A stretch of 64,000 bases of DNA. It comes from a virus. Every line of letters begins with the position of its first letter. The stretch's first letter is position 1. Below are positions 1 to 64,000 of this stretch, in pieces. The notes beneath the pieces were generated by a model that was not told the DNA's origin, made no database searches, and worked only from the letters and a program-made list of their open reading frames with translations. The stretch covers positions 33,241 through 97,240 of IMG/VR virus record IMGVR_UViG_3300028800_000064. One strand, 5' to 3'. Both the position numbers and the translations under genes were made by a program.

Positions 1-1
1 G

Positions 2-34
2 AACGAAGCCAACGGGATTGAAGCCAAGAAATAA
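2..34 (+). CDS. 3' end of an upstream gene (partial)
   Basis: Ten codons (ending ..GIEAKK) run open from the window edge to a TAA stop at 32-34. They precede a clear AGGAGG ribosome site for the next gene, so this is probably the tail of a + strand gene in the same operon. Nothing can be said about its function. Confidence 0.45.
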   Translation, partial: NEANGIEAKK

Positions 35-52
35 CCAGGAGGCATGGTCATT

Positions 53-349
53 ATGACACGCAATGAGGTGTACCAAATCATCGACGTAGAGCGAAACTAT
101 CAAAATGATAAGTACCCGGCCAGTGTAGAACTCAGCAGTGGCCAAATGCGGCGGTTTCGCGATTTGGATGTGACTCCTGGCATTCTGCTGCTGGACGCAT
201 ATGTTCGCAAAGCACAGGACGCTTGGGTGGAGTCGGCATCCTCCAACTTAAAGGCTTTACAGCAGGTTGCCAAGGTGGCAGCTATCGCAGTACGCATTTT
301 GGAACGGGCGGGCGGTAGTGAGGAGTTGTTGACCAAAGGTTTGCGGTAA
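53..349 (+). CDS. small phage protein of the EVYxxID(x)ER type
   Basis: The 98-aa product begins MTRNEVYQIIDVERNYQNDK and has a conserved helical C-terminal part (ALQQVAKVAAIAVRILERAGG). This combination recurs in small tailed-phage proteins that are usually left unnamed. The helical pattern faintly recalls all-alpha NTP pyrophosphohydrolases, but no metal-binding EExxE motif is visible, so I do not assign a reaction. ATG at 53 is preferred over ATG 44 because AGGAGG (37-42) sits one base from 44 but about ten from 53. It lies just upstream of ssb and may belong to the nucleotide or replication operon. Confidence 0.75.
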   Translation: MTRNEVYQIIDVERNYQNDKYPASVELSSGQMRRFRDLDVTPGILLLDAYVRKAQDAWVESASSNLKALQQVAKVAAIAVRILERAGGSEELLTKGLR

Positions 350-392
350 GATACGACCCGAAAGGGTAAACTCAAAAACAGGATGGTGTAGC

Positions 393-842
393 ATGTCTTC
401 AGTGAACAAAGCTATTTTGGTGGGCAGGCTCGGCAAGGACCCAGAAGCGCGGTATACACAGGGCGGCGCAGCTGTCGCCAATTTCAGTCTCGCGACCGAC
501 GAATCATACAAGGACGCTTCTGGCGAGAGGCAGAAGAAAACCGAATGGCACAACATCGTCGTGTGGGGACCCTCTGTCGATAAGTTCGTAGTACCGTATC
601 TGCACAAGGGCGACCTGGTTTACATTGAAGGCAAGCTCCAGACCCGTTCGTGGGATGACAAGGGAGGAAACAAGCGGTACACCACGGAAATCAACGTCAC
701 CGAGATCAAGAGCCTCTCGACCGGCGACAAAAATTCCAGTGGCACCCCTGCCGCGCGGCAGGGACAGGCCAATACAAAACCCGCAGCTGCCGCTCCCGCC
801 GGGCGCAGCGCAGAAGTATCTGACGAAGACCTTCCGTTCTAA
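393..842 (+). CDS. ssb: single-stranded DNA-binding protein (SSB)
   Basis: The 149-aa protein has the bacterial SSB OB-fold at residues 1-110 (MSSVNKAILVGRLGKDPE start, then WHNIVVWG, GDLVYIEGKL and RSWDDKGG motifs). A flexible Ala/Pro/Gln linker follows, and the acidic tip DEDLPF, which recruits repair and replication proteins in the family, ends the chain. Length and layout match ordinary bacterial SSBs. It coats single-stranded DNA at the phage fork. Neighbouring helicase, nuclease and primase-helicase genes on the same strand support a replication operon. Confidence 0.97.
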   Translation: MSSVNKAILVGRLGKDPEARYTQGGAAVANFSLATDESYKDASGERQKKTEWHNIVVWGPSVDKFVVPYLHKGDLVYIEGKLQTRSWDDKGGNKRYTTEINVTEIKSLSTGDKNSSGTPAARQGQANTKPAAAAPAGRSAEVSDEDLPF

Positions 843-857
843 CAGGAGACACCTAGA

Positions 858-1028
858 ATGGTTGCAAAGATTTTCACCCTTGTCTGGTCTGGACTGTGGC
901 AGGGGTTCGGCGTAGAGTTGTCTTTCCTGGTGCTCTGGGTCTTCTGGCACTTCCTGCACAGCAGGATGGCGCACAAGTTTGATCCGGAGCATCTCTTTCA
1001 TCGCATTCACGACTACTTCACCCAGTGA
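858..1028 (+). CDS. small single-pass membrane protein
   Basis: A 56-aa reading frame starts at ATG 858 after an AACAGGAG site and stops at TGA 1026-1028, next to the helicase gene. A hydrophobic stretch (LSFLVLWVFWHFL) at about residues 20-32 predicts one membrane segment, followed by a basic, His-rich tail. No family is recognised. Confidence 0.6.
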   Translation: MVAKIFTLVWSGLWQGFGVELSFLVLWVFWHFLHSRMAHKFDPEHLFHRIHDYFTQ

Positions 1029-1035
1029 GGCTCTT

Positions 1036-2631
1036 GTGGCTGAAATCGAGCTGAACCCAGACCAGCAGGCGGTTATCGCCGACTATCGGGGAGCGCGATC
1101 CGTCGTGGCAGGGCCGGGTAGTGGAAAAACGGCCACCATGGTACGGCTGATCCGCAAGTTGCTGGACGCGGGGGTTCCGGCTTCGGAAATTCGAGCCGTC
1201 ACCTTCTCGAAAGAGATGGCGCAGACGCTGGAGAAGCGCGTCGGGGTGAAAGGTGTGGTGTCTACTTTTCACAGCTTGGGGTATCTGATCTGTTCCGAGA
1301 CGGAGCGCAAACCTGTCGAGCCTGAGCTGCGGCATCGGTTGATGTCGAAACTGGTGCGCAAGTGGAATTTGGAGTACAAAGAGCTGGACAGCTTCATTGC
1401 CACCATGCGGCGGCAAAACGTCGGCCCAGATGAGGCAATAGAAGCGAGTGAGACTGGCGATCTTCCCCATGCTCTTGCTTATGCTTTCGGCGAGTACGAA
1501 CAGGTGCGAGCGCAAGAGGGGTGGATGGACTTTGACAGCATGCTTCGCGATTCTGTAGATTTGCTGGAGCGCAATTTGCAGGCGCGGGCGCGGTGGCAAC
1601 CACAATACTTGATTGTAGACGAGGCCCAGGATACGGACGATCTGCAGTGGCGCATGATGCAACTGATGTCGGAGAAACACGGCAACATCACGGTCGTGGG
1701 CGATCCCAACCAAGCGATCTACGGGTTTCGCGGAGCCAAGCCTGACAACATTACCAATTTTCAACAGTGGTTCCCCTCGGGACGAAAGTTCTATCTCGGG
1801 CAGAACTATAGAAGCACGCAAACCATCGTAAACTTCGTGCGCGAGAATGCTCCGGAGGATACGCCGGTTGAGTTGCTGAACCGGATGCGCGCGGCGCGGG
1901 AAATCAAAGGATCGCCTATCGGCCTGAAGATGTACTGGTCAGAGGAAGCTGAAGCCGAGTCGGCGCTCAAACTGGCGCAAAAAGACCCGCTCAATAGTGT
2001 CATTCTTGCCCGTACGAATCGCACTGTAGGGTTGCTGGAGCGGCTTTGTAATCGGTACCACATTCGATATCATCTGTTGGGGAAGTCTGGTTTTTGGAAG
2101 CAAAACGAAATTCGCAAAGCTGTTGAGGCGTTGAAGCAGTATCCGATGATTTCTATAGACGCTGGTTTCAATCTCACGCTGCCGGGGATCGAATCGAAAT
2201 ACGCGGTCGAGGACCGCACGGATCGAGACAACGACGCTCTCGAAAATCTCAAGGTTCTGCGCTTGATTGGAAAAGATTTTCGCATGGCGAAAGAGTTCGT
2301 GGTCTACGCCAACAAAATGATCCATCGACGCAATGACCCGCGAGGCGTGTCGATCTCAACCGTTCACCAGGCCAAGGGCGGCGAATGGCGTTCGGTATAT
2401 CTTCTCGGGGCCAGCGCCAAAGGTTTTCCGCATCCAAAGGGCGATCCCAAGGAGGAGAAACGCATCTATTTCGTGGCGGTAAGCCGGGCGATAGACACCC
2501 TGCGCATTTCGTTTGCAGGAACCCCGTCGTTATACTTGCGACGGTATTTGACGAACGAGATCATGGACAAGCTGCGCGATCATGCAACAGAAGTGGACCG
2601 GCTACAAGAACAAACACAACTTTTTTCGTGA
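1036..2631 (+). CDS. UvrD/PcrA-like superfamily 1 DNA helicase
   Basis: All SF1A helicase motifs are present in the 531-aa product: NPDQQ Q-motif (about residue 7), Walker A GPGSGKT (26-32), motif II VDEAQD, motif III GDPNQAIYGFRGA, motif IV QNYRST, motif V STVHQAKGGEW and motif VI YFVAVSRA. It is compact compared with cellular UvrD (about 720 aa), with reduced 1B/2B insertions. GTG at 1036 follows a GTGAGG site and gives the usual N-terminus; a start at ATG 979 would extend 19 residues through the preceding gene. The adjacent nuclease gene begins 8 bases after its stop, so a helicase-nuclease partnership resembling AddAB is likely. Confidence 0.95.
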   Translation: MAEIELNPDQQAVIADYRGARSVVAGPGSGKTATMVRLIRKLLDAGVPASEIRAVTFSKEMAQTLEKRVGVKGVVSTFHSLGYLICSETERKPVEPELRHRLMSKLVRKWNLEYKELDSFIATMRRQNVGPDEAIEASETGDLPHALAYAFGEYEQVRAQEGWMDFDSMLRDSVDLLERNLQARARWQPQYLIVDEAQDTDDLQWRMMQLMSEKHGNITVVGDPNQAIYGFRGAKPDNITNFQQWFPSGRKFYLGQNYRSTQTIVNFVRENAPEDTPVELLNRMRAAREIKGSPIGLKMYWSEEAEAESALKLAQKDPLNSVILARTNRTVGLLERLCNRYHIRYHLLGKSGFWKQNEIRKAVEALKQYPMISIDAGFNLTLPGIESKYAVEDRTDRDNDALENLKVLRLIGKDFRMAKEFVVYANKMIHRRNDPRGVSISTVHQAKGGEWRSVYLLGASAKGFPHPKGDPKEEKRIYFVAVSRAIDTLRISFAGTPSLYLRRYLTNEIMDKLRDHATEVDRLQEQTQLFS

Positions 2632-2638
2632 GGTTAAA

Positions 2639-3763
2639 ATGAGCAGCATGAAACCGCATCTATACATCAACAGCAAGGGCTACTTTGTTACCCGCCACTC
2701 ATACAGCGGCAGCGATTCGTTTAACTACTGCGCGCGGAAATACTACCTAGAGCGCGTGCAGGGGTGGTCGGAGAAGGTGGTGCGGTCGGCCACATTCTTC
2801 GGCACCGCTTTGGAAAAAGCAGTGACGTTCTGGCACCAGCATCGGCAAGATACTGCCGCCGCTGTCGCGGAGTTCGTTCGCTTGTGGGCGGAACACAAAG
2901 ACAAACCATACACCTACTCCAAGACCGATCTCGACTGGGACCGGCTCAACCTGACAGGTCAGGAGCTGCTGCGGCTGTACACGATCCGCTATCCCACGTT
3001 CCCTTACGTGGTCAATAACCCGCTCGATTTTCAGGTGGAGACCAACTTCGAAGTGTTCCCCGGCACCAAGCTGGCAGGCATCGAATTCACTTCGTACATC
3101 GATCTTGTCGCCCAGATGAAAGACAAATTCGAACCGATCATCATCGATATGAAAACGTCGGGCAAGGATGTACCCGAGTTCACAGTGTTGGACCCGCAGT
3201 TGCGAAGTTACTCCTGGGTGAAGAGCTGGCCGAATGTGGCGTTCTTGTGGTTCCGGAAGATGGGTCGCACGATCTCCAAGGGGGATACTGTGACGTTCCT
3301 GGAGCCGTATGCCGATCTGCAGCCGGGCGATAACGCGATTGTTTTGGCGACAGATGATTTCGGCATCTGGGTCACGCAAAACCAACGAGTGGTGGATGAG
3401 ATCGATGCTCAGTTTAAGGGGGAAAGCAAAGCTGTGAAGGCGGCGCGGCAAGCGTACATCGAAGCCAACTCAAGTCACGCACCTGAGCGGGTCATCACCA
3501 AGCAGAGAGTGCAGTTCAAAATGGCGGTCATCACTCCCGAGAGCGCCGAAGATATAGGTCGGTCGATCAAGAGGGATATCGTCAACATCGTTGGGGCCAA
3601 CGAAAAGGAATTCTGGCCGATGCAATCGGGTGTTAGGTTCCCGAACGAAAAGTGCCCGAACTGCGCGATGCGCGGAATCTGTGCTGGCAAACCGGAGCTG
3701 CGGGACACGCTCCTAGTTCGAAAGCAACTGGATGAGTTTGACTTTGGCAAGGAAAGCGAGTAG
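2639..3763 (+). CDS. PD-(D/E)XK exonuclease with Fe-S cysteine set (Cas4/AddB-like)
   Basis: The 374-aa protein has the RecB-family nuclease core: FFGTALEKAV (alpha motif), YIDLVAQ, then IIIDMKTS carrying the D-x-K catalytic pair, and the LDPQLRSYSW Q-x-x-x-Y helix. One N-terminal Cys (FNYCARKYYLE) and a C-terminal C-x2-C-x5-C (CPNCAMRGIC) match the split four-cysteine [4Fe-4S] ligand set of AddB, Dna2 and Cas4 nucleases. ATG 2639 follows GTGAGG; an upstream in-frame ATG at 2582 would overlap the helicase. It probably processes DNA ends with the UvrD-like helicase. Confidence 0.92.
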   Translation: MSSMKPHLYINSKGYFVTRHSYSGSDSFNYCARKYYLERVQGWSEKVVRSATFFGTALEKAVTFWHQHRQDTAAAVAEFVRLWAEHKDKPYTYSKTDLDWDRLNLTGQELLRLYTIRYPTFPYVVNNPLDFQVETNFEVFPGTKLAGIEFTSYIDLVAQMKDKFEPIIIDMKTSGKDVPEFTVLDPQLRSYSWVKSWPNVAFLWFRKMGRTISKGDTVTFLEPYADLQPGDNAIVLATDDFGIWVTQNQRVVDEIDAQFKGESKAVKAARQAYIEANSSHAPERVITKQRVQFKMAVITPESAEDIGRSIKRDIVNIVGANEKEFWPMQSGVRFPNEKCPNCAMRGICAGKPELRDTLLVRKQLDEFDFGKESE

Positions 3764-3771
3764 AATACACC

Positions 3772-4155
3772 ATGCCTAAGCGGATCGTGGACGGGGACGC
3801 CCTCTGGCTCTCCGAAAAAGTGCGCAGCTTGCCAGAAGAGTTTCGCCTTCACTACGCCAATTGGATTCCTTTGGCGCGGGAGAACGGCGTCTTCGAAGCG
3901 AGTCCGCAACGCATACAGGCCCAAGTTTACAGTTATCTTAGGCCAAATTTCACTGTAGCAAGCGTGCAGCGCGTGCTTAACGCACTGGTACGCGCCGGGC
4001 TCGTACGGCTGTACGACGCCGACGGCAAAACTTGGGGATATTTTGTCGGAATGGATAAACCCGGTAGGTTGCCTGAATTGAGATACATAGAGCGGTATAA
4101 GAACCTGCCGCCCAACCCACCCCAATGGGTCATTAACGGGACTGATCCGGAGTAG
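3772..4155 (+). CDS. winged-helix DNA-binding protein
   Basis: The 127-aa protein contains a segment at roughly residues 55-95 (VASVQRVLNALVRAGLVRLYDADGKTWGYF) that reads as recognition helix plus wing, as in phage replication-initiation and plasmid Rep wHTH proteins. It lies between the nuclease and primase-helicase genes, so a role at the origin or in primosome loading is possible but inferred. The gene ends inside a 22-bp perfect palindrome. Confidence 0.7.
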   Translation: MPKRIVDGDALWLSEKVRSLPEEFRLHYANWIPLARENGVFEASPQRIQAQVYSYLRPNFTVASVQRVLNALVRAGLVRLYDADGKTWGYFVGMDKPGRLPELRYIERYKNLPPNPPQWVINGTDPE

Positions 4156-4169
4156 TCCGGACTACTCCG
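4148..4169. promoter_or_regulatory. 22-bp perfect palindrome overlapping a stop codon
   Basis: The core GGAGTAGTCCGGACTACTCC at 4149-4168 is a perfect dyad, extended by one base pair on each side. It spans the TAG stop of the winged-helix gene. There is no following T-run, so an operator or RNA hairpin is more likely than a terminator. Confidence 0.6.
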
Positions 4170-4204
4170 TAATACTCGCCGAGGGTTTGGTTTGGTCTGG
4201 ATAG

Positions 4205-4230
4205 GGATTAGGTTTAGGATTAGGTTTAGG
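4205..4230 (+). repeat. tandem 12-bp repeat (GGATTAGGTTTA)
   Basis: Two exact copies of GGATTAGGTTTA at 4205-4216 and 4217-4228 are followed by GG, giving a short G-rich, telomere-like run. It sits in the 91-base gap before the next gene and adjoins its GGAGG ribosome site. Confidence 0.7.
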
Positions 4231-4246
4231 AGCCGGAGGCCCAGAG

Positions 4247-4879
4247 ATGCTCATCAAGACACTTCCCAAAATCGCGGCCAGGGTATTAAAAAATACCTGG
4301 GGTGTGCTGCCGCAAATGAAACCACGGCTGGAGCTGGTGGAGGAAGCCTACGGCGCGGCGGCGGTGGAAAAGGACTTCGAACAATGGTGCGAGGAAGTCA
4401 AAGACATCAACCCTCGATTCCCTGTGCCCGAGTACTTGAAGTTGATCGATTCCCGGCTGGGGTCTGTGCCGAAGGAGGATGAGCGTGATCCTCGGGTCGA
4501 GGAGATATCTGCGCTGACGTACAAACTCACGCGCCGCCCTGCGCCCCCGAAAAACGTGCGAGAGCTGCTGTCCCAATACTCGCTGGAAGAGATTGCGTCC
4601 GCGTTGCAGGAATATGTGGAAGGGATCGAAGATCGGGAGTTGGCGTACGCGGCGAGAACTTTTTTTGTGGACGGCGGGTGTACTGCAGTGATTATTTCGC
4701 GGCGACAGCGTGAGGCCGACCGGCAGAAGCAAATTCACAAAGATGCGGAGGAGAAACGTCTGATCGCAGCTTTGGTGGAGAAAGAGCGGTTGAAAAGCGA
4801 GGAAGAGGATCGGCTTCTGGAAGAAAGCGCGAATGAACCGAAGCCCACTGCGGCGCAATTGTTTGGGGAACCGCTATGA
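4247..4879 (+). CDS. hypothetical protein, possible helicase-loader or replication accessory
   Basis: The 210-aa product is helical and highly charged, with a long Glu/Lys/Arg coiled-coil stretch at about residues 150-200 (SRRQREADRQKQIHKDAEEK). I recognise no family. Its ATGA overlap with the primase-helicase gene (4876) suggests translational coupling and a role at the replication fork. GGAGG at 4234-4238 supports the start. Confidence 0.8.
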   Translation: MLIKTLPKIAARVLKNTWGVLPQMKPRLELVEEAYGAAAVEKDFEQWCEEVKDINPRFPVPEYLKLIDSRLGSVPKEDERDPRVEEISALTYKLTRRPAPPKNVRELLSQYSLEEIASALQEYVEGIEDRELAYAARTFFVDGGCTAVIISRRQREADRQKQIHKDAEEKRLIAALVEKERLKSEEEDRLLEESANEPKPTAAQLFGEPL

Positions 4880-6906
4880 CAAAATTTTCAAACGAAGACC
4901 TGACTCGTTGGAAAAAAGAAATTAACGCGGGTCCAGTCATCGCTTCGCGGATGACGTTGCGCCGCGAGAACGCGGAATATGTGGGGTTGTGTCCGTTTCA
5001 TGAAGAAAAAAATCCCTCGTTCAAAGTGTATAGACTGGACGACGGGTGCTGGGGCTTTAAGTGTTTCGGTTGCGGAGCCAACGGAAATGTTTTTCAATTC
5101 ATTCAGAAAAAAGATGGCATTTCCTTCACCGAAGCTGTAGCAAAAGTTTTGGAGCTGGCTGGTGTGACAGGATGGGAGAGCGGCAAGGTTCAGGTCGATC
5201 AAACGTTTGGGAAAATACTGGACAACACGAAAGACCTCGTGACGTTTCCCATCGAGAACTATACCCAGTCGGAGAAAGCTTTGCATGAGTCTGCAGCCGG
5301 GCAAAAATGGCTGACGGATCGCGGGATCACCATGGACGCGGCGCGCCGACTGCATCTGGGATTCATCCAAGATGCGACCATCGTGGCGGGTACGAATCAC
5401 CCATGGGCCAAACGCGGCTGGATCATGTTTCCAACTTTGTCCGACGACGGTCACACGGTGATTTCGGTGAAGTACCGGAGTCTGGTAGGCAAGAAAGAGA
5501 TGCTGGATCAAAAGTCAGTCTCCGGCATTCTGCGCGCGAAGGATACCGCCACGGTGCTTTACAATCTTCGCGAAGTGAATCCGATGGAAGACGTGTGGGT
5601 TGTGGAGGGGGAGCCCGATACGCTGGTTATCTCTCAGATGGGTTTTCCTTGCGTGGGATACCCGAGCGGCCAATACAATCCCACGGCGGAAGAGCGGGAC
5701 GTGCTGATGAAGTCCAAGCGCAGGTTTCTAGCGGGAGACACTGACGAAGTAGGCGCAGCGGCCATGGATAAACTTTGGAAGGAGCTGCGAGAAAACACTT
5801 TTCGTATCCACTGGCCGAGTGGGTGCAAAGATGCCAACGACACCTTGTTGAAAGAATGTGGCGGAGACCTCGCGAAATTCGCAGAGTTGCTGGATCAACT
5901 GAAAACGAAAGCTCTTTCGCAACCGATTCCAGATTACTACGACATGATGGAGTCTTTGGAGGGCTGCGACGACACGAACCCGATGGATAATCCGCGCCGA
6001 TTACATTGTCGCACGAAGGAAGTGGATGAAATGGCCGTCACGCTTCCTGGCAACGTGGTGAGCGTGTTTGCCAGCTATACAGGCAGCGGGAAAACGACGT
6101 GGTTGTTGGATGAGATTGAGTTATACGAGGCGATGCAGTTCGGTTCGGTTGTGGTGAACTATTCGGCGGAGTTGTCGGTGCAGGAGCTGGCTACTCTGGT
6201 GGCCGCCAATCTGACCAACACGGATCGGTTGCAGATCGGAAAAGTGCAGTACAAAAAAGCTGCCGCAAAACTGCAAGCCGCTCATGCGCGTTTCTACGTG
6301 GGATATAATCCCGATTTGAATCGCATTGGGATGGTGCTGGACTCGCTGGAGTGGGCGATCCGGAGACTTGGCGCGAATATCATCGTGCTGGATCACTTGC
6401 ATTTCTTGTGTCGCGGCGAGAAGGACGATATCAAAGCGCAAGCCGATGCGATGCAGCGGATCAAGAACATCACCCGCAAGTACGATGTGATTTTCATCGT
6501 GGTGGGGCAGAGCCGGAAACCCGCGCAAGGGAATCGCGGCAAATCTTCGGAACAATGGGACGCAAAGGGCAGCGAAACGTTCACCTCAGACGCTACCACT
6601 ACGTATCACATTCATCGGGCGCGCAAGAGCGACATTGACTGGGAGCATCCAGACACATGGCCTGCGGATATCTTGGAGAACCGAACCGAAATTCGTCTCG
6701 ATAAGTGTAGAACCAAGGGGCCTGGAAAAGCAGTGGCGTTGCAGTGGTTTGCTGGCAATGTCGGAAAGTTTTTGCCTTATACGAATCAGACACCGGATAC
6801 GCCGCCTGTTCAGCACCCGGCGAATTCCGCAGCTCAAGGCCAGTTCGCGGAGGAGGATTTCCACTCCGACGAACCGCCAATTGTGAGGGACTTCGATGTC
6901 CGTTAA
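4876..6906 (+). CDS. bifunctional DNA primase-helicase (T7 gp4-like)
   Basis: At 676 aa this joins a CHC2 zinc finger (C39-x2-H42 and C63-x2-C66), a TOPRIM primase domain (VWVVEGEPDTLVIS at about 235-250) and a RecA-like DnaB-type helicase (Walker A SYTGSGKTTW at about 400; IIVLDHLHFL Walker B; VGQSRKPAQG). This is the phage T7 gp4 order. It should synthesise primers and unwind DNA as a hexameric ring. It lies within the SSB/helicase/nuclease gene set and overlaps the next gene by 11 bases. Confidence 0.95.
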   Translation: MTKFSNEDLTRWKKEINAGPVIASRMTLRRENAEYVGLCPFHEEKNPSFKVYRLDDGCWGFKCFGCGANGNVFQFIQKKDGISFTEAVAKVLELAGVTGWESGKVQVDQTFGKILDNTKDLVTFPIENYTQSEKALHESAAGQKWLTDRGITMDAARRLHLGFIQDATIVAGTNHPWAKRGWIMFPTLSDDGHTVISVKYRSLVGKKEMLDQKSVSGILRAKDTATVLYNLREVNPMEDVWVVEGEPDTLVISQMGFPCVGYPSGQYNPTAEERDVLMKSKRRFLAGDTDEVGAAAMDKLWKELRENTFRIHWPSGCKDANDTLLKECGGDLAKFAELLDQLKTKALSQPIPDYYDMMESLEGCDDTNPMDNPRRLHCRTKEVDEMAVTLPGNVVSVFASYTGSGKTTWLLDEIELYEAMQFGSVVVNYSAELSVQELATLVAANLTNTDRLQIGKVQYKKAAAKLQAAHARFYVGYNPDLNRIGMVLDSLEWAIRRLGANIIVLDHLHFLCRGEKDDIKAQADAMQRIKNITRKYDVIFIVVGQSRKPAQGNRGKSSEQWDAKGSETFTSDATTTYHIHRARKSDIDWEHPDTWPADILENRTEIRLDKCRTKGPGKAVALQWFAGNVGKFLPYTNQTPDTPPVQHPANSAAQGQFAEEDFHSDEPPIVRDFDVR

Positions 6907-7216
6907 AGTCGTGAAGGTGAATCAAAGACGGGATAATTTCACGGTGTATATCGGGAGAGAGTGGTCGGACGTTTTTCTCCAATCTCCATTTCACAACCCG
7001 TTTCATATAGGGCGGGATGGAGATCGGGCGGAAGTGATCCAAAAATTCGTAGCTTACTGGTATGCGCCTGAACAAGCGCATTTGCGCCGGTATGCGTTGG
7101 ATCGAATTACCGAAAACGACGTGTTGGGTTGCTGGTGCGCCCCTCTGCCGTGCCACGGAGAAATTATTGCAGGCTATATCAAGTGGAAACGCCAGGAGAC
7201 GCGACTATGGTGGTAA
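6896..7216 (+). CDS. DUF4326 domain protein
   Basis: The 106-aa protein shows the DUF4326 signature: an N-terminal strand (TVYIGREW), SPFHNPFHIG and the C-terminal GCWCAPLPCHGEII. The family occurs widely in phages and has no settled function; the Cys/His cluster suggests metal or nucleic-acid binding. It overlaps both the primase-helicase and the downstream zinc protein gene. Confidence 0.85.
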   Translation: MSVKVVKVNQRRDNFTVYIGREWSDVFLQSPFHNPFHIGRDGDRAEVIQKFVAYWYAPEQAHLRRYALDRITENDVLGCWCAPLPCHGEIIAGYIKWKRQETRLWW

Positions 7217-7458
7217 AAGAACCTACAGACCCAGCTTTGCGTTACACCTCGCCGGAGAATCGCGGTGTTTGCGGTTTCTGTGGCGCAGAAGAGGGCGGCT
7301 ACGCCAAACGGGACGAGAGCGGAAACTGGCAAGCGTCCTGTTGGGCTTGCGTGCGGCCAGCGGCTGCGAGTGCCCCGCAACCTAAACGGCGGTTGATCGG
7401 ATCGCTGGCGAACAACGCGGTGGTGGTTTCGGACGATGCAGAGCGAGTGGTGCGATAG
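7207..7458 (+). CDS. small zinc-ribbon protein
   Basis: The 83-aa product has two CxxC knuckles (CGFCG and CWAC) about 22 residues apart in its first half, followed by a basic, low-complexity tail. It probably binds zinc; whether it contacts DNA or protein is unknown. ATG 7207 overlaps the end of the DUF4326 gene. Confidence 0.7.
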   Translation: MVVKEPTDPALRYTSPENRGVCGFCGAEEGGYAKRDESGNWQASCWACVRPAAASAPQPKRRLIGSLANNAVVVSDDAERVVR

Positions 7459-7466
7459 GAGAATCC

Positions 7467-8111
7467 ATGTCTACAGACAGTTCTATCCAGCATGCTTGCG
7501 GAGACGACGCGCTCCGGCTGGTAACCAAGCAAGCTGCGGAGATGGCCAGTGCGGAGGATCAATGCGAGCGCGGATACGCCCATCTCGGCTGGCTGTTGCT
7601 TGAGGTTTCGGAGATGCAATACTGGAAAGTGCAGTACGACACGTTCCGCGAATATCTGAAAAGCGTAGCCGAAGTCTCGAAGAAAACCCCCGGTCAGCTG
7701 CAGCAATATTTTCTCACTGTCCGTGACCTGAGTGACACGTTTAAGCCCGCCCAGTTGGAGAGCATGGGGATCACCAAGGCAATTAAGCTGAGGGCGGCTA
7801 AAGACTACGCTATCGTGTTGCCAGCCTCTGTGGTGAAGGCAGCCCTTGATCCAGCAGTTACGGTGAGAGAACTCAAGAAAGTGATCTCAGAGACTCTCAA
7901 GATGCCTGATGAGGAAGGTGACTGGATGGATTTGGAGATGGAGTTTATGGTGACTCCGGAACAGCGGGCTCTGTTTGAACAGGCCATCGACGTGGCGATG
8001 CACACGGACCCGTTGACGAAGTCAACCATCTCGCGGTCGGCGCAGATGCTGGACGTGATGACCAAGTTTGCGCAGGAATTTTTGGGCGCGCATAGTGGAG
8101 ACGGGCAATGA
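7467..8111 (+). CDS. hypothetical helical protein
   Basis: The 214-aa protein starts MSTDSSIQHACGDDALRLVT after an AGGAG site. It is mainly helical, and the middle (REYLKSVAEVSKKTPGQLQQYF) resembles small DNA-binding or ParB-type N-terminal regions, but the likeness is too weak to name a family. It overlaps the HNH gene by four bases. Confidence 0.75.
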   Translation: MSTDSSIQHACGDDALRLVTKQAAEMASAEDQCERGYAHLGWLLLEVSEMQYWKVQYDTFREYLKSVAEVSKKTPGQLQQYFLTVRDLSDTFKPAQLESMGITKAIKLRAAKDYAIVLPASVVKAALDPAVTVRELKKVISETLKMPDEEGDWMDLEMEFMVTPEQRALFEQAIDVAMHTDPLTKSTISRSAQMLDVMTKFAQEFLGAHSGDGQ

Positions 8112-8464
8112 GAACTCCTGGACGAATGGAATGGGTTGAATTGGCTCCTGGTGAACTGCGAATCGTTCGAATTTTTCGTAACAAAAAAGACGCCCTTATC
8201 GAACAGTATGTGACCCACTGTTTCATTGTCCAAGTGCTATATCGTGAAGCTGTCGGAGCCATTCGGTATCAAATTTGGCTGCGGTCTCGCGGCGAATGCG
8301 AACTTTGCGCCGCGCCGATCACTGAGGCGTCGGGGCATATGCATGAGAAACAACACCGGGGCCGAGGCGGAGAAATCTCGCTCGATAATTCTGTTTTCAT
8401 TTGTCAGAGATGTCACCAGCGCGCACATGCGGATCGAAACCCGCGATGGTCAGAAAAGTCTTGA
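8108..8464 (+). CDS. HNH endonuclease
   Basis: The C-terminal half of this 118-aa protein is an HNH fold: a CELC knuckle, then SGHMHEKQHRGRGGE, LDNSVFICQRCHQRAHA with the second CxxC and the final His. Such small HNH proteins cleave DNA, often during packaging or as mobile nicking enzymes. The N-terminal 55 residues are unassigned. It closes the replication operon; a promoter starts at its last codons. Confidence 0.88.
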   Translation: MRTPGRMEWVELAPGELRIVRIFRNKKDALIEQYVTHCFIVQVLYREAVGAIRYQIWLRSRGECELCAAPITEASGHMHEKQHRGRGGEISLDNSVFICQRCHQRAHADRNPRWSEKS

Positions 8465-8492
8465 CAGATTTGAGTTTTTCTGGCAGGATACT
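8461..8492 (+). promoter_or_regulatory. probable sigma-70-like promoter
   Basis: TTGACA (8461-8466) is followed by AGGATACT (8485-8492). The spacing is 18-20 bases depending on which hexamer is used, longer than ideal. It would start a transcript just before the structured leader of the 8583 gene. Confidence 0.5.
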
Positions 8493-8582
8493 GACTGAGA
8501 GCAACACCCCGAGACATCGGGTTTCCCTACGGAGGCGGGTCGTTTGAGCAGACGGCCCGCTCAAATTCTTGCAGGAGGAGTT
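8493..8582 (+). promoter_or_regulatory. structured 5' leader with two hairpins
   Basis: Two stems are visible: CCCGA/TCGGG at 8508-8521 and a 9-bp GCGGGTCGT/ACGGCCCGC at 8535-8543/8552-8560. They are followed by a strong GCAGGAGGAG ribosome site. The pair could protect the message or control translation; no known riboswitch class is recognised. Confidence 0.5.
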
Positions 8583-9011
8583 ATGGGACACAATGTCGGA
8601 GTAGCCGCAGATCGAGCGGTCAAGAACAGCGAGCGCGTCAAGCCAGTTTCCCAGCGCACACCAGAAGAACGGCTGGCGAACATTCGGAATTTGCTAGCGG
8701 CAGGCCTGGCGGTGCCGCCTGTCGAGCAAAAGTTTCTGTTGGCGCAATACGATAGTATTCAGGCAACGCTCGTGCAAAACACGAGAGTGCTTGAATTGGC
8801 CCGCGCGACGGTGGAACTTGCCCATGAGGAGATCGAGAGTCTCAAGGCCCAGATTGCGCAGTTTCGCACGGTGTATGAACAGGAAAACAGCAGCACCACG
8901 TTCAAACTGGAGCGAGTGCCGGTAAATGAACTCATTTTGGAGACCTCAGAGGGCCAGTTGATTCGGTTTGAGGGCGAGGGTGGCGCGGTTCCGGCGGAGC
9001 CGATTGCGTAA
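8583..9011 (+). CDS. hypothetical coiled-coil protein
   Basis: The 142-aa protein has a long helical region with heptad-like spacing at about residues 35-110 (VLELARATVELAHEEIESLK). Its own promoter and hairpin leader suggest high expression. ATG 8583 lies 2 bases past AGGAGGAG. Function unknown. Confidence 0.75.
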   Translation: MGHNVGVAADRAVKNSERVKPVSQRTPEERLANIRNLLAAGLAVPPVEQKFLLAQYDSIQATLVQNTRVLELARATVELAHEEIESLKAQIAQFRTVYEQENSSTTFKLERVPVNELILETSEGQLIRFEGEGGAVPAEPIA

Positions 9012-9439
9012 TGACGCGCTTCGAATCATTTTTGCGTCGGTACCTCCAGTTCAAAGAAATCGGCTGGACGGAGATCGGCGAGAAGTTCACACGGTATGCT
9101 TTGTGCCGCACGCCGTGGTTCAACATCTATCTGCACCAGCTCTACGCGCCGAACTGGCACCCAGAGTGCCACGATCACCCCTGGGGTTTCATTGCCATCT
9201 TGATTCGGCGCGGGTATTTGGAGCGGGTGGGAGACAAGAATTACCGCCGCAAGGTTGGGTCGGTTCTGTTTCGCCCGGCCACCTTCACGCACAATGTGAT
9301 TACGCCGTACGGCACCTCGTGGTCGATCATTTTCACGACACCGAAGAGCCGTGACTGGGGATTCAAGCCCTGCGACCACCATTTGTCGCCATTAAATCCA
9401 GACACGTATAGGGGAATATACACCCATGCTCCGAGATAA
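9011..9439 (+). CDS. cupin-fold protein
   Basis: The 142-aa product has the small phage cupin pattern HPECHDHPWGFIAILIRRGYLE, with the metal-ligand His pair, then the second box FRPATFTHNVI. Such proteins are found in phages and sugar-nucleotide pathways, but the substrate is unknown. ATGA overlap with the previous gene and a 14-base overlap with the next suggest coupling. Confidence 0.7.
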   Translation: MTRFESFLRRYLQFKEIGWTEIGEKFTRYALCRTPWFNIYLHQLYAPNWHPECHDHPWGFIAILIRRGYLERVGDKNYRRKVGSVLFRPATFTHNVITPYGTSWSIIFTTPKSRDWGFKPCDHHLSPLNPDTYRGIYTHAPR

Positions 9440-9827
9440 AGACGGCAACAGGTTGTTTCGCAAGGTAACTGTACGGATCGTTTATCCGGATTCGATCTTT
9501 CCGACAAAGACGCTCATCCAGCACGCGGGCGCGCGGCAGGGTTTTGGTCCCGAAGGGGTCGATCAGATTTTGAATGGCATTGCGGACCAGCTTGAAACTT
9601 TGTATCCGTGGTGGGAGTTCCAGGTTGTTGAACTGACTCCCGAACACCGGACGGCGCGGTACGTGTTCACTTTCGCAGGTTACCGCGCAGGTTATGTGCC
9701 GCAAGATTTTGGAGCTGCGGTTGCTCCAGGAATTAACCCACAAAGCAGCAGTACGCTCGACCTTGGGACGGCGGAAAGTACCACACCGGCAGAGGAAATG
9801 ACCGAAGCCGGGAACACACTGTCGTAA
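9426..9827 (+). CDS. hypothetical protein
   Basis: The 133-aa product has an ordered alpha/beta N-terminal part to about residue 80 and a Ser/Thr/Glu-rich tail. No motif is recognised. It is co-transcribed with the cupin-fold gene. Confidence 0.65.
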   Translation: MLRDKDGNRLFRKVTVRIVYPDSIFPTKTLIQHAGARQGFGPEGVDQILNGIADQLETLYPWWEFQVVELTPEHRTARYVFTFAGYRAGYVPQDFGAAVAPGINPQSSSTLDLGTAESTTPAEEMTEAGNTLS

Positions 9828-9861
9828 CCGCTGTCCCGAGAGCGAGTGCCTGGAGGAAGAA

Positions 9862-10029
9862 ATGGCCCACGCGATGTACGAGGTTTGGGAAGACCCGATA
9901 GGGGATGACGATAAATCCCCGTGGTGCGCGCAGATGGTGAACTATGCGCCTCGTTTTCCCACAAGGAAAGCTGCGGAAGACTACGCGGCGACGATCCGGA
10001 GGAATCGCGAGAAGGCCGGGCTCAAGTAA
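9862..10029 (+). CDS. small hypothetical protein
   Basis: A 55-aa frame starts at ATG 9862 after a GGAGGAAG site and stops at TAA 10027-10029. It is rich in charged and aromatic residues (MYEVWEDPIGDDDKSPWC). No family is recognised. Its end meets the end of a - strand gene. Confidence 0.6.
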   Translation: MAHAMYEVWEDPIGDDDKSPWCAQMVNYAPRFPTRKAAEDYAATIRRNREKAGLK

Positions 10030-10207
10030 GTTTGAATGGCTCGCGCCAGCCGCAGACCAGAGGCCCGCACTTGCACGCAAGGCAGGTTGTCACGAACGGT
10101 TCCCAGCATAAAGTGAAACAACAGGTCCATTCCGCGCCGCAAACGCCGCAGACATGAGGCTGGCTCCACGATTCTTCAATCTTGTCCGATTTCTTAGGCG
10201 CGGCCAT
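10022..10207 (-). CDS. cysteine-rich zinc-ribbon protein
   Basis: The 61-aa product has eight cysteines, including CGVCG and CLACKCGP, typical of a small zinc ribbon. It is a lone - strand gene in a + strand block and has its own promoter (10214-10243). The leader lacks a clear ribosome site. Confidence 0.65.
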   Translation of the reverse strand: MAAPKKSDKIEESWSQPHVCGVCGAEWTCCFTLCWEPFVTTCLACKCGPLVCGWREPFKLT

Positions 10208-10213
10208 GTTGAG

Positions 10214-10243
10214 ATAGTAGCAGAAAAGGCTTGACGAAGTCAA
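10214..10243 (-). promoter_or_regulatory. - strand sigma-70-like promoter in a divergent region
   Basis: Read on the - strand, TTGACT, an 18-base spacer and TACTAT lie just upstream of the zinc-ribbon gene. The -35 is part of a TTGAC-GAA-GTCAA dyad (10231-10243), so the same site also offers a -35-like box to the + strand. Confidence 0.6.
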
Positions 10244-10258
10244 CAGGAGTCTGATACC

Positions 10259-10735
10259 ATGACAAACATGAGCGACGAGATCAAAGTTGTATACCGAGAT
10301 GTTGAGATTACGTACGTTGAATACTCCAATACATGGAGTTTCGAACTGCGCGGGCGGGAGAAAAACGTTCCATCGTTGCAAGCGGCCAAAGAGGAGATTG
10401 ATAAGCCGGAACCAGAGAAAAAGAAACCTTTCGTCAGGACCGAAGCATATATGTTCATTTCGGAGTTTTTCGATCCTGAGCGGTTGAACTCTTTTGAGAA
10501 GGTTCGCGTCACTTCGATAGCGGATACCGGTGTTGGCGTTCGAAAAAAAATGTGGGTGATCCGAGCGAACGGGCGGCGGGAGCAAGTATGCGCGAGCGAA
10601 TTGTTCATTATAAACCCGTCGAACCTAGAAATCATGCACGAGTATCATGTCGAGGCGAAGCATATCAACCGCCTGCGTAACGAACAGGACATGCGGCTGA
10701 AAAGTCTGACGCGGATTGAGATTCCCAATGAGTGA
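10259..10735 (+). CDS. hypothetical protein
   Basis: The 158-aa protein has a beta-rich N-terminus, a charged linker (KPEPEKKK) and a second domain ending RIEIPNE. ATG 10259 has CAGGAG about 7 bases upstream; ATG 10268 is an alternative. It overlaps the endolysin gene by 8 bases. Function unknown. Confidence 0.7.
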   Translation: MTNMSDEIKVVYRDVEITYVEYSNTWSFELRGREKNVPSLQAAKEEIDKPEPEKKKPFVRTEAYMFISEFFDPERLNSFEKVRVTSIADTGVGVRKKMWVIRANGRREQVCASELFIINPSNLEIMHEYHVEAKHINRLRNEQDMRLKSLTRIEIPNE

Positions 10736-11237
10736 GCCATGCACGGCCATTGCGATCACACTGGACCCCGCACACGAAGGCGGGTTTCAGGATAACCCGA
10801 ACGACCGCGCCAATTGGACTGGCGGCCAGGTCGGGGTGGGGCAGCTCGTCGGGACCAAATACGGAATCACCGCTTTGGATATGCCTGGGACCGACATCAA
10901 GAATTTGACGGTCGAGCAGGCCACGGCGTACTATTTGGAACACTACTGGAAGCCGCTCTACGCTCAGATCGAATCCCAGGCGATTGCGAATAAGCTTTTT
11001 GACATGGGCGTGTTGTTCGGGGTGGGCACGGCAGTGAAAAGGCTCCAGGAAGCTCTCGGGATTTCCGCCGACGGGGTTTTTGGACAAGGAACCTTGGAAG
11101 CGACGAATAGTATCCTCCCTTTTGTTTTGTTGGGGCGATTTAATCAAGAACTGCGTAATCACGCGATCTGTGTTGCTGCATCCAACCCATATGATGCCCA
11201 TGATCTAGCAGGATGGCTGCGAAGAATCGATTCGTAA
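10728..11237 (+). CDS. endolysin, GH108-type lysozyme with peptidoglycan-binding tail
   Basis: The 169-aa protein carries the GH108 hallmark HEGGFQDNPNDRANWTGG, with the catalytic Glu in EGG, and the YGI(T)ALD follow-up. A C-terminal half matching the associated peptidoglycan-binding domain follows (FDMGVLFGVGTAVKRLQEAL, ISADGVFGQGTL). It should cleave the glycan backbone of peptidoglycan at lysis. No signal peptide is visible, so release by a holin is expected. ATG 10728 overlaps the previous stop; TTG 10716 is an unlikely alternative. Confidence 0.92.
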   Translation: MSEPCTAIAITLDPAHEGGFQDNPNDRANWTGGQVGVGQLVGTKYGITALDMPGTDIKNLTVEQATAYYLEHYWKPLYAQIESQAIANKLFDMGVLFGVGTAVKRLQEALGISADGVFGQGTLEATNSILPFVLLGRFNQELRNHAICVAASNPYDAHDLAGWLRRIDS

Positions 11238-11355
11238 AAAGGACTTTTCAAAGCATGCATAGAAGGACAAATTTGACCGAGTCGGCGCGGGACAAGGCTC
11301 ATCGCATCATTGGAGCCAATCAAATAAATACGCCGACATCCAGAATTGAGGGGCC

Positions 11356-11562
11356 ATGGCTGGGATACCGCGACTCTATACGTTTAAGTGCAAGCACGGG
11401 CATTTAATGGATCGCGAGTTTCCCCCAGGAACCTGCGAAGATGACGAAGACGAAACGGTATGCGAGGATTGTCTCAAAAATCATGCAGTGCAACCCGCGT
11501 ACGTTGTGTTCATTCGGTCCAAGCCCAGTGGAGAAAAACTGAATGGCCGCACAAACTCATAA
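11356..11562 (+). CDS. small zinc-binding protein
   Basis: The 68-aa product has a C-x-H then CEDC arrangement (FKCKHGHLMDREF, VCEDCLKNH) consistent with a zinc knuckle. It overlaps the next gene by 20 bases. The 118 bases before it hold no convincing gene. Function unknown. Confidence 0.6.
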   Translation: MAGIPRLYTFKCKHGHLMDREFPPGTCEDDEDETVCEDCLKNHAVQPAYVVFIRSKPSGEKLNGRTNS

Positions 11563-11845
11563 GTACTACTGCCACTATTGCCGCCGATATCTGATTGACG
11601 GCAGCGTGGCAGCTCTCTCGAAGCGCGTAAACGGGCACAACAACGACATGCACCCGGCAGATTACGCAAACTGGACCCCCGAGACTATTTTGTTGTCCGC
11701 GCACTACGTTTCCCCCTCGACCGGTGACGAGACTATGGCTCCGATTGTTAAAGCTGCGGAAGGATGGGGTAGGAAGCCACCTGAGCCGAAGATCACCGAT
11801 GCAGATCGGGCGTTCCTTGCGAAAGGCGGAGTGCGATGGGATTGA
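11543..11845 (+). CDS. small zinc-finger-like protein
   Basis: The 100-aa protein starts MAAQTHKYYCHYCRRY with a CxxC pair, followed by a His pair in KRVNGHNNDMH, together like a C2H2 finger. The rest is acidic and unassigned. Overlapping starts and stops with both neighbours suggest a coupled operon. Confidence 0.65.
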   Translation: MAAQTHKYYCHYCRRYLIDGSVAALSKRVNGHNNDMHPADYANWTPETILLSAHYVSPSTGDETMAPIVKAAEGWGRKPPEPKITDADRAFLAKGGVRWD

Positions 11846-11937
11846 AATTGTTCCTGGTGTGGATCGGAATCGTGTTGGCCGGTGGTCTCGTTGATCGCTG
11901 GTGCGCGATTTGGAGGAACTGGGATGACGGCGACTGA
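11836..11937 (+). CDS. 33-aa single-pass membrane peptide
   Basis: This short frame overlaps the previous stop and the next start. MGLKLFLVWIGIVLAGGLVD is a clear hydrophobic segment followed by a Trp-rich polar tail. Small size and position after the endolysin allow a lysis-accessory role, but this is speculative. Confidence 0.5.
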   Translation: MGLKLFLVWIGIVLAGGLVDRWCAIWRNWDDGD

Positions 11938-12118
11938 AGAAAAACTTCTCGAATTGGGAAACGCTCTAGCTCGAAGCGTCGGTCACGTCGCGGGGTCTGG
12001 CTGCCCAAAAATGTCTCCCGTGATTCCCTGCACTTGCGGCTCTGGAGCGGAACAAGCTCAGGCCCTGCACGATTGGTGGCATCTTTCGCGGGAGATGCAG
12101 GCTAAAAAAATCTCTTGA
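11924..12118 (+). CDS. small hypothetical protein
   Basis: The 64-aa product (MTATEEKLLELGNALARSVG) has a CTCG knuckle and a Trp/His-rich end. ATG 11924 follows GGAGGAACTGGG and overlaps the membrane peptide. The next promoter begins at its stop codon. Confidence 0.6.
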   Translation: MTATEEKLLELGNALARSVGHVAGSGCPKMSPVIPCTCGSGAEQAQALHDWWHLSREMQAKKIS

Positions 12119-12143
12119 CAAAGTTGCCGGGCCGTTGTAAGCT
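12115..12143 (+). promoter_or_regulatory. sigma-70-like promoter
   Basis: TTGACA at 12115-12120, 17 bases, then TAAGCT at 12138-12143. It opens a 140-base structured leader before the 12285 gene. Confidence 0.65.
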
Positions 12144-12284
12144 CGCCTTGAGAGGTGCCTTATGCGAAATCGCTAATCTCTGACCTCATAGACAGATGAG
12201 ACAACCTAAAAGAGAAGCACGACAGCGGGGCCTTGGAGGGGTTAAACCCAATGAAGAGGTCCCGCTAATAGTTTGGAGCCGAGC
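12144..12284 (+). promoter_or_regulatory. structured 5' leader
   Basis: The leader contains a 9-bp stem AGCGGGGCC/GGTCCCGCT (12224-12232/12258-12266, one wobble) enclosing a small GGG/CCC hairpin, and a CTCAT/ATGAG hairpin near 12186-12200. It could be a regulatory leader; no known riboswitch class is recognised. Confidence 0.45.
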
Positions 12285-12878
12285 ATGACTCACGATCTTT
12301 TTTCGCCCGATCACTTCGCGCAGAAAACCTGGGAGCGCGTGCGTAACGCGAAGCCCGCAGATTTTGAACCGTGGGAAGAGGCGCGCGAACGCTACATCGC
12401 CGAGAAGGTGCAGCCGCTGCTTGCCATGTACAGGCAGGGTGACCATGATTGGTTCCGCGATTTCAATCGGCGGCGCGGGCAGTGCATGCATGCCAGCGAT
12501 TTGATCTTGCGATTGCAGAGGTTGAATCCCAACATCTCAGTGCAGTTTCAAATCAACTTCCCGGACGACTGGGGCTTGTATGCAGCTTCTCTTGGCCGCG
12601 TGCAGTTTCTCACCGGTTTCCCGAAAGGCTGGTTGACCGAATTCTCATACGCCATGGTGGATGAGCGCGATCTGCCCACCGAAGAACGCAGGGGGTGGCG
12701 CACGGTCCTCATCTACTGCTTGATGAAAGGTGCCATCACCTGGAAGCAGGTGGTTGCAGAGTTCGGCGAACCGAACGATGCGTGGAACGAGATGCGCTGG
12801 CAGGAAGTGACTGCTGACTTCCGGCACGGCGGAGATGAGATTGTGCAGCGGAATATTGCGAACGTAGTCCAGCTCTGA
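12285..12878 (+). CDS. hypothetical protein
   Basis: The 197-aa soluble protein starts MTHDLFSPDHFAQKTWERVR at ATG 12285 (TTG 12273 is an alternative). It is rich in Trp and charged residues with no catalytic motif that I recognise. Its own promoter and long leader mark it as separately regulated from the lysis operon. Confidence 0.75.
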   Translation: MTHDLFSPDHFAQKTWERVRNAKPADFEPWEEARERYIAEKVQPLLAMYRQGDHDWFRDFNRRRGQCMHASDLILRLQRLNPNISVQFQINFPDDWGLYAASLGRVQFLTGFPKGWLTEFSYAMVDERDLPTEERRGWRTVLIYCLMKGAITWKQVVAEFGEPNDAWNEMRWQEVTADFRHGGDEIVQRNIANVVQL

Positions 12879-12968
12879 ACCCCCAGTTGCTGAAAACTTG
12901 TTACAGTTTTTGACTAATCTCCCCATAGGTGTAGAGTATTCAGTGTGAGCCTTTTGAGGAGTAGTCAA

Positions 12969-13469
12969 ATGCCAAATGAGCATGACGCCAACCGTAGTTC
13001 TGCCCTTTCGCCGGAAGCTCTGGCGATGATTAACACTGCCACGGCGCAAGCTGTTCAGGCCGCCGTGAAGAGTGTCTTCGAAAATCTGGGACCCGTCCTC
13101 AAGGATATGGCGATCACCCCCGAAAAGTTGCGGGAAGCCAACAAGCCGTACGAGGACCCTGCCAAGATCGCCCGCGAGATGCGCGAGTCGCTGAAGTCGA
13201 AGGCGGATGAAGCCGAAATCCAGAAGATGAATAACGCGCGCAAGGCCGCGTGCCCGCACCTGGACAAGAACGGTCGCTCTGCCATCTGCTTGGTTCACAA
13301 TCAGCCGGATCATCAAGCGCGCGGCGTATGCGTGGTTTGCGGCGATTGGATTCACCCGAAGGAATGGCGCATCGGAGTACCTGATGAGAAGAATCCGCGT
13401 GGCCGGGCCTACTTGGTCGAGCCGCACAAAGATTACCGAATAGTTTTGCAGCTGGAGTCCATGAACTAA
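12969..13469 (+). CDS. hypothetical protein with C-terminal zinc site
   Basis: The 166-aa protein has a helical N-terminal two thirds and a C-terminal Cys/His cluster (CPHL, CLVHN, CVVCGDWIHPKEW) that looks like a zinc finger. TGAGGAG (12955-12961) supports ATG 12969. It sits at the boundary between the early region and the virion block; the role is unknown. Confidence 0.7.
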   Translation: MPNEHDANRSSALSPEALAMINTATAQAVQAAVKSVFENLGPVLKDMAITPEKLREANKPYEDPAKIAREMRESLKSKADEAEIQKMNNARKAACPHLDKNGRSAICLVHNQPDHQARGVCVVCGDWIHPKEWRIGVPDEKNPRGRAYLVEPHKDYRIVLQLESMN

Positions 13470-13489
13470 GTGTAGTACTTTCTGATCGA

Positions 13490-13513
13490 CGGGGCGCAGT
13501 GATTGCCCCGAGC
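13490..13513 (+). terminator. hairpin, possible weak terminator
   Basis: CGGGGC/GCCCCG (13490-13495/13505-13510) forms a 6-bp stem with a 9-base loop. No T-run follows, so read-through or RNA processing is as likely as termination. Confidence 0.4.
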
Positions 13514-13532
13514 AGTTAAAAAAGGAGCGATC

Positions 13533-13790
13533 ATGCAAAATGATTTGGTTTTCTCTGTAGTTGAGATCAAAGCCCTGGGGTCCGGTCTCGGTCGTCGTCT
13601 CTCTGTCCGTTTAGACGGAGATTGGCTGGACCGCGCCTCATGTAATTCGCAGGGTGCCCCTCAACCTGCCGCATATACTATTCATGCGGTCTTGCCTTAT
13701 TCTCCAGAATATGGTACACTTCAAATTGGTCAACGCTTTGGGTTGGTTTCTGTTCCATTTCCTGAAATCGGAGAGGCAGGTTCGCGATGA
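13533..13790 (+). CDS. small hypothetical protein
   Basis: The 85-aa beta-rich product starts MQNDLVFSVVEIKALG after an AAAAGGAG site and overlaps the glycosyltransferase gene by four bases. No family is recognised. Confidence 0.65.
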   Translation: MQNDLVFSVVEIKALGSGLGRRLSVRLDGDWLDRASCNSQGAPQPAAYTIHAVLPYSPEYGTLQIGQRFGLVSVPFPEIGEAGSR

Positions 13791-14560
13791 GTGCTAAACC
13801 GAACGGCATAGTATTGTTAGTCCCTACGAGCGGACGCAACGTCTGCATCGAATGGGCAGCCGCGATTTCTTCACTGAGCTATCCCGTAGGGATGAACCAT
13901 TATCTCTACATCAGCAAAGCCGACCCAACCGGTGGTCACACCCGCGCTGAACAGCGCGAGATGCTGGCGGATATGGCGTTGAAGATCAACGCTGAATTTA
14001 TGATGTGGATCGACGATGATACGATCCCCCCGGCGACTGCCGTCCAAGAACTGTGCTACGTGCTGGCGCAGAATCCGAAAGCCGCGATTTGCGGTGGCAT
14101 CTACTGCACCAAGGGTCATCCGACCGAACCCATCGTGTTTTTGGAACTGGGCGGAGGACCACACTGGCTCTGGACCATGGGCGACATTTTCAAATGCGCC
14201 GGTCTTGGGACCGGATGCATGATGGTTCGGACCAGCGTTTTGAAGGAACTTTCCAAGCCGTGGTTTCAGGACATCGCGAAGGCCACGCTTGGTGAAACCG
14301 AAACGCGCAACGGGGAGACGATCAACGTTGCCGCTCGGACGGGCACGGACGATCTATATTTCTGCAAGAAAGTTGCAGAGGCCGGGTACGACATCATTGC
14401 GCATGGCGGCGTCCTGCCGGTTCATGTGGACTACACCAACAACGAAAACGTTCCCTACAAGCTTCCGAAGAACTCCTACCCCGTAACCAGCTACGCTGAG
14501 AAGCTTGCCGCACTCAACGCTACGCTGCCGCCCGACAAACAGAGGATTCTGCTGCCATGA
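13787..14560 (+). CDS. GT-A-fold glycosyltransferase
   Basis: The 257-aa protein has the nucleotide-sugar fold: LLVPTSGR start, MMWIDDDT with the Asp cluster for divalent metal, AICGGIYC, and TGTDDLYFCKKVAEAGYDI for the acceptor region. It lacks a membrane segment. Two consecutive glycosyltransferase genes before the virion block suggest glycosylation of virion or host surface, an inference from position. Confidence 0.85.
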   Translation: MSAKPNGIVLLVPTSGRNVCIEWAAAISSLSYPVGMNHYLYISKADPTGGHTRAEQREMLADMALKINAEFMMWIDDDTIPPATAVQELCYVLAQNPKAAICGGIYCTKGHPTEPIVFLELGGGPHWLWTMGDIFKCAGLGTGCMMVRTSVLKELSKPWFQDIAKATLGETETRNGETINVAARTGTDDLYFCKKVAEAGYDIIAHGGVLPVHVDYTNNENVPYKLPKNSYPVTSYAEKLAALNATLPPDKQRILLP

Positions 14561-15444
14561 CTGATCTCGTAATCGGATTCGCCGCTAACTACGATTGGCC
14601 AGCGTTGGAACCGTTTGCTGTTTCTCTTGCCCGCTCAGGCTACACGGGCAAGAAAGTGTTGTTTGCGCAGAAGCTTACCGCAGAGGCCTGCGAGCATTTG
14701 CAAGAGCTGGGGTTTGAATTGCTGCCCCTGCCGGTTTTGGATTACTCCGACGCGCAACTACCGCTTGGGAGTTTTTTTGCTTACGTCGCGCGCTTTCTTC
14801 TCATTCATCGATACCTGTACGACCATCCGCAATACCGTTTTGTTGTTACCTGTGACGCCCGCGATGTGATTTTTCAGTCAGACCCGATGGTCTGGCTGGA
14901 GAAGAATATCGGAGACGCGGGGTTGGTCGCTGCGTCCGAATATATCTATCACTGGGCGCAACAAGGAAACACGGCCTGGGTGAAAGCTGGCTTCCAGGAA
15001 GTTGATTCGTGGATGATGTCGCAGATTGTGTACTGTTCTGGTTTCATTTCTGGCAGGGCAGAGTACATGAAAGACCTTTGTCTGGCGATCTATCTGATAG
15101 GGCGGCATCTGACGGGGAAAATCTGGGGCGCGGACCAGCCTGCTTATAACGCGATTATGCACCAAAAGCCCTACGCCGACATAACCTTGGTTCCAACCAT
15201 CGATCAGGGCTACTGTTTCAATCTTTGTGTTGTGGCCTTCGAAGAGTATCGCCAAAGCTTGTTGGAATCCCCGCCCCCGCTGGTTTATGGCTCTACCCGA
15301 ACAGACGGAGTGAACCCGCCAAATATGTGGGATTATGATCTGGCCGATCTGAAACAGTTTGCGGTGCTGCACCAGTACGACCGTATGCCAGAACTCACCC
15401 AGCAGATTCGTTCGGAATATCGACTAGCCACTGTCGCCAAATAA
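14557..15444 (+). CDS. glycosyltransferase with DxD motif (GT-A-like)
   Basis: The 295-aa protein shows RFVVTCDARDVIFQSDP, the D-x-x-D-V-x-F-Q metal/nucleotide motif of sugar transferases, an N-terminal Rossmann-like start (DLVIGFAANYDWPALEPFAVSLA) and a conserved IWGADQPAYNAIM acceptor segment. ATGA overlap with the preceding transferase suggests they act on the same glycan. Confidence 0.82.
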   Translation: MTDLVIGFAANYDWPALEPFAVSLARSGYTGKKVLFAQKLTAEACEHLQELGFELLPLPVLDYSDAQLPLGSFFAYVARFLLIHRYLYDHPQYRFVVTCDARDVIFQSDPMVWLEKNIGDAGLVAASEYIYHWAQQGNTAWVKAGFQEVDSWMMSQIVYCSGFISGRAEYMKDLCLAIYLIGRHLTGKIWGADQPAYNAIMHQKPYADITLVPTIDQGYCFNLCVVAFEEYRQSLLESPPPLVYGSTRTDGVNPPNMWDYDLADLKQFAVLHQYDRMPELTQQIRSEYRLATVAK

Positions 15445-15449
15445 GTTTT

Positions 15450-15469
15450 AGACTTGTCCCTCTATAGTA
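15450..15469 (+). promoter_or_regulatory. virion-gene promoter motif, copy 1
   Basis: AGACTT, 7 bases, TATAGTA lies 53 bases before the 15522 gene. The same AGACTT-N7 arrangement recurs before three more virion genes (18415, 21471, 26261), suggesting a phage-specific late element. Confidence 0.5.
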
Positions 15470-15521
15470 GGTGGTCACTACGACGCCCTGCAGGGTCCCT
15501 GCAGATTAAGAGGAAAACATC

Positions 15522-16490
15522 ATGGCACAAATTCTTAGTTCTCGCGGGTACGATTCGTCCTACCGTGGATCGAATGCCCCTGGCGCGTTTTATCAGATTT
15601 TGACTTCCGACTTCGGTGAGCCTGCTCCCGGAGCCCCGACGCTGACGGTGCGCACCGCTTCCGGAACCATCACTTCCACCACATCCAACATCAAGTTGAC
15701 TTGGATTACGGCGGAAGGCGTTTCGCTCCCGTCCACCAATACCGGCATTACGGTGAACTCGGCTGACGGCGGCGTGTCTATCGTCATCCCCACTGCTCCG
15801 ACTACCGGAGCCCCGGTCATCGGGTACCAGATTTATTCGCAAGGTTCGACCGGCGCGCCTCTTTTGAATACCGCTGGCATCGTTCCCGCGCCTCAGACGT
15901 TCCAAACCACAAGCGGCCCGGTGATTGGGTTCCCGATCACGTCCACCACTGTGTTTCAGAACAGCTTTGGTACGGGTGCGGGCGTTCCTCTCGTGGACCA
16001 ATCGGGTATTCAGCCTGCGCTGCCTTCGGTTTCGGCAGCTTCTGCTTCCGCGAGCGGCACCGCCGATTACGATTTCATCGTGCCCAACTCTGGGTCTCAG
16101 TGGAAGACGTACAAGTCCGTTGGATACATGAAGCCCTCGGGTGTTGCAGAAACGCCGGGCCTCTCCATGGTCGCGAACTTGGATTGTCTCGCCCCGCTCT
16201 ATCCAGGTGCGACCCCAGGCACCAGCACCTACACGCAAGTGTCGGTGACACCAGGGACCTACATGGTGATGAATGGAAACCTGTTCATCTCCACATCCGC
16301 GACCGCAAACATCGCTGCCACTTTCATCGGCGGCGCAGCGTTCGCAGTCACCAAGGGCACGTCTGTAACAGACGGTTCCGTGACATGGCTGTGTCTCGGT
16401 AAGGCTGTCCTTGTCCGCGCTCACTTTATCAACAACGGCAGCAACGCACAGACACCTGTGCAGCAAGAGACCGACATTTTCCAGTTCTAA
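15522..16490 (+). CDS. virion structural protein (candidate)
   Basis: The 322-aa product is rich in Gly, Ser, Thr and beta-strand patterns. It contains FnIII-like sequence (TLTVRTASGTITSTTSNIK, APVIGYQIYSQGS). Composition and location at the head of the structural block suggest a decoration or tail protein; no family is certain. Confidence 0.7.
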   Translation: MAQILSSRGYDSSYRGSNAPGAFYQILTSDFGEPAPGAPTLTVRTASGTITSTTSNIKLTWITAEGVSLPSTNTGITVNSADGGVSIVIPTAPTTGAPVIGYQIYSQGSTGAPLLNTAGIVPAPQTFQTTSGPVIGFPITSTTVFQNSFGTGAGVPLVDQSGIQPALPSVSAASASASGTADYDFIVPNSGSQWKTYKSVGYMKPSGVAETPGLSMVANLDCLAPLYPGATPGTSTYTQVSVTPGTYMVMNGNLFISTSATANIAATFIGGAAFAVTKGTSVTDGSVTWLCLGKAVLVRAHFINNGSNAQTPVQQETDIFQF

Positions 16491-16577
16491 TTTTCCATAG
16501 GGGCGTCTGGGTCGCTTCGGCGATCCGGCTCCTGCCAATTTTCGAAAGTAGTCAAATCACCGTTTGGAGGCAAGGCA

Positions 16578-16892
16578 ATGAGCACATCACCCGAAGCACC
16601 CGTGGCGACACCAGCCGCCCCGGCAGCACCAAAGACTGCGATTCAGATTATCGAGCAAGAGTTGGCCAATTTCATTCAGCAACACGCACAGGCCATTTCC
16701 AAGGTTCACGCAATCGAAGGCGCAATTCAGGGAGCCCAGCATCTGTTGGGCAAGTTGAAGGCCGAAGCTGCCAAGGCGGAAGCTGCAACGAAAGCTGCAG
16801 TGTCTGACTTGGAAAAAGAGGCGGGTCAGGTCGAAAACGACGTGAAGACCGAAGCGAGCAAGGTCACGGAGTTCGTAAAAAAGGAATTGTAA
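16578..16892 (+). CDS. amphipathic helical protein
   Basis: The 104-aa protein has an Ala/Pro N-terminus and then a single long Ala/Lys/Glu helix with heptad spacing (LGKLKAEAAKAEAATKAAV). It may be a coiled-coil virion or scaffold component. A strong terminator follows. Confidence 0.7.
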   Translation: MSTSPEAPVATPAAPAAPKTAIQIIEQELANFIQQHAQAISKVHAIEGAIQGAQHLLGKLKAEAAKAEAATKAAVSDLEKEAGQVENDVKTEASKVTEFVKKEL

Positions 16893-16937
16893 TTGATCTT
16901 CCAGAGATGCCTGCTCACATCACTGGATGCTCCGAAC

Positions 16938-16979
16938 ACGCCCTGTTTCTCCTCATAAGAGGGACAGGGCGTTTCTATT
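16938..16979 (+). terminator. Rho-independent terminator
   Basis: ACGCCCTGT (16938-16946) pairs with ACAGGGCGT (16964-16972), with an inner CCTC/GAGG stem, and is followed by TTCTATTT. It separates the helical protein gene from the next virion gene. Confidence 0.8.
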
Positions 16980-17001
16980 TCCTGAGTAGATCGAGAAGAT
17001 C

Positions 17002-18414
17002 ATGGCAAATTTCAATCTTGTTCCGAACGTGAATCAGACGACCACCATCCAAGCGATGGCGGATCAACTGAAAATTCACACGAAGCTCCAGAATTTTTTC
17101 AACGTTGGCGGGATCGACGGCCAGCCCATGCTTCGGCTGTGCGACAATGTCCAGCAGATGCTGTTGACGCGGCGCATGGGTTGGAAGTTCAACCGGGTGA
17201 ATTTGGGAAGCAACAATCCTGCGGTCAACCCGCACTTTTTCGTGAGCCAGCAAGGCTTTCAGGACTTTCATCATGCTGGGGCATCGTGTTTCGCGCTCAT
17301 CAATAGCGTCACGCCAGGCGGTCAACTTCCCGCAGGTGGGGCGGGCGTGGATTTGAACCCCGGCACGTATCAGAATGGCAACGCGCGCGTCAATTATGGT
17401 CCGTTCAATGGCGGCAATTCCTACGGGCCGACTGGGAACTGGCAAACCGCTGGAATCATCTTTGATCCGGTGGCCAACACTTTCACCGTGCAATTTCTCG
17501 ATCCTCACCCCTTTCAATCGGCGAACATTGGGTCGTCGCAGATGCTGATCGCCGGTGTGGTGAATCCCGCGTACAACAGCACGTTCACATACAACCAGCT
17601 CACGCAAACCAGCCAGTGGATCAACAGCTACACGCTGATCGCCATCCCAGACAACTTCCATATCGTTCTGGCAGGCACGCCAGGGCAGTTCGGCTTTGTC
17701 GGAAGCATCTCCGCCAGCGGCAGCATTACAACGATCACGATGCCAAACGCGATGAGCCCCGGCGACATTATGACGTTCACAGGGATCACCACGAACTCCG
17801 CGCTGAACGGCAAGACGGTTACGCTGCTAACGGCTACAGCGTCCTCGATCACTTTCACGACTCCGACAGGCGTCACAATTACAAACGGAGCTGACACAGG
17901 AACAGTGTATGCAGCCCCATCGGGCGCGCCGGGCATCTGGAACATGGGCTGGGTCGAAGCCGCCGCGACCGCGGATATCAACAACCCCAGCTTTCCTCTG
18001 CCCGTCACGCCTATCAATGCTGTGCATCGGATCGCGCCCGAGTACACATCCACGGGCGATGCGTTGAATCTATCTTGTGAGATCGACTACGGTAACGGGG
18101 TGGTGAAATTCCGAACTTCGGAGCCAGTCAGCACGTACCCGTATGCGTTTAACGTGGTGTACCAGGCCAAGTCGCCGAAGTTCACCAGCGGTCAGAATGT
18201 GTTTCAGTGGCCGGATGACCTGTCCTACGTTTTGTTCGAAATGCTGTTGTGGCAGGGCATGCGCTTTGCGTACGGAATCACCTCGACCGAAACACAAGCG
18301 CAAATGCAAGCGGCGATGATGGCAGTTCAAGCGGCCATGGCGTCCGAGGATCGCGAGGATAATATCCAATCTTTGACGCCGAACTTCACGCTGATGGGTG
18401 GCCCGACCGGATAA
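17002..18414 (+). CDS. virion protein, neck/tail-adaptor-like
   Basis: In this 470-aa protein, the N-terminal DNVQQMLLTRRMGWKFNR and the C-terminal RTSEPVSTYPYAFNVVYQAK region resemble podoviral neck and tail-tube proteins. An inserted beta-rich module at about residues 230-310 (ITTITMPNAMSPGDIMTFTG) resembles repeats in the next two tail genes. The assignment rests on pattern and gene order. Confidence 0.65.
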   Translation: MANFNLVPNVNQTTTIQAMADQLKIHTKLQNFFNVGGIDGQPMLRLCDNVQQMLLTRRMGWKFNRVNLGSNNPAVNPHFFVSQQGFQDFHHAGASCFALINSVTPGGQLPAGGAGVDLNPGTYQNGNARVNYGPFNGGNSYGPTGNWQTAGIIFDPVANTFTVQFLDPHPFQSANIGSSQMLIAGVVNPAYNSTFTYNQLTQTSQWINSYTLIAIPDNFHIVLAGTPGQFGFVGSISASGSITTITMPNAMSPGDIMTFTGITTNSALNGKTVTLLTATASSITFTTPTGVTITNGADTGTVYAAPSGAPGIWNMGWVEAAATADINNPSFPLPVTPINAVHRIAPEYTSTGDALNLSCEIDYGNGVVKFRTSEPVSTYPYAFNVVYQAKSPKFTSGQNVFQWPDDLSYVLFEMLLWQGMRFAYGITSTETQAQMQAAMMAVQAAMASEDREDNIQSLTPNFTLMGGPTG

Positions 18415-18434
18415 AGACTTCGGGCACCTAAGTA
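18415..18434 (+). promoter_or_regulatory. virion-gene promoter motif, copy 2
   Basis: AGACTT, 7 bases, CTAAGTA begins one base after a stop codon and lies 10 bases before the 18444 start. Same arrangement as at 15450. Confidence 0.5.
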
Positions 18435-18443
18435 GGGATACCC

Positions 18444-21434
18444 ATGATTACGTTGACAAATGGTTTGCCGCAGGGTCCGAACGGTTTAATTGTGCCGAAC
18501 GGCTCGATCAAGTTTCAACTGAACATCGACGCTACTGTGATCGCCGCGCCGGGCGGTTTCGTCGCGGCGGATATTCCTGTGGTGTTTCAGTTCAACGCGG
18601 CTGGGCAGATTCAACCAAATCCGCCCGCAGCCGCTGCGCAAATTTACAGCAACGCGGAGCTGAATCCGCAAAACTCGATTGGTCTGGGCACGTACTATTT
18701 GGTCACGTTCTACGATCAGAACGGCGCGCAGTTGAATATGTCGCCCATGTGGTGGCAGTTTTATGAAGCGGCAGGCTCGACGGTGGATATCAGTCAGATC
18801 ACTCCGGTGTCTACCGTAGGAGGCAACGTGATTTTTTATCCGACACCAAACTTCACGAACAACATTGCGTGGAATGATATTCTTCCGGCCACGGGCAACA
18901 TGGCTTTGAATAATGGGGCGTTCACGACTACGATCACCTCTTCCGGGTTGTTTGACATTGAGGGGCCGTTTCAGGTAGATGGTCCAGCTACGTTCACGGA
19001 GCAGATTACGAATGTAGGAGCTTTGATTATCTCCCCGACCACGATTTCTTTTGCGGCTCCCACGGTAACTCCGGCAGTCTCCGGCAGTTCGGTGTGGTCT
19101 TATCAAGTCGCTGCGTTCCGCTCCAATGTTTTGATTGCTCTCTCCGCTGTGGGTACCACATCAGTCGGAACGGCGACGTTGAGTGGTACGGATTTTAATA
19201 CCGTCACATGGGCGGCAGTTCCAACTGCGGATACCTACGTGGTGCAGATGGTCGCGAGTCCTGCCCAGAATCCAGAAGGCATTTTCACAGGAGCGGGTAT
19301 CGTGGCAGTGCTGAGTGCTCCCACGGTCACCTATAATGATGTCTCCGGGTTACCCCACTACGGTGCTGGTAATAACGCCTGGTTGTATGGGTCTGAGTCG
19401 GGTTTTGTGGGGATCACCACTGGGCTGCACATCGGCCCAGCGTTTACGGCCTTCTCCGGGGCGTTTCCCTTTACTGCCGACTTGGCGGCGGGTTCTCCGC
19501 TTGTTGTGAACTCCATCAGCAGTAATTCCGCGATTGTGGGAAACCTCCAGGTGTCTGGAGCGCAGTCCGGTTTTCCGAACTACCTGGCGACGGGATATCT
19601 TGCGTTAGAGGTCACCGCAGCTAACACGGGGTTATTCACCAGCGCGCTATACGTGGCTTCCGATTATACGGGTTCGACCGGAACCCAAGAATTTTTGTTT
19701 GGTATCATCGCCAGTCCCACGCATTCAGGTTCGGGCGCGCTGACAAACCTCGGCGGCTATTATTGCGCCTGCAACCCATATGGGACCGGCGCACTCGACA
19801 CCATGTTCTGCTTTGAGGCCGACACGCCAGAGCCGCCAGGCGGAACGCTAGCAACAAACATCGGCGTCTGGATCAACGATCAGTCGGGCATCGCCACCAG
19901 CAACTACGGTTTGAAACTCGACGCGCTCACCAATGTCGGAGCCGGAAATTGGGCTATCTACGCCGACAACGGAATAGTAGATTTGGGCGGCAACCTGAGT
20001 ACTCAAAACAGAACAGCCGCCATTAGCACTGTGAATCGGTCTTCTCCCACGTTCACGTTAGGCGGCCACTATTGGACGGGCTCCGTATCGGCGGTGGACT
20101 CCTGGACGCTGCAGGATTTTCTGTACCTCGGAGCCGTGTATACTTTGTCCGCTGCTTCAAACGCAGCCGGGGGTCAGACAACATACACTGGTGTTTTCAT
20201 CCCGACGCTGCCAGTCGGCACAACGCTGACCATTGCGGGATTTTCGAATGCGGGTAACAACGGAAGTTTTACGGTTACGGACAATCGTGGAAATTCGCTG
20301 GTGGTTGGAAACTCGGGCGGGGTGTTGGAAAGTCATGTCGCTACGGCCACGGTGACATCAGGCAGTGGCAGTGCGCTGCTCTTTACGCACGCTGGGTCTT
20401 CTAGTCGGACCCAGATTTTGATCCCGAATGCTTTTAGCAACTACCCAGATTTGGCGTTCGAGGGAGACACTGGATTAGGATTTTCGAATCTGGGGTCTTC
20501 TGAACTGCAGCTTTCGTGCGGCCCATCGGCTGCCTTTTTGTGGACGACGAATACGTTCGAAGTAGGTGTTGGAGATATGTGTTTCGGCCCTGCCGGGGTC
20601 GCCATGGTGTCTCTGCACACGGACCCGACAACGACATACGCTTTGTCGGCGGCGTCAAACGCATCGGCGGGCAACACGACATACACGGGGGTTTTTTCTC
20701 CTGTGGTTCCTGTGGGGGCGAAAGTTAACGTCGGTGGATTTACAAACTTCGGAAACAACGTAACCTATGGTGTCACAGTCTCCTGCAATAGCACAACCTT
20801 AGTTGTGGTCAATCCCAATGGTGTAGCCGAAACCAAAGTGGCCTCGGTCTCGACCAGCAACCCGTGCTTTTTTGTGGGGCTGGGCGGATCGGCGGTTTCC
20901 GGCTTTACGGCGACTCTGGGGGTTCCGCCACAGGGCTACGATCCTCCCGCTACGGGAACATGGACAAGTAGCCAAGCCGGGCGGCTGTGGTTCAACACCG
21001 CCACCTCGCAACTGCGATACTGGGACGGCGTAGAAACCGCATCAGTGCCGGGCACGGTCGCCACATCGCACTTGACCGCGCAAGCCGCTGCGATCTCCGC
21101 GACAACCATCTATGCGGTTCCCGCTGCTTTGGGGGGCCTGTATGAAATTTCGTGGTCGGCGACGGTAACGGTTGTGGATGGCAGCTCATCCACACTCGGT
21201 GGTGCCACGGGCTTTCAGGCGAAGTACACAAACGTGAATGACTCTGTAGTGAAAACTACCAACCCCACAACCGCGACGATTTCAGCCGGAAATACTACGG
21301 CAACATCGATTGGCGGGACTGTTGTGGCCTACTGTAAGGGCGGCACGAATCTGCAGTATCTGTTCGGGTACACGAGCAATACTCCAGGGCAGATGAATTA
21401 CGATTTGAACATCTACGTGCGGTACCTCGGATAA
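18444..21434 (+). CDS. large tail fibre-like protein
   Basis: The 996-aa protein is Gly/Thr/Ser-rich with beta-helix-like repetition. Two copies of a module starting YTLSAASNAAGGQTTYTGVF and YALSAASNASAGNTTYTGVF are visible at about residues 570 and 735. The N-terminal 130 residues look like a virion-anchoring domain and the C-terminal 130 like a receptor-binding or trimerisation tip. It probably contacts the host surface. Confidence 0.75.
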   Translation: MITLTNGLPQGPNGLIVPNGSIKFQLNIDATVIAAPGGFVAADIPVVFQFNAAGQIQPNPPAAAAQIYSNAELNPQNSIGLGTYYLVTFYDQNGAQLNMSPMWWQFYEAAGSTVDISQITPVSTVGGNVIFYPTPNFTNNIAWNDILPATGNMALNNGAFTTTITSSGLFDIEGPFQVDGPATFTEQITNVGALIISPTTISFAAPTVTPAVSGSSVWSYQVAAFRSNVLIALSAVGTTSVGTATLSGTDFNTVTWAAVPTADTYVVQMVASPAQNPEGIFTGAGIVAVLSAPTVTYNDVSGLPHYGAGNNAWLYGSESGFVGITTGLHIGPAFTAFSGAFPFTADLAAGSPLVVNSISSNSAIVGNLQVSGAQSGFPNYLATGYLALEVTAANTGLFTSALYVASDYTGSTGTQEFLFGIIASPTHSGSGALTNLGGYYCACNPYGTGALDTMFCFEADTPEPPGGTLATNIGVWINDQSGIATSNYGLKLDALTNVGAGNWAIYADNGIVDLGGNLSTQNRTAAISTVNRSSPTFTLGGHYWTGSVSAVDSWTLQDFLYLGAVYTLSAASNAAGGQTTYTGVFIPTLPVGTTLTIAGFSNAGNNGSFTVTDNRGNSLVVGNSGGVLESHVATATVTSGSGSALLFTHAGSSSRTQILIPNAFSNYPDLAFEGDTGLGFSNLGSSELQLSCGPSAAFLWTTNTFEVGVGDMCFGPAGVAMVSLHTDPTTTYALSAASNASAGNTTYTGVFSPVVPVGAKVNVGGFTNFGNNVTYGVTVSCNSTTLVVVNPNGVAETKVASVSTSNPCFFVGLGGSAVSGFTATLGVPPQGYDPPATGTWTSSQAGRLWFNTATSQLRYWDGVETASVPGTVATSHLTAQAAAISATTIYAVPAALGGLYEISWSATVTVVDGSSSTLGGATGFQAKYTNVNDSVVKTTNPTTATISAGNTTATSIGGTVVAYCKGGTNLQYLFGYTSNTPGQMNYDLNIYVRYLG

Positions 21435-21470
21435 GACGAGATGCTGTTGGGCGCAGCGGTAACTGAAACA

Positions 21471-21490
21471 AGACTTTCCCTTCCATAAGT
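21471..21490 (+). promoter_or_regulatory. virion-gene promoter motif, copy 3
   Basis: AGACTT, 7 bases, CATAAGT, then a GAGGGT/ACCCTC dyad, all in the 93-base gap before the 21528 gene. Confidence 0.5.
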
Positions 21491-21527
21491 GAGGGTCTAC
21501 CCTCAATCACATAGTCTTGGGTGTATC

Positions 21528-24500
21528 ATGGCGCGCCGATTAAGCGCATCCGATCCGATCTTGTCCATCGATTTCTGGACATCCGGATTTTATACATATC
21601 GCTCGCAGCTGTTCGCTCCGTTCAAGGGAATCGGAGTCAACGTAGTGTCTTTCCACGACCCGGTGATTGCGGGCAGCAACATGGAAGACACCGACAAGCT
21701 GGAGTGGCAACGCCGTCCCGGCTTCTCTATATTCTGCCCGATCCCTCTCGCTGACGATGAAGTTGTCAATCAGTTCTATTCTTATCGGAATTTGAATGGT
21801 GTCGTGGTTTCCCTGTTCGACTCGACCACGCGCTTGGCCTCTTTCACGGATACGACGCTAACGCCCATTATCACGAAGACCACATCCGAACAGGGTTTCA
21901 TCAGCGCGGTTGGGAATATGTTTTATTTCTCCGACGGAGCTTCTGCCGATCTATACAAGTTCGACGGGGCGAACGTCAGTGTCTGGGGGCTGGCTGCGCC
22001 GACTGTGACGCCTACAGTTTCAGGCATGGGTTTTTGGCAACCGTTTACCAGCAGCAGCAAAATCGGGACGATCCTGGACACGAATGGAAGCATCGAAAGC
22101 TTGTCCAGCGTCTTCAGTCCGAACGGGACGCAGGAGTCTCCGGGTTCCAGCGACATTATTTTCATTCCGGGCGGCGGTGGCAACGGCGGCAGCGCGGCGA
22201 ACTGGGCGGGGGGCGCATTTCCCGGTGCGAAATATACTGAGACGTTCAACGATTGTTTTAGCCACTACCTGTTTTTGAACAGCTTCAATTTCCATATTCC
22301 GGCTGCAGCTACCATCACTGGGATCGAAGTGATTCTGTACAAGTACGCGGACAATGTCGTCAATCCGGCGAGTTTCGTGCAAGATCGGAACGTGTTCTTG
22401 GTGGTTGGCGGAACTCCTGTGGGGTCGGATCGCGCGAAGGTGGGCAACTGGACCGACTCAGGGCTCGTGCCATATGTGTACGGCGGTAAGACCGATCTGT
22501 GGGGGCTGACCCCCAGTCCTGCGGACATCAACGCCAACGGTTTGTCTGGATTCGGCGTGGTCCTGTCGGCGAATCTTTTTACATCGTCCGCGAACGTGGA
22601 TGCGGTCGTGGGGGTTTCCTCGCCTGTTGCGCCGGTCGTCACGATTTATTTCACCGTGCCTTCCGGAACGCCGACGCCTGGATTGTCGGGCGCGACCGAG
22701 CCTGTCTGGCCCACCGCTGTGAATGGCGTCGTGACCGATGGCGGAATTGCGTGGAGCAATTTCGGTCCTATCGCGACTTGGTTTCCATTTACGAATTATC
22801 CCCCGCCGGTTGTGATTTTGGATATCAACGGCAATCTGCAGCTCGGTACTGCCACAACACCCGTGGTGTTGGCGTGGGACGCTGGGACGACCTACTCGAC
22901 CGGGGACCTGGTGAGTTTCGGCGGCTCGTATTGGATTTCTGTCTTCCCCACGGCGAACATGGGGGTCGCGCCGAACTCTGTGACCACCGCGACAACCGGA
23001 GGAACCACTTCAGCTTACTGGGCTCCAGCATCTTCGCCAGTTCAAACAGGTCCAATCATGCCCGTGTGGCAAACCACACTTGGTGCGATCACCGATGATG
23101 GTGACTATGCGTGGGAGAACATTGGCCAGGGGACGGGTTTGGCTTTCGTGGGCTACTCCTATGTCTATGGGTACCGCACAGTCTATGGTCATCTGACTAC
23201 ATCCTCGCAGACGAGCCTGAATACCGGGGCGATCCTGGGGCCGCTGAACGGAAGCATCACCGCATTCTCCATTACCGGCGATGTGGTGACGTTTACGGGG
23301 AACAATAATTTCGTGGTTGGGAACGTGTTTGAAGTGACGGGATTGACGGTTGGGATATATCTGAACAACCAATCGTTCACAGTTCTTTCGGCGGTGCCTT
23401 CGGCAACATTCCCGTTAACGCAGGTTCAGGTGACGACCAACGTTGTGACGGTTACTGCCCTCAACAATCTGATAGCTGGTCAAACAGTGACGTTCAACAA
23501 TGTGGCCTCTGCGAGTTTTCTCAACGGCGTGACCGCGACGGTGTTGGCATCTGGATTGTCGGGCACCCAGTTTGAAGTGGACCTGACGAATCCGGATTAC
23601 GGCCCAACGGCGGATTCAGGAAATGTGGTCATCGTCGGAAGTTGGACTGCGTCCTTTATGCACGCGGACGTGGGTGCAACCACCGACACGGGCGTTGCGC
23701 TGCCGCTGATCGCTACCATCACAGGCATGGGGACGGGCTCGCCGCTCAGCAATTCGGTGGCCAATATCACAGCTGTGAGCGTGGCCGCAAACATTGTCAC
23801 GCTCATCGCCAGTAACAACTTTCAACCAGGCATTTGGGTGACGCTGGCAGGATTGACGAACGCCACATTCTTGAACGGGATTCAGTTTCAAGTGATCTCC
23901 GTAGATAAGCTTGTGGGCACTTTGAACACTCAGTTCCAGGTGTTTCTTGAAAACGCGGATTACGTGCAGACTGCGGATACGGGGACCGCGACCTTCAACG
24001 CGATTGAGATTTACCGTACCAGCGACGGTGGCGGGGTGTATCTGTTTGATGGCGCGGTGACCAATCCCGGCGCGGGCGCAACATGGACCTACAATGATTT
24101 TGTGATCGACGCTGATTTGGATGTGCTGTTGGTGGCCCCCCAGGGACACCAGAATGATCCCCCGCCAGGCGGCGCGGGCTCGACGATCACGCCCGTGGGG
24201 ACGCTGTCGGTTTATTGGCAGGGTCGCCTGTGGCTGGTTGTGGGGAACTTCGTCTATTTCGACGCGGGTCCGGACTGCACCAATGGTATCCCCGAGGAAT
24301 CATGGCCCCCTGGCAACCGTTTCCAGTTCGCAGGCCCTGTGTTCGGTCTGGAGATCACAGCGGACGGCGTTGGTCTCCTTGTTTACCTGGCCGACAGGGT
24401 TGCGGCCATCTTGGGCGGCCCTGAGACAATTTCATTCTATGCGACCAATGCGCTGTCGAATTTCGGCATTTCCAACTTTAACGCGATCTTCCGCGATGGG

Positions 24501-25766
24501 TCGGTCATCGGGCAGTTTACTACACAGCGTCAGTATTTTGAATTGCTGGAGAAAGAGAAGCAAGAGATCGGGTCACACATCGCGGACTATTTGACCCAGA
24601 ATTTCGACGCGGCGTCCACATACGTGACGATGCATCGTGACGGTCTGGACGTGGGTGTCTTCCTGAGCAACGGTGTGGATCAAGTTCTTCGGTTTGGAAG
24701 CAACATCAGTGCGTGGAGTGTTCCAGCCTTCCCCACCTTTGGTGCGGGCGCGCTGCGTTCGATTGAAACCGCAGTGGGTGTGTACAGCTTGATGTTGGCG
24801 ACACCGCGTGGCGGAGTGACGGCCACCGTTGGCCCGGTGAATCCAACCTCCGGCACCAGTGTCGGCGCGGGAACCGCATGGCTGACACCCAACAATATCA
24901 CGTTGGGCAATCCGGCAGATTATGCTACCGCGACCTTTGCAGGCTCAGGCACATCGGCCATTTTGCGCGCGGCGGGCTACCCTGCGGCGCTGAGTGTTCC
25001 CACAACGGCAGTGATCCAGGGTGTAACCGTTTCGATTGTCGGAAAGCAAACGACCGCCTCGAATCTGACTGTGACGATCACGCCGACAAATGCGGTTGCT
25101 GGCGCGGAGACTCACACGTTCAGCTTCGGGACGACGAACACTACGGAAACTTTTGGCAGCTCGACCGATCTATGGGGGATGCCGTGGGGAAGCCCTGTCA
25201 GCGGAGTGATTGGTTTTGACATCACAACCGCCAATACCGGGGGCGGCACGCCCGAGGTTTTTGTGGCCGAAGTCCGCGTTACCGTGACCTATCAAAATCC
25301 AGGGAACTATCTGTACGCGCGCGACACCAACTCCTGGGGTGACGCCGGAGTATACGGCGCGAATAACGGGACGCCGTACGACACTACGAACATCACAGTC
25401 GGCAGCATCACGCTATCTCAACCTGGCGGTCTGCTCATCCCACTGCAGCATGTCGTGGGATACTTCGACGCGGCAGGTACGCTTGACCATGGCGGTCCCT
25501 CGATCCCGAACATCTGGATCATGCCGAACGAGATTTCCGACGACGCGGGCATCGGATTCGTTTACTTGCCCGAGGTATCGCAGGAGCCCCCTACCGGGCA
25601 GAATATGCCGTCCAAGTCTTTGTTGTCCTTGCGGTGGCCGGTGAACATGGTGAACAGCAACACAATGTCTCAGTTTATCCATCACCTGCAGGTGAAGATT
25701 CAGTTTGAACCTGAGAATGCGCCGAACACGATCAAAGTGTTGGCGTTCAAACAAGATCAGTCATAA
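21528..25766 (+). CDS. very large virion protein, nozzle-like
   Basis: The 1412-aa protein is the largest in the window. The N-terminus (KGIGVNVVSFHDPVIAGSN, LEWQRRPGFSIF) resembles podoviral tail-nozzle proteins, which combine beta-propeller segments with insertions. Central repeats VTFTGNNNFVVGNVFEVTGL, VTVTALNNLIAGQTVTFNNV and VTLIASNNFQPGIWVTLAGL are three copies of one module. ATG 21528 (MARRLSASDP) is preferred to an upstream in-frame start at 21489. The function is inferred. Confidence 0.65.
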   Translation: MARRLSASDPILSIDFWTSGFYTYRSQLFAPFKGIGVNVVSFHDPVIAGSNMEDTDKLEWQRRPGFSIFCPIPLADDEVVNQFYSYRNLNGVVVSLFDSTTRLASFTDTTLTPIITKTTSEQGFISAVGNMFYFSDGASADLYKFDGANVSVWGLAAPTVTPTVSGMGFWQPFTSSSKIGTILDTNGSIESLSSVFSPNGTQESPGSSDIIFIPGGGGNGGSAANWAGGAFPGAKYTETFNDCFSHYLFLNSFNFHIPAAATITGIEVILYKYADNVVNPASFVQDRNVFLVVGGTPVGSDRAKVGNWTDSGLVPYVYGGKTDLWGLTPSPADINANGLSGFGVVLSANLFTSSANVDAVVGVSSPVAPVVTIYFTVPSGTPTPGLSGATEPVWPTAVNGVVTDGGIAWSNFGPIATWFPFTNYPPPVVILDINGNLQLGTATTPVVLAWDAGTTYSTGDLVSFGGSYWISVFPTANMGVAPNSVTTATTGGTTSAYWAPASSPVQTGPIMPVWQTTLGAITDDGDYAWENIGQGTGLAFVGYSYVYGYRTVYGHLTTSSQTSLNTGAILGPLNGSITAFSITGDVVTFTGNNNFVVGNVFEVTGLTVGIYLNNQSFTVLSAVPSATFPLTQVQVTTNVVTVTALNNLIAGQTVTFNNVASASFLNGVTATVLASGLSGTQFEVDLTNPDYGPTADSGNVVIVGSWTASFMHADVGATTDTGVALPLIATITGMGTGSPLSNSVANITAVSVAANIVTLIASNNFQPGIWVTLAGLTNATFLNGIQFQVISVDKLVGTLNTQFQVFLENADYVQTADTGTATFNAIEIYRTSDGGGVYLFDGAVTNPGAGATWTYNDFVIDADLDVLLVAPQGHQNDPPPGGAGSTITPVGTLSVYWQGRLWLVVGNFVYFDAGPDCTNGIPEESWPPGNRFQFAGPVFGLEITADGVGLLVYLADRVAAILGGPETISFYATNALSNFGISNFNAIFRDGSVIGQFTTQRQYFELLEKEKQEIGSHIADYLTQNFDAASTYVTMHRDGLDVGVFLSNGVDQVLRFGSNISAWSVPAFPTFGAGALRSIETAVGVYSLMLATPRGGVTATVGPVNPTSGTSVGAGTAWLTPNNITLGNPADYATATFAGSGTSAILRAAGYPAALSVPTTAVIQGVTVSIVGKQTTASNLTVTITPTNAVAGAETHTFSFGTTNTTETFGSSTDLWGMPWGSPVSGVIGFDITTANTGGGTPEVFVAEVRVTVTYQNPGNYLYARDTNSWGDAGVYGANNGTPYDTTNITVGSITLSQPGGLLIPLQHVVGYFDAAGTLDHGGPSIPNIWIMPNEISDDAGIGFVYLPEVSQEPPTGQNMPSKSLLSLRWPVNMVNSNTMSQFIHHLQVKIQFEPENAPNTIKVLAFKQDQS

Positions 25767-25775
25767 GGCGGTACT

Positions 25776-26255
25776 ATGAAAACACAGGATGATCGGCTTC
25801 AACCGCATGCGGGATCGACACCCAGCTCTCAGGTTGTGTGGCCTGCGAATCGGCAGCAAGCCAACCAGATTCAACAGACCAAGGGTTCAGCGAAGCCCCA
25901 GACGTTCGATGTGAAACCAACCACGCAACCCAACCAGTCGGCGGTTGCGCCGCGCACGACCCCAGGACCTGTAACCAACATTCGGGTGGTTTCGACGCGC
26001 CCGGCCAACGGCCAGAAGACCATTACGGTGCAGTTCAATCATCCGGCAGCAGACCCATATTTTGCAGGTGCGAATATCTACCTGCGTCGCGCAGGGAGCC
26101 AGCAGCCGGTGCTGGTAGCGGGGGGCGCGCAATCACCCTTGACGTTTACGGTGCCGGTGCATACCGCGCCGCACACCATTCACATCACCTCGTTTGGCAA
26201 CTGGGGGGAGACGGATGTGAAAACGAGCCCGAGTCGGCCCGTCCGGTTGATGTAG
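25776..26255 (+). CDS. FnIII-like virion-associated protein
   Basis: The 159-aa product has a low-complexity Gln/Pro/Thr N-terminus and a C-terminal beta-sandwich resembling fibronectin type III (VTNIRVVSTRPANGQKTITV, YFAGANIYLRRAG). It lies between the nozzle-like and GNAT-like genes. Confidence 0.65.
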   Translation: MKTQDDRLQPHAGSTPSSQVVWPANRQQANQIQQTKGSAKPQTFDVKPTTQPNQSAVAPRTTPGPVTNIRVVSTRPANGQKTITVQFNHPAADPYFAGANIYLRRAGSQQPVLVAGGAQSPLTFTVPVHTAPHTIHITSFGNWGETDVKTSPSRPVRLM

Positions 26256-26260
26256 AATTA

Positions 26261-26280
26261 AGACTTTGGTTTCTTAATCA
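26261..26280 (+). promoter_or_regulatory. virion-gene promoter motif, copy 4
   Basis: AGACTT, 7 bases, TTAATCA immediately precedes the GGGAGACC ribosome site of the 26293 gene. The second half is the least conserved of the four copies. Confidence 0.4.
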
Positions 26281-26292
26281 GGGAGACCTTTT

Positions 26293-26739
26293 ATGAGCGG
26301 ACAGTGGACCTTTCGGCTGGCAGTACCGGAAGACGCGGAAGCATTTGCGCGCTGGGCGGCTGGTAACCCGCTGATCGATCCAAAGGACTTGCAGACAGGG
26401 CTCAAGAAAAACAATCCGACGATCTTGTTTTTCGCAGTAGAAAAAGATGGCGTTGTGCAGGCGTTCGCGCCGCTGTACTGCCCAATGATCTTGGCTTATC
26501 TGGGTTTCAACCCTGAGGCGACAAGCGAAGACAAAAAGCAAGCGATGCAGACGTTGCTGGACGGGGTTTCGGCGTTCGCGGTGCAGTTCGGGATTCGCGA
26601 GATCATAACGTTGAGCAAGGAAAAATATCCTGTTGCGCAGTGGGCTTTGGCCCATGGGTTTGAGATTGATCCGCGCCAGCTTTTGAAATTAGACTTGAAC
26701 AAAATTATGGAATCTGCAGAGGTACCAGCAAATGTGTAG
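26293..26739 (+). CDS. GNAT-like acetyltransferase domain protein
   Basis: The 148-aa protein follows the GNAT pattern: FRLAVPEDAEAFARWAA opening helix, a central strand with LFFAVEKDGVVQAFAP, and a C-terminal ALAHGFEIDPRQL. The acetyl-CoA Q/RxxGxG/A loop is not clear, so activity is uncertain. GNAT-like genes between tail and internal-virion genes occur in other podoviruses. Confidence 0.65.
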   Translation: MSGQWTFRLAVPEDAEAFARWAAGNPLIDPKDLQTGLKKNNPTILFFAVEKDGVVQAFAPLYCPMILAYLGFNPEATSEDKKQAMQTLLDGVSAFAVQFGIREIITLSKEKYPVAQWALAHGFEIDPRQLLKLDLNKIMESAEVPANV

Positions 26740-27349
26740 TAGTGGCGGTGCTGTTGCACATAACGACGAAGCTCTCCAAAACGCAAGCCTTGCTGCGTAC
26801 AAGGTGATGAATGCGGATTTTGGCACAACCTTCGCCGAACAGCAGCAGGTGCTTGGTCAGCAGCGCGCCAAGCTGGAGTCTATCGCAGCGAACCCGATGG
26901 GATATACGCCTGAACAACTGCATACGGCTACCACTTCGATCAACGATAATACGGCGACAGCAGCGAAACAAGCGATTGGTGCGGCGGCTTCCTACGCGGC
27001 GGCACATGGCGGCGCGGATATAGGTTCGGGTCCCACGGGCCAAATCGCGGGACAGATCGCATCAGGGGCGGCACAAAGCAAAGCCCAGCAACTGAGCGCG
27101 CTGAGTAACGCGAATCAGGAGATGAAGCAGCAAAATTTCAGGTATGCGATTAGCGGTCTGACCAATGTAGGAAGTGAGTACGGCAGCGAAGGCGGAACAG
27201 CCCTTAGCGGGGCTTCCAGCGATTCCAGCGGGGTGGTTAACTCAGGGTCGGGAGTCTTGGCGGCACAGGCCGCAGATCGCGCCAACACAATGGGACTGAT
27301 TAAGGGGATCGCTGGCCTCGTCACCTCGCCTTTCACGGGCAACGCTTAA
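26732..27349 (+). CDS. internal virion protein candidate (gp14-like)
   Basis: The 205-aa protein starts MCSSGGAVAHNDEALQ and is Ala/Gly/Gln-rich, with long amphipathic helices and a hydrophobic C-terminal stretch (GLIKGIAGLVTSPF). The order after a nozzle-like gene and the composition fit small podoviral ejection proteins such as T7 gp14. The sequence alone does not prove this. Confidence 0.6.
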   Translation: MCSSGGAVAHNDEALQNASLAAYKVMNADFGTTFAEQQQVLGQQRAKLESIAANPMGYTPEQLHTATTSINDNTATAAKQAIGAAASYAAAHGGADIGSGPTGQIAGQIASGAAQSKAQQLSALSNANQEMKQQNFRYAISGLTNVGSEYGSEGGTALSGASSDSSGVVNSGSGVLAAQAADRANTMGLIKGIAGLVTSPFTGNA

Positions 27350-27362
27350 ATAAGGATTTCTC

Positions 27363-28076
27363 ATGTCCGAAAAAGTGAATTTGCAGCGGTCTTATAGCTC
27401 GTTGAACGAACGGCTCGCAAAACTGTTTGATGAGTCAGGCGTGCGGCGTTCTTTCACGATCCCGTACATTGACGGGCAGAAGACTGATGAACATATCCAA
27501 GCGGTTGGGCAGGTGGCCGCGCAAGCTGGCGGATTGACCAATAATTTGGTCACGTCATCTCATCATTCGACTGGGAAGGGTTGGGGAACCGGAGATGGCC
27601 ATACGGTTGGTCATCCCAGTGAGAAGCTCCGGGCCACGGTGATCCCCCAGAATGACGAGAACGCCAAATCCGCGATTGAGGCGGCGCAGAAGTACCTGAC
27701 AGACGTGGCAAAACTGGTTGGAGATGATGATCCGACTATCGTGGTTGCCAACCATCAGCTTGACCTGGTTAAGAAAACTGACGGCTCGGGAATGAATTTG
27801 CTGGACTTTGGTGTTATGCTGACTCAAATCATGTCGGCTCCTACGCAAGCGGTGGCGCGGGCACATTCCGGAACCAAGGATGGGGGGCATTCTCCTCAAC
27901 TCCGGGCTCCCGGCGCGCAAGCGGCTCAGGAATCGACGGACGAGCCCCAAGGCGAGGCTCCGGCGGCTGGACAGGCATCAGAGGGTCAGGAAGCGGCTCC
28001 GGCAGCCCAGGCGGCTCCTGCAGCTAACGCGACCCCATCTGGCGCAGCTCCTGCGGCAGCGCAGGCACAAGGATAA
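27363..28076 (+). CDS. hypothetical virion-region protein
   Basis: The 237-aa product has a folded N-terminal part to about residue 165 and a tail of Ala/Pro/Gln repeats. No family is recognised. It lies within the ejection-protein cluster and is probably virion-associated. Confidence 0.65.
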   Translation: MSEKVNLQRSYSSLNERLAKLFDESGVRRSFTIPYIDGQKTDEHIQAVGQVAAQAGGLTNNLVTSSHHSTGKGWGTGDGHTVGHPSEKLRATVIPQNDENAKSAIEAAQKYLTDVAKLVGDDDPTIVVANHQLDLVKKTDGSGMNLLDFGVMLTQIMSAPTQAVARAHSGTKDGGHSPQLRAPGAQAAQESTDEPQGEAPAAGQASEGQEAAPAAQAAPAANATPSGAAPAAAQAQG

Positions 28077-28081
28077 CGATC

Positions 28082-29863
28082 ATGGACGACACATCCACAA
28101 CTCCGGTAGCCACCCCCGCGCCCGATGACACGGCAGCGGCTGCCGCGCCTGCGCCCACAGCTCCGGCTTCTGATCCGGCATCGGTTCAGGCGCAGATTGC
28201 TCCTTTTCAGCAGAAGGAACAGGAGGCCTATCAAAAAGCTTCCGATTTGGCTAATCCTCCTGCCGCGCCAGCACCAGGACCGCATGCTCGGCTTCTTTCC
28301 ATGGTGAAAGGCTTGGTACAAGGCTTGGCAATCGGGGCCGACGCTTTTGCTACCAGTGAAGCTACGGGGGGCAAAGAGGGCGGTGTTCAAGAGGTTCTGA
28401 AGGTTCGCCAGGAACAACAGCAACAAAAAATTCAGGCGCAGCAAGCCGCCACGGCGCAGCGCAACCAGCAGATTCAGCAACAGTTGATGGTTGGGGATAC
28501 CAACCACAAATTGGCGCAGAACATCATTCTGTTGGCCACGTTGCCCAATGAATTGGCCAAGAGCGATCTCGAAGTGAAGGGCGCGCAGCAAGCGCAGGCG
28601 ATAACCGGTGCCGATTTCCAAGCGGCGCACGGCGGCATGACGCCCCAGGAGTTCAGTACTGCTTTGTCCGGAACTGCACCCGCAAACGGCGGGCAAGGCG
28701 GTACCGCGAGTTCGTTTTTCACGACCACGGCAACTCAGCAACTGGGCGCAGCTCAGAAGATTTTGGGCTCGGACGATCCATACGTGCAGAAACTGCAGAC
28801 CGTGCTTTCCGATCCGAAGGCAACGCCCAAGGATTTGTGGACGGCCACCAATCAAGTTCAAAATCAAGTTGGGCTCCAAGAGAAGGCGACCGAAGCGCAG
28901 ACGAAGCGCGAGGCTGCGGCGTCCAACAGTCCCGTTGGCAAACTCTCCACACCTGAGGCTCTTGTGGCCCCCGGCGCGGTAGAGGCAATCAACGCGAAAA
29001 TCAAGGACCCGAGCACGGACCCCAAAGACGTTCCGCGACTGCAAGCTCTGATTCCTCTGGCGCAGGCTGCGCAGGAACACAAAATTGCGTTGGACCGCCA
29101 GCAGAAGCAGATGGAGCAGGATGTGCAGGCGGGTGACCCTGCGGTTATTGGGCAGGAAATGGCCTCGGGTCTTGTTGCGCCATCTCAGGTTTTGAGCGCG
29201 CGTTCCATGAGTCGTCCATTTTATTCGAAGGTGCTGTCTGCCGCGAATGATGCAAGTATGAAGGCGACTGGGAAGCCCTTTGATGCCACGCAAGCAGAAG
29301 CTCAATACAAGTACGCGCTCAACCCGCAGACTCAGAATACACTCAACATGGTGGATTCACTGGAGAAGCCAGGCGGAGTCGCAGACATTCTTTTGGAAAA
29401 AGGCAAAGCGTTGCCTACTGTCGGGGTTCCTAAGTTCAACAGCTGGGAGCAAGCCCTGAGTTACCAAACAGGCGGCAAAGAGGTTCCTGCGTACATGCCT
29501 GCAGCGGTGGATTTTGCGGACATGTATTCGAAAATCATGGGCGGCGGCGTCGGTAGCGATTCCGCACGGCTCCAAGCTTTGAATCTTGTCCTGGCCGCAC
29601 AAAACGCACCTCAGCGCGCGGCGTCGGTTGAGACCCTCAAGGATACACTGAAGCAACGCGGTGGCAGCATGGTGCGGGATAATCCCACGCTGAACGCCAT
29701 GTATCCCAATTTGACGCAGAAGGTCAAGGCGTCCAATTTTGCGCGTCCTGCTAATGTTTCGGCGAACGCGAAACTCATGCAAGCTCCTGGGGGCCAGCCT
29801 CACTGGATCGAGCCTCAAAATCAAGCCGCCGCGAAGAACGCGGGCGCGGTTGAGATACAATAA
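28082..29863 (+). CDS. internal virion/ejection protein candidate
   Basis: The 593-aa protein is Ala/Gln-rich and helical (QEQQQQKIQAQQAATAQRNQ), with a disordered Ala/Pro N-terminus. Composition, size and position match large podoviral inner-core proteins. It overlaps the next gene by one base. An open frame of 439 codons on the opposite strand is a codon-bias shadow. Confidence 0.65.
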   Translation: MDDTSTTPVATPAPDDTAAAAAPAPTAPASDPASVQAQIAPFQQKEQEAYQKASDLANPPAAPAPGPHARLLSMVKGLVQGLAIGADAFATSEATGGKEGGVQEVLKVRQEQQQQKIQAQQAATAQRNQQIQQQLMVGDTNHKLAQNIILLATLPNELAKSDLEVKGAQQAQAITGADFQAAHGGMTPQEFSTALSGTAPANGGQGGTASSFFTTTATQQLGAAQKILGSDDPYVQKLQTVLSDPKATPKDLWTATNQVQNQVGLQEKATEAQTKREAAASNSPVGKLSTPEALVAPGAVEAINAKIKDPSTDPKDVPRLQALIPLAQAAQEHKIALDRQQKQMEQDVQAGDPAVIGQEMASGLVAPSQVLSARSMSRPFYSKVLSAANDASMKATGKPFDATQAEAQYKYALNPQTQNTLNMVDSLEKPGGVADILLEKGKALPTVGVPKFNSWEQALSYQTGGKEVPAYMPAAVDFADMYSKIMGGGVGSDSARLQALNLVLAAQNAPQRAASVETLKDTLKQRGGSMVRDNPTLNAMYPNLTQKVKASNFARPANVSANAKLMQAPGGQPHWIEPQNQAAAKNAGAVEIQ

Positions 29864-31260
29864 TGCCTCAAGACCCTTTAGCGCAACTTGGAGTTCCGGC
29901 CACACCTGCAGCGAATGCTGATCCGTTGGCTTCTCTCGGGGTGTCGGCAGCGTCGTCAAGCGGGTCTTCGCAGACCCCTCCCCCAAGCCAAGGTGTTCTC
30001 TCCACACTCGCGGACACGGGTGCGGATGTTGCGGCAGGGGTTGTCAAAGGCGCGGGCGATACGGTTAGCGGTGTCTCTCATCTTCTTAACAAAATTCCTG
30101 GTATCGGCGAAACGCTGGCTCCGTCCGCTGGTGTCGGGGCTCTCGATCAACTCGACACTTCGAAGAATACCGCCCAGTCCGTTGGCAAAGGGATTGAGGG
30201 AATCGCGGAGTTTGCTGCCGGGGACGAAGCCCTTGAGGGCGCGGCGAAGGCATCGAAGTTGGTGGCTCTGGCGCAGAAGTATCCGTTGATCGCCAAGACC
30301 CTGGACATGGCGACTGCCCATCCGTGGTTGGCGAAGATCATTACGGAAGGTGCGAAGGGTGCCACTGTTGGTGGTGCAGAGGGTACCGTCAAAGGTGCTC
30401 AGAAAAATCGCCCGGCTTCCGGCGCGGCAATCGGCGCGGCCACCGGTGGTTTGACCGGCGCAGCTGTTGGCTCCGCAGTAGGCGCGGTCGATGCGCTCAA
30501 AAGTATGAAAGTGAATCCATTCCGCGCCATACTAGAAGGAAAAGGTGTGGCACAGGAGCCTGCGGAAGCCGCGTTGCGTCAAGGCGTGCAGGAAAGCGCG
30601 CAAGCTGCGGGAGTCGCGCCAGCCGCGCAAGCAGGGATCGCTGCAAATCCCGTTCTGGCAGGCAACGAAACAGTTTTGGATGAACCGCTGCAACTTATCG
30701 CCAGCAAAGAAAAGAAGGCGTACCAAGCGGTCGATAAAACGGTTGGGTTCGACTTGAAAGAGGCGAAGCTCGGGTTGAAGAACGACCAATATAACCTGCA
30801 GCAGCTGGGAAACACTCCGGCGGATCAGGCCGCGCGTAAAACGCTCACGGAGTCCATCAACGACTCCACAAGCCGAATCAACCAGGCAGAAAGCAAACTC
30901 AAAGCGGCAGGCATCGATCCAAAAGCCGCCGATCAGATTCACACTGCCCGCATGGCCGGTGAGGATTTCAAGAAAGCGATTGTGCGTACGACCGCGCCAG
31001 ACGGAACGATTAACGTGGATCAACTGCTCAAGCAGAGCAAGACATTGCGCTTTACAAAGCGTGGCGACCGATTGGCGCAGTTCATGGGGCCGAAGGCTGC
31101 AGACGCCTACATGCAAGAACTGCAAGCGGCTCAAGAGGCAGGTGTCCACGCCATGAAAGTGCAGAAGATCGCCAAATGGGTTGGCGGCCTCGCGGCCAGC
31201 GGGTTAGGGTTGGGTGCTGGGGCGGAGGTGGCTTCGCATTTGTTTCCGCCTACGCCGTAG
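29863..31260 (+). CDS. internal virion protein candidate with glycine-zipper membrane segments
   Basis: The 465-aa protein has glycine-zipper stretches (GAAIGAATGGLTGAAVGSAV at about 190-210; GGLAASGLGLGAGAEVA near the end) flanking a helical core. Such segments suit insertion into the host envelope during DNA ejection. Role inferred from composition and position. Confidence 0.65.
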   Translation: MPQDPLAQLGVPATPAANADPLASLGVSAASSSGSSQTPPPSQGVLSTLADTGADVAAGVVKGAGDTVSGVSHLLNKIPGIGETLAPSAGVGALDQLDTSKNTAQSVGKGIEGIAEFAAGDEALEGAAKASKLVALAQKYPLIAKTLDMATAHPWLAKIITEGAKGATVGGAEGTVKGAQKNRPASGAAIGAATGGLTGAAVGSAVGAVDALKSMKVNPFRAILEGKGVAQEPAEAALRQGVQESAQAAGVAPAAQAGIAANPVLAGNETVLDEPLQLIASKEKKAYQAVDKTVGFDLKEAKLGLKNDQYNLQQLGNTPADQAARKTLTESINDSTSRINQAESKLKAAGIDPKAADQIHTARMAGEDFKKAIVRTTAPDGTINVDQLLKQSKTLRFTKRGDRLAQFMGPKAADAYMQELQAAQEAGVHAMKVQKIAKWVGGLAASGLGLGAGAEVASHLFPPTP

Positions 31261-31362
31261 TTTTTTCCTTTGCTGGTAGTTCCACGCCATCAATTCAAAC
31301 ATCGCGCAGAACACCTGGAAGATGCAGTACATGGCGAACAGTGTGCAGGCTATCGCAATCAT
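31204..31362 (-). CDS. small membrane protein with basic tail
   Basis: The 52-aa product starts MIAIACTLFAMYCIFQVFCA (one membrane segment) and ends in a Lys/Arg-rich tail. GGAG lies 7 bases upstream. It overlaps tail-to-tail with the + strand virion gene by 57 bases, which lowers confidence, but shares an ATGA overlap with the gene upstream of it. Confidence 0.55.
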   Translation of the reverse strand: MIAIACTLFAMYCIFQVFCAMFELMAWNYQQRKKLRRRRKQMRSHLRPSTQP

Positions 31363-31586
31363 GGTGTCTCCATTTTCAGTGGGTTGATCTCGCGGCATAT
31401 GGGGCAGCGGCGAGGTGCTTTGCCGAAGCAAATAAACTCCATCTTTGGTTGAGCGGAACACAAAAAGCCGAAAGATTTGTCCTCTATCCTGGTCAGGATG
31501 TGTTCCCACTTGGTTGGTTTTTCGGGCTTCTGTTCTTTGCGAGCGGCAGGGCTGCTTCCCTCATCCACTACAAAGCGGTCTGTCAT
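31359..31586 (-). CDS. small protein with C-terminal CPIC knuckle
   Basis: The 75-aa product has a charged N-terminal half and Cys residues (FLCS, FICFG, CPIC) that could bind zinc. TAATG overlap with the upstream gene indicates coupling in a three-gene operon. Confidence 0.6.
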   Translation of the reverse strand: MTDRFVVDEGSSPAARKEQKPEKPTKWEHILTRIEDKSFGFLCSAQPKMEFICFGKAPRRCPICREINPLKMETP

Positions 31587-31747
31587 TAAGCCGTCCTTTT
31601 GCGGGTCAGAATGTTGACTTCGGGGCCGTCCTCTGCTGGGTCTATTTCGGCCACCAACTTCTGGGCGAGATCGGGGATGCCGAAAGCCATCAGAGCGGCG
31701 ATAATCATTGTGCGTTCAGGTTTAGTTACTTCGATTTTTACTTTCAT
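31586..31747 (-). CDS. small hypothetical protein, operon leader gene
   Basis: The 53-aa product (MKVKIEVTKPERTMIIAALM) is the first gene of a - strand operon driven by the operator-bearing promoter at 31768-31811. ATGGAGGG leads into its ATG, the same leader style as other genes of this regulon. Confidence 0.65.
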   Translation of the reverse strand: MKVKIEVTKPERTMIIAALMAFGIPDLAQKLVAEIDPAEDGPEVNILTRKRTA

Positions 31748-31767
31748 ATGGTTCCCTCCATGTGCTG

Positions 31768-31811
31768 AGAATACCAAAGACCTAGTTTTTTGGCAATGGT
31801 ACCAACGTACC
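31768..31811 (-). promoter_or_regulatory. regulon promoter with GTAC operator (site 1)
   Basis: On the - strand: palindrome GGTACGTTGGTACC (31798-31811), then TTGCCA (31791-31796), 17 bases, TATTCT (31768-31773). The palindrome almost touches the -35. Confidence 0.75.
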
Positions 31812-31858
31812 GAAAATTTGGTGACTTTGCGTACCATAAGTGTAAGCAGGAGAATGTC

Positions 31859-32053
31859 TTGACTCGACCGACCTACTGCCCTCAATGTGCCAGCCGCTAC
31901 GCGGAGATTCATGGGTTGTTGTATGCCATGGGTGAAGCGGTTGGGGTGCCGTGTAAAGATTCGTGGCATCGTGGGGAGACCTATGATCCCAACATTCTCA
32001 ATTTGACGGAAGAGGATCGGCAATTTTTAGCAGATCAGTGCATCAAAATCTAA
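31859..32053 (+). CDS. small zinc-knuckle protein
   Basis: The open frame reaches back to 31790, but TTG 31859 has a good CAGGAG site 7 bases upstream and gives 64 aa (TRPTYCPQCASRYAEIHGLL). An earlier in-frame ATG (31796) lies inside the divergent operator. CPQC plus a downstream Cys/His may bind zinc. Confidence 0.55.
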   Translation: MTRPTYCPQCASRYAEIHGLLYAMGEAVGVPCKDSWHRGETYDPNILNLTEEDRQFLADQCIKI

Positions 32054-32065
32054 CCCAGGTGATTT

Positions 32066-32359
32066 ATGCACCCGCAACTAGACTTGATCGATCAGTTGAT
32101 TCGTATGTTTGGCTGGCCCGCTCTATTGGGAGCTTTGGTTTGGGTTGTACGCAAGTGGGATAAGGCGACGGATGAGTTTCGTTTGATCCATGCCACTACC
32201 GTTGAGACGCGGCAAATGGTTGCCGACACGCTGACCGGAGTGAACACGATTCAGAATAACCATCTGACCCATTTGGAAGCGGAAGTGAAGGAACAGACAC
32301 CGATCCTTGCGAACATGGACAAAACTTTGGCCGTGATCGCCGCGAAGCTTGAACGCTAA
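32066..32359 (+). CDS. small membrane protein with coiled coil (holin- or spanin-like)
   Basis: The 97-aa protein has one N-terminal membrane segment (MFGWPALLGALVWVV) and a long helical C-terminus (TLTGVNTIQNNHLTHLEAEV). This layout is shared by several phage lysis-accessory proteins, but no family match is certain. It is the last + strand gene of the block. Confidence 0.65.
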   Translation: MHPQLDLIDQLIRMFGWPALLGALVWVVRKWDKATDEFRLIHATTVETRQMVADTLTGVNTIQNNHLTHLEAEVKEQTPILANMDKTLAVIAAKLER

Positions 32360-33738
32360 ATCTGGACGCCCCAGAAGGCTCGTTGTTGAAATGGTACTTT
32401 CGGCAGCAGCTTCACGCATGACGAATCCGCTGAGATGGTGAACTGGCGTTCGGTTGGGAACTGCACCACGACCGTCAGGTGCTCGGTTAACACATTCATT
32501 TTGGTCACGGTGCCGCAGTATCCTGCCGCTGGCCCGGTTAGAATTTCCACGAAGTCTCCGCAGTGAACTATAGGCACGTTTGGCACATTGCCGGTCTTCA
32601 TCATTTTTTGGATATCCTCGTTGGGCACGGTTACCGCGCGCACGAATCCCCCTTCATCGTTGCACATCGCAGAGAGTTCCGAGATGCCGCGAACGCGGGT
32701 CAGCGCGCGAACCAGAGAGGGCGACGTGCAGCGGGCAAAGAAATAGCCAAACTGTAGTTCGCCTTCTGCGTTCACTGGCGCGAAGATTTGGGCGGCTTTT
32801 TTGCCGAAGAGTCTTTTGCCCTGGGTTTGAAGGATCGGGGTGAGCTGGTCCATGCGGTGCGCCGACGATATCTCCAGCATGCACCACGGCGTGTCCTTCA
32901 ACGTCTCGACCGGGCCGAAGGAGAGTAGCGGCGAAGTCTCTGCCGGGGGCGCGGCGAAGCGCAAGCTCTTAACGCGCCGGAGCCGAGAGACACAGCTCTT
33001 GCTGAGTCCTGCCTTTGTGAGAGACGCCTGATGGGTCAGGTTGCGCAGATAGGCACCCACGGCTACCACTCGAATATCCTTGTCCGCAAGTAGCGCGCTG
33101 ATGGTTGGGCGGAAGATTCGGCGGATCGCCGGAACGGGAGCCTTGACTTTCTTTGCGATGGCCGCGTAGCTTTGAGTCGAGGCGTAGAGCAAGATCATGT
33201 CGGTCAGGCTGCCGTACGGTGTTGTCTCTTTGCCAGATTTTACCAGCAAAGGCCGGATCACCGACGCATCAGGGTTGAGCCCTAGCAGTATGAAAGCACC
33301 CATGGTCTGTTCGATGATGCGCAGGGCTTGCCACGTTCGCGTTTGGATGAACCCGTGGGCTTTGCCGATGAAGGCTTGTGATTTGTGAAGCACGTAGTAC
33401 TCGACGCAAAGCTCTTGGAATTCGGGGCGCAGGGGCTCCAGCAGCTTGTGGAATTTTTCCGGAAAGTCTTTGGCGAACGCGGCGAAACTCAAGAACCCGC
33501 TATTTTCTGGCAGGGCTTCGGCACTGAGAAGCGCGTCCTCTTTGTCGTCTTCGTTTTTGCGCCGATTGAAATCTTCGAAGCTGGCGGCGTTGGCGACGTG
33601 ATCCATATAGCTGGAAACACCTTGCGTGTTGTCGCCGCGCATGCGCGCTTGGCCGCGCAACCACCGGCCACCGAAGTGTCCATAGCTGCGCCGACCGAGA
33701 CTACAAGGATTGCGCAAACCGCACGATTTGCTTTTCAT
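32356..33738 (-). CDS. NusG-like (NGN+KOW) protein with a long N-terminal extension
   Basis: The C-terminal third of this 460-aa protein reads as a NusG NGN domain (FGYFFARCTSPSLVRALTRV, GGFVRAVTVPNEDIQKMM) followed by a KOW motif (GDFVEILTGPAAGYCGTVTKM). The N-terminal 260 residues contain a helix-turn-helix-like stretch (SYAAIAKKVKAPVPAIRRIF) and are unlike cellular NusG (about 180 aa). It may bind RNA polymerase and act as a phage antiterminator. ATGA coupling to the SprT-like gene. Confidence 0.78.
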   Translation of the reverse strand: MKSKSCGLRNPCSLGRRSYGHFGGRWLRGQARMRGDNTQGVSSYMDHVANAASFEDFNRRKNEDDKEDALLSAEALPENSGFLSFAAFAKDFPEKFHKLLEPLRPEFQELCVEYYVLHKSQAFIGKAHGFIQTRTWQALRIIEQTMGAFILLGLNPDASVIRPLLVKSGKETTPYGSLTDMILLYASTQSYAAIAKKVKAPVPAIRRIFRPTISALLADKDIRVVAVGAYLRNLTHQASLTKAGLSKSCVSRLRRVKSLRFAAPPAETSPLLSFGPVETLKDTPWCMLEISSAHRMDQLTPILQTQGKRLFGKKAAQIFAPVNAEGELQFGYFFARCTSPSLVRALTRVRGISELSAMCNDEGGFVRAVTVPNEDIQKMMKTGNVPNVPIVHCGDFVEILTGPAAGYCGTVTKMNVLTEHLTVVVQFPTERQFTISADSSCVKLLPKVPFQQRAFWGVQI

Positions 33739-34043
33739 AGGCCGCCTAGTCCGTCCAGGTATCGTTTTGCATTTCGCCAGTAGGAATCAACTAAAGCATT
33801 GAACAGCTTGCCGTGCCGCAGTTCGGGTTCAGCGACATGGACCATCTCATGCACGAGAGTTTTTCCCCAGCGTTTGTACGCGGAGTTTAGGAAAATCACG
33901 GGTCTGACACAGTTATCGTCTTGAAAGGTGATCCCGAAGCACATAGGGATCGTGTCTCTGGTGACGAGAGACACCGTGGCCTCGGGGAGTCGGTTGTGCC
34001 ACAGTAGGCGATTGAGATGACGGTACGCTGCCGCAGGGGTCAT
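33735..34043 (-). CDS. SprT-like zinc metallopeptidase
   Basis: The 102-aa protein has LVHEMVHVAEPELRHGKLF: the HExxH zinc site and the third His ligand in RHG, as in SprT/Spartan proteases. It is near the minimal size for the fold. Phage members have no known substrate. Its promoter (34053-34081) leaves almost no 5' UTR. Confidence 0.85.
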   Translation of the reverse strand: MTPAAAYRHLNRLLWHNRLPEATVSLVTRDTIPMCFGITFQDDNCVRPVIFLNSAYKRWGKTLVHEMVHVAEPELRHGKLFNALVDSYWRNAKRYLDGLGGL

Positions 34044-34052
34044 AATGGGCCA

Positions 34053-34081
34053 ATAGTACCAAAGTACTATCGGTTTGTCAA
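34053..34081 (-). promoter_or_regulatory. regulon promoter with GTAC operator (site 2)
   Basis: On the - strand TTGACA (34076-34081), 17 bases, TACTAT (34053-34058). The palindrome AGTACTTTGGTACT (34055-34068) here lies over the spacer and -10 instead of upstream of the -35, so binding should repress. Confidence 0.75.
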
Positions 34082-34088
34082 GGCAGGA

Positions 34089-34277
34089 TTAAAGACCGAG
34101 CCATTTTAATTGTTCCTCAATTGGGTCTTTGGCGGGTGCCGCCGAGACAAGCACCAGCCCTTCGACCCAGCTCCAACCTCCGCCGATCTTTACCATCGGC
34201 AGGAATGGGCAGACCGCTTCGACTTCGAACACTTCACCGCCGAACACGGACTGAACGGAATCACCGAGCGCGATCAT
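34089..34277 (-). CDS. small hypothetical protein
   Basis: The 62-aa product (MIALGDSVQSVFGGEVFEVE) looks like a small beta-barrel. Last gene of the operon started at 35090-35140; overlaps the preceding gene by 17 bases. Confidence 0.6.
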   Translation of the reverse strand: MIALGDSVQSVFGGEVFEVEAVCPFLPMVKIGGGWSWVEGLVLVSAAPAKDPIEEQLKWLGL

Positions 34278-34494
34278 CTTTGGTCCATTCCTCGTGCAGC
34301 TTATCTACCAAATGCCTCGGGTAGGCCACGGAGAAGTGTTTTTCTATGCCCGAAGGCGGTGTTGGGATGAGCCGCGCGGAGCCTTGCTCATCGAAAGTTT
34401 TGTGGGTGCCCTCATATTGGCGCACCCAGTTGGATAGATCGACACCGCTTGGGAGTTTTGGCGGAAAAAGCCAAGAGAGAATTCGTGCGAACAT
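34261..34494 (-). CDS. hypothetical protein
   Basis: The 77-aa product starts MFARILSWLFPPKLPSGVDL with a short hydrophobic opening and then a soluble charged region. TAATG overlap with the upstream gene. No family recognised. Confidence 0.6.
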   Translation of the reverse strand: MFARILSWLFPPKLPSGVDLSNWVRQYEGTHKTFDEQGSARLIPTPPSGIEKHFSVAYPRHLVDKLHEEWTKDDRAR

Positions 34495-34868
34495 TATCGC
34501 TTCACAATCGGCTGACGAAGCGAGCCGTCCGGATTGTTTTCGAAGTGGCCGTATCGGAAGCGGTCGCGCACCAGAGCCGCCGCATCGAAGGTTGGATCGT
34601 AGGCATTGCCGATTATTTTGTTGCGATCCGCTTTGAGCCAGCCTTTGTTGCCATAAACGGTGCCGGTGAGGATATCCACAAGAAACGCGGATGAACCGGA
34701 GATCACGAGATGGAACATAGTCTTTCCGGTCGTGAAGCGGGTGGTATCGTAGAAGCTGGTGAGAGGGTCCGCGCCATATTTGTTGATGTAGTCCCGGCAC
34801 GCAGCTTGGTGCCAACTGGTGCAGAGATTTTCGATTGCCAGTACTTGTTGCAGTGTCGGTTTCGCCAT
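34494..34868 (-). CDS. hypothetical protein
   Basis: The 124-aa product starts MAKPTLQQVLAIENLCTSWH after a CGGAGG site and shows a mixed alpha/beta fold (VDILTGTVYGNKGWLKADR). Coupled to both neighbours. The longer in-frame N-terminus is unlikely because it crosses the preceding gene. Confidence 0.65.
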   Translation of the reverse strand: MAKPTLQQVLAIENLCTSWHQAACRDYINKYGADPLTSFYDTTRFTTGKTMFHLVISGSSAFLVDILTGTVYGNKGWLKADRNKIIGNAYDPTFDAAALVRDRFRYGHFENNPDGSLRQPIVKR

Positions 34869-35065
34869 CACAGCACCTCCGTTTGAAGTACTTGCACATC
34901 TCGGTGTTTCCACGTCGGCAGCACGGCCAGCACTTGCTCAACGCTGCCCGCCTTTACGTGGACGTTCTCAGTTCCGCGCACGGAGACTGTCAGACCTGCG
35001 CGTTCGAGTCGATCAGCGGTCGTGTTTACTTGCGTTGGCCCTGTCCAAACTTTGAGAAGTTGCAT
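34868..35065 (-). CDS. small hypothetical protein, operon leader gene
   Basis: The 65-aa product (MQLLKVWTGPTQVNTTADRL) has an alternating strand/helix pattern like a small RRM or ferredoxin-type fold. First gene after the operator promoter at 35090; CAAGGAG lies 7 bases before the ATG. Confidence 0.6.
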   Translation of the reverse strand: MQLLKVWTGPTQVNTTADRLERAGLTVSVRGTENVHVKAGSVEQVLAVLPTWKHRDVQVLQTEVL

Positions 35066-35089
35066 CGGGGTCTCCTTGATTGCGAGACT

Positions 35090-35140
35090 ATGATCTCACG
35101 AGATCGAGTTTGGGTCAATAGTACAAAAGTCCCAGTACTA
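35090..35140 (-). promoter_or_regulatory. regulon promoter with degenerate GTAC operator (site 3)
   Basis: On the - strand TTGACC (35113-35118), 17 bases, GATCAT (35090-35095). Upstream half-sites are TAGTAC (35119-35124 on +) and GTACTA (35135-35140), less symmetrical than other copies. It diverges from the tmRNA promoter. Confidence 0.6.
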
Positions 35141-35157
35141 GGGCTCAAAAATAATGC

Positions 35158-35186
35158 TTGACATTTGGACTTGGGCCGGGTATATT
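35158..35186 (+). promoter_or_regulatory. strong sigma-70-like promoter for the tmRNA gene
   Basis: TTGACA (35158-35163), 17 bases, TATATT (35181-35186). This is among the best promoter matches in the window and predicts transcription from about 35193 into a non-coding, highly structured region. Confidence 0.85.
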
Positions 35187-35198
35187 GGAGGAGTTAAT

Positions 35199-35345
35199 TC
35201 GAGGGACTTGGGCGGCACAGTAGGCTTCGGGAAAAAGGATCGAAGCCATATACCACCGGGGACCACGCGAACCGCCTCTTAAACAGAGTCGAATTCACCT
35301 CGGATTGGCTGGTGGAGGCGGGGGTAAACCTATAGAGGTCCCTTG
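35199..35345 (+). ncRNA. structured 5' part of the tmRNA precursor
   Basis: Nested stems are visible: AATTCGA/TCGAATT enclosing GGCGG/CCGCC enclosing GGCTTCG/CGAAGCC. CCACC/GGTGG and GGGACC/GGTCCC could form pseudoknots with downstream bases. It may be the pseudoknot region of the acceptor piece or a separate RNA removed on maturation. Confidence 0.6.
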
Positions 35346-35499
35346 CCCTAAACTTTCGGTGGGGTCTAAGCGCCTGCTAAACGCCGAGCCGAAGAGCCTA
35401 GCATATGTAGCACAGAACTAGGCGGGACCCCAAATTACGCTCGTAGAACGCTCATGGCGACCTAACTGGACGGCGGTTCGACTCCGCCCAGGTCCACCA

Positions 35500-35589
35500 G
35501 AGCGCATTCCTGTTCCGGGTCAACGGGACCAACCCGTAAGACCATTCGGTACGGAACAAACCTGACGAGGGGGAGTGCGCTTTAATGGT
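35500..35589 (+). other. tmRNA intervening segment
   Basis: The 90 bases between the mature 3' CCA and the mature 5' end begin with AGCGCATTCC and end with GGAGTGCGCT plus a few bases, a 10-bp stem with one wobble. It brings the two ends together in the precursor and is expected to be excised. Confidence 0.75.
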
Positions 35590-35761
35590 GGGCCTGACCC
35601 GGTTTCGACAGGTGGGTTTAGCGGTGGGGCTTTTTCGAGCCGTCCTGACAACGACGTGAAACTAGATCAAACTATAACTGTCAAGCAAACGCTTGCCAAG
35701 GTGATTGAGTTCGTCGTTCCGGTTCGCTCGCGCGAACTGGCAATGGCGGCTTAGTTGCCGG
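35590..35761 (+). ncRNA. tmRNA coding piece with tag reading frame
   Basis: After the D-loop analogue and a GGCT/AGCC hairpin (PK1 region), a frame with no stop runs to TAG 35752-35754. It reads ..AKVIEFVVPVRSRELAMAA. P5 is CTGGCAA/TTGCCGG (35737-35743/35755-35761), with the stop in its loop as in known tmRNAs. The resume codon is uncertain: GTC 35680 and GCC 35695 are candidates, giving 24 or 19 residues. Confidence 0.8.
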
Positions 35762-35762
35762 G

Positions 35763-35797
35763 AGGGGCTGCCCGCAAGGTGGCCCCTTCACATTTTT
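35763..35797 (+). terminator. probable terminator of the tmRNA gene
   Basis: AGGGGC/GCCCCT (35763-35768/35782-35787), with inner GC pairs, is followed after 5 bases by TTTTT. It could alternatively be the 3' hairpin of the coding piece. Confidence 0.55.
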
Positions 35798-35886
35798 CGT
35801 GGTTCCCTGGATAATTACGACAGGGATTAAATCGGCGACCGGATGCGCACAGCAGCCAGCCACACCTTTTTTTTGGAGGAGACTTG

Positions 35887-36036
35887 ATGAGCGAACCACA
35901 GGCAATGCTGCCTCGTTTTTGCGAGGCGGAAGGTTGTTCCAATCCTGGTGTTTATCTAGTCGAGTTTGAAGAGGGCCGGTCGGAATGGTTTTGCGAAAGC
36001 TGTTTGGAACCAGCTGAGGAGACAGAAGGTGTCTAA
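35887..36036 (+). CDS. small zinc-ribbon protein
   Basis: The 49-aa product has four cysteines in two knuckles (RFCEAEGCSNPG and WFCESCLE). TTGGAGGAG precedes ATG 35887. Overlaps the next gene. The 90 bases between it and the tmRNA hold only an eight-T run (35869-35875 region) and the ribosome site. Confidence 0.65.
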   Translation: MSEPQAMLPRFCEAEGCSNPGVYLVEFEEGRSEWFCESCLEPAEETEGV

Positions 36037-36307
36037 GCATCCTGGCATGGTTTTGAACGCGGACGGGTACCTGCGAATCAAGGCGCGTCGAAACGGATTG
36101 CGCGATCAACTGGCGCACCGCGCCTACGCTGCTCGCCAGCTCGGAAGGAAAACACTCCCCAGCGAATTCGAAGTTCACCACGAATGCATGAACCGCGCCT
36201 GCTGGCCGCCTACCGATTTTCATTTGGTGATCGTGGATCAGGCATTAGCACCGCATATGTACCAGAGGCGCGGCAACAAGAAAGCTCCGCGCCGGAGGGC
36301 AGCATGA
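36029..36307 (+). CDS. HNH-like endonuclease-related protein
   Basis: The 92-aa product from GTG 36029 (GAGGAG at 36015-36020) reads LAHRAYAARQLGRKTLPSEF then EVHHECMNRACWPPTDFHLV, which resembles the HH..N..C/D..L core of phage HNH proteins. The last His region is altered, so activity is uncertain. Confidence 0.6.
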   Translation: MSKHPGMVLNADGYLRIKARRNGLRDQLAHRAYAARQLGRKTLPSEFEVHHECMNRACWPPTDFHLVIVDQALAPHMYQRRGNKKAPRRRAA

Positions 36308-36510
36308 GCGCCTATCGCGTGCATCGCTTGGAGTGGGAGCACCAAGAGCCCAGAGACTTGGAATGGGCGCTACGCACCAAACTGCGAGTGAAACTTGAGA
36401 AAGAAAAGGAACCGGTGCCAGCGGAATTGTTGGTTCAAGCATATACCGAGGCTCATCGAATCGGGGAATTTTGGAGAATGGTTTACGGTTTATCGTGGGA
36501 GGAAAAATGA
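36304..36510 (+). CDS. small hypothetical protein
   Basis: The 68-aa, strongly charged product (MSAYRVHRLEWEHQEPRDLE) is helical with many Trp and Glu. ATGA overlaps at both ends tie it to the HNH-like and KTSC genes. Confidence 0.65.
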   Translation: MSAYRVHRLEWEHQEPRDLEWALRTKLRVKLEKEKEPVPAELLVQAYTEAHRIGEFWRMVYGLSWEEK

Positions 36511-36728
36511 GTTTCGACGGATTCACACCGATCAGTTCGGACCATATCGACGGAGTTAAGTACGACTCGTTTGCACAGCGGCTCACCATCCGTTTCAAAA
36601 ACGGATACATCTACGACGTGCATGGCGTGTCGCCCAAGGAGCACGAAGACTTCCTGAACGCACCCTCGCAAGGCCAACACTTCCATAGTCAGATCAAAGG
36701 GAATTTCCACATCGAACGGATCAAATAA
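36507..36728 (+). CDS. KTSC domain protein
   Basis: The 73-aa protein is nearly all KTSC domain: SSDHIDGVKYDSFAQRLTIR, NGYIYDVHGVSPKEHEDFL, ending GNFHIERIK. The family is widespread in phages and bacteria with no fixed biochemical role, suggested to bind nucleic acid. Confidence 0.9.
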   Translation: MSFDGFTPISSDHIDGVKYDSFAQRLTIRFKNGYIYDVHGVSPKEHEDFLNAPSQGQHFHSQIKGNFHIERIK

Positions 36729-36732
36729 AACA

Positions 36733-36760
36733 ACGGGCAGAAGATGTTTTTCCTGCCCGT
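36733..36760 (-). terminator. terminator between convergent genes
   Basis: ACGGGCAG/CTGCCCGT (8 bp, 12-base loop) lies between convergent genes. On the - strand it is followed by TTGTTTTATTT, so it should end the - strand transcript; the + strand side has no T-run. Confidence 0.75.
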
Positions 36761-36767
36761 CTGGGAA

Positions 36768-37136
36768 TTACGACTGTGGGACTGTGCCTGATACGATGTT
36801 GGATGGGGAGGATTCTACGCCCGAGCTATCCACTGCCGTGACATAGTAGAAGTACGTCTGTCCAAGCTGGATGGCCGAGTCGTTGTAATCGAGTTGGTTG
36901 ATGGGGCTCGGGGTCAGTTTAGTCCAGGGGCCTGATGATCCAGGCCCCCGGTAAACGTTGTACCCCACAACTGGATCGGTTCCCGGTACTGCCGCTGTCC
37001 AGTCCAGAGCCGCATAGTGGCCGACTTGGATGGAGAGCTGGATGGTGGCCGTCTGCTGGGCTCCGAAGAGTATTCCAGCGAAAGCCAGCATCGTTAGCAG
37101 CAAGAGAGCCAACGCAAGTTTGAGGTGTAGGCTCAT
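36768..37136 (-). CDS. secreted FnIII-like protein
   Basis: The 122-aa protein starts with a signal peptide (LALALLLLTMLAFAGILFGA) and continues as a fibronectin type III-like domain (LDWTAAVPGTDPVVGYNVYR, TYFYYVTAVDSSGVES). It is probably exported by the infected cell. AT-GA overlap with the Ig-like gene upstream. Confidence 0.82.
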   Translation of the reverse strand: MSLHLKLALALLLLTMLAFAGILFGAQQTATIQLSIQVGHYAALDWTAAVPGTDPVVGYNVYRGPGSSGPWTKLTPSPINQLDYNDSAIQLGQTYFYYVTAVDSSGVESSPSNIVSGTVPQS

Positions 37137-37741
37137 TGCGCCGACGCCACTTGGAGTGTGAAGGTGATCGCGCCGGTCACGGTCGGAGTTCCTGCCAGAT
37201 GGCAGTTGTTGCCGACAGTGGTAAGAGCGATGCCTGTTGGGAGTGAGCCCGCGCTGACGCTGCAGGTATAGGGTCCGATGCCGCCCGTGAACGCCACATC
37301 CGCTGAATACGGCTGGCCGATCAAGGTAGCAGGGATCGTAGTGGTTGTGAACACCAGCTTGGCAATGACGATGACCGTATATGCCTGAGTCTTGGTGGCA
37401 GGAGGCGTTTCCGAATCAGCAGCCTGCACGGTGAAGTTGTAGGTTCCCGCGACAGTCGGAGTGCCGGAAATGACGCCTGTCAAAGAATTGATCGTGGTTC
37501 CGGTTGGAAGCGCGCCCGCCGCAATGCTATAGGTGAACGGGCCTACTCCGCCAGTTGCCACAATCGACTGGTTGTAGGGTGTGTTGATGACCACGTTCGG
37601 CAGTGTCGATGGAGCGATAGAGATAACGGGTGCCGTGACGGTCAGTGTGAGTTGCTGGGTTGCGGTCTGCTGCGCGAATGCAGCGGAGCCCGCAAGAAAG
37701 AACAGGAATGCTCCGAGAATCAATCCCCTCAGAATGCGCAC
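37133..37741 (-). CDS. secreted protein with two putative Ig (He_PIG-like) domains
   Basis: A signal peptide (LILGAFLFFLAGSAAFAQ) is followed by two Ig-like repeats, each with the GGVGPFTYSIAAGALPTG or GGIGPYTCSVSAGSLPTG core and an SGTPTVAGTYNF- or AGTPTVTGAITF-type end. Such domains mediate adhesion. The phage may display or secrete them through the host; the purpose is unknown. Confidence 0.85.
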   Translation of the reverse strand: MRILRGLILGAFLFFLAGSAAFAQQTATQQLTLTVTAPVISIAPSTLPNVVINTPYNQSIVATGGVGPFTYSIAAGALPTGTTINSLTGVISGTPTVAGTYNFTVQAADSETPPATKTQAYTVIVIAKLVFTTTTIPATLIGQPYSADVAFTGGIGPYTCSVSAGSLPTGIALTTVGNNCHLAGTPTVTGAITFTLQVASAQ

Positions 37742-37742
37742 G

Positions 37743-38081
37743 CTATAATCCTCCTGATTGATTTGAAATCTGTAGCTGGGCCGTGGTACTGCTTGCGTCC
37801 TTCACTTCAACAACAAAAACCGATGATCCCGCTACGGTGGGAACACCGGCCAAAACTCCAGAAGCACTCAGCGTTACCCCGGCAGGCAAAGAGCCTGACA
37901 GGATCAGCCAAGTGTACGGAGCTGTTCCTCCCGACGCCTGCAGTTGCTCCGCGTAGACGGCAGAGATTTGGGCGTTCGGAAGAGAAGTCGTGGTGATTTT
38001 GAGAGCCGCTGGCGGCGTGGGGCTCGGGTTGGACGCGCACCCCACCAGAAAAAGAACGAACACCAACCATAGTTTTTTCAT
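37743..38081 (-). CDS. lipoprotein with He_PIG-like domain
   Basis: The 112-aa product starts MKKLWLVFVLFLVGCASNPS, a textbook lipobox with Cys15, then one Ig-like repeat (GGTAPYTWLILSGSLPAGVT, LAGVPTVAGS). It should be lipid-anchored in the host envelope. A role in superinfection exclusion is possible but inferred. Confidence 0.85.
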   Translation of the reverse strand: MKKLWLVFVLFLVGCASNPSPTPPAALKITTTSLPNAQISAVYAEQLQASGGTAPYTWLILSGSLPAGVTLSASGVLAGVPTVAGSSVFVVEVKDASSTTAQLQISNQSGGL

Positions 38082-38428
38082 TTGCTCTCCGGATGCGCGG
38101 CGTCGGTTTTGATTTCGTGGATGAGTGCTTTATCACCTTCGGCTCGCTGTTCCCCCGAGTCCCAGCCCCACAGTCTGCCGGGGTAGAGACTGCGACCACT
38201 TCGAATGTTTTCCGCGATCTCGCCGTGCGGCTTCGAGAGATCATACGGAGCCCCGAGAACGGCGGGCTTGGAAGTCGCGCGTTGGTAGTCAGGCAGCATC
38301 GCCGAAAATGAAAAGGTCACCTCTTGATCGGGGTTCAGATAAGAGAGCACCTGGGCGAGTCGGCTGCGCAGCTCGGAGACGGTCCACTTCTGTCCGTTCG
38401 ACGCAACGACAATGTTCACGGTTGGCAT
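38078..38428 (-). CDS. hypothetical protein
   Basis: The 116-aa product starts MPTVNIVVASNGQKWTVSEL after an AGGAGCC site. It reads as a small alpha/beta domain with a charged tail and is coupled to the lipoprotein gene. No family recognised. Confidence 0.65.
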   Translation of the reverse strand: MPTVNIVVASNGQKWTVSELRSRLAQVLSYLNPDQEVTFSFSAMLPDYQRATSKPAVLGAPYDLSKPHGEIAENIRSGRSLYPGRLWGWDSGEQRAEGDKALIHEIKTDAAHPESK

Positions 38429-38436
38429 GATGGCTC

Positions 38437-39459
38437 CTATTCTTCCATGCTTTCGATGATCTTGTCCAGCTCTATTCGCGCGTTTGCGGGGAGGTGGTAT
38501 TCGAACCGCTTGCGAAACTCTTGAAGTCTTTGGAGTGGTCCGGGGGTCGAGGGAATGACCCAGGACTTCACGCACCGAAGCACATTCTTGATGGTGTCTG
38601 ACACCAGCACCCACTTCAAACCAGCGGCGGTCGCGCGCTGGATTTCATCTTGGGAGGAGACTGGGACCGCCTGATGGCCGTGGGTTCCCACGAACCATCC
38701 CAAACTATGCAGAGCCAATGCGGATGTGGAGGTGACATGAGAATCCACGTATCGCACGTCTGGGGCTTCTTGTTCTAGCAGTTCCACGGATCGCTGGCCC
38801 CCGTGCATGGTCCAGAGACGCGAGGTTTCATACGAAAGATCGAAGCCATCTACCATGCCGCGATCCCGATCCAGCTTGATGGTGCCTGGCGGAAACGAAT
38901 AACCACACTGGTAGCCTTGTGCGGTGGTGACGTAGAGACCGCCGACATAGATGCGGCCTGCTTCGTTTTCATCATCCAAGATGGTGGCAGGCTCATCGAC
39001 TACTTGGCGCACATTGCGTTGAATCGTTTCATAGTCCGAGTTGCGGACGCCTTCGATTCGGAACTGCACACCATTGCTGAAAGGGACAGATTCGGTGTAA
39101 ATGTTCAACACCGTGGCGTTGAAGGCGTCGTCATGTTCTAGCTTTGGTTGCCAGAGTTCGGAGCCGGAGTGAATCAACACGTTGTGACCAAGGCGCGTCA
39201 GCACCAAGAGAGCCAGCTTGTAACCTTCTCCAAATTTGCCGCGCAGGGTGGGATCATTTCGTTTGGAGGTCGAGCCTAGCACGAGCGTTTCAGGCGTGAG
39301 CCGCCCGGTGCCGGAGGAGATGACGAGATAATCGTCGTCCTCCAGGTAATCCATCTTGGCTCCGCCTTCGTCTAGGGCGTTCTGGTAGATTTCACGGATG
39401 GCTTCCCAAAGACCCCAGTGTTCGCAATACGTGGGTGCTAGCGGTAGTGTGAATTTCAC
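38437..39459 (-). CDS. GHKL-type ATPase
   Basis: The 340-aa protein has the Bergerat fold: N-box AIREIYQNALDEGG, G1 box YLVISSGTGRL, and G2 box LRGKFGEGYKLALLVLTRLG. The remainder does not match Hsp90, MutL, gyrase or histidine kinases. Phages carry such stand-alone GHKL proteins with unknown role. GTG 39459 overlaps the upstream stop. Confidence 0.85.
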   Translation of the reverse strand: MKFTLPLAPTYCEHWGLWEAIREIYQNALDEGGAKMDYLEDDDYLVISSGTGRLTPETLVLGSTSKRNDPTLRGKFGEGYKLALLVLTRLGHNVLIHSGSELWQPKLEHDDAFNATVLNIYTESVPFSNGVQFRIEGVRNSDYETIQRNVRQVVDEPATILDDENEAGRIYVGGLYVTTAQGYQCGYSFPPGTIKLDRDRGMVDGFDLSYETSRLWTMHGGQRSVELLEQEAPDVRYVDSHVTSTSALALHSLGWFVGTHGHQAVPVSSQDEIQRATAAGLKWVLVSDTIKNVLRCVKSWVIPSTPGPLQRLQEFRKRFEYHLPANARIELDKIIESMEE

Positions 39460-39632
39460 AGGAACCCATCCCGAGCGATTTTTTCGATCAGCTCTTGTTC
39501 TTGCTGCTGGATATCATCGGTATCTATCTCCGGAAGTTCTTCCGGTTTGAGATACCCGCGCGGGTGAGCGGGTTCAGTCTCTTTGTGGTCGAGATCGGAA
39601 TCGATGTCTGCGTGCGTAGTTTCAGTGCTCAT
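39456..39632 (-). CDS. small acidic protein
   Basis: The 58-aa acidic product (MSTETTHADIDSDLDHKETE) begins at ATG 39632 and its TGA overlaps the GTG of the GHKL gene. It could be a partner or inhibitor; this is only positional inference. Confidence 0.6.
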   Translation of the reverse strand: MSTETTHADIDSDLDHKETEPAHPRGYLKPEELPEIDTDDIQQQEQELIEKIARDGFL

Positions 39633-39736
39633 CGGTTGCTCCTAGAGGGCCGCTGAGGCCCAGTCGCGGATTGGACGCCGCCATGCGACAGCGTTGTTTC
39701 CAGGTGTCTGCAACTGGGCCTAGTCGAGCCCAATTG

Positions 39737-39765
39737 ATAGTTGCACGGATTGGCGGTCGTGTCAA
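39737..39765 (-). promoter_or_regulatory. - strand sigma-70-like promoter
   Basis: TTGACA (39760-39765 on the complement), 17 bases, AACTAT. Unlike other - strand promoters here it lacks the GTAC palindrome. It should drive the 39632-36768 operon. Confidence 0.65.
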
Positions 39766-40541
39766 GAATTTAATAGCAAAGTGCTTGATTTTTTCAGACG
39801 GCCTGGTGATAAATTTACGGCAGCTCCTGCAGAGCGTCCACGTTGGAACGCTTCTGTATTTCTGCCGCTTCGGGATCGTTGGGTGACCTCGGATGCTCCC
39901 CCATCTTTGATGGCTTTGGCGATCAAAGCCAAATCTTTGCTGATGTGAACCATGGCCGTGGATGAAGACGGGAGCCCGGCCATCCGCGCTTTGTGAGCAT
40001 CATAGAGTCGGGCGGAAACCGCCTGGGCGAAGCCCAAGAGCCAGGATCGCCGGTAGTCGCGCATCCACGCTCGGAAATTCCCATCCGCCTCTGCGCATTT
40101 TACGGCTTCGTTTATGTAATCATATTGCATACAGAGTGCGCTGAGACGATAGCCAAGCTCCAGCAGAGAGGTGAAGACGGAGCGGCATATTTCGCGATCC
40201 GAAGTACGGCCTACAAAGTAAATGCTGCTCCCGTTCGATGCTATCACGATATCACAGGTGTTGGAGCGGGCGATGCCTCGGGCGAGTTTTATTTGCCATG
40301 GGATTCTGCGCAGGCGGGAACAATCGAAGCCTTCCGTGACCGGATCGAATTTCTCCCATTCGATTGGTTCGGACTCTTCGCGGGCTTCAAACTCGACCTC
40401 GGACATGGAGAGCTTGTGTTCATCCAGCAATTGCTGGATTTTGTCAGCAAACGCCTCGGCTTCCTTGAGGTTGCCGATGCTGCGCGCCGACTTTTCGTGG
40501 GCAATCAGCTTGCGAAGCTTTTCGATGATCGGATTTTCCAT
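39762..40541 (-). CDS. DUF2786-like protein
   Basis: The 259-aa protein opens like the DUF2786 family (IEKLRKLIAHEKSARSIGNL, AEAFADKIQQLLDEHKLSMS) with a basic C-terminal tail (GRNTEAFQRGRSAG). The family is common in phages and plasmids; function unknown. CAGACAATGG precedes the start, with a weak ribosome site. Confidence 0.75.
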   Translation of the reverse strand: MENPIIEKLRKLIAHEKSARSIGNLKEAEAFADKIQQLLDEHKLSMSEVEFEAREESEPIEWEKFDPVTEGFDCSRLRRIPWQIKLARGIARSNTCDIVIASNGSSIYFVGRTSDREICRSVFTSLLELGYRLSALCMQYDYINEAVKCAEADGNFRAWMRDYRRSWLLGFAQAVSARLYDAHKARMAGLPSSSTAMVHISKDLALIAKAIKDGGASEVTQRSRSGRNTEAFQRGRSAGAAVNLSPGRLKKSSTLLLNS

Positions 40542-40550
40542 TGTCTGCTC

Positions 40551-40805
40551 CTATTCAGAATGCGCTGCCTTGCATCGTGCAAGAAAGTTTTTTGCTGCGC
40601 GGTACCTTCGCGTTGTTGCCAAATAGGTGCGACACTTCATGGCGTTCTCCTCACCCTCTCGATACAGATCGATTTCATGTTGCACCATGAAAGCCAAATC
40701 GTCAATGGTTTTGTGTTGACCAACAAGATCGATGCCCACGTAGAGCCAAGCAGGCATTGCCTTGAGTGCAGCTTCGAAGCTGGGAAACGGGATCGCACCA
40801 CTCAT
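40551..40805 (-). CDS. small hypothetical protein
   Basis: The 84-aa product (MSGAIPFPSFEAALKAMPAW) is helical and ends in a basic RRYRAAKNFLARCK segment. TAGGAGG supports the start. No family recognised. Confidence 0.65.
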   Translation of the reverse strand: MSGAIPFPSFEAALKAMPAWLYVGIDLVGQHKTIDDLAFMVQHEIDLYREGEENAMKCRTYLATTRRYRAAKNFLARCKAAHSE

Positions 40806-40815
40806 TTGAATCCTC

Positions 40816-40995
40816 CTAGAATTCTACGGTCGATTCGACTTCCCCAGCGTCATTGCGTTTCACGAGAATGGTTCCATCACATTCCCAGTGATATCCTTCG
40901 GACAAGAGCTGACTGATGTCCGCAGCACTCCAAACTTGAACTGCGTGGAGTTGCCGTGTGTAGTTTTCAGACGGCAACCAGAAACGATAGGTCAT
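40816..40995 (-). CDS. small hypothetical protein
   Basis: The 59-aa product starts MTYRFWLPSENYTRQLHAVQ and its ATG overlaps the upstream stop as ATGA. It reads as a small beta-rich domain. An upstream in-frame extension is rejected because of the coupled gene. Confidence 0.65.
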   Translation of the reverse strand: MTYRFWLPSENYTRQLHAVQVWSAADISQLLSEGYHWECDGTILVKRNDAGEVESTVEF

Positions 40996-41171
40996 GCGAG
41001 CACCGCCTTTGCTCGTTTTTTCCAGCAAACATACCTCTGACCCCATTTCTCAATCATCGTGTCGTGGTCGTGCATTGTCCAATAGTTCCGCCACTCCTGC
41101 ATCTCCTCGCGGGTGTGCATGCCGCAGTAATCCCAGTGGGTTTGGATGCCGGAGAACTCCCAATCGTTCAT
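40992..41171 (-). CDS. small Trp/His-rich protein
   Basis: A 59-aa frame between the recombinase and the 40995 gene overlaps both by ATGA. The product (MNDWEFSGIQTHWDYCGMHT) is rich in Trp, His and Glu. The perfect coupling is the main evidence that it is a real gene. Confidence 0.65.
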   Translation of the reverse strand: MNDWEFSGIQTHWDYCGMHTREEMQEWRNYWTMHDHDTMIEKWGQRYVCWKKRAKAVLA

Positions 41172-41713
41172 GCCAGCACCAACGAATCCATGGCGTCCTG
41201 CGCCAGCATCCCGTCATTTTCTTGCAGATAGACGAAAGCCGACGAAGGCGAGCGGTGCGCCAGAAACTGACTCACCGCGCCGATACGCTTGGTCACGTCG
41301 AACACAATCATGGCCGCACTATGGCGGAAGACGTGAGAGTGTGCGTAATCACTATGAATGCCCGCTGCATCCGCGTACTTGCGAAGGTTCAGGTTAAAGT
41401 ACTGCCGGGAGAGCCCGCCGAACAGGCGCGATTGGCGTTTTGTCTTGGCCAGATCGATCAGCGGCGTCATGTCGAAGGCCGGGTCCGCATCAATGTGCAG
41501 CGAGTGGGTGATGGCGTTTCCACGCTTAGCGGCGCGAATCTTGATGACCCACTTTCCCTCGCGCTCGAAGATGTCTTCGCCGCGCACGTTCAGCACTTGC
41601 GAGATTCGCGCGCCGGTGAAGAAACCCACGAGCATGGCCAGGTGGTGCATACGGTTCGTCTCGTGCGCCGCGCGGAAGATTTTAGCGAGTTCTTGCTTGC
41701 CGAGGTATTGCAT
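41168..41713 (-). CDS. minimal tyrosine recombinase (integrase-like)
   Basis: The 181-aa protein is just the catalytic domain: R36 in TGARISQV, K63 in RAAKRG, H127-x2-R130 in HVFRHS, H153 in FLAHRS and Y162 in FVYLQE. The arm- and core-binding domains of usual integrases (about 350 aa) are missing. It could resolve phage DNA or support integration; no att site is visible nearby. TAATG coupling to the 41892 gene. Confidence 0.9.
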   Translation of the reverse strand: MQYLGKQELAKIFRAAHETNRMHHLAMLVGFFTGARISQVLNVRGEDIFEREGKWVIKIRAAKRGNAITHSLHIDADPAFDMTPLIDLAKTKRQSRLFGGLSRQYFNLNLRKYADAAGIHSDYAHSHVFRHSAAMIVFDVTKRIGAVSQFLAHRSPSSAFVYLQENDGMLAQDAMDSLVLA

Positions 41714-41892
41714 TACCGCACCACCTTTGCGCGTAGCGCGAAGAATTTCTTGACAGCTGCGTTGTAGGGTTTGGAGTACTTGTTGGCGGAGGTGAAGATC
41801 ACGAACTTGGCATCTACCGGGACTCCCTCTTCGGCGCACATGAGAGCCCAGAGGCGGGTCACTTTCGCTTGCGTCTTCTGCAGTTCGGTCAT
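41713..41892 (-). CDS. small basic protein, operon leader gene
   Basis: The 59-aa helical product (MTELQKTQAKVTRLWALMCA) is translated from ATG 41892, which follows ATGGAGGATGTGACC. First gene of a recombinase operon. It might supply a DNA-binding function to the minimal recombinase; this is speculative. Confidence 0.65.
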   Translation of the reverse strand: MTELQKTQAKVTRLWALMCAEEGVPVDAKFVIFTSANKYSKPYNAAVKKFFALRAKVVR

Positions 41893-41913
41893 GGTCACAT
41901 CCTCCATGCGAAG

Positions 41914-41977
41914 AGTATCGCACAAAGGCGGCAGGATTTGCAATAGTACGAAAGTACTGATTTTTGGCTAGTACTAG
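41914..41977 (-). promoter_or_regulatory. regulon promoter with two GTAC operators (site 4)
   Basis: On the - strand TTGCAA (41938-41943), 18 bases, GATACT (41914-41919). The palindrome AGTACTTTCGTACT (41945-41958) abuts the -35, and a second dyad CTAGTACTAG lies at 41968-41977. Confidence 0.8.
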
Positions 41978-41984
41978 GTAAAAA

Positions 41985-42251
41985 TTACCGCTTCGCATCC
42001 AGCGCGGCATCCAGCGAATAATAGCCCGGCTCGGTAGGCCCAGGTTCTAGTCCTGTCCGCAACACGAGGAAAAATGCGAAGTCGTTGAGCATGCGAGACC
42101 ATACATGGTACGGGCTAGTGGTGGCGTTCAACCCTAAGAGGTTGGCTCCGTCCAGGTTGGCTCTCTTTGATACTGCCGCTACGACCAACTCTTTTATGGA
42201 TTCAACTGTCGCTGAGAAGAGAACGGTTCCGGTTAGGCTGAGTAAGTCCAT
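41985..42251 (-). CDS. small hypothetical protein
   Basis: The 88-aa product (MDLLSLTGTVLFSATVESIK) follows an AGGAGG site. It is mildly hydrophobic at the start and otherwise unassigned. Ends just before the operator pair. Confidence 0.65.
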   Translation of the reverse strand: MDLLSLTGTVLFSATVESIKELVVAAVSKRANLDGANLLGLNATTSPYHVWSRMLNDFAFFLVLRTGLEPGPTEPGYYSLDAALDAKR

Positions 42252-42278
42252 GATTCCTCCTATTTAATTTTGGGTATT

Positions 42279-42863
42279 TTATTTATGGGCCAGCGCGAGA
42301 ATGCGCGCGGAGTACCCCGCATCGCAGGTTGGGCATCCGACACCAGCTCCGTTGTAGAGCTGTACGCCTTCGGCGGTGCCGTGATCGTGAATGAGGCGGG
42401 CCATGATCTCGGAACCTACGCGGACGTTGGACTCTTCGTTGAAGAGATTCACGGAGCCTGAGAAGTCATAGTGATCCTTCCAGACGCTGGGTCGTACTTG
42501 CATTAGACCGATGGCACCCCGCGATGAGATCGCGAAGTTGTTGCAGTTGGATTCGGTGGCAACGGTCGCTGCCGCAATGGCGGGATCGAGCCCGGCGCGG
42601 AGCGCAGATTGCGCTGTCATCTCGACCAGCTCTGGCGTTGCGTCGGAACAACCTTGCGCGCGTCCAAACACTTCCGCTACGATCAGCGGCGCGGTGCGGT
42701 AGATCGAATAGTGGAGTGCCGGGGGATGCGGCATCTCGCGCGCGATTAGGGATCGCAAAACGGCATCGCGCGGTTGGGATGATGTGGTGTGACCCGAGAT
42801 CAGAGCTAGCGCCATCAGGCCCACCAGTGCAACCCAGATCGAAAGAGCGGTACGTACTTTCAT
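42279..42863 (-). CDS. lytic transglycosylase (SLT-like), membrane-anchored
   Basis: The 194-aa protein has an N-terminal membrane segment (SIWVALVGLMALALISG) and the SLT core: ATVATESNCNNFAISSRGAI with the catalytic Glu, GLMQVRP, and LYNGAGVGCPTCDAGYSARI. It should cut peptidoglycan from the periplasmic side, for example for lysis or envelope remodelling. Confidence 0.88.
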   Translation of the reverse strand: MKVRTALSIWVALVGLMALALISGHTTSSQPRDAVLRSLIAREMPHPPALHYSIYRTAPLIVAEVFGRAQGCSDATPELVEMTAQSALRAGLDPAIAAATVATESNCNNFAISSRGAIGLMQVRPSVWKDHYDFSGSVNLFNEESNVRVGSEIMARLIHDHGTAEGVQLYNGAGVGCPTCDAGYSARILALAHK

Positions 42864-42946
42864 TGGACCCTCCTCAAAGCAAGTAAGAGCCTACCAGCAA
42901 TCCCCGCGAAGCGCAAGGGAAAAATTCCGTGGGGCTAACTTTGCTC

Positions 42947-42975
42947 TTGACAAGAAGGATACGAGGTGAGACATT
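42947..42975 (+). promoter_or_regulatory. sigma-70-like promoter
   Basis: TTGACA (42947-42952), 17 bases, GACATT (42970-42975), then GTCCGGAGGATTCAA into ATG 42994. The GGAGGAT leader resembles the regulon leaders but no GTAC operator is seen. Confidence 0.6.
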
Positions 42976-42993
42976 GGTGTCCGGAGGATTCAA

Positions 42994-43107
42994 ATGCACA
43001 CTCACATGCTTCGCACAATCCTGGTGACGTACGTGATCTGGGTGGCCGTGGCTTTGGTCGTGGGCCTTTTCGTATCTCGCGCCATGAGCGTAGGCTCGGG
43101 CAAGTGA
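42994..43107 (+). CDS. 37-aa single-pass membrane peptide
   Basis: MHTHMLRTILVTYVIWVAVA continues as a membrane helix of about 25 residues. CGGAGGAT precedes the ATG. First gene of the 43 kb operon. Confidence 0.6.
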   Translation: MHTHMLRTILVTYVIWVAVALVVGLFVSRAMSVGSGK

Positions 43108-43280
43108 GCGAACAGTGTAATCAGTGTGGTGGCTATGCGGGAGTAAATCCCGTCCAGCCGTGTGAGATGTGTTCGACCTTGATTTGTGGTCGCTGCAAGC
43201 TCAGCCATGAGATGGTCTGTACGGTTGCGCAAGCAATGAAACAACGTGGACAGGGACCAACCATTCGTAAGAAACCATGA
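43104..43280 (+). CDS. small treble-clef-like zinc protein
   Basis: From GTG 43104 (overlapping the previous TGA) the 58-aa product has CNQCGG, CEMC, CGRCKLSHEMVC, a B-box-like spacing of seven Cys and one His. It probably binds one or two zinc ions. Confidence 0.65.
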   Translation: MSEQCNQCGGYAGVNPVQPCEMCSTLICGRCKLSHEMVCTVAQAMKQRGQGPTIRKKP

Positions 43281-50577: not shown

Positions 50578-50781
50578 ATGGAAGACTCATACGATCACGA
50601 AGTGACGATCCATCTAACGAAGGCCGGAAAACTGCCGCGTGAAATAGACTGCAGCGAGTGCGGCGGAAAGATGTATCGTTGGAAGACTCGGGCGATACCG
50701 ACGTATCGATGCCAGGATGCGGACTGCGGCGCACAGACCACGCTCGATCTCGCAGATTTGAAGCGGCAGCATTTATCCTGA
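50578..50781 (+). CDS. zinc-ribbon protein
   Basis: The 67-aa product has CSECGGKMYRWKTRAIPTYR and then CQDADCG, a four-Cys ribbon of transcription-factor type. It might bind nucleic acid. It starts two bases after the previous stop. Confidence 0.65.
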   Translation: MEDSYDHEVTIHLTKAGKLPREIDCSECGGKMYRWKTRAIPTYRCQDADCGAQTTLDLADLKRQHLS

Positions 50782-50796
50782 CCGTGAGGGAGACCG

Positions 50797-50994
50797 ATGA
50801 CTGACTCCGAATTTCAGGGAATGATTGAGAACGTGCTAGTCCGGGGCGGAGTGCAGCCTTGGGAGTTGGGAGATTTCTTAGGCGTGAGCGCACGCACGAT
50901 AACGCGCTGGGCGGCAGGTTACGATCTTCCGCACACCAGCTTGCGCGTGCCGATTCAAGCTTCGATCCAGATATTTTCGGAGGGGCGGCAGTGA
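50797..50994 (+). CDS. small helix-turn-helix DNA-binding protein
   Basis: The 65-aa protein is essentially one HTH: ELGDFLGVSARTITRWAAGY with the usual A/G turn, in the Cro/CI style. It is one of few evident DNA-binding regulators in the window and a candidate ligand for the operators described here, without direct evidence. GGGAG supports the start. Confidence 0.8.
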   Translation: MTDSEFQGMIENVLVRGGVQPWELGDFLGVSARTITRWAAGYDLPHTSLRVPIQASIQIFSEGRQ

Positions 50995-51308
50995 TGGATC
51001 GGCAACAAGTTTTGAGCTTGGCTCCAATTTGGAATGTGGGGGCTCCGATTGCCCATTTTTTGGCGTGGGCGGATGTTGTGGAGCGTCCGGGCTATAGCGA
51101 ACACACGCGAGCGGCTGGGCCTGTACTGCGCGGGTTCGCCTATGCCTTGACTGGCACGACGCCAGTGCGGCCCAGTGTTATCAGATTTCTGACGCACGCT
51201 ACGCCTGAGCAGTTTATGCCATGGATCGAACGTGCGGTAGGATTGCATTTGGATGCAGTCAATACAGTGGCACTCTTGAATCGTGCATACCGCGAAGATC
51301 ATGTTTGA
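50994..51308 (+). CDS. hypothetical protein
   Basis: The 104-aa product (MDRQQVLSLAPIWNVGAPIA) overlaps the HTH gene's stop by one base. It is helical and unassigned. GGAGG at 50979-50983 supports ATG 50994. Confidence 0.65.
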   Translation: MDRQQVLSLAPIWNVGAPIAHFLAWADVVERPGYSEHTRAAGPVLRGFAYALTGTTPVRPSVIRFLTHATPEQFMPWIERAVGLHLDAVNTVALLNRAYREDHV

Positions 51309-51498
51309 TTCAACCGCGCCAGGCTTCGAACCCTGGTGGAAACATGCCACCCGAGGAGAGATAAAGGCGCGAATCATGCGTCTGCGGTATGTGTTGTGGT
51401 TTTGTCGAGGAAGCGCAGCGGATCACAAAGAGAACGTGCTAGAGCACATCGCATTTCTGGAGGGACTACAAAATGAGCGGCATGAAACGCTATCGTAA
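51301..51498 (+). CDS. small hypothetical protein
   Basis: The 65-aa product (MFDSTAPGFEPWWKHATRGE) overlaps neighbours on both sides. Charged and helical; no family. Confidence 0.6.
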   Translation: MFDSTAPGFEPWWKHATRGEIKARIMRLRYVLWFCRGSAADHKENVLEHIAFLEGLQNERHETLS

Positions 51499-51811
51499 TT
51501 TCTACAATCATGTGGTGGAAGCGCAACCGATTGCGAAGTTTGAGTTTGATCGCCAGGCGGCCCAAGCTAAGCTCGTGCTGGAAGATGGCACGGTGGTCCT
51601 GCAACCGCGCGTCCATGGGTTTCATCCCGTGGTCGGCGACTACTATGTGCGCTGGGTCCCCGAGGCTAACGTGGCTTCCAGCACCGCGCATGCTCACTCC
51701 ATGTTTGCGACAGACATCATCCTCAGCAGGGCTCTGGTGTCCAGCTACTTGCGGCCTATAGAGCCGGAGACTGCGCCGTCCGTGTTTGCCGATTATCCGG
51801 GTGGCGTATGA
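51473..51811 (+). CDS. hypothetical protein
   Basis: The 112-aa beta-rich product (MSGMKRYRNFYNHVVEAQPI) contains a pattern seen in small phage proteins of unknown role (GFHPVVGDYYVRWVPE). GGAGG precedes the start; ATGA overlap with the next gene. Confidence 0.65.
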   Translation: MSGMKRYRNFYNHVVEAQPIAKFEFDRQAAQAKLVLEDGTVVLQPRVHGFHPVVGDYYVRWVPEANVASSTAHAHSMFATDIILSRALVSSYLRPIEPETAPSVFADYPGGV

Positions 51812-52035
51812 ACGGATACAGCACCTATATCATGGGTGATGTGTCGTTGTTCAATCGCGACGAGGCGGGCATTTTGCGAGCGTGCGCCGTGGCGCGCCAG
51901 CGATGGGCCTATATGTCCAACTGGCGTGTGCTGCACATCGACGGCTTCGAGCCGATCTACGCTCGGTCTCGCGCGCAATACCAATTCACCATGAAGGCTC
52001 AGAAACGTGGACAACTGGTTTGCAACTTTCAGTGA
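51808..52035 (+). CDS. small hypothetical protein
   Basis: The 75-aa product (MNGYSTYIMGDVSLFNRDEA) is mixed alpha/beta with a basic end. Coupled to both neighbours. Confidence 0.6.
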   Translation: MNGYSTYIMGDVSLFNRDEAGILRACAVARQRWAYMSNWRVLHIDGFEPIYARSRAQYQFTMKAQKRGQLVCNFQ

Positions 52036-52135
52036 CGCAGACGCGGCGCGCCTAGCAGTGATTTTGGCAGCAGGTGTTATCCTGTCCGCGATATGGCTCT
52101 GCAGTGATCCGCTGGACGACGATAGGGAGAAGTGA
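52007..52135 (+). CDS. 42-aa membrane peptide
   Basis: From GTG 52007, VDNWFATFSDADAARLAVIL continues as a membrane helix and an acidic tail. It overlaps the previous gene by 29 bases and its stop overlaps the next ATG. Confidence 0.5.
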   Translation: MDNWFATFSDADAARLAVILAAGVILSAIWLCSDPLDDDREK

Positions 52136-52404
52136 TGGACAACGCAGATCGGTGGTACAACGTCAACTACGACGGCTATATGTGGCAGCCGGTCACGTTC
52201 TTTGCCGCGTGGAATGTGGTGATGGCCGAGGGCCTAGAAACGTGGTTACGCGGAGCCGTTGCAGAGGGTCCAGATGATCGCTGTGAATCGTGCGGGCACA
52301 CGCGCGCCAGCCATTATCCTATCTGCCGTGCGCTTGATGCAGCAGGCGATGTTTGCGACTGCTTAGATTTCAGACTAAGCCTAGGCAACCATAGGACGCA
52401 ATGA
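52135..52404 (+). CDS. zinc-knuckle protein
   Basis: The 89-aa product (MDNADRWYNVNYDGYMWQPV) has CESCGHTRASHYPICRALD and VCDCLDF, a Cys/His zinc cluster near its C-terminus. Function unknown. Confidence 0.65.
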   Translation: MDNADRWYNVNYDGYMWQPVTFFAAWNVVMAEGLETWLRGAVAEGPDDRCESCGHTRASHYPICRALDAAGDVCDCLDFRLSLGNHRTQ

Positions 52405-52583
52405 TGAATCGCCCGACACAACGTCAACGGATCAATCATGGGCGCAGAACCGCACGGCGGCATCGCTGTTCTTCGGATCGGTTTTCTCCGGCCCGATGCC
52501 AGAACAACGTAGTGAAGAACGGGGAGTGGTGCGTTTACTGCCAAGCATGGCAGAATGGCGGCAGACGAGTGGAAAATCGATGA
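52401..52583 (+). CDS. small Arg-rich zinc protein
   Basis: The 60-aa basic product has RRHRCSSDRFSPARCQNNVV then WCVYCQAW. Two Cys pairs and high Arg content suggest nucleic-acid binding. Confidence 0.55.
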   Translation: MMNRPTQRQRINHGRRTARRHRCSSDRFSPARCQNNVVKNGEWCVYCQAWQNGGRRVENR

Positions 52584-52590
52584 GGTGCTT

Positions 52591-52902
52591 ATGACAACGG
52601 ACCAAAGCTGGCCAGGAACGAAGATCACGAAACCCACACCAGATGAGCGGGCGGTGCGTGCCTTGAATTTGCTGTTCGGGCGCAGCGATCACTCGCCATG
52701 GGCGATCAAGGTGTTGGCCAATGAGATCAAGGAGGCAGAGGATACGGCCAGATTTGAGCACCGGTTACCGGGGAACGGCGGGATAGCTCCAAGCCTGTGG
52801 GCCGTGCCTAGTTGTCCCGTGGTGGGCTGCCAACAGGTGGGGAGTCATTCGCACAATGAAACCGTCATCACCAGAGCCCCCACGACAGGAGGGAAACCAT
52901 GA
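52591..52902 (+). CDS. hypothetical protein
   Basis: The 103-aa product from ATG 52591 (GAGGTG upstream) starts MTTDQSWPGTKITKPTPDER. ATG 52555 would add 12 residues but overlaps more of the preceding gene. The C-terminus has PSCPVVGCQQVGSHSHNE, a possible zinc site. Confidence 0.6.
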   Translation: MTTDQSWPGTKITKPTPDERAVRALNLLFGRSDHSPWAIKVLANEIKEAEDTARFEHRLPGNGGIAPSLWAVPSCPVVGCQQVGSHSHNETVITRAPTTGGKP

Positions 52903-53087
52903 AGAAAAAGAAAAAGAAACGCATCAACCAGGACAAGTACTCTTTTACCTGCCCGTGTGGGCGGGTAGAGGTATATCCGATGTACGTGTACGCGCACAGC
53001 ACGGCACAGTTGCGCTTCAAGTGTCCTGATTGTGGCCGTAATTTTGTGATCGAGAATTTCCAAGCGACGGAAGACCTAGACGTATGA
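52899..53087 (+). CDS. basic zinc-ribbon protein
   Basis: MKKKKKKRINQDKYSFTCPC opens this 62-aa protein, with a second FKCPDCGRNFV knuckle. A basic tail plus zinc ribbon suggests nucleic-acid contact. GGAGGG precedes the start. Confidence 0.65.
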   Translation: MKKKKKKRINQDKYSFTCPCGRVEVYPMYVYAHSTAQLRFKCPDCGRNFVIENFQATEDLDV

Positions 53088-53296
53088 GCGAACCAATAGA
53101 AACTTTGCTGGCGGAGCTGCAGGCGCTGGCTAGCCGCTGGCGTGAAGATACATGCCACAAACAGGAATGGGTTGAATTGCTCGGCACGACTGTGAAGTTA
53201 CCTGAGCTTTTCGATTGCGGGGATCGCGATTGCGAACAAGTTCGTGTGTGCGCGGATATGTTGGATTCGCTTGTGCTTTCTTGGGTGCGCCGATGA
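53084..53296 (+). CDS. small hypothetical protein
   Basis: The 70-aa helical product (MSEPIETLLAELQALASRWR) is acidic, with a CGDRDCEQVRVC segment. Coupled by ATGA overlaps on both sides. Confidence 0.6.
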   Translation: MSEPIETLLAELQALASRWREDTCHKQEWVELLGTTVKLPELFDCGDRDCEQVRVCADMLDSLVLSWVRR

Positions 53297-53520
53297 GTCT
53301 TCAAGATCGATTGATTTGGAAGGACGTGAAGATTCTCACCGACCCAGGCGGTCGCCTTGTCACTGCCCTGTGCGATATCGTAGGAATCTCAGGACTCTGG
53401 ACGCGCGGCTGGTTTCGACTGATACCACGGTGGGTCTGGGCCATCTACTGGCGCAGGTACTACGGATTACCGCTGTGGAGCAACAACAACGCGACAGGGT
53501 ACGCGCGAAGGATGCCATGA
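53293..53520 (+). CDS. small membrane-associated protein
   Basis: The 75-aa product (MSLQDRLIWKDVKILTDPGG) has a Trp-rich hydrophobic core (GLWTRGWFRLIPRWVWAIYW), suggesting membrane-interface association. ATGA coupling. Confidence 0.6.
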   Translation: MSLQDRLIWKDVKILTDPGGRLVTALCDIVGISGLWTRGWFRLIPRWVWAIYWRRYYGLPLWSNNNATGYARRMP

Positions 53521-53669
53521 GACACCCGCGAAAACATTCTTTCAAAGCTACGATCAAAGCCTTCGAACGCATGGATCGCTGGTGGCTGGGCTGGGTCATC
53601 TGCCTGCCCAGGATATTCGGCATCAACCTTCTCATTGCCCGTGCAACCAAGAGGAAACCATGGCTATAG
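53517..53669 (+). CDS. 50-aa basic membrane-associated peptide
   Basis: MRHPRKHSFKATIKAFERMD leads to a hydrophobic segment (WWLGWVICLPRIFGINLLI) and a basic end. Overlaps both neighbours. Confidence 0.55.
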   Translation: MRHPRKHSFKATIKAFERMDRWWLGWVICLPRIFGINLLIARATKRKPWL

Positions 53670-54022
53670 GTCAAGCGAAGTGCATCAAATGTGGTGGGGA
53701 GACTATATATCGGTGGGTAGGCTACAGCGAGAGGCTCGCACGATTTGGCGGGTCCAATAGGAATAGTCCCGAGTTTTGGCCATACTGTGAATCTTGCTGG
53801 ACTGGCGATAAGCCCGCAGAGCCTACGAGGCAACCATTTCAACAGCGAGTGATCGATGAGAAGCGCGAGCTGGATGAGAAGGTGGCCAAACTCCAGACGT
53901 TTACTACATCGGCGGCTTTTGAGATGCTTCCCTGGGAAGAGAGGGCACGCATGCTCCGCCAGCATATGTACATGGTGGGATACTCCCAGGTGCTGCGCGA
54001 ACGGATTGCGGCATTCGACTAG
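53660..54022 (+). CDS. zinc-knuckle and coiled-coil protein
   Basis: The 120-aa product (MAIGQAKCIKCGGETIYRWV) has two Cys pairs (CIKCGG and YCESCWTG) and then a helical half (EMLPWEERARMLRQHMYMVG). GAGGAAACC precedes ATG 53660. The helical half recurs in phage hypothetical proteins. Confidence 0.65.
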   Translation: MAIGQAKCIKCGGETIYRWVGYSERLARFGGSNRNSPEFWPYCESCWTGDKPAEPTRQPFQQRVIDEKRELDEKVAKLQTFTTSAAFEMLPWEERARMLRQHMYMVGYSQVLRERIAAFD

Positions 54023-54057
54023 CTGGACTGACGATCAAAATAAGGAGACCCAGTATC

Positions 54058-54120
54058 ATGCTTAACTTCTATCTTCTGCCCGGAACTTCGAGTTGGAGTC
54101 TTGGGGGTTTTCGTTTGTAG
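54058..54120 (+). CDS. possible 20-aa peptide
   Basis: ATG 54058 has a strong AAGGAG site but the frame closes after 20 codons (MLNFYLLPGTSSWSLGGFRL). It could be a leader peptide or chance. Confidence 0.3.
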   Translation: MLNFYLLPGTSSWSLGGFRL

Positions 54121-54138
54121 TTTTGCACAAAAACTCGG

Positions 54139-54390
54139 GTGCGTCATGTGACCGTGTCTGGGAGGAAACTAGACTTTGATACAAAACGTCTTTGGGTTGT
54201 TTGGCCAAGTTTGAGCGTAGGGCCGGATCACGATTCACTGAGCGCAACGGGGTGGATTCAGATTCAGTGGTTGCGTTACGTCTGGGAGTGGGCAATCTAC
54301 ACCCATGGTTGGGACGTGCGAGCTGACGGTGCTTGGGTGGATCGGGAAACCGGATATGTGGTGGGAAGTCAGTCAAAGGAGAAACCATGA
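54139..54390 (+). CDS. small Trp-rich protein
   Basis: The open frame from GTG 54139 gives 83 aa with KRLWVVWPSLSVGPDHDSLS. The start is uncertain (GTG 54148 is also possible). The VWPSL core recurs in the next gene, so the two look like diverged copies. Confidence 0.5.
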   Translation: MRHVTVSGRKLDFDTKRLWVVWPSLSVGPDHDSLSATGWIQIQWLRYVWEWAIYTHGWDVRADGAWVDRETGYVVGSQSKEKP

Positions 54391-54542
54391 TGATCGAGGT
54401 TAGCCTTCAAGCAGGCGTCAACAGACACAACTGGAGTGTGTGGCCGAGTTTGATTCTGATAGACGCGCCATATTGGAGTTTAGAGTTCGGCTGGCTTTGT
54501 TTTTACGTTGCCATTTTGAGCGGGGACCGGCATCGCTCGTAG
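54387..54542 (+). CDS. small protein, apparent paralogue of the preceding gene
   Basis: The 51-aa product (MMIEVSLQAGVNRHNWSVWP) repeats the WSVWPSL..SLEFGW pattern of the preceding protein and then stops early. AAAGGAG supports ATG 54387. Confidence 0.55.
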   Translation: MMIEVSLQAGVNRHNWSVWPSLILIDAPYWSLEFGWLCFYVAILSGDRHRS

Positions 54543-54546
54543 AGAA

Positions 54547-54786
54547 TCAGAGGTATACCTCTCCGTGGTATTTGAGATCAAAGTCTCTGCACTCATCTGC
54601 GGTGAGACGGCGATCAACGCGAATGAGTCCATGCTGGTGGCGGGACACTGGAAGATCGAGGCGGTGATGGGCAATGTTACCTGGGACTTCGGCGTAATCC
54701 CATTGCAAGCCTTTGGGCAGCGTAGCGAAGCCCGCAGGCCGCAACAGGGGCTGATAGAGATAGGCCACGGCAGGTGTTGGCGTCAT
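54547..54786 (-). CDS. small hypothetical protein
   Basis: The 79-aa product (MTPTPAVAYLYQPLLRPAGF) ends QHGLIRVDRRLTADECRDFD. ATGA coupling to the 54950 gene. No family recognised. Confidence 0.6.
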   Translation of the reverse strand: MTPTPAVAYLYQPLLRPAGFATLPKGLQWDYAEVPGNIAHHRLDLPVSRHQHGLIRVDRRLTADECRDFDLKYHGEVYL

Positions 54787-54950
54787 CGGGGCATCCCCGG
54801 CTTGACCAGCTTGCGCACTTCGAGCGCGTATCGGGGAGAGGATAGCGTGGGTGCGTTGATGAAGATCACAGTGATCTGATGGGTATGGGAGTGGCGGGCG
54901 TACCAACGATCTCGGGCTTCGGCGGTCTTAAATTTGATGATGCGGTTCAT
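54783..54950 (-). CDS. small basic protein, operon leader gene
   Basis: The 55-aa product (MNRIIKFKTAEARDRWYARH) follows ATGGAGGATACGAAC, the shared regulon leader, and the operator promoter at 54972. Confidence 0.65.
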   Translation of the reverse strand: MNRIIKFKTAEARDRWYARHSHTHQITVIFINAPTLSSPRYALEVRKLVKPGMPR

Positions 54951-54971
54951 GTTCGTATCCTCCATGTCCAG

Positions 54972-55033
54972 AGGATAGCAAAGCACCGAAAGCGTGTCAA
55001 CAGTACCGAAGTACCGATTTTGCAATAGTACTA
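54972..55033 (-). promoter_or_regulatory. regulon promoter with GTAC operators (site 6)
   Basis: On the - strand TTGACA (54995-55000), 17 bases, TATCCT (54972-54977). The palindrome GGTACTTCGGTACT (55002-55015) lies one base from the -35; TAGTACTA is at 55026-55033. Confidence 0.8.
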
Positions 55034-55058
55034 GGTAAAAGTTACACGAAGGCTGGAT

Positions 55059-55200
55059 CGACAGTATAGCGAGACTGATCGCCGGGCGCAAGTGGACATA
55101 GCCTATTCGTCGCAGGATGGGCACGCACCACGCCGGAGTAAACGACGACCCGTAGCGGCGGAGATCGTGTCAGTTGAAGGTCAGTCTCGCCATACTGTCG
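55059..55200. repeat. 142-bp element bounded by 20-bp inverted repeats
   Basis: CGACAGTATAGCGAGACTGA (55059-55078) and TCAGTCTCGCCATACTGTCG (55181-55200) pair at 19 of 20 positions around about 100 bases that contain smaller stems. It may be a structured RNA or a MITE-like insertion; no clear target duplication flanks it. The rest of the 55034-55336 gap shows no gene. Confidence 0.7.
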
Positions 55201-55336
55201 GGGGAAAATAAATGCACATATTGTGCAAAAGGGAACAGACAGTTTGATGGCCATGTGCATGCGAAAATGGTCCGTTTTGTGACTAGAAAGAATATGACTT
55301 GCGCTGCCTATGTAGAAGCAACGATAGGAGATTAGC

Positions 55337-56392
55337 ATGTTGGACAAAAATAGAGTGCTGTTTGTACTGAAGGATTTTAGCCAGGACGACGAGTTGCCAA
55401 CCTACTCGGTTGAAACTCACTTCCATGGTCAATATGGGTACTTTGGTGGGGGCCTATATTGGTCAGCGAAGTATGTCTCCGACATGCTGAACCAATCCAA
55501 TGTCCCAGCCAAGCTGGTCGAAGTGTTCGATAACAGTTTCATCGACGCGGAGATCGTGCAGTTTAAGCCTACGATTGTGATCGTAGAGGCGCTGTGGGTT
55601 GTACCGGCCAAGCTTGCGGAGCTGCAGAAGCTCCATCCCGAGATCGTCTTCATCGTGCTGTTGCATTCGGAGACACCGTTCTTGGCAAGCGAGGGCATCG
55701 CGGTCGATTGGATCAAGCAGTACGCGGCCAGCGGTGTGCGCATCGCTGTGAACTCTCCCAAGACCCTCCAGGACGCCTCGGCAATCCTGGATGCCGCCCA
55801 CATCACCGCAGGCGTGTTTTACCTGCCCGACTACTACAAGATTCAGTCGAAGACGGCTCAAAGCCATGGCGAGGATCACCTCAGCGTCTCGTCCTATGGG
55901 GCTATCAGACCACTGAAGAATCAACTGATTCAAGCGGTTGCGGCCATCCAGTTTGCGAACCAGATCGGCAAGAAACTGTTCTTCCACATCAACGGCACTC
56001 GGCCTGAAGATGGCGGCAACGTGATTCTGCAGAACATACGCGCGCTGTTCGCGGGCACAGATCATACACTGGTCGAGGACGATTGGATGACCAACGACGA
56101 CTTCCTCAAGGCATTGCAGACTGTAGATATCGGGATGCAGGTGAGCTTGAGCGAGACGTTCTCTATCGTGGCTGCAGACATGACTAGCGTCGGTATTCCG
56201 ATTGTGGTGTCGCCGGAGGTGCGGTGGTCCGCTGAAATCAGCCACGCCGATCCCACCGACAGCACATCCATTGTGGCCGCGTTGCTCAGGGCTCATTGCG
56301 ATCCACAACTGAACGTGGGCATTAACAGAGAGCGGCTCGGTCGTTCAGTAGATGAGGCAAAACGTATCTGGTTGAAACTCCTGGGTGCATAA
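55337..56392 (+). CDS. GT-B-fold glycosyltransferase
   Basis: The 351-aa protein reads as a GT4-like GT-B enzyme: an N-terminal Rossmann half (FGGGLYWSAKYVSDMLNQSN), SSYGAIRPLKNQLIQAVAAI at the hinge, then the C-terminal half with NDDFLKALQTVDIGMQVSLS and ETFSIVAADMTSVGIPIVVS, where the E-x7-E-like motif binds the nucleotide sugar. TAGGAG precedes the ATG. Confidence 0.85.
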   Translation: MLDKNRVLFVLKDFSQDDELPTYSVETHFHGQYGYFGGGLYWSAKYVSDMLNQSNVPAKLVEVFDNSFIDAEIVQFKPTIVIVEALWVVPAKLAELQKLHPEIVFIVLLHSETPFLASEGIAVDWIKQYAASGVRIAVNSPKTLQDASAILDAAHITAGVFYLPDYYKIQSKTAQSHGEDHLSVSSYGAIRPLKNQLIQAVAAIQFANQIGKKLFFHINGTRPEDGGNVILQNIRALFAGTDHTLVEDDWMTNDDFLKALQTVDIGMQVSLSETFSIVAADMTSVGIPIVVSPEVRWSAEISHADPTDSTSIVAALLRAHCDPQLNVGINRERLGRSVDEAKRIWLKLLGA

Positions 56393-57147
56393 TGTTCGAA
56401 CTTCAGCGGTTAAGCAAGCTAGAGCTAGCCATGTGCGAGAACACGGTTAGCTCTAATGCTTTCTATATGATCGTGGGCAGCAGCCTGCTGCGCCGCGAGG
56501 GCTTATCCGTGGTGCGTATGGGCGATGGCGAACACCATCTGTGGTATCACTGCAAAGCGGGCAAGCCGGAATAACTCCTCACACCTGATAGCTATCACTC
56601 TCCCGAATGGCTGGCCAACCTGGGATGCGTGGGTATCACCAAAGGCGAGCTTATCACAAGGCTAGAGAACGCGGCAGCGGACTGCACGTACTTCGCGGCA
56701 TCGATCTCGGGTATCTGGCGCGACGACTACCAGACGCACATGCTGTCATACCGGCAGCGATACGTGGACAATTTCTTTGTCAATGAGTGGACCGAAGAGA
56801 TGCAGATCGCGCTGTTCAAAGAGGCGCGGCATGTGCTGTTGATACACCGCAACCCAGAGACCGCAGACGCCATGCAAATCAGGGCTAAGGTGGGACTGGG
56901 CGTCAAGCTCACATACCTCAAGATGGAGAGCTGGACTGAGACTGAGGCGATCATTGCAGCGGCCAGCAAGATAGACGCGCCGCTGGCATTGGTGAGCGCA
57001 GGGCCAGCTGGGAAGTACATCATCCCCAAGATTGCAGCGTGTGGCACAGCGCACAGCAAGGTTGTGCTCGACCTGGGTCACTCCGTAGATCACTGGACAT
57101 TGCCCAGCCTGCCAGGGTTTGGGTTTCAGTCCTGTGAGGCAAAATGA
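56392..57147 (+). pseudogene. GT-D-like glycosyltransferase interrupted by an in-frame TAA
   Basis: The frame from ATG 56392 stops at TAA 56572-56574 after 60 codons (..LSVVRMGDGEHHLWYHCKAG) but continues in the same frame as LLTPDSYHSPEWLANLGCVG to 57147. R-x-G-D-G-E is the signature of GT-D-fold enzymes, and the second half carries the rest of that domain. Removing one codon restores about 251 aa. A nonsense mutation, assembly error or read-through are all possible. Confidence 0.75.
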
Positions 57148-57326
57148 GCTGTAAGGCAGACCCGAGCTTAGAACAGATGAAGCAGGACCTAATCGGTGGC
57201 GGCTGGACTTCGTCATACGGTGGCACAATATGGACCAACCTGCAGGGTCAATCATATCGCGGGCCGCACAAAGCATGGCATGTCTGGGCTGGTGAACCGA
57301 TGGATGCACCAACTGTTTGGGGATAG
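57144..57326 (+). CDS. small hypothetical protein
   Basis: The 60-aa product (MSCKADPSLEQMKQDLIGGG) is Gly/Trp-rich. ATGA overlap with the GT-D reading frame, which supports the frame of that gene. Confidence 0.55.
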   Translation: MSCKADPSLEQMKQDLIGGGWTSSYGGTIWTNLQGQSYRGPHKAWHVWAGEPMDAPTVWG

Positions 57327-57327
57327 C

Positions 57328-57609
57328 ATGAGACTGACAGATACAGAACTCCTTGAGATGTTCGAAGGCATGTTCAGCGACGGGGAAGGCGATATCCGCT
57401 GCTATGCGCGCAACGTTGTGGCTAAGACTCGCATATCACACGCCTGTTCTGGGCTCACTGTTGAGGACCATCACGTCATCCCTGCAGGAAGCCGGGCGGT
57501 TAGAGAGACGTGCATCATGGATGGACGGCGGGTTGCGGCCTATACTTGTGAAGCGCATGTGTTGGCATGGGGTGTGGAGTCAGGCCAACTCGCCAGGGTC
57601 AACACATAG
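57328..57609 (+). CDS. hypothetical protein
   Basis: The 93-aa product (MRLTDTELLEMFEGMFSDGE) has scattered Cys/His (SHACSGLTVEDHHVIPAGSR) that may form a degenerate HNH or zinc site. Starts one base after the previous stop. Confidence 0.6.
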   Translation: MRLTDTELLEMFEGMFSDGEGDIRCYARNVVAKTRISHACSGLTVEDHHVIPAGSRAVRETCIMDGRRVAAYTCEAHVLAWGVESGQLARVNT

Positions 57610-57665
57610 GGCGCATGGCGATAAGCCTTGGGATTGAGGCATCCGACCCTCTTCTCACCTGTCCG

Positions 57666-57734
57666 GGCGTTGCTAATGCCTAGGCGCGCACCTTAAATGG
57701 ACTCAGAGAAGTAATGGCGTTGCTGATGCCTCGG
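57666..57734. repeat. 19-bp direct repeat spaced 50 bp
   Basis: GGCGTTGCTAATGCCTAGG (57666) and GGCGTTGCTGATGCCTCGG (57716) match at 17 of 19 positions, exactly 50 bp apart, between convergent genes. The rest of 57610-57753 holds no gene. Confidence 0.65.
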
Positions 57735-57753
57735 TCTCAAAGCTCTCGCAGAT

Positions 57754-58008
57754 TCAGTCCTCCAGACCAACGGTCAGTTCGGCATCGCGTGGAACCAAGA
57801 ATACGTCGTATTGCTTGTGGGCAGTCTCGACCACTATCACCAGTTCTTTGAACTCGTTGCGATACACGAGGTGCTTGGTCGAGTATGCATAGGGCGACGG
57901 GATATCGCGCTGGCGTGGGATCGTCGAGCCGGTGAACGCCAGCTCGGCCATGTATCGCGAGACACCGACGTGTGAGGTGATCCGCTTGATGCGTCGTAGG
58001 TTAGCCAT
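57754..58008 (-). CDS. small hypothetical protein
   Basis: The 84-aa product (MANLRRIKRITSHVGVSRYM) is beta-rich with a basic start. Second gene after the operator promoter at 58299. GGGAG precedes the start. Confidence 0.65.
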   Translation of the reverse strand: MANLRRIKRITSHVGVSRYMAELAFTGSTIPRQRDIPSPYAYSTKHLVYRNEFKELVIVVETAHKQYDVFLVPRDAELTVGLED

Positions 58009-58022
58009 GTGCGTTGTCTCCC

Positions 58023-58292
58023 TTAGACTTCGGCGATTGTGCCAACCCAGCCTCGGACAATCAGCTGGTATTCAACGGCTTTGATGGCATATTCCAGAGT
58101 CCAGAAGTACATCTTGACGGTATCTTGCTTGCCTGTGTCGAAGCTGACGACTAGATTGCGGCACGGAGCTTTGGGCTTGCTAGATGATAGGACATATCGA
58201 CGGCCTTTGCACTGGAAGCATGTGCCTCGGTCATAGCGGCCAGTTCCACCGCACCGTGGGCACTCGACATTGAACTTGCGCGTCGTCTTCAT
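58023..58292 (-). CDS. DnaJ-type zinc-finger protein
   Basis: The N-terminus CPRCGGTGRYDRGTCFQCKG is a CxxCxGxG-type zinc centre as in DnaJ, followed by about 45 residues of alpha/beta sequence. The 89-aa protein lacks a J domain. First gene of a two-gene regulon operon. Confidence 0.75.
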   Translation of the reverse strand: MKTTRKFNVECPRCGGTGRYDRGTCFQCKGRRYVLSSSKPKAPCRNLVVSFDTGKQDTVKMYFWTLEYAIKAVEYQLIVRGWVGTIAEV

Positions 58293-58298
58293 GGTCAG

Positions 58299-58349
58299 AG
58301 TATGCCATGAGCCCAGCGCCGCGTCAATAGTACTTTCGTACCAAGTACC
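58299..58349 (-). promoter_or_regulatory. regulon promoter with GTAC operator (site 7)
   Basis: On the - strand TTGACG (58322-58327), 17 bases, CATACT (58299-58304). The palindrome GGTACGAAAGTACT (58329-58342) lies one base from the -35, with another half-site to 58349. Confidence 0.8.
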
Positions 58350-58737
58350 AGCGCATCGCGCGGTCGGCAGTCCCTAGGGGCATCCCAGCCTCATCTCCAA
58401 CGGCATCATTCCAAACAAACCGCGCCCGCCTTCAGGTGTTCTTTCAGTTCTGCCCGTAGTCCATCGTACAGAGAGGCTATTACAGGTCTAAGGAGGAGTC
58501 GTACAGTAGAGAGTAGGGGAGAGTGTGAGTGTGAGAGCTGTGATGGGCTGGTGGGCGGCTTATTCGCAGCGCCAGTGGTCTGGGATCAGGGCGGTGATGC
58601 GCTGGGCGCTGTGGGCTATTCGAAGCGCGCCTCGGGCCACAATGAGTGAACGATTCTCATCGCGGGACGCGGTGCAATGTGTGCGCGTGGTGTACACGAG
58701 GGACGGGTGCAGTTCAGCAACCTGTATGCCAAACAAC

Positions 58738-58833
58738 CTATGATTTTCCATAGATGTCTATGAAATTTCATAGGTCGATCTATGATTTATCATAGATTTG
58801 GGTAAATTTGTTACGAGATATGATTTATCATAG
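58738..58833. promoter_or_regulatory. four-copy palindromic operator/iteron cluster
   Basis: CTATGATTTTCCATAG (58738), CTATGAAATTTCATAG (58758), CTATGATTTATCATAG (58780) and ATATGATTTATCATAG (58818) are 16-bp palindromes at 20, 22 and 38 bp spacing. Two to three helical turns between centres fits cooperative binding by a dimeric regulator or initiator. Confidence 0.85.
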
Positions 58834-59235
58834 GTGCGCGAGCTGGTGTCGGCGGGCGCTTACTTGTCTAAGTGTTGGCCCTGGATGTCCGAGTAGCGGC
58901 TAAGTGCTATCACACCATCACATTGTTCGAAATCAGTATTTTGGCATAGTCGCGCGGGCAGGGCTAAGTCCTTTGTATTCAGACGTGCGCGCCGCTGTCG
59001 CTGATCGAAAGCGATTACTGAATACGCCCCGCTGCATCCAATTGATTCGCGAGGAGTTATCGCAGTTGTCGAGTGGGCAACAACGTGTTACCTGCACGCC
59101 GAGTGCCAGTCGGAAAAAACAGGGGTCCCTATGGATTTCCATATCGGGGTAAAAACGCCCCAAGGTACCGCGCTCTGCAGCTTGGCTTGACTACGCCCCA
59201 ATAACTCAGTCTCTTAATGTTCGTTACGAATTCTC

Positions 59236-59264
59236 TTGACAAATTTCTAGGGGTCCTGTACAAT
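59236..59264 (+). promoter_or_regulatory. sigma-70 promoter, likely leaderless transcript
   Basis: TTGACA (59236-59241), 17 bases, TACAAT (59259-59264), with ATG at 59271, seven bases after the -10. Transcription should start at or next to the A of the ATG. Confidence 0.8.
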
Positions 59265-59270
59265 CCCCGC

Positions 59271-59465
59271 ATGTTTATCATACGTGTTGGTGGGCCATAC
59301 AATCAACCGGGCAGCATTTGGGTAAACGGTAGATGGATAGCCACTTTCAGCGATGAGACGGTTGCGAGAAGGGTAGCTGATAGAATCCATCAAGCCTTGA
59401 ATTTGACCCAGGAAGAGGAAACCCCAAAGCCCCCTGTCCCCGTCATACAGTGGAGGGGATTGTAA
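59271..59465 (+). CDS. small hypothetical protein, probably leaderless
   Basis: The 64-aa product (MFIIRVGGPYNQPGSIWVNG) has a beta-rich start and a helix (ARRVADRIHQALNLTQEEE). No ribosome site fits and the promoter spacing implies a leaderless mRNA. An earlier in-frame ATG (59217) lies upstream of the promoter. First gene of the 59-61.5 kb operon. Confidence 0.7.
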   Translation: MFIIRVGGPYNQPGSIWVNGRWIATFSDETVARRVADRIHQALNLTQEEETPKPPVPVIQWRGL

Positions 59466-59548
59466 TGAGGGATGAGATTCTGCTGTGGCTGGTGATCGCC
59501 GGGCTGTTCTGGCTGGCGGTCCAGGTCACCGAAAGGAAGCGGCGATGA
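59465..59548 (+). CDS. 27-aa membrane peptide
   Basis: MRDEILLWLVIAGLFWLAVQ is one membrane helix with a basic end. Its start and stop overlap both neighbours as TAATG and ATGA. Confidence 0.5.
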   Translation: MRDEILLWLVIAGLFWLAVQVTERKRR

Positions 59549-59766
59549 AGGGATGTGCGGTCGCGCGCGGGCAGGTTTGGATAGATAACGACCCTCGTTG
59601 TCGGGGTATTCGGACCATGCTGGTGAAGGGGATTATTCTGCATGCCGTCCGGGGGCCGATGGCCGTTTGTCAGGTGCTGGAGACTGGCCGCATTGTCAAG
59701 ATTCTGGTGCGTCGGTTCCGGCCTACGGCGTCGGGGTACAAGCTTGTCAAGGAGAATGGAATATGA
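59545..59766 (+). CDS. small basic protein
   Basis: The 73-aa product (MKGCAVARGQVWIDNDPRCR) resembles a small SH3-like barrel in its strand pattern. Coupled to both neighbours. Confidence 0.6.
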   Translation: MKGCAVARGQVWIDNDPRCRGIRTMLVKGIILHAVRGPMAVCQVLETGRIVKILVRRFRPTASGYKLVKENGI

Positions 59767-59945
59767 GCCAGCTCTGGGTGGTTGAGCGGCGGGAAAAGAC
59801 GGAGAGGAAGTGGAAGCCCCTTCTCCTCTGGGTGGTCGAGAGAAGGTCGGCAGCACACTTCCTCCTCAAAGAGCTACGAAGGACCGCACGCACATACGCC
59901 ACCGGCACCCGATACAGGATGATGAGCTATCGGAGGACTGAATGA
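59763..59945 (+). CDS. small basic protein with internal duplication
   Basis: The 60-aa product contains LWVVERREKTERKWKP and LLWVVERRSAAHFLL, two copies of LWVVERR. Very basic. ATGA coupling. Confidence 0.6.
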   Translation: MSQLWVVERREKTERKWKPLLLWVVERRSAAHFLLKELRRTARTYATGTRYRMMSYRRTE

Positions 59946-60676
59946 GCAAACGCTATTCCGAACGCCAGATGATCTGTATGCTGCGCCGAGCCGTGGAGCA
60001 TTTCGAGAGCGACAACCTCGTCACGGGTCGCAGTCTGGTCAAGTCGGTCATCCAGGAGATGTTTCAACGCCTCGTACCGCACGGCCACCAAAAGCACTAT
60101 GTTTGGGAGAAACCCCAGGGCACGGAGTTCTGGGCCTTGACCAACCATTCTTTCGATACCTACAAAGCAGCCGCGACCTTCATCGATCAAGAGAGGCGAC
60201 CGGGCAGAGAGTATTCGATCACCCACGATGAGAACTATACCGACTCCGGATTGGCTGAGCCGCCCCGCCCGGCCAAGCCTGTTCCGGAGAAACAGCCGCT
60301 CACCTGGATCGAGTCTCTGCTGCAGGTCAGCCCCCAGTTCCGGGTTATGTGGAGGACCACAGACGGGTCGTTGCATCCGCTCGCTCAACCGTTTTCGAGC
60401 TATAAACTCGCCCAGGAGTTCATTGACGCTCAGTACGACTCACCCGAGTTCATGCATTCGATCCAGATGTACTACATCCGGCAGGAGGGTCCTACGCCGG
60501 AGGGACAACAGGCTGAACCCGTGAAGCCCAAGACCTATTATCGGGTTACGGAACTAAAAGGCAATGGGTCCGACGGCGCGGCGCTGCGGTTTTCGAGCTA
60601 CCGCGAGGCAATGCAGTTCTTGGTAACGCACAGTTCTACAGCGTGGCGCTACGTGGTCACCCGTCACCACGAGTAA
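59942..60676 (+). CDS. hypothetical protein with three internal repeats
   Basis: The 244-aa protein repeats a module ending in SFDTYKAAATFIDQE, PFSSYKLAQEFIDAQ and RFSSYREAMQFLVTH at about residues 70, 160 and 220. Each copy is a beta-hairpin plus helix. Function unknown; linkers are Pro-rich. Confidence 0.75.
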   Translation: MSKRYSERQMICMLRRAVEHFESDNLVTGRSLVKSVIQEMFQRLVPHGHQKHYVWEKPQGTEFWALTNHSFDTYKAAATFIDQERRPGREYSITHDENYTDSGLAEPPRPAKPVPEKQPLTWIESLLQVSPQFRVMWRTTDGSLHPLAQPFSSYKLAQEFIDAQYDSPEFMHSIQMYYIRQEGPTPEGQQAEPVKPKTYYRVTELKGNGSDGAALRFSSYREAMQFLVTHSSTAWRYVVTRHHE

Positions 60677-60697
60677 TTCTCTGCCCGAGGAGCTGTA

Positions 60698-60910
60698 ATG
60701 GACCTGACCCGAGAGGGGTATGTTACGCTGGAGATGATCCGGCAGCGGTTGCACCACACGGCTTTGACGTGGCAGCCGTTCCCGGCAGAGCTGGTGCTGA
60801 CCCACAAGCAGTGGGTTGTGCTAGAGAATGAGGCGGCCATCTGCGACCTGATGGATTTTTTGAGGTTGACAATTGCAGGCATTCCGGTTAGAGTGGTGGC
60901 CGATGAGTAG
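60698..60910 (+). CDS. small hypothetical protein
   Basis: The 70-aa product (MDLTREGYVTLEMIRQRLHH) is helical; GAGGAG lies before ATG 60698. Overlaps the next gene. Confidence 0.65.
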   Translation: MDLTREGYVTLEMIRQRLHHTALTWQPFPAELVLTHKQWVVLENEAAICDLMDFLRLTIAGIPVRVVADE

Positions 60911-61097
60911 TTTGAATCCCAAGGTGCGGTTGACGGTCAGCGGGGCGGTTTACTTTCCCGGCGGCTTCATGCACCCGATATCGTTCCGTGAGATGTTCGG
61001 GCAGGAGATGTGGGAAGAGCTGCTGGCCCGGCCCCGGATTGTGACTTCGTATGATATTCCCGAGGAGGAGCAATGTCCGAATCAGACGAACAACTAA
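60903..61097 (+). CDS. small hypothetical protein
   Basis: The 64-aa product (MSSLNPKVRLTVSGAVYFPG) is coupled to both neighbours. No family recognised. Confidence 0.6.
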   Translation: MSSLNPKVRLTVSGAVYFPGGFMHPISFREMFGQEMWEELLARPRIVTSYDIPEEEQCPNQTNN

Positions 61098-61483
61098 CTG
61101 TGGACGTAGAGGGTGGGGTGTTGACGGTGGCTGGCATCCGAGAGGCGGCTCGGCAATTGAAGAAGACGAATCCGCCCCGAGTAGTAAAGGGTGACCAGAT
61201 GGCCTCTGCCGCAGCGATGCTCTTTTTGATGGGTCGTCTTGGTGTGGATGTGCCTAGAGTCATCGACGAGGTTGCGGGCAAAATCCCCAAGGCCCCGCGC
61301 CCCAGGTCCATGGTTGGTTTGGTGTACGAGCGTATGAAGCGGCCTCTGTTCGAGAGTCCAGAGCTGTCGAGAGAGACGCGCCAGCAAAAGCGGGCTCGCC
61401 ACCGTCAAGAGCGGATGGTCGAAGTGCGACTCACCCATCGCGGGGAGACGCGTGCCGCGCGCCGTGCTCGCGCACTGGCGTAA
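61073..61483 (+). CDS. hypothetical protein with basic tail
   Basis: The 136-aa product (MSESDEQLTVDVEGGVLTVA) has a helical middle and an Arg-rich end (RETRQQKRARHRQERMVEVR). GAGGAG precedes it. May bind nucleic acid through the tail. Confidence 0.65.
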   Translation: MSESDEQLTVDVEGGVLTVAGIREAARQLKKTNPPRVVKGDQMASAAAMLFLMGRLGVDVPRVIDEVAGKIPKAPRPRSMVGLVYERMKRPLFESPELSRETRQQKRARHRQERMVEVRLTHRGETRAARRARALA

Positions 61484-61485
61484 CG

Positions 61486-61635
61486 ATGAATCGCCTAGAC
61501 CAGTGGTTCAACTACGAACGCCGGTATCACCCCATTCGGTTCTGGTTCGGCTTTGCGCTGCCGCTCTATTTGTTCTTGCTTTTTGTCGGTTTGTTGGGTA
61601 TCGTGGTGGCGGTCAAGGAAGGCGTACTGAGATAG
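61486..61635 (+). CDS. 49-aa membrane protein
   Basis: MNRLDQWFNYERRYHPIRFW is followed by one membrane helix (ALPLYLFLLFVGLLGIVVAV). Starts two bases after the previous stop. Confidence 0.6.
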   Translation: MNRLDQWFNYERRYHPIRFWFGFALPLYLFLLFVGLLGIVVAVKEGVLR

Positions 61636-61644
61636 GAGACGACG

Positions 61645-62040
61645 ATGATTAAAATCACGATTCAAGAGGGGTTGTTTCCTGCTCACGAGGTGCGATTGGA
61701 ATTGCGAGCGAATGCCATGAGGCGCATGTGGCATCCTGACACAGATCAATATCAGCAGGTGCCTCGCGAAGATGTGCGGTTTTTGTTTGTGTATCCAAAC
61801 CGCGCTCACGGGGTCCGAGGCACTTATAACAACGCCAGCTACCTGTCCGGTATGTGGAGCGGCAAGGTTTCGATTTCAAATCGCGACGGGGTGTCCAAAA
61901 TTCTCCGCATCGGGTGCGTCGAGTTCACAGCTAAAGAAACCAAGATCATTCGCAAGTGGGCGTTGGGCAAAAAAGTCGTGAGGAGGAAGTATGAACCAAA
62001 GACGAAAAGGTCGGTCGGTCGGCATTCCCGCCAGCGATGA
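61645..62040 (+). CDS. hypothetical protein
   Basis: The 131-aa product (MIKITIQEGLFPAHEVRLEL) is beta-rich with a basic C-terminus. GGAGACGACG precedes ATG. Overlaps the next gene by 50 bases. Confidence 0.65.
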   Translation: MIKITIQEGLFPAHEVRLELRANAMRRMWHPDTDQYQQVPREDVRFLFVYPNRAHGVRGTYNNASYLSGMWSGKVSISNRDGVSKILRIGCVEFTAKETKIIRKWALGKKVVRRKYEPKTKRSVGRHSRQR

Positions 62041-62188
62041 TCTGGCCAAAGCTGCCGAGCTAGCACAGAAGCTGCTCCCTTTGCGGTCGCGCCTGTCGCT
62101 TGTCGATGAGCGGAAACGGCAAGCGATAGTCTGCACGGGGCGTTCGTTGCGGGCGAATCTCCGCCGGTGTTTGAAGGCTTCGGTTTGA
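61991..62188 (+). CDS. small Arg-rich protein
   Basis: The 65-aa basic product (MNQRRKGRSVGIPASDDLAK) has an AGGAGGAAGT site before ATG 61991. The large overlap with the preceding gene lowers confidence. Confidence 0.5.
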   Translation: MNQRRKGRSVGIPASDDLAKAAELAQKLLPLRSRLSLVDERKRQAIVCTGRSLRANLRRCLKASV

Positions 62189-62209
62189 TCGCACATCCAA
62201 GGAGGCACA

Positions 62210-62428
62210 ATGTTTGAACGCGCAGTGTACTGCACCGAGGAAGACCGCTGGTACAAGCAGGGCGACGATCCATGGACGGTGCGCGACATCCCGGCGGATC
62301 GCGTGGTCACGCCCATCATCAGCGTGATCGCGGATACATATGGCGAAGCTTTTGAACTGCTGTTTGGTCACGCGGTCGTAATCCCCGCGCCTGTTCGTTC
62401 CGCGCGGCGGGCTCTGGCGGAGGCTTGA
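62210..62428 (+). CDS. small hypothetical protein
   Basis: The 72-aa product (MFERAVYCTEEDRWYKQGDD) is mixed alpha/beta. AAGGAGG supports the start; ATGA overlap with the next gene. Confidence 0.65.
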   Translation: MFERAVYCTEEDRWYKQGDDPWTVRDIPADRVVTPIISVIADTYGEAFELLFGHAVVIPAPVRSARRALAEA

Positions 62429-62646
62429 TGAATTCCGACCAAATCTCACACACGCATGTCAACCCCCTTGGGTATGGCGACAGTCGTACGGATGTCGCGG
62501 CCTGCGCATTTTGGCTTCAACAGATCGCCTATCAGCTTGCCGTGTTGAACGAGCGGCAGGCGTCTATCGTAGAAGGAAAGGCTGGGGTCAATGTGATTCT
62601 TTGTGCCTCAAACGATAGCATTCCTGTTGCATTGAAGGAGACATAA
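62428..62646 (+). CDS. small hypothetical protein
   Basis: The 72-aa product (MNSDQISHTHVNPLGYGDSR) has a central helix (WLQQIAYQLAVLNERQASIV). TAATG overlap with the next gene. Confidence 0.65.
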   Translation: MNSDQISHTHVNPLGYGDSRTDVAACAFWLQQIAYQLAVLNERQASIVEGKAGVNVILCASNDSIPVALKET

Positions 62647-63245
62647 TGTCAACTGAAGCCGAACTCGAAGACCTCTTCCGCGATCAGGTAGCAGCGGCGG
62701 AGGAATCTGCCAAAAACACTCTGTATCATCTAGCAAGCATATCTGATAGCCGCCGACAGATTTTGGAATGGCTAGATGAGAACAAATGGAAGTCTGACAG
62801 TGGTGCTTTAACCCGCCACACGCAGCTCGCCGTCGCGCTGGCGCTGGAAGAGGCGGCGAAGGTTTGTTGCGCGAACAAGGAAAGCGAGTGTGAAGACTAT
62901 GCCCAGAGGGCGTATGAAGTAGCCGAATCCGAAATTCGCGCACTCCGCCCGGACGCCACGAAGCTACTGGCCGAGCACGATTACAAAATTGCAGAAGAGG
63001 CGGCGAAGTCGGCTTGCGAAGGTAGATACGAAAGCGAAACATTTTCCTCAGCGGAAGCGTTGGCCGAGGACCGAGAGCGGGTGCGACTGGAAGAGGCGAA
63101 TGTCTGGCTGCCGTACTACCGTTCCGCCTTTGTCTGGCACCAAATTGATGACGATGCTAAGGCTGACGAGTTACGAGATTGGGGAGTCAAACGTATCGCT
63201 GAACTCGACTCCGCCCTCGCCCAGCGGGACGGAGGGAAGGAGTGA
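62646..63245 (+). CDS. hypothetical helical protein
   Basis: The 199-aa acidic protein (MSTEAELEDLFRDQVAAAEE) is mainly helical with four cysteines near the centre. No family recognised. GAAGGAG precedes the start. Confidence 0.65.
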   Translation: MSTEAELEDLFRDQVAAAEESAKNTLYHLASISDSRRQILEWLDENKWKSDSGALTRHTQLAVALALEEAAKVCCANKESECEDYAQRAYEVAESEIRALRPDATKLLAEHDYKIAEEAAKSACEGRYESETFSSAEALAEDRERVRLEEANVWLPYYRSAFVWHQIDDDAKADELRDWGVKRIAELDSALAQRDGGKE

Positions 63246-63285
63246 TCCGCGTGCATTGCGACTGGCCGGGGTGCGGGGAGGGACG

Positions 63286-63690
63286 ATGAAAGCGTTAACG
63301 CTGACTGAGCCGTGGGCCACGTTGATGGCTTACCAAGCCAAGAGAATCGAAACGCGGTCGTGGCGATTACCGAACAATATCATTGGTCAAGAAGTGGCGA
63401 TCCATGCGGCCAAGGGCTTCCCGAAGTGGGCCAAGGAAACGTGCGACGAAGAACCGTTCACGATTCTGAATACACTCAACGTCTCTCTGAATCCGGGACA
63501 CGTTCTCTGTGTGGTGAAATTCATCGGATGCAGAATGACTGAGGATGTCAGCAAGCAAATAACTCCGCAAGAGTTTGCGTTTGGCGATTATGGAGAAGGT
63601 CGCTGGGCATGGTTCTCGGAATTCGTCAGAAAGCTCGATAAACCGATTCCGGCAGTAGGGCATCTCGGATTCTGGGACTGGACCGAATAG
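63286..63690 (+). CDS. ASCH domain protein
   Basis: The 134-aa protein matches the phage ASCH pattern: LTLTEPWATLMAYQAKRIET, SWRLPNNIIGQEVAIHAAKG, and FGDYGEGRWAWFSE. ASCH domains resemble PUA folds and are thought to bind RNA or modified bases. GGGAGGGACG precedes ATG 63286. Confidence 0.88.
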   Translation: MKALTLTEPWATLMAYQAKRIETRSWRLPNNIIGQEVAIHAAKGFPKWAKETCDEEPFTILNTLNVSLNPGHVLCVVKFIGCRMTEDVSKQITPQEFAFGDYGEGRWAWFSEFVRKLDKPIPAVGHLGFWDWTE

Positions 63691-63750
63691 GCTCTGCCCC
63701 GCGCACGCCCAGGCGCTCGGGCTGAGGGACGGAGCGAAAGGCGGCAGGGA

Positions 63751-63939
63751 ATGACCGAAGCTGAGTACCAGAAGCAGGCCAACGACCGCGCGCAAGCTTT
63801 GCGCCGATACGAGCGGCTGGCTTTGTTGATAACGAGCTGCATAAAGGCCAACCCTATCTTTTACAAGAAATCACAGCCAGATAAATGGTGTGACGAACTC
63901 CTGGAGCTGTCCCACCAGTACGGATTCGGGAAGGAGTGA
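63751..63939 (+). CDS. small hypothetical protein
   Basis: The 62-aa product (MTEAEYQKQANDRAQALRRY) is helical and charged. GGCAGGGA precedes the start. Confidence 0.6.
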   Translation: MTEAEYQKQANDRAQALRRYERLALLITSCIKANPIFYKKSQPDKWCDELLELSHQYGFGKE

Positions 63940-63942
63940 CCA

Positions 63943-64000
63943 ATGAAGACTGCGATCTATATCGAAGATGGCCGTACTCAGTTTGTGTTGACGCCGGAAA
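63943..64000 (+). CDS. start of a gene running off the window (partial)
   Basis: ATG 63943 follows GAAGGAGTGACC. The first 19 codons (MKTAIYIEDGRTQFVLTPE) stay open to the window edge. No function can be assigned. Confidence 0.6.
   Translation, partial: MKTAIYIEDGRTQFVLTPE

Follow-up and report, generated by a model that had tools for sequence, protein, structure and literature searches.

A permuted tmRNA gene encoding a long, conserved tag in phages likely to infect Acidobacteriota

Introduction

What kind of RNA is encoded around position 35500 of a 64,000-nucleotide stretch of phage DNA, and what might a phage gain from carrying it? The stretch, hereafter the window, comprises positions 33241-97240 of a 97,240-base viral record, and the source phage is soil-type. 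A first-pass annotation made from the letters of the sequence had read the locus as a permuted tmRNA gene, in which the tRNA-like 3' half is encoded ahead of the 5' half, and had taken no permuted tmRNA to be known from a phage. The novelty implied there does not hold, since such genes have been published (PMC9004378) and are abundant in viral contigs. Two-piece tmRNAs of the methylophage Melnitz and its relatives were published in 2022, and ARAGORN classed 53 of 133 unique phage tmRNAs as two-piece (PMC9004378). Of two pattern scans of viral contigs, one returned at least 120 stretches with the permuted-gene pattern, and 203 permuted genes, the window's own included, were called by ARAGORN among the matches listed. 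A two-piece tmRNA in a phage is already known and not unprecedented; what distinguishes the window gene is a tag of 24-27 residues with a selected core, the lack of a confident subfamily, and the one-piece tmRNA of the likely hosts. For the question of what tmRNAs do for the phages that carry them, the lineage described here offers a clear case.

Identity and architecture of the gene

A covariance model, ARAGORN, comparative pairing and a conserved placement in six related phages all support reading the locus as a phage tmRNA gene of the permuted, two-piece type. The window gives a full-length match to Rfam RF04321 (tmRNA_permuted) at 35439-35754 (81.1 bits, gathering score 47 bits; E 5.8e-14 for the whole window), and ARAGORN independently places a permuted tmRNA (tmRNA*) at 35407-35845, its sole tRNA or tmRNA call in the whole window. 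Both bear out the permuted tmRNA that had been proposed for 35193-35797. As RF04321 describes, the tRNA-like 3' half is encoded upstream of the 5' half, with pairing in the acceptor stem and P2. A one-piece tmRNA is absent from the window, where RF00023 reaches just 34 bits (cut-off 47). The comparison with permuted Rfam models that the first-pass annotation had suggested succeeded with RF04321 and fell short with beta_tmRNA (RF01850), which scores 70.7 bits against a cut-off of 84. The beta model is the top older subfamily model in all seven copies, with 29-54 bits in the six relatives; because it is best throughout yet always below 84, the gene is filed as a permuted tmRNA that cannot confidently be assigned to the alpha, beta or cyano type. 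A DicF match on the minus strand (35210-35271) lies under its own cut-off and was taken as chance.

All parts of the gene lie on the plus strand. A sigma-70-type promoter, TTGACA-17-TATATT (35158-35186), matches 11 of 12 consensus bases, and in all seven copies the distance from a TTGACA to the conserved GGTGGAGG downstream is 50-55 or 142-153 nt. The promoter fits the start at 35193 proposed earlier and sets the predicted beginning of a transcribed leader (35193-35310), which varies in length and sequence in the alignment of relatives and presumably forms a long hairpin in the precursor; the fold z-score of 35193-35438 is just -1.7. The acceptor piece (35311-35499, 5' boundary predicted) begins with GGTGGAGG, followed by a variable pseudoknot-like region, the 3' strands of P2 (35439-35443, 35451-35455 and 35462-35468), the T arm GGCGG-UUCGACU-CCGCC (35472-35488), the acceptor 3' strand CAGGUCC (35489-35495) and an encoded ACCA (35496-35499). 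GGTGGAGG (35311-35318) opens the acceptor piece in every copy, as GGTGGAAG in one of them; its GGTGGA complements UCCACC at the acceptor end, which might matter in precursor folding.

An intervening sequence (35500-35589) that is expected to be removed forms a 90-nt hairpin of -38.9 kcal/mol and folds far better than its shuffles (z -3.9 for 35501-35589); its counterparts in the six relatives measure 57-71 nt when the acceptor piece is taken to include the third base of CCA. The coding piece (35590-35797) starts with GGGCCUGACCCGGUUUCGAC and contains the acceptor 5' strand GGGCCUG with the G3-U wobble (35590-35596), the D-loop motif GGUUUCGAC, the 5' strands of P2 (35609-35615, 35624-35628 and 35636-35640), a CGUC/GACG stem (35641-35656) and the tag reading frame called by ARAGORN, GTC...TAG (35680-35754), which encodes the 24-residue tag VKQTLAKVIEFVVPVRSRELAMAA. 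The order first proposed, an ACCA-bearing half and then the 5' half, is therefore the order found, with ACCA ending at 35499 and GGGCCUG starting at 35590. Two hairpins are predicted in the fold of 35719-35759 (z -3.2), one within the tag frame (35719-35740) and a small P5-like one over the stop codon (35745-35759), in keeping with the claim that P5 holds the stop of the tag. A predicted intrinsic terminator-like hairpin of 12 pairs with a U run (35761-35797) agrees with the proposed end at 35797. The first-pass description of the gene was borne out at each point examined.

Conservation in related phages

The terminase of the record led to 45 related viral contigs. Six of these carry a permuted tmRNA above the RF04321 cut-off (57.1-76.5 bits); the other terminase relatives are mostly short fragments, and since RF04321 finds no match in at least one of the long ones (G022, 99.7 kb), the gene is widespread in the lineage without being present in every member. 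A broader coding-piece motif retrieved the same lineage only, and a stricter pattern nothing. Weaker RF04321 and RF00023 matches in further relatives were mostly tRNA-Ala and other tRNA genes. G022 has a promoter-like TTGACT box among its tRNA genes, followed by about 250 nt to a U run (L286, about 1640-1900); this stretch matches no Rfam family and is possibly another small RNA. The surroundings of the tmRNA gene are conserved as well: a gene for a KTSC-domain protein (36471-36728, plus strand; PF13619, 61.3 bits), which is not part of the RNA, lies downstream of it in the window phage and in all six relatives, with 49-71% identity in the six.

For the seven copies, the acceptor and coding pieces were joined and aligned, and pairs were counted in one structure consisting of the acceptor stem, the T stem, the three P2 segments and the short coding-piece stem. 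Standard pairs occupy 97.3% of 222 cells, 18 of the 32 pairs have changed on both sides, and the covariation score is 0.61. When partners are slid by 1-3 columns, pairing drops to 31-44% and covariation to 0.06-0.13; the structure derives in part from aligning the window to the Rfam model and is favoured over the slid versions for that reason, which does not explain the count of two-sided changes. The acceptor stem is paired in 100% of cells, with compensatory changes, and the P2-type helices, which the first-pass annotation had seen pairing across the permuted order, in 97-100%. Its G3-U wobble stands at the third acceptor pair, as G3-U70, the identity element of alanyl-tRNA synthetase, in all seven copies. 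Chance is excluded because seven diverged copies show compensatory changes, and the comparison points to a genuine, selected phage gene, since six relatives carry it, its halves covary and the acceptor G-U is invariant. Two relatives have a T loop of 6 bases, and in several the third base of CCA is unencoded (ACCC), like the consensus of the betaproteobacterial model.

The phage lineage and its likely hosts

The record encodes a terminase, a portal, a major head protein, GroEL, RecA and a DNA polymerase, the GroEL-like and RecA genes lying at L221 4051-5646 and L222 10563-11579. No SmpB gene was found in the 97-kb record, and no close DNA relatives among annotated phages. Because the ends of the contig (L221 1-1028 and window 63117-64000) are co-linear copies that are partly identical (173 bp at 98%, 107 bp at 100%), the genome is probably close to complete, with an overlap that varies. 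The phage RecA clusters with 17 Acidobacteriota sequences (support 99/97) on a long branch, in a panel drawn from a pattern search and not from a full sample; among 19 genomes compared, those of Acidobacteriota give the phage GroEL its top scores; and the terminase and integrase find remote matches (24-28% identity) in the acidobacterial phage Tunturi_3. Taken together, the RecA grouping, the GroEL scores and these matches make Acidobacteriota the likely hosts. A terminase search of sequenced genome contigs revealed no prophage of the lineage, and ARAGORN calls no tmRNA in the cultured Tunturi_3 (97.6 kb).

The tmRNAs of Acidobacteriota are of the other form. A one-piece tmRNA scores above cut-off in 86 of 99 genomes, and the tags of five that were inspected have 9 residues (e.g., ANQPLALAA and ADHQLAYAA). 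RF04321 exceeds its cut-off in nine of 297 Acidobacteriota genomes (loci L379-L387), and none of the 297 has a true permuted tmRNA by this search: a one-piece tmRNA lies at or beside all nine matches. At eight, where ARAGORN places a tRNA-Asp directly upstream, the model had fused the 3' half of the tRNA with the 5' half of the adjacent one-piece tmRNA; the ninth is probably a misreading of two neighbouring one-piece tmRNAs. Tandem one-piece matches (155 and 110 bits) occur at G198:C13 201907-202671 of an Acidobacteriota genome. Such false positives are a practical warning, as annotation pipelines could report spurious permuted tmRNAs.

A long tag under selection

The tags of the six relatives (AKTKLAQVVMFASRTNVASARRLAMAA, AKRKLAQVIAFPGVFAVASARPQALAA, VKPTKLAKVLMFARPAAFVPQALAA, AMPKKLAQVVMFAQRPAAFVPQALAA, AKNKLAQVVMFAKRAVVVPARQYAMAA and AKTKMAKVLAFPAMRTVAPARQFALAA) are, like that of the window, unusually long: all seven have 24-27 residues, the usual length being 10 (PMC11915505). 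Each closes with the small hydrophobic residues AMAA or ALAA, and besides this ending a core is conserved. Over 13 alignable conserved codons of the seven copies, mean pS is 0.74 and mean pN 0.19, and differences at codon positions 1, 2 and 3 number 70, 32 and 162. Because synonymous differences far exceed non-synonymous ones and fall mostly at third positions, the tag appears to be under purifying selection at the level of the peptide itself, which implies that it is translated. A peptide search for relatives of the tag in annotated phages gave no match.

Proposed function

We consider it very probable that the gene specifies a functional phage tmRNA of the permuted, two-piece form. A single transcript would start near 35193 and end near 35797; host RNase P and 3' tRNA-processing enzymes would excise 35500-35589, and the acceptor and coding pieces would stay joined through the acceptor stem and P2 helices. 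The G3-U pair should allow charging by the host alanyl-tRNA synthetase, and host SmpB would bring the RNA to ribosomes that stall on mRNAs that are broken or lack a stop codon. The ribosome would then move to the tag frame, append the phage's own tag and stop at UAG, and the tagged protein would presumably be degraded. The RNA would depend on the SmpB of the host because the phage record encodes none. By this mechanism the phage would supply hosts that have a one-piece tmRNA with a second rescue RNA that differs in structure and in tag, and could profit during infection by keeping ribosomes available and by putting its own tag in place of the short one of the host.

The tag might, more tentatively, have an activity of its own beyond that of a degradation signal, such as an altered protease choice or binding to a membrane or a phage factor. 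This would be compatible with the rescue mechanism and would add to it. The common length of the seven tags and their conserved core speak for it, as does the recurrence of long tags in other phages: among 202 other viral permuted tmRNAs in the matches listed, the median tag has 10 residues and 21 have 20 or more, as uncurated ARAGORN frames. The ending, however, is still the usual degron-like ALAA or AMAA, and RNA structure may partly keep the core, though the changes are concentrated at the third positions of codons.

Distinctly improbable, in our judgement, is a decoy or inhibitor whose tRNA-like domain sequesters host SmpB and blocks trans-translation by the host, a role put forward for the RNA of mycobacteriophage DS6A. 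The activity of tmRNA is inhibited by molecules of the DS6A type, which may act by titrating SmpB (PMC4131195; PMC11915505), and the absence of a phage SmpB would suit this role. A decoy has no need of a tag, yet seven phages keep the frame of 24-27 residues intact, with selection acting on the peptide, and the G-U pair for alanylation is invariant; because the tag is selected, a decoy is less likely than rescue. Leftovers of a host ssrA attachment site, a tRNA beside a one-piece tmRNA or a chimeric assembly are barely credible, for although an integrase-family gene lies at 41168-42010 and the permuted model is deceived in some bacterial genomes by a tRNA-Asp with a one-piece tmRNA, the layout recurs on six other contigs with compensatory changes, promoter and terminator are complete, and the pairing of a tRNA with a neighbouring one-piece tmRNA is ruled out at the window, where neither is called and the copies covary.

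Returning to the rescue RNA, a wider reading may be offered as speculation: phages of Acidobacteriota would deploy a two-piece tmRNA in hosts with the one-piece form only, and the long tag would change the fate or activity of rescued proteins. If true, the phage takes over the rescue and tagging pathway of the cell through a long conserved tag. The rescue products of host and phage would be separable in an infected cell because both the form of the RNA (one-piece and two-piece) and the tag (9 and 24-27 residues) should differ.

Relation to known tmRNAs

Melnitz and the marine phages resemble the window phage in that a tailed phage carries a complete permuted tmRNA of a type not native to the host lineage, and the Melnitz RNA has been proposed to keep translation going or to tag host proteins in infection (PMC9004378). 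The Melnitz tmRNA is of the alphaproteobacterial type, linked to a glutamine riboswitch and marine, whereas the window gene comes closest, though weakly, to the beta model, is flanked by no Rfam riboswitch and occurs in a lineage with links to Acidobacteriota. With the betaproteobacterial two-piece tmRNA (RF01850) the lineage shares the best-scoring older model and, in several copies, the ACCC of the consensus; its copies reach 29-71 bits, under 84, and differ in the tag and in the 5' region of the acceptor piece. The one-piece tmRNA of Acidobacteriota (RF00023) has the same presumed function and cofactors, but is unpermuted with 9-residue tags, against the permuted window gene with its 24-residue tag. 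The tmRNA genes of Bxz1-group phages are one-piece. Mycobacteriophages (Bxz1 group, DS6A) are listed among ssrA-bearing phages (PMC4131195) and like the window phage carry a tmRNA or part of one; the DS6A RNA is a tRNA-like domain alone, whereas the window gene has a tag.

Tags that are both long and conserved may be a recurring feature of phage tmRNAs. Long tags that resemble one another, ...VKVSMGRGFRF... and ANADTFDFSAMSFTGNTV..., mark two more groups of permuted tmRNAs from viruses, at loci L133, L140, L149, L153, L167, L169, L177, L183, L184 and L203, and further at L126, L158, L195, L201, L204 and L206.
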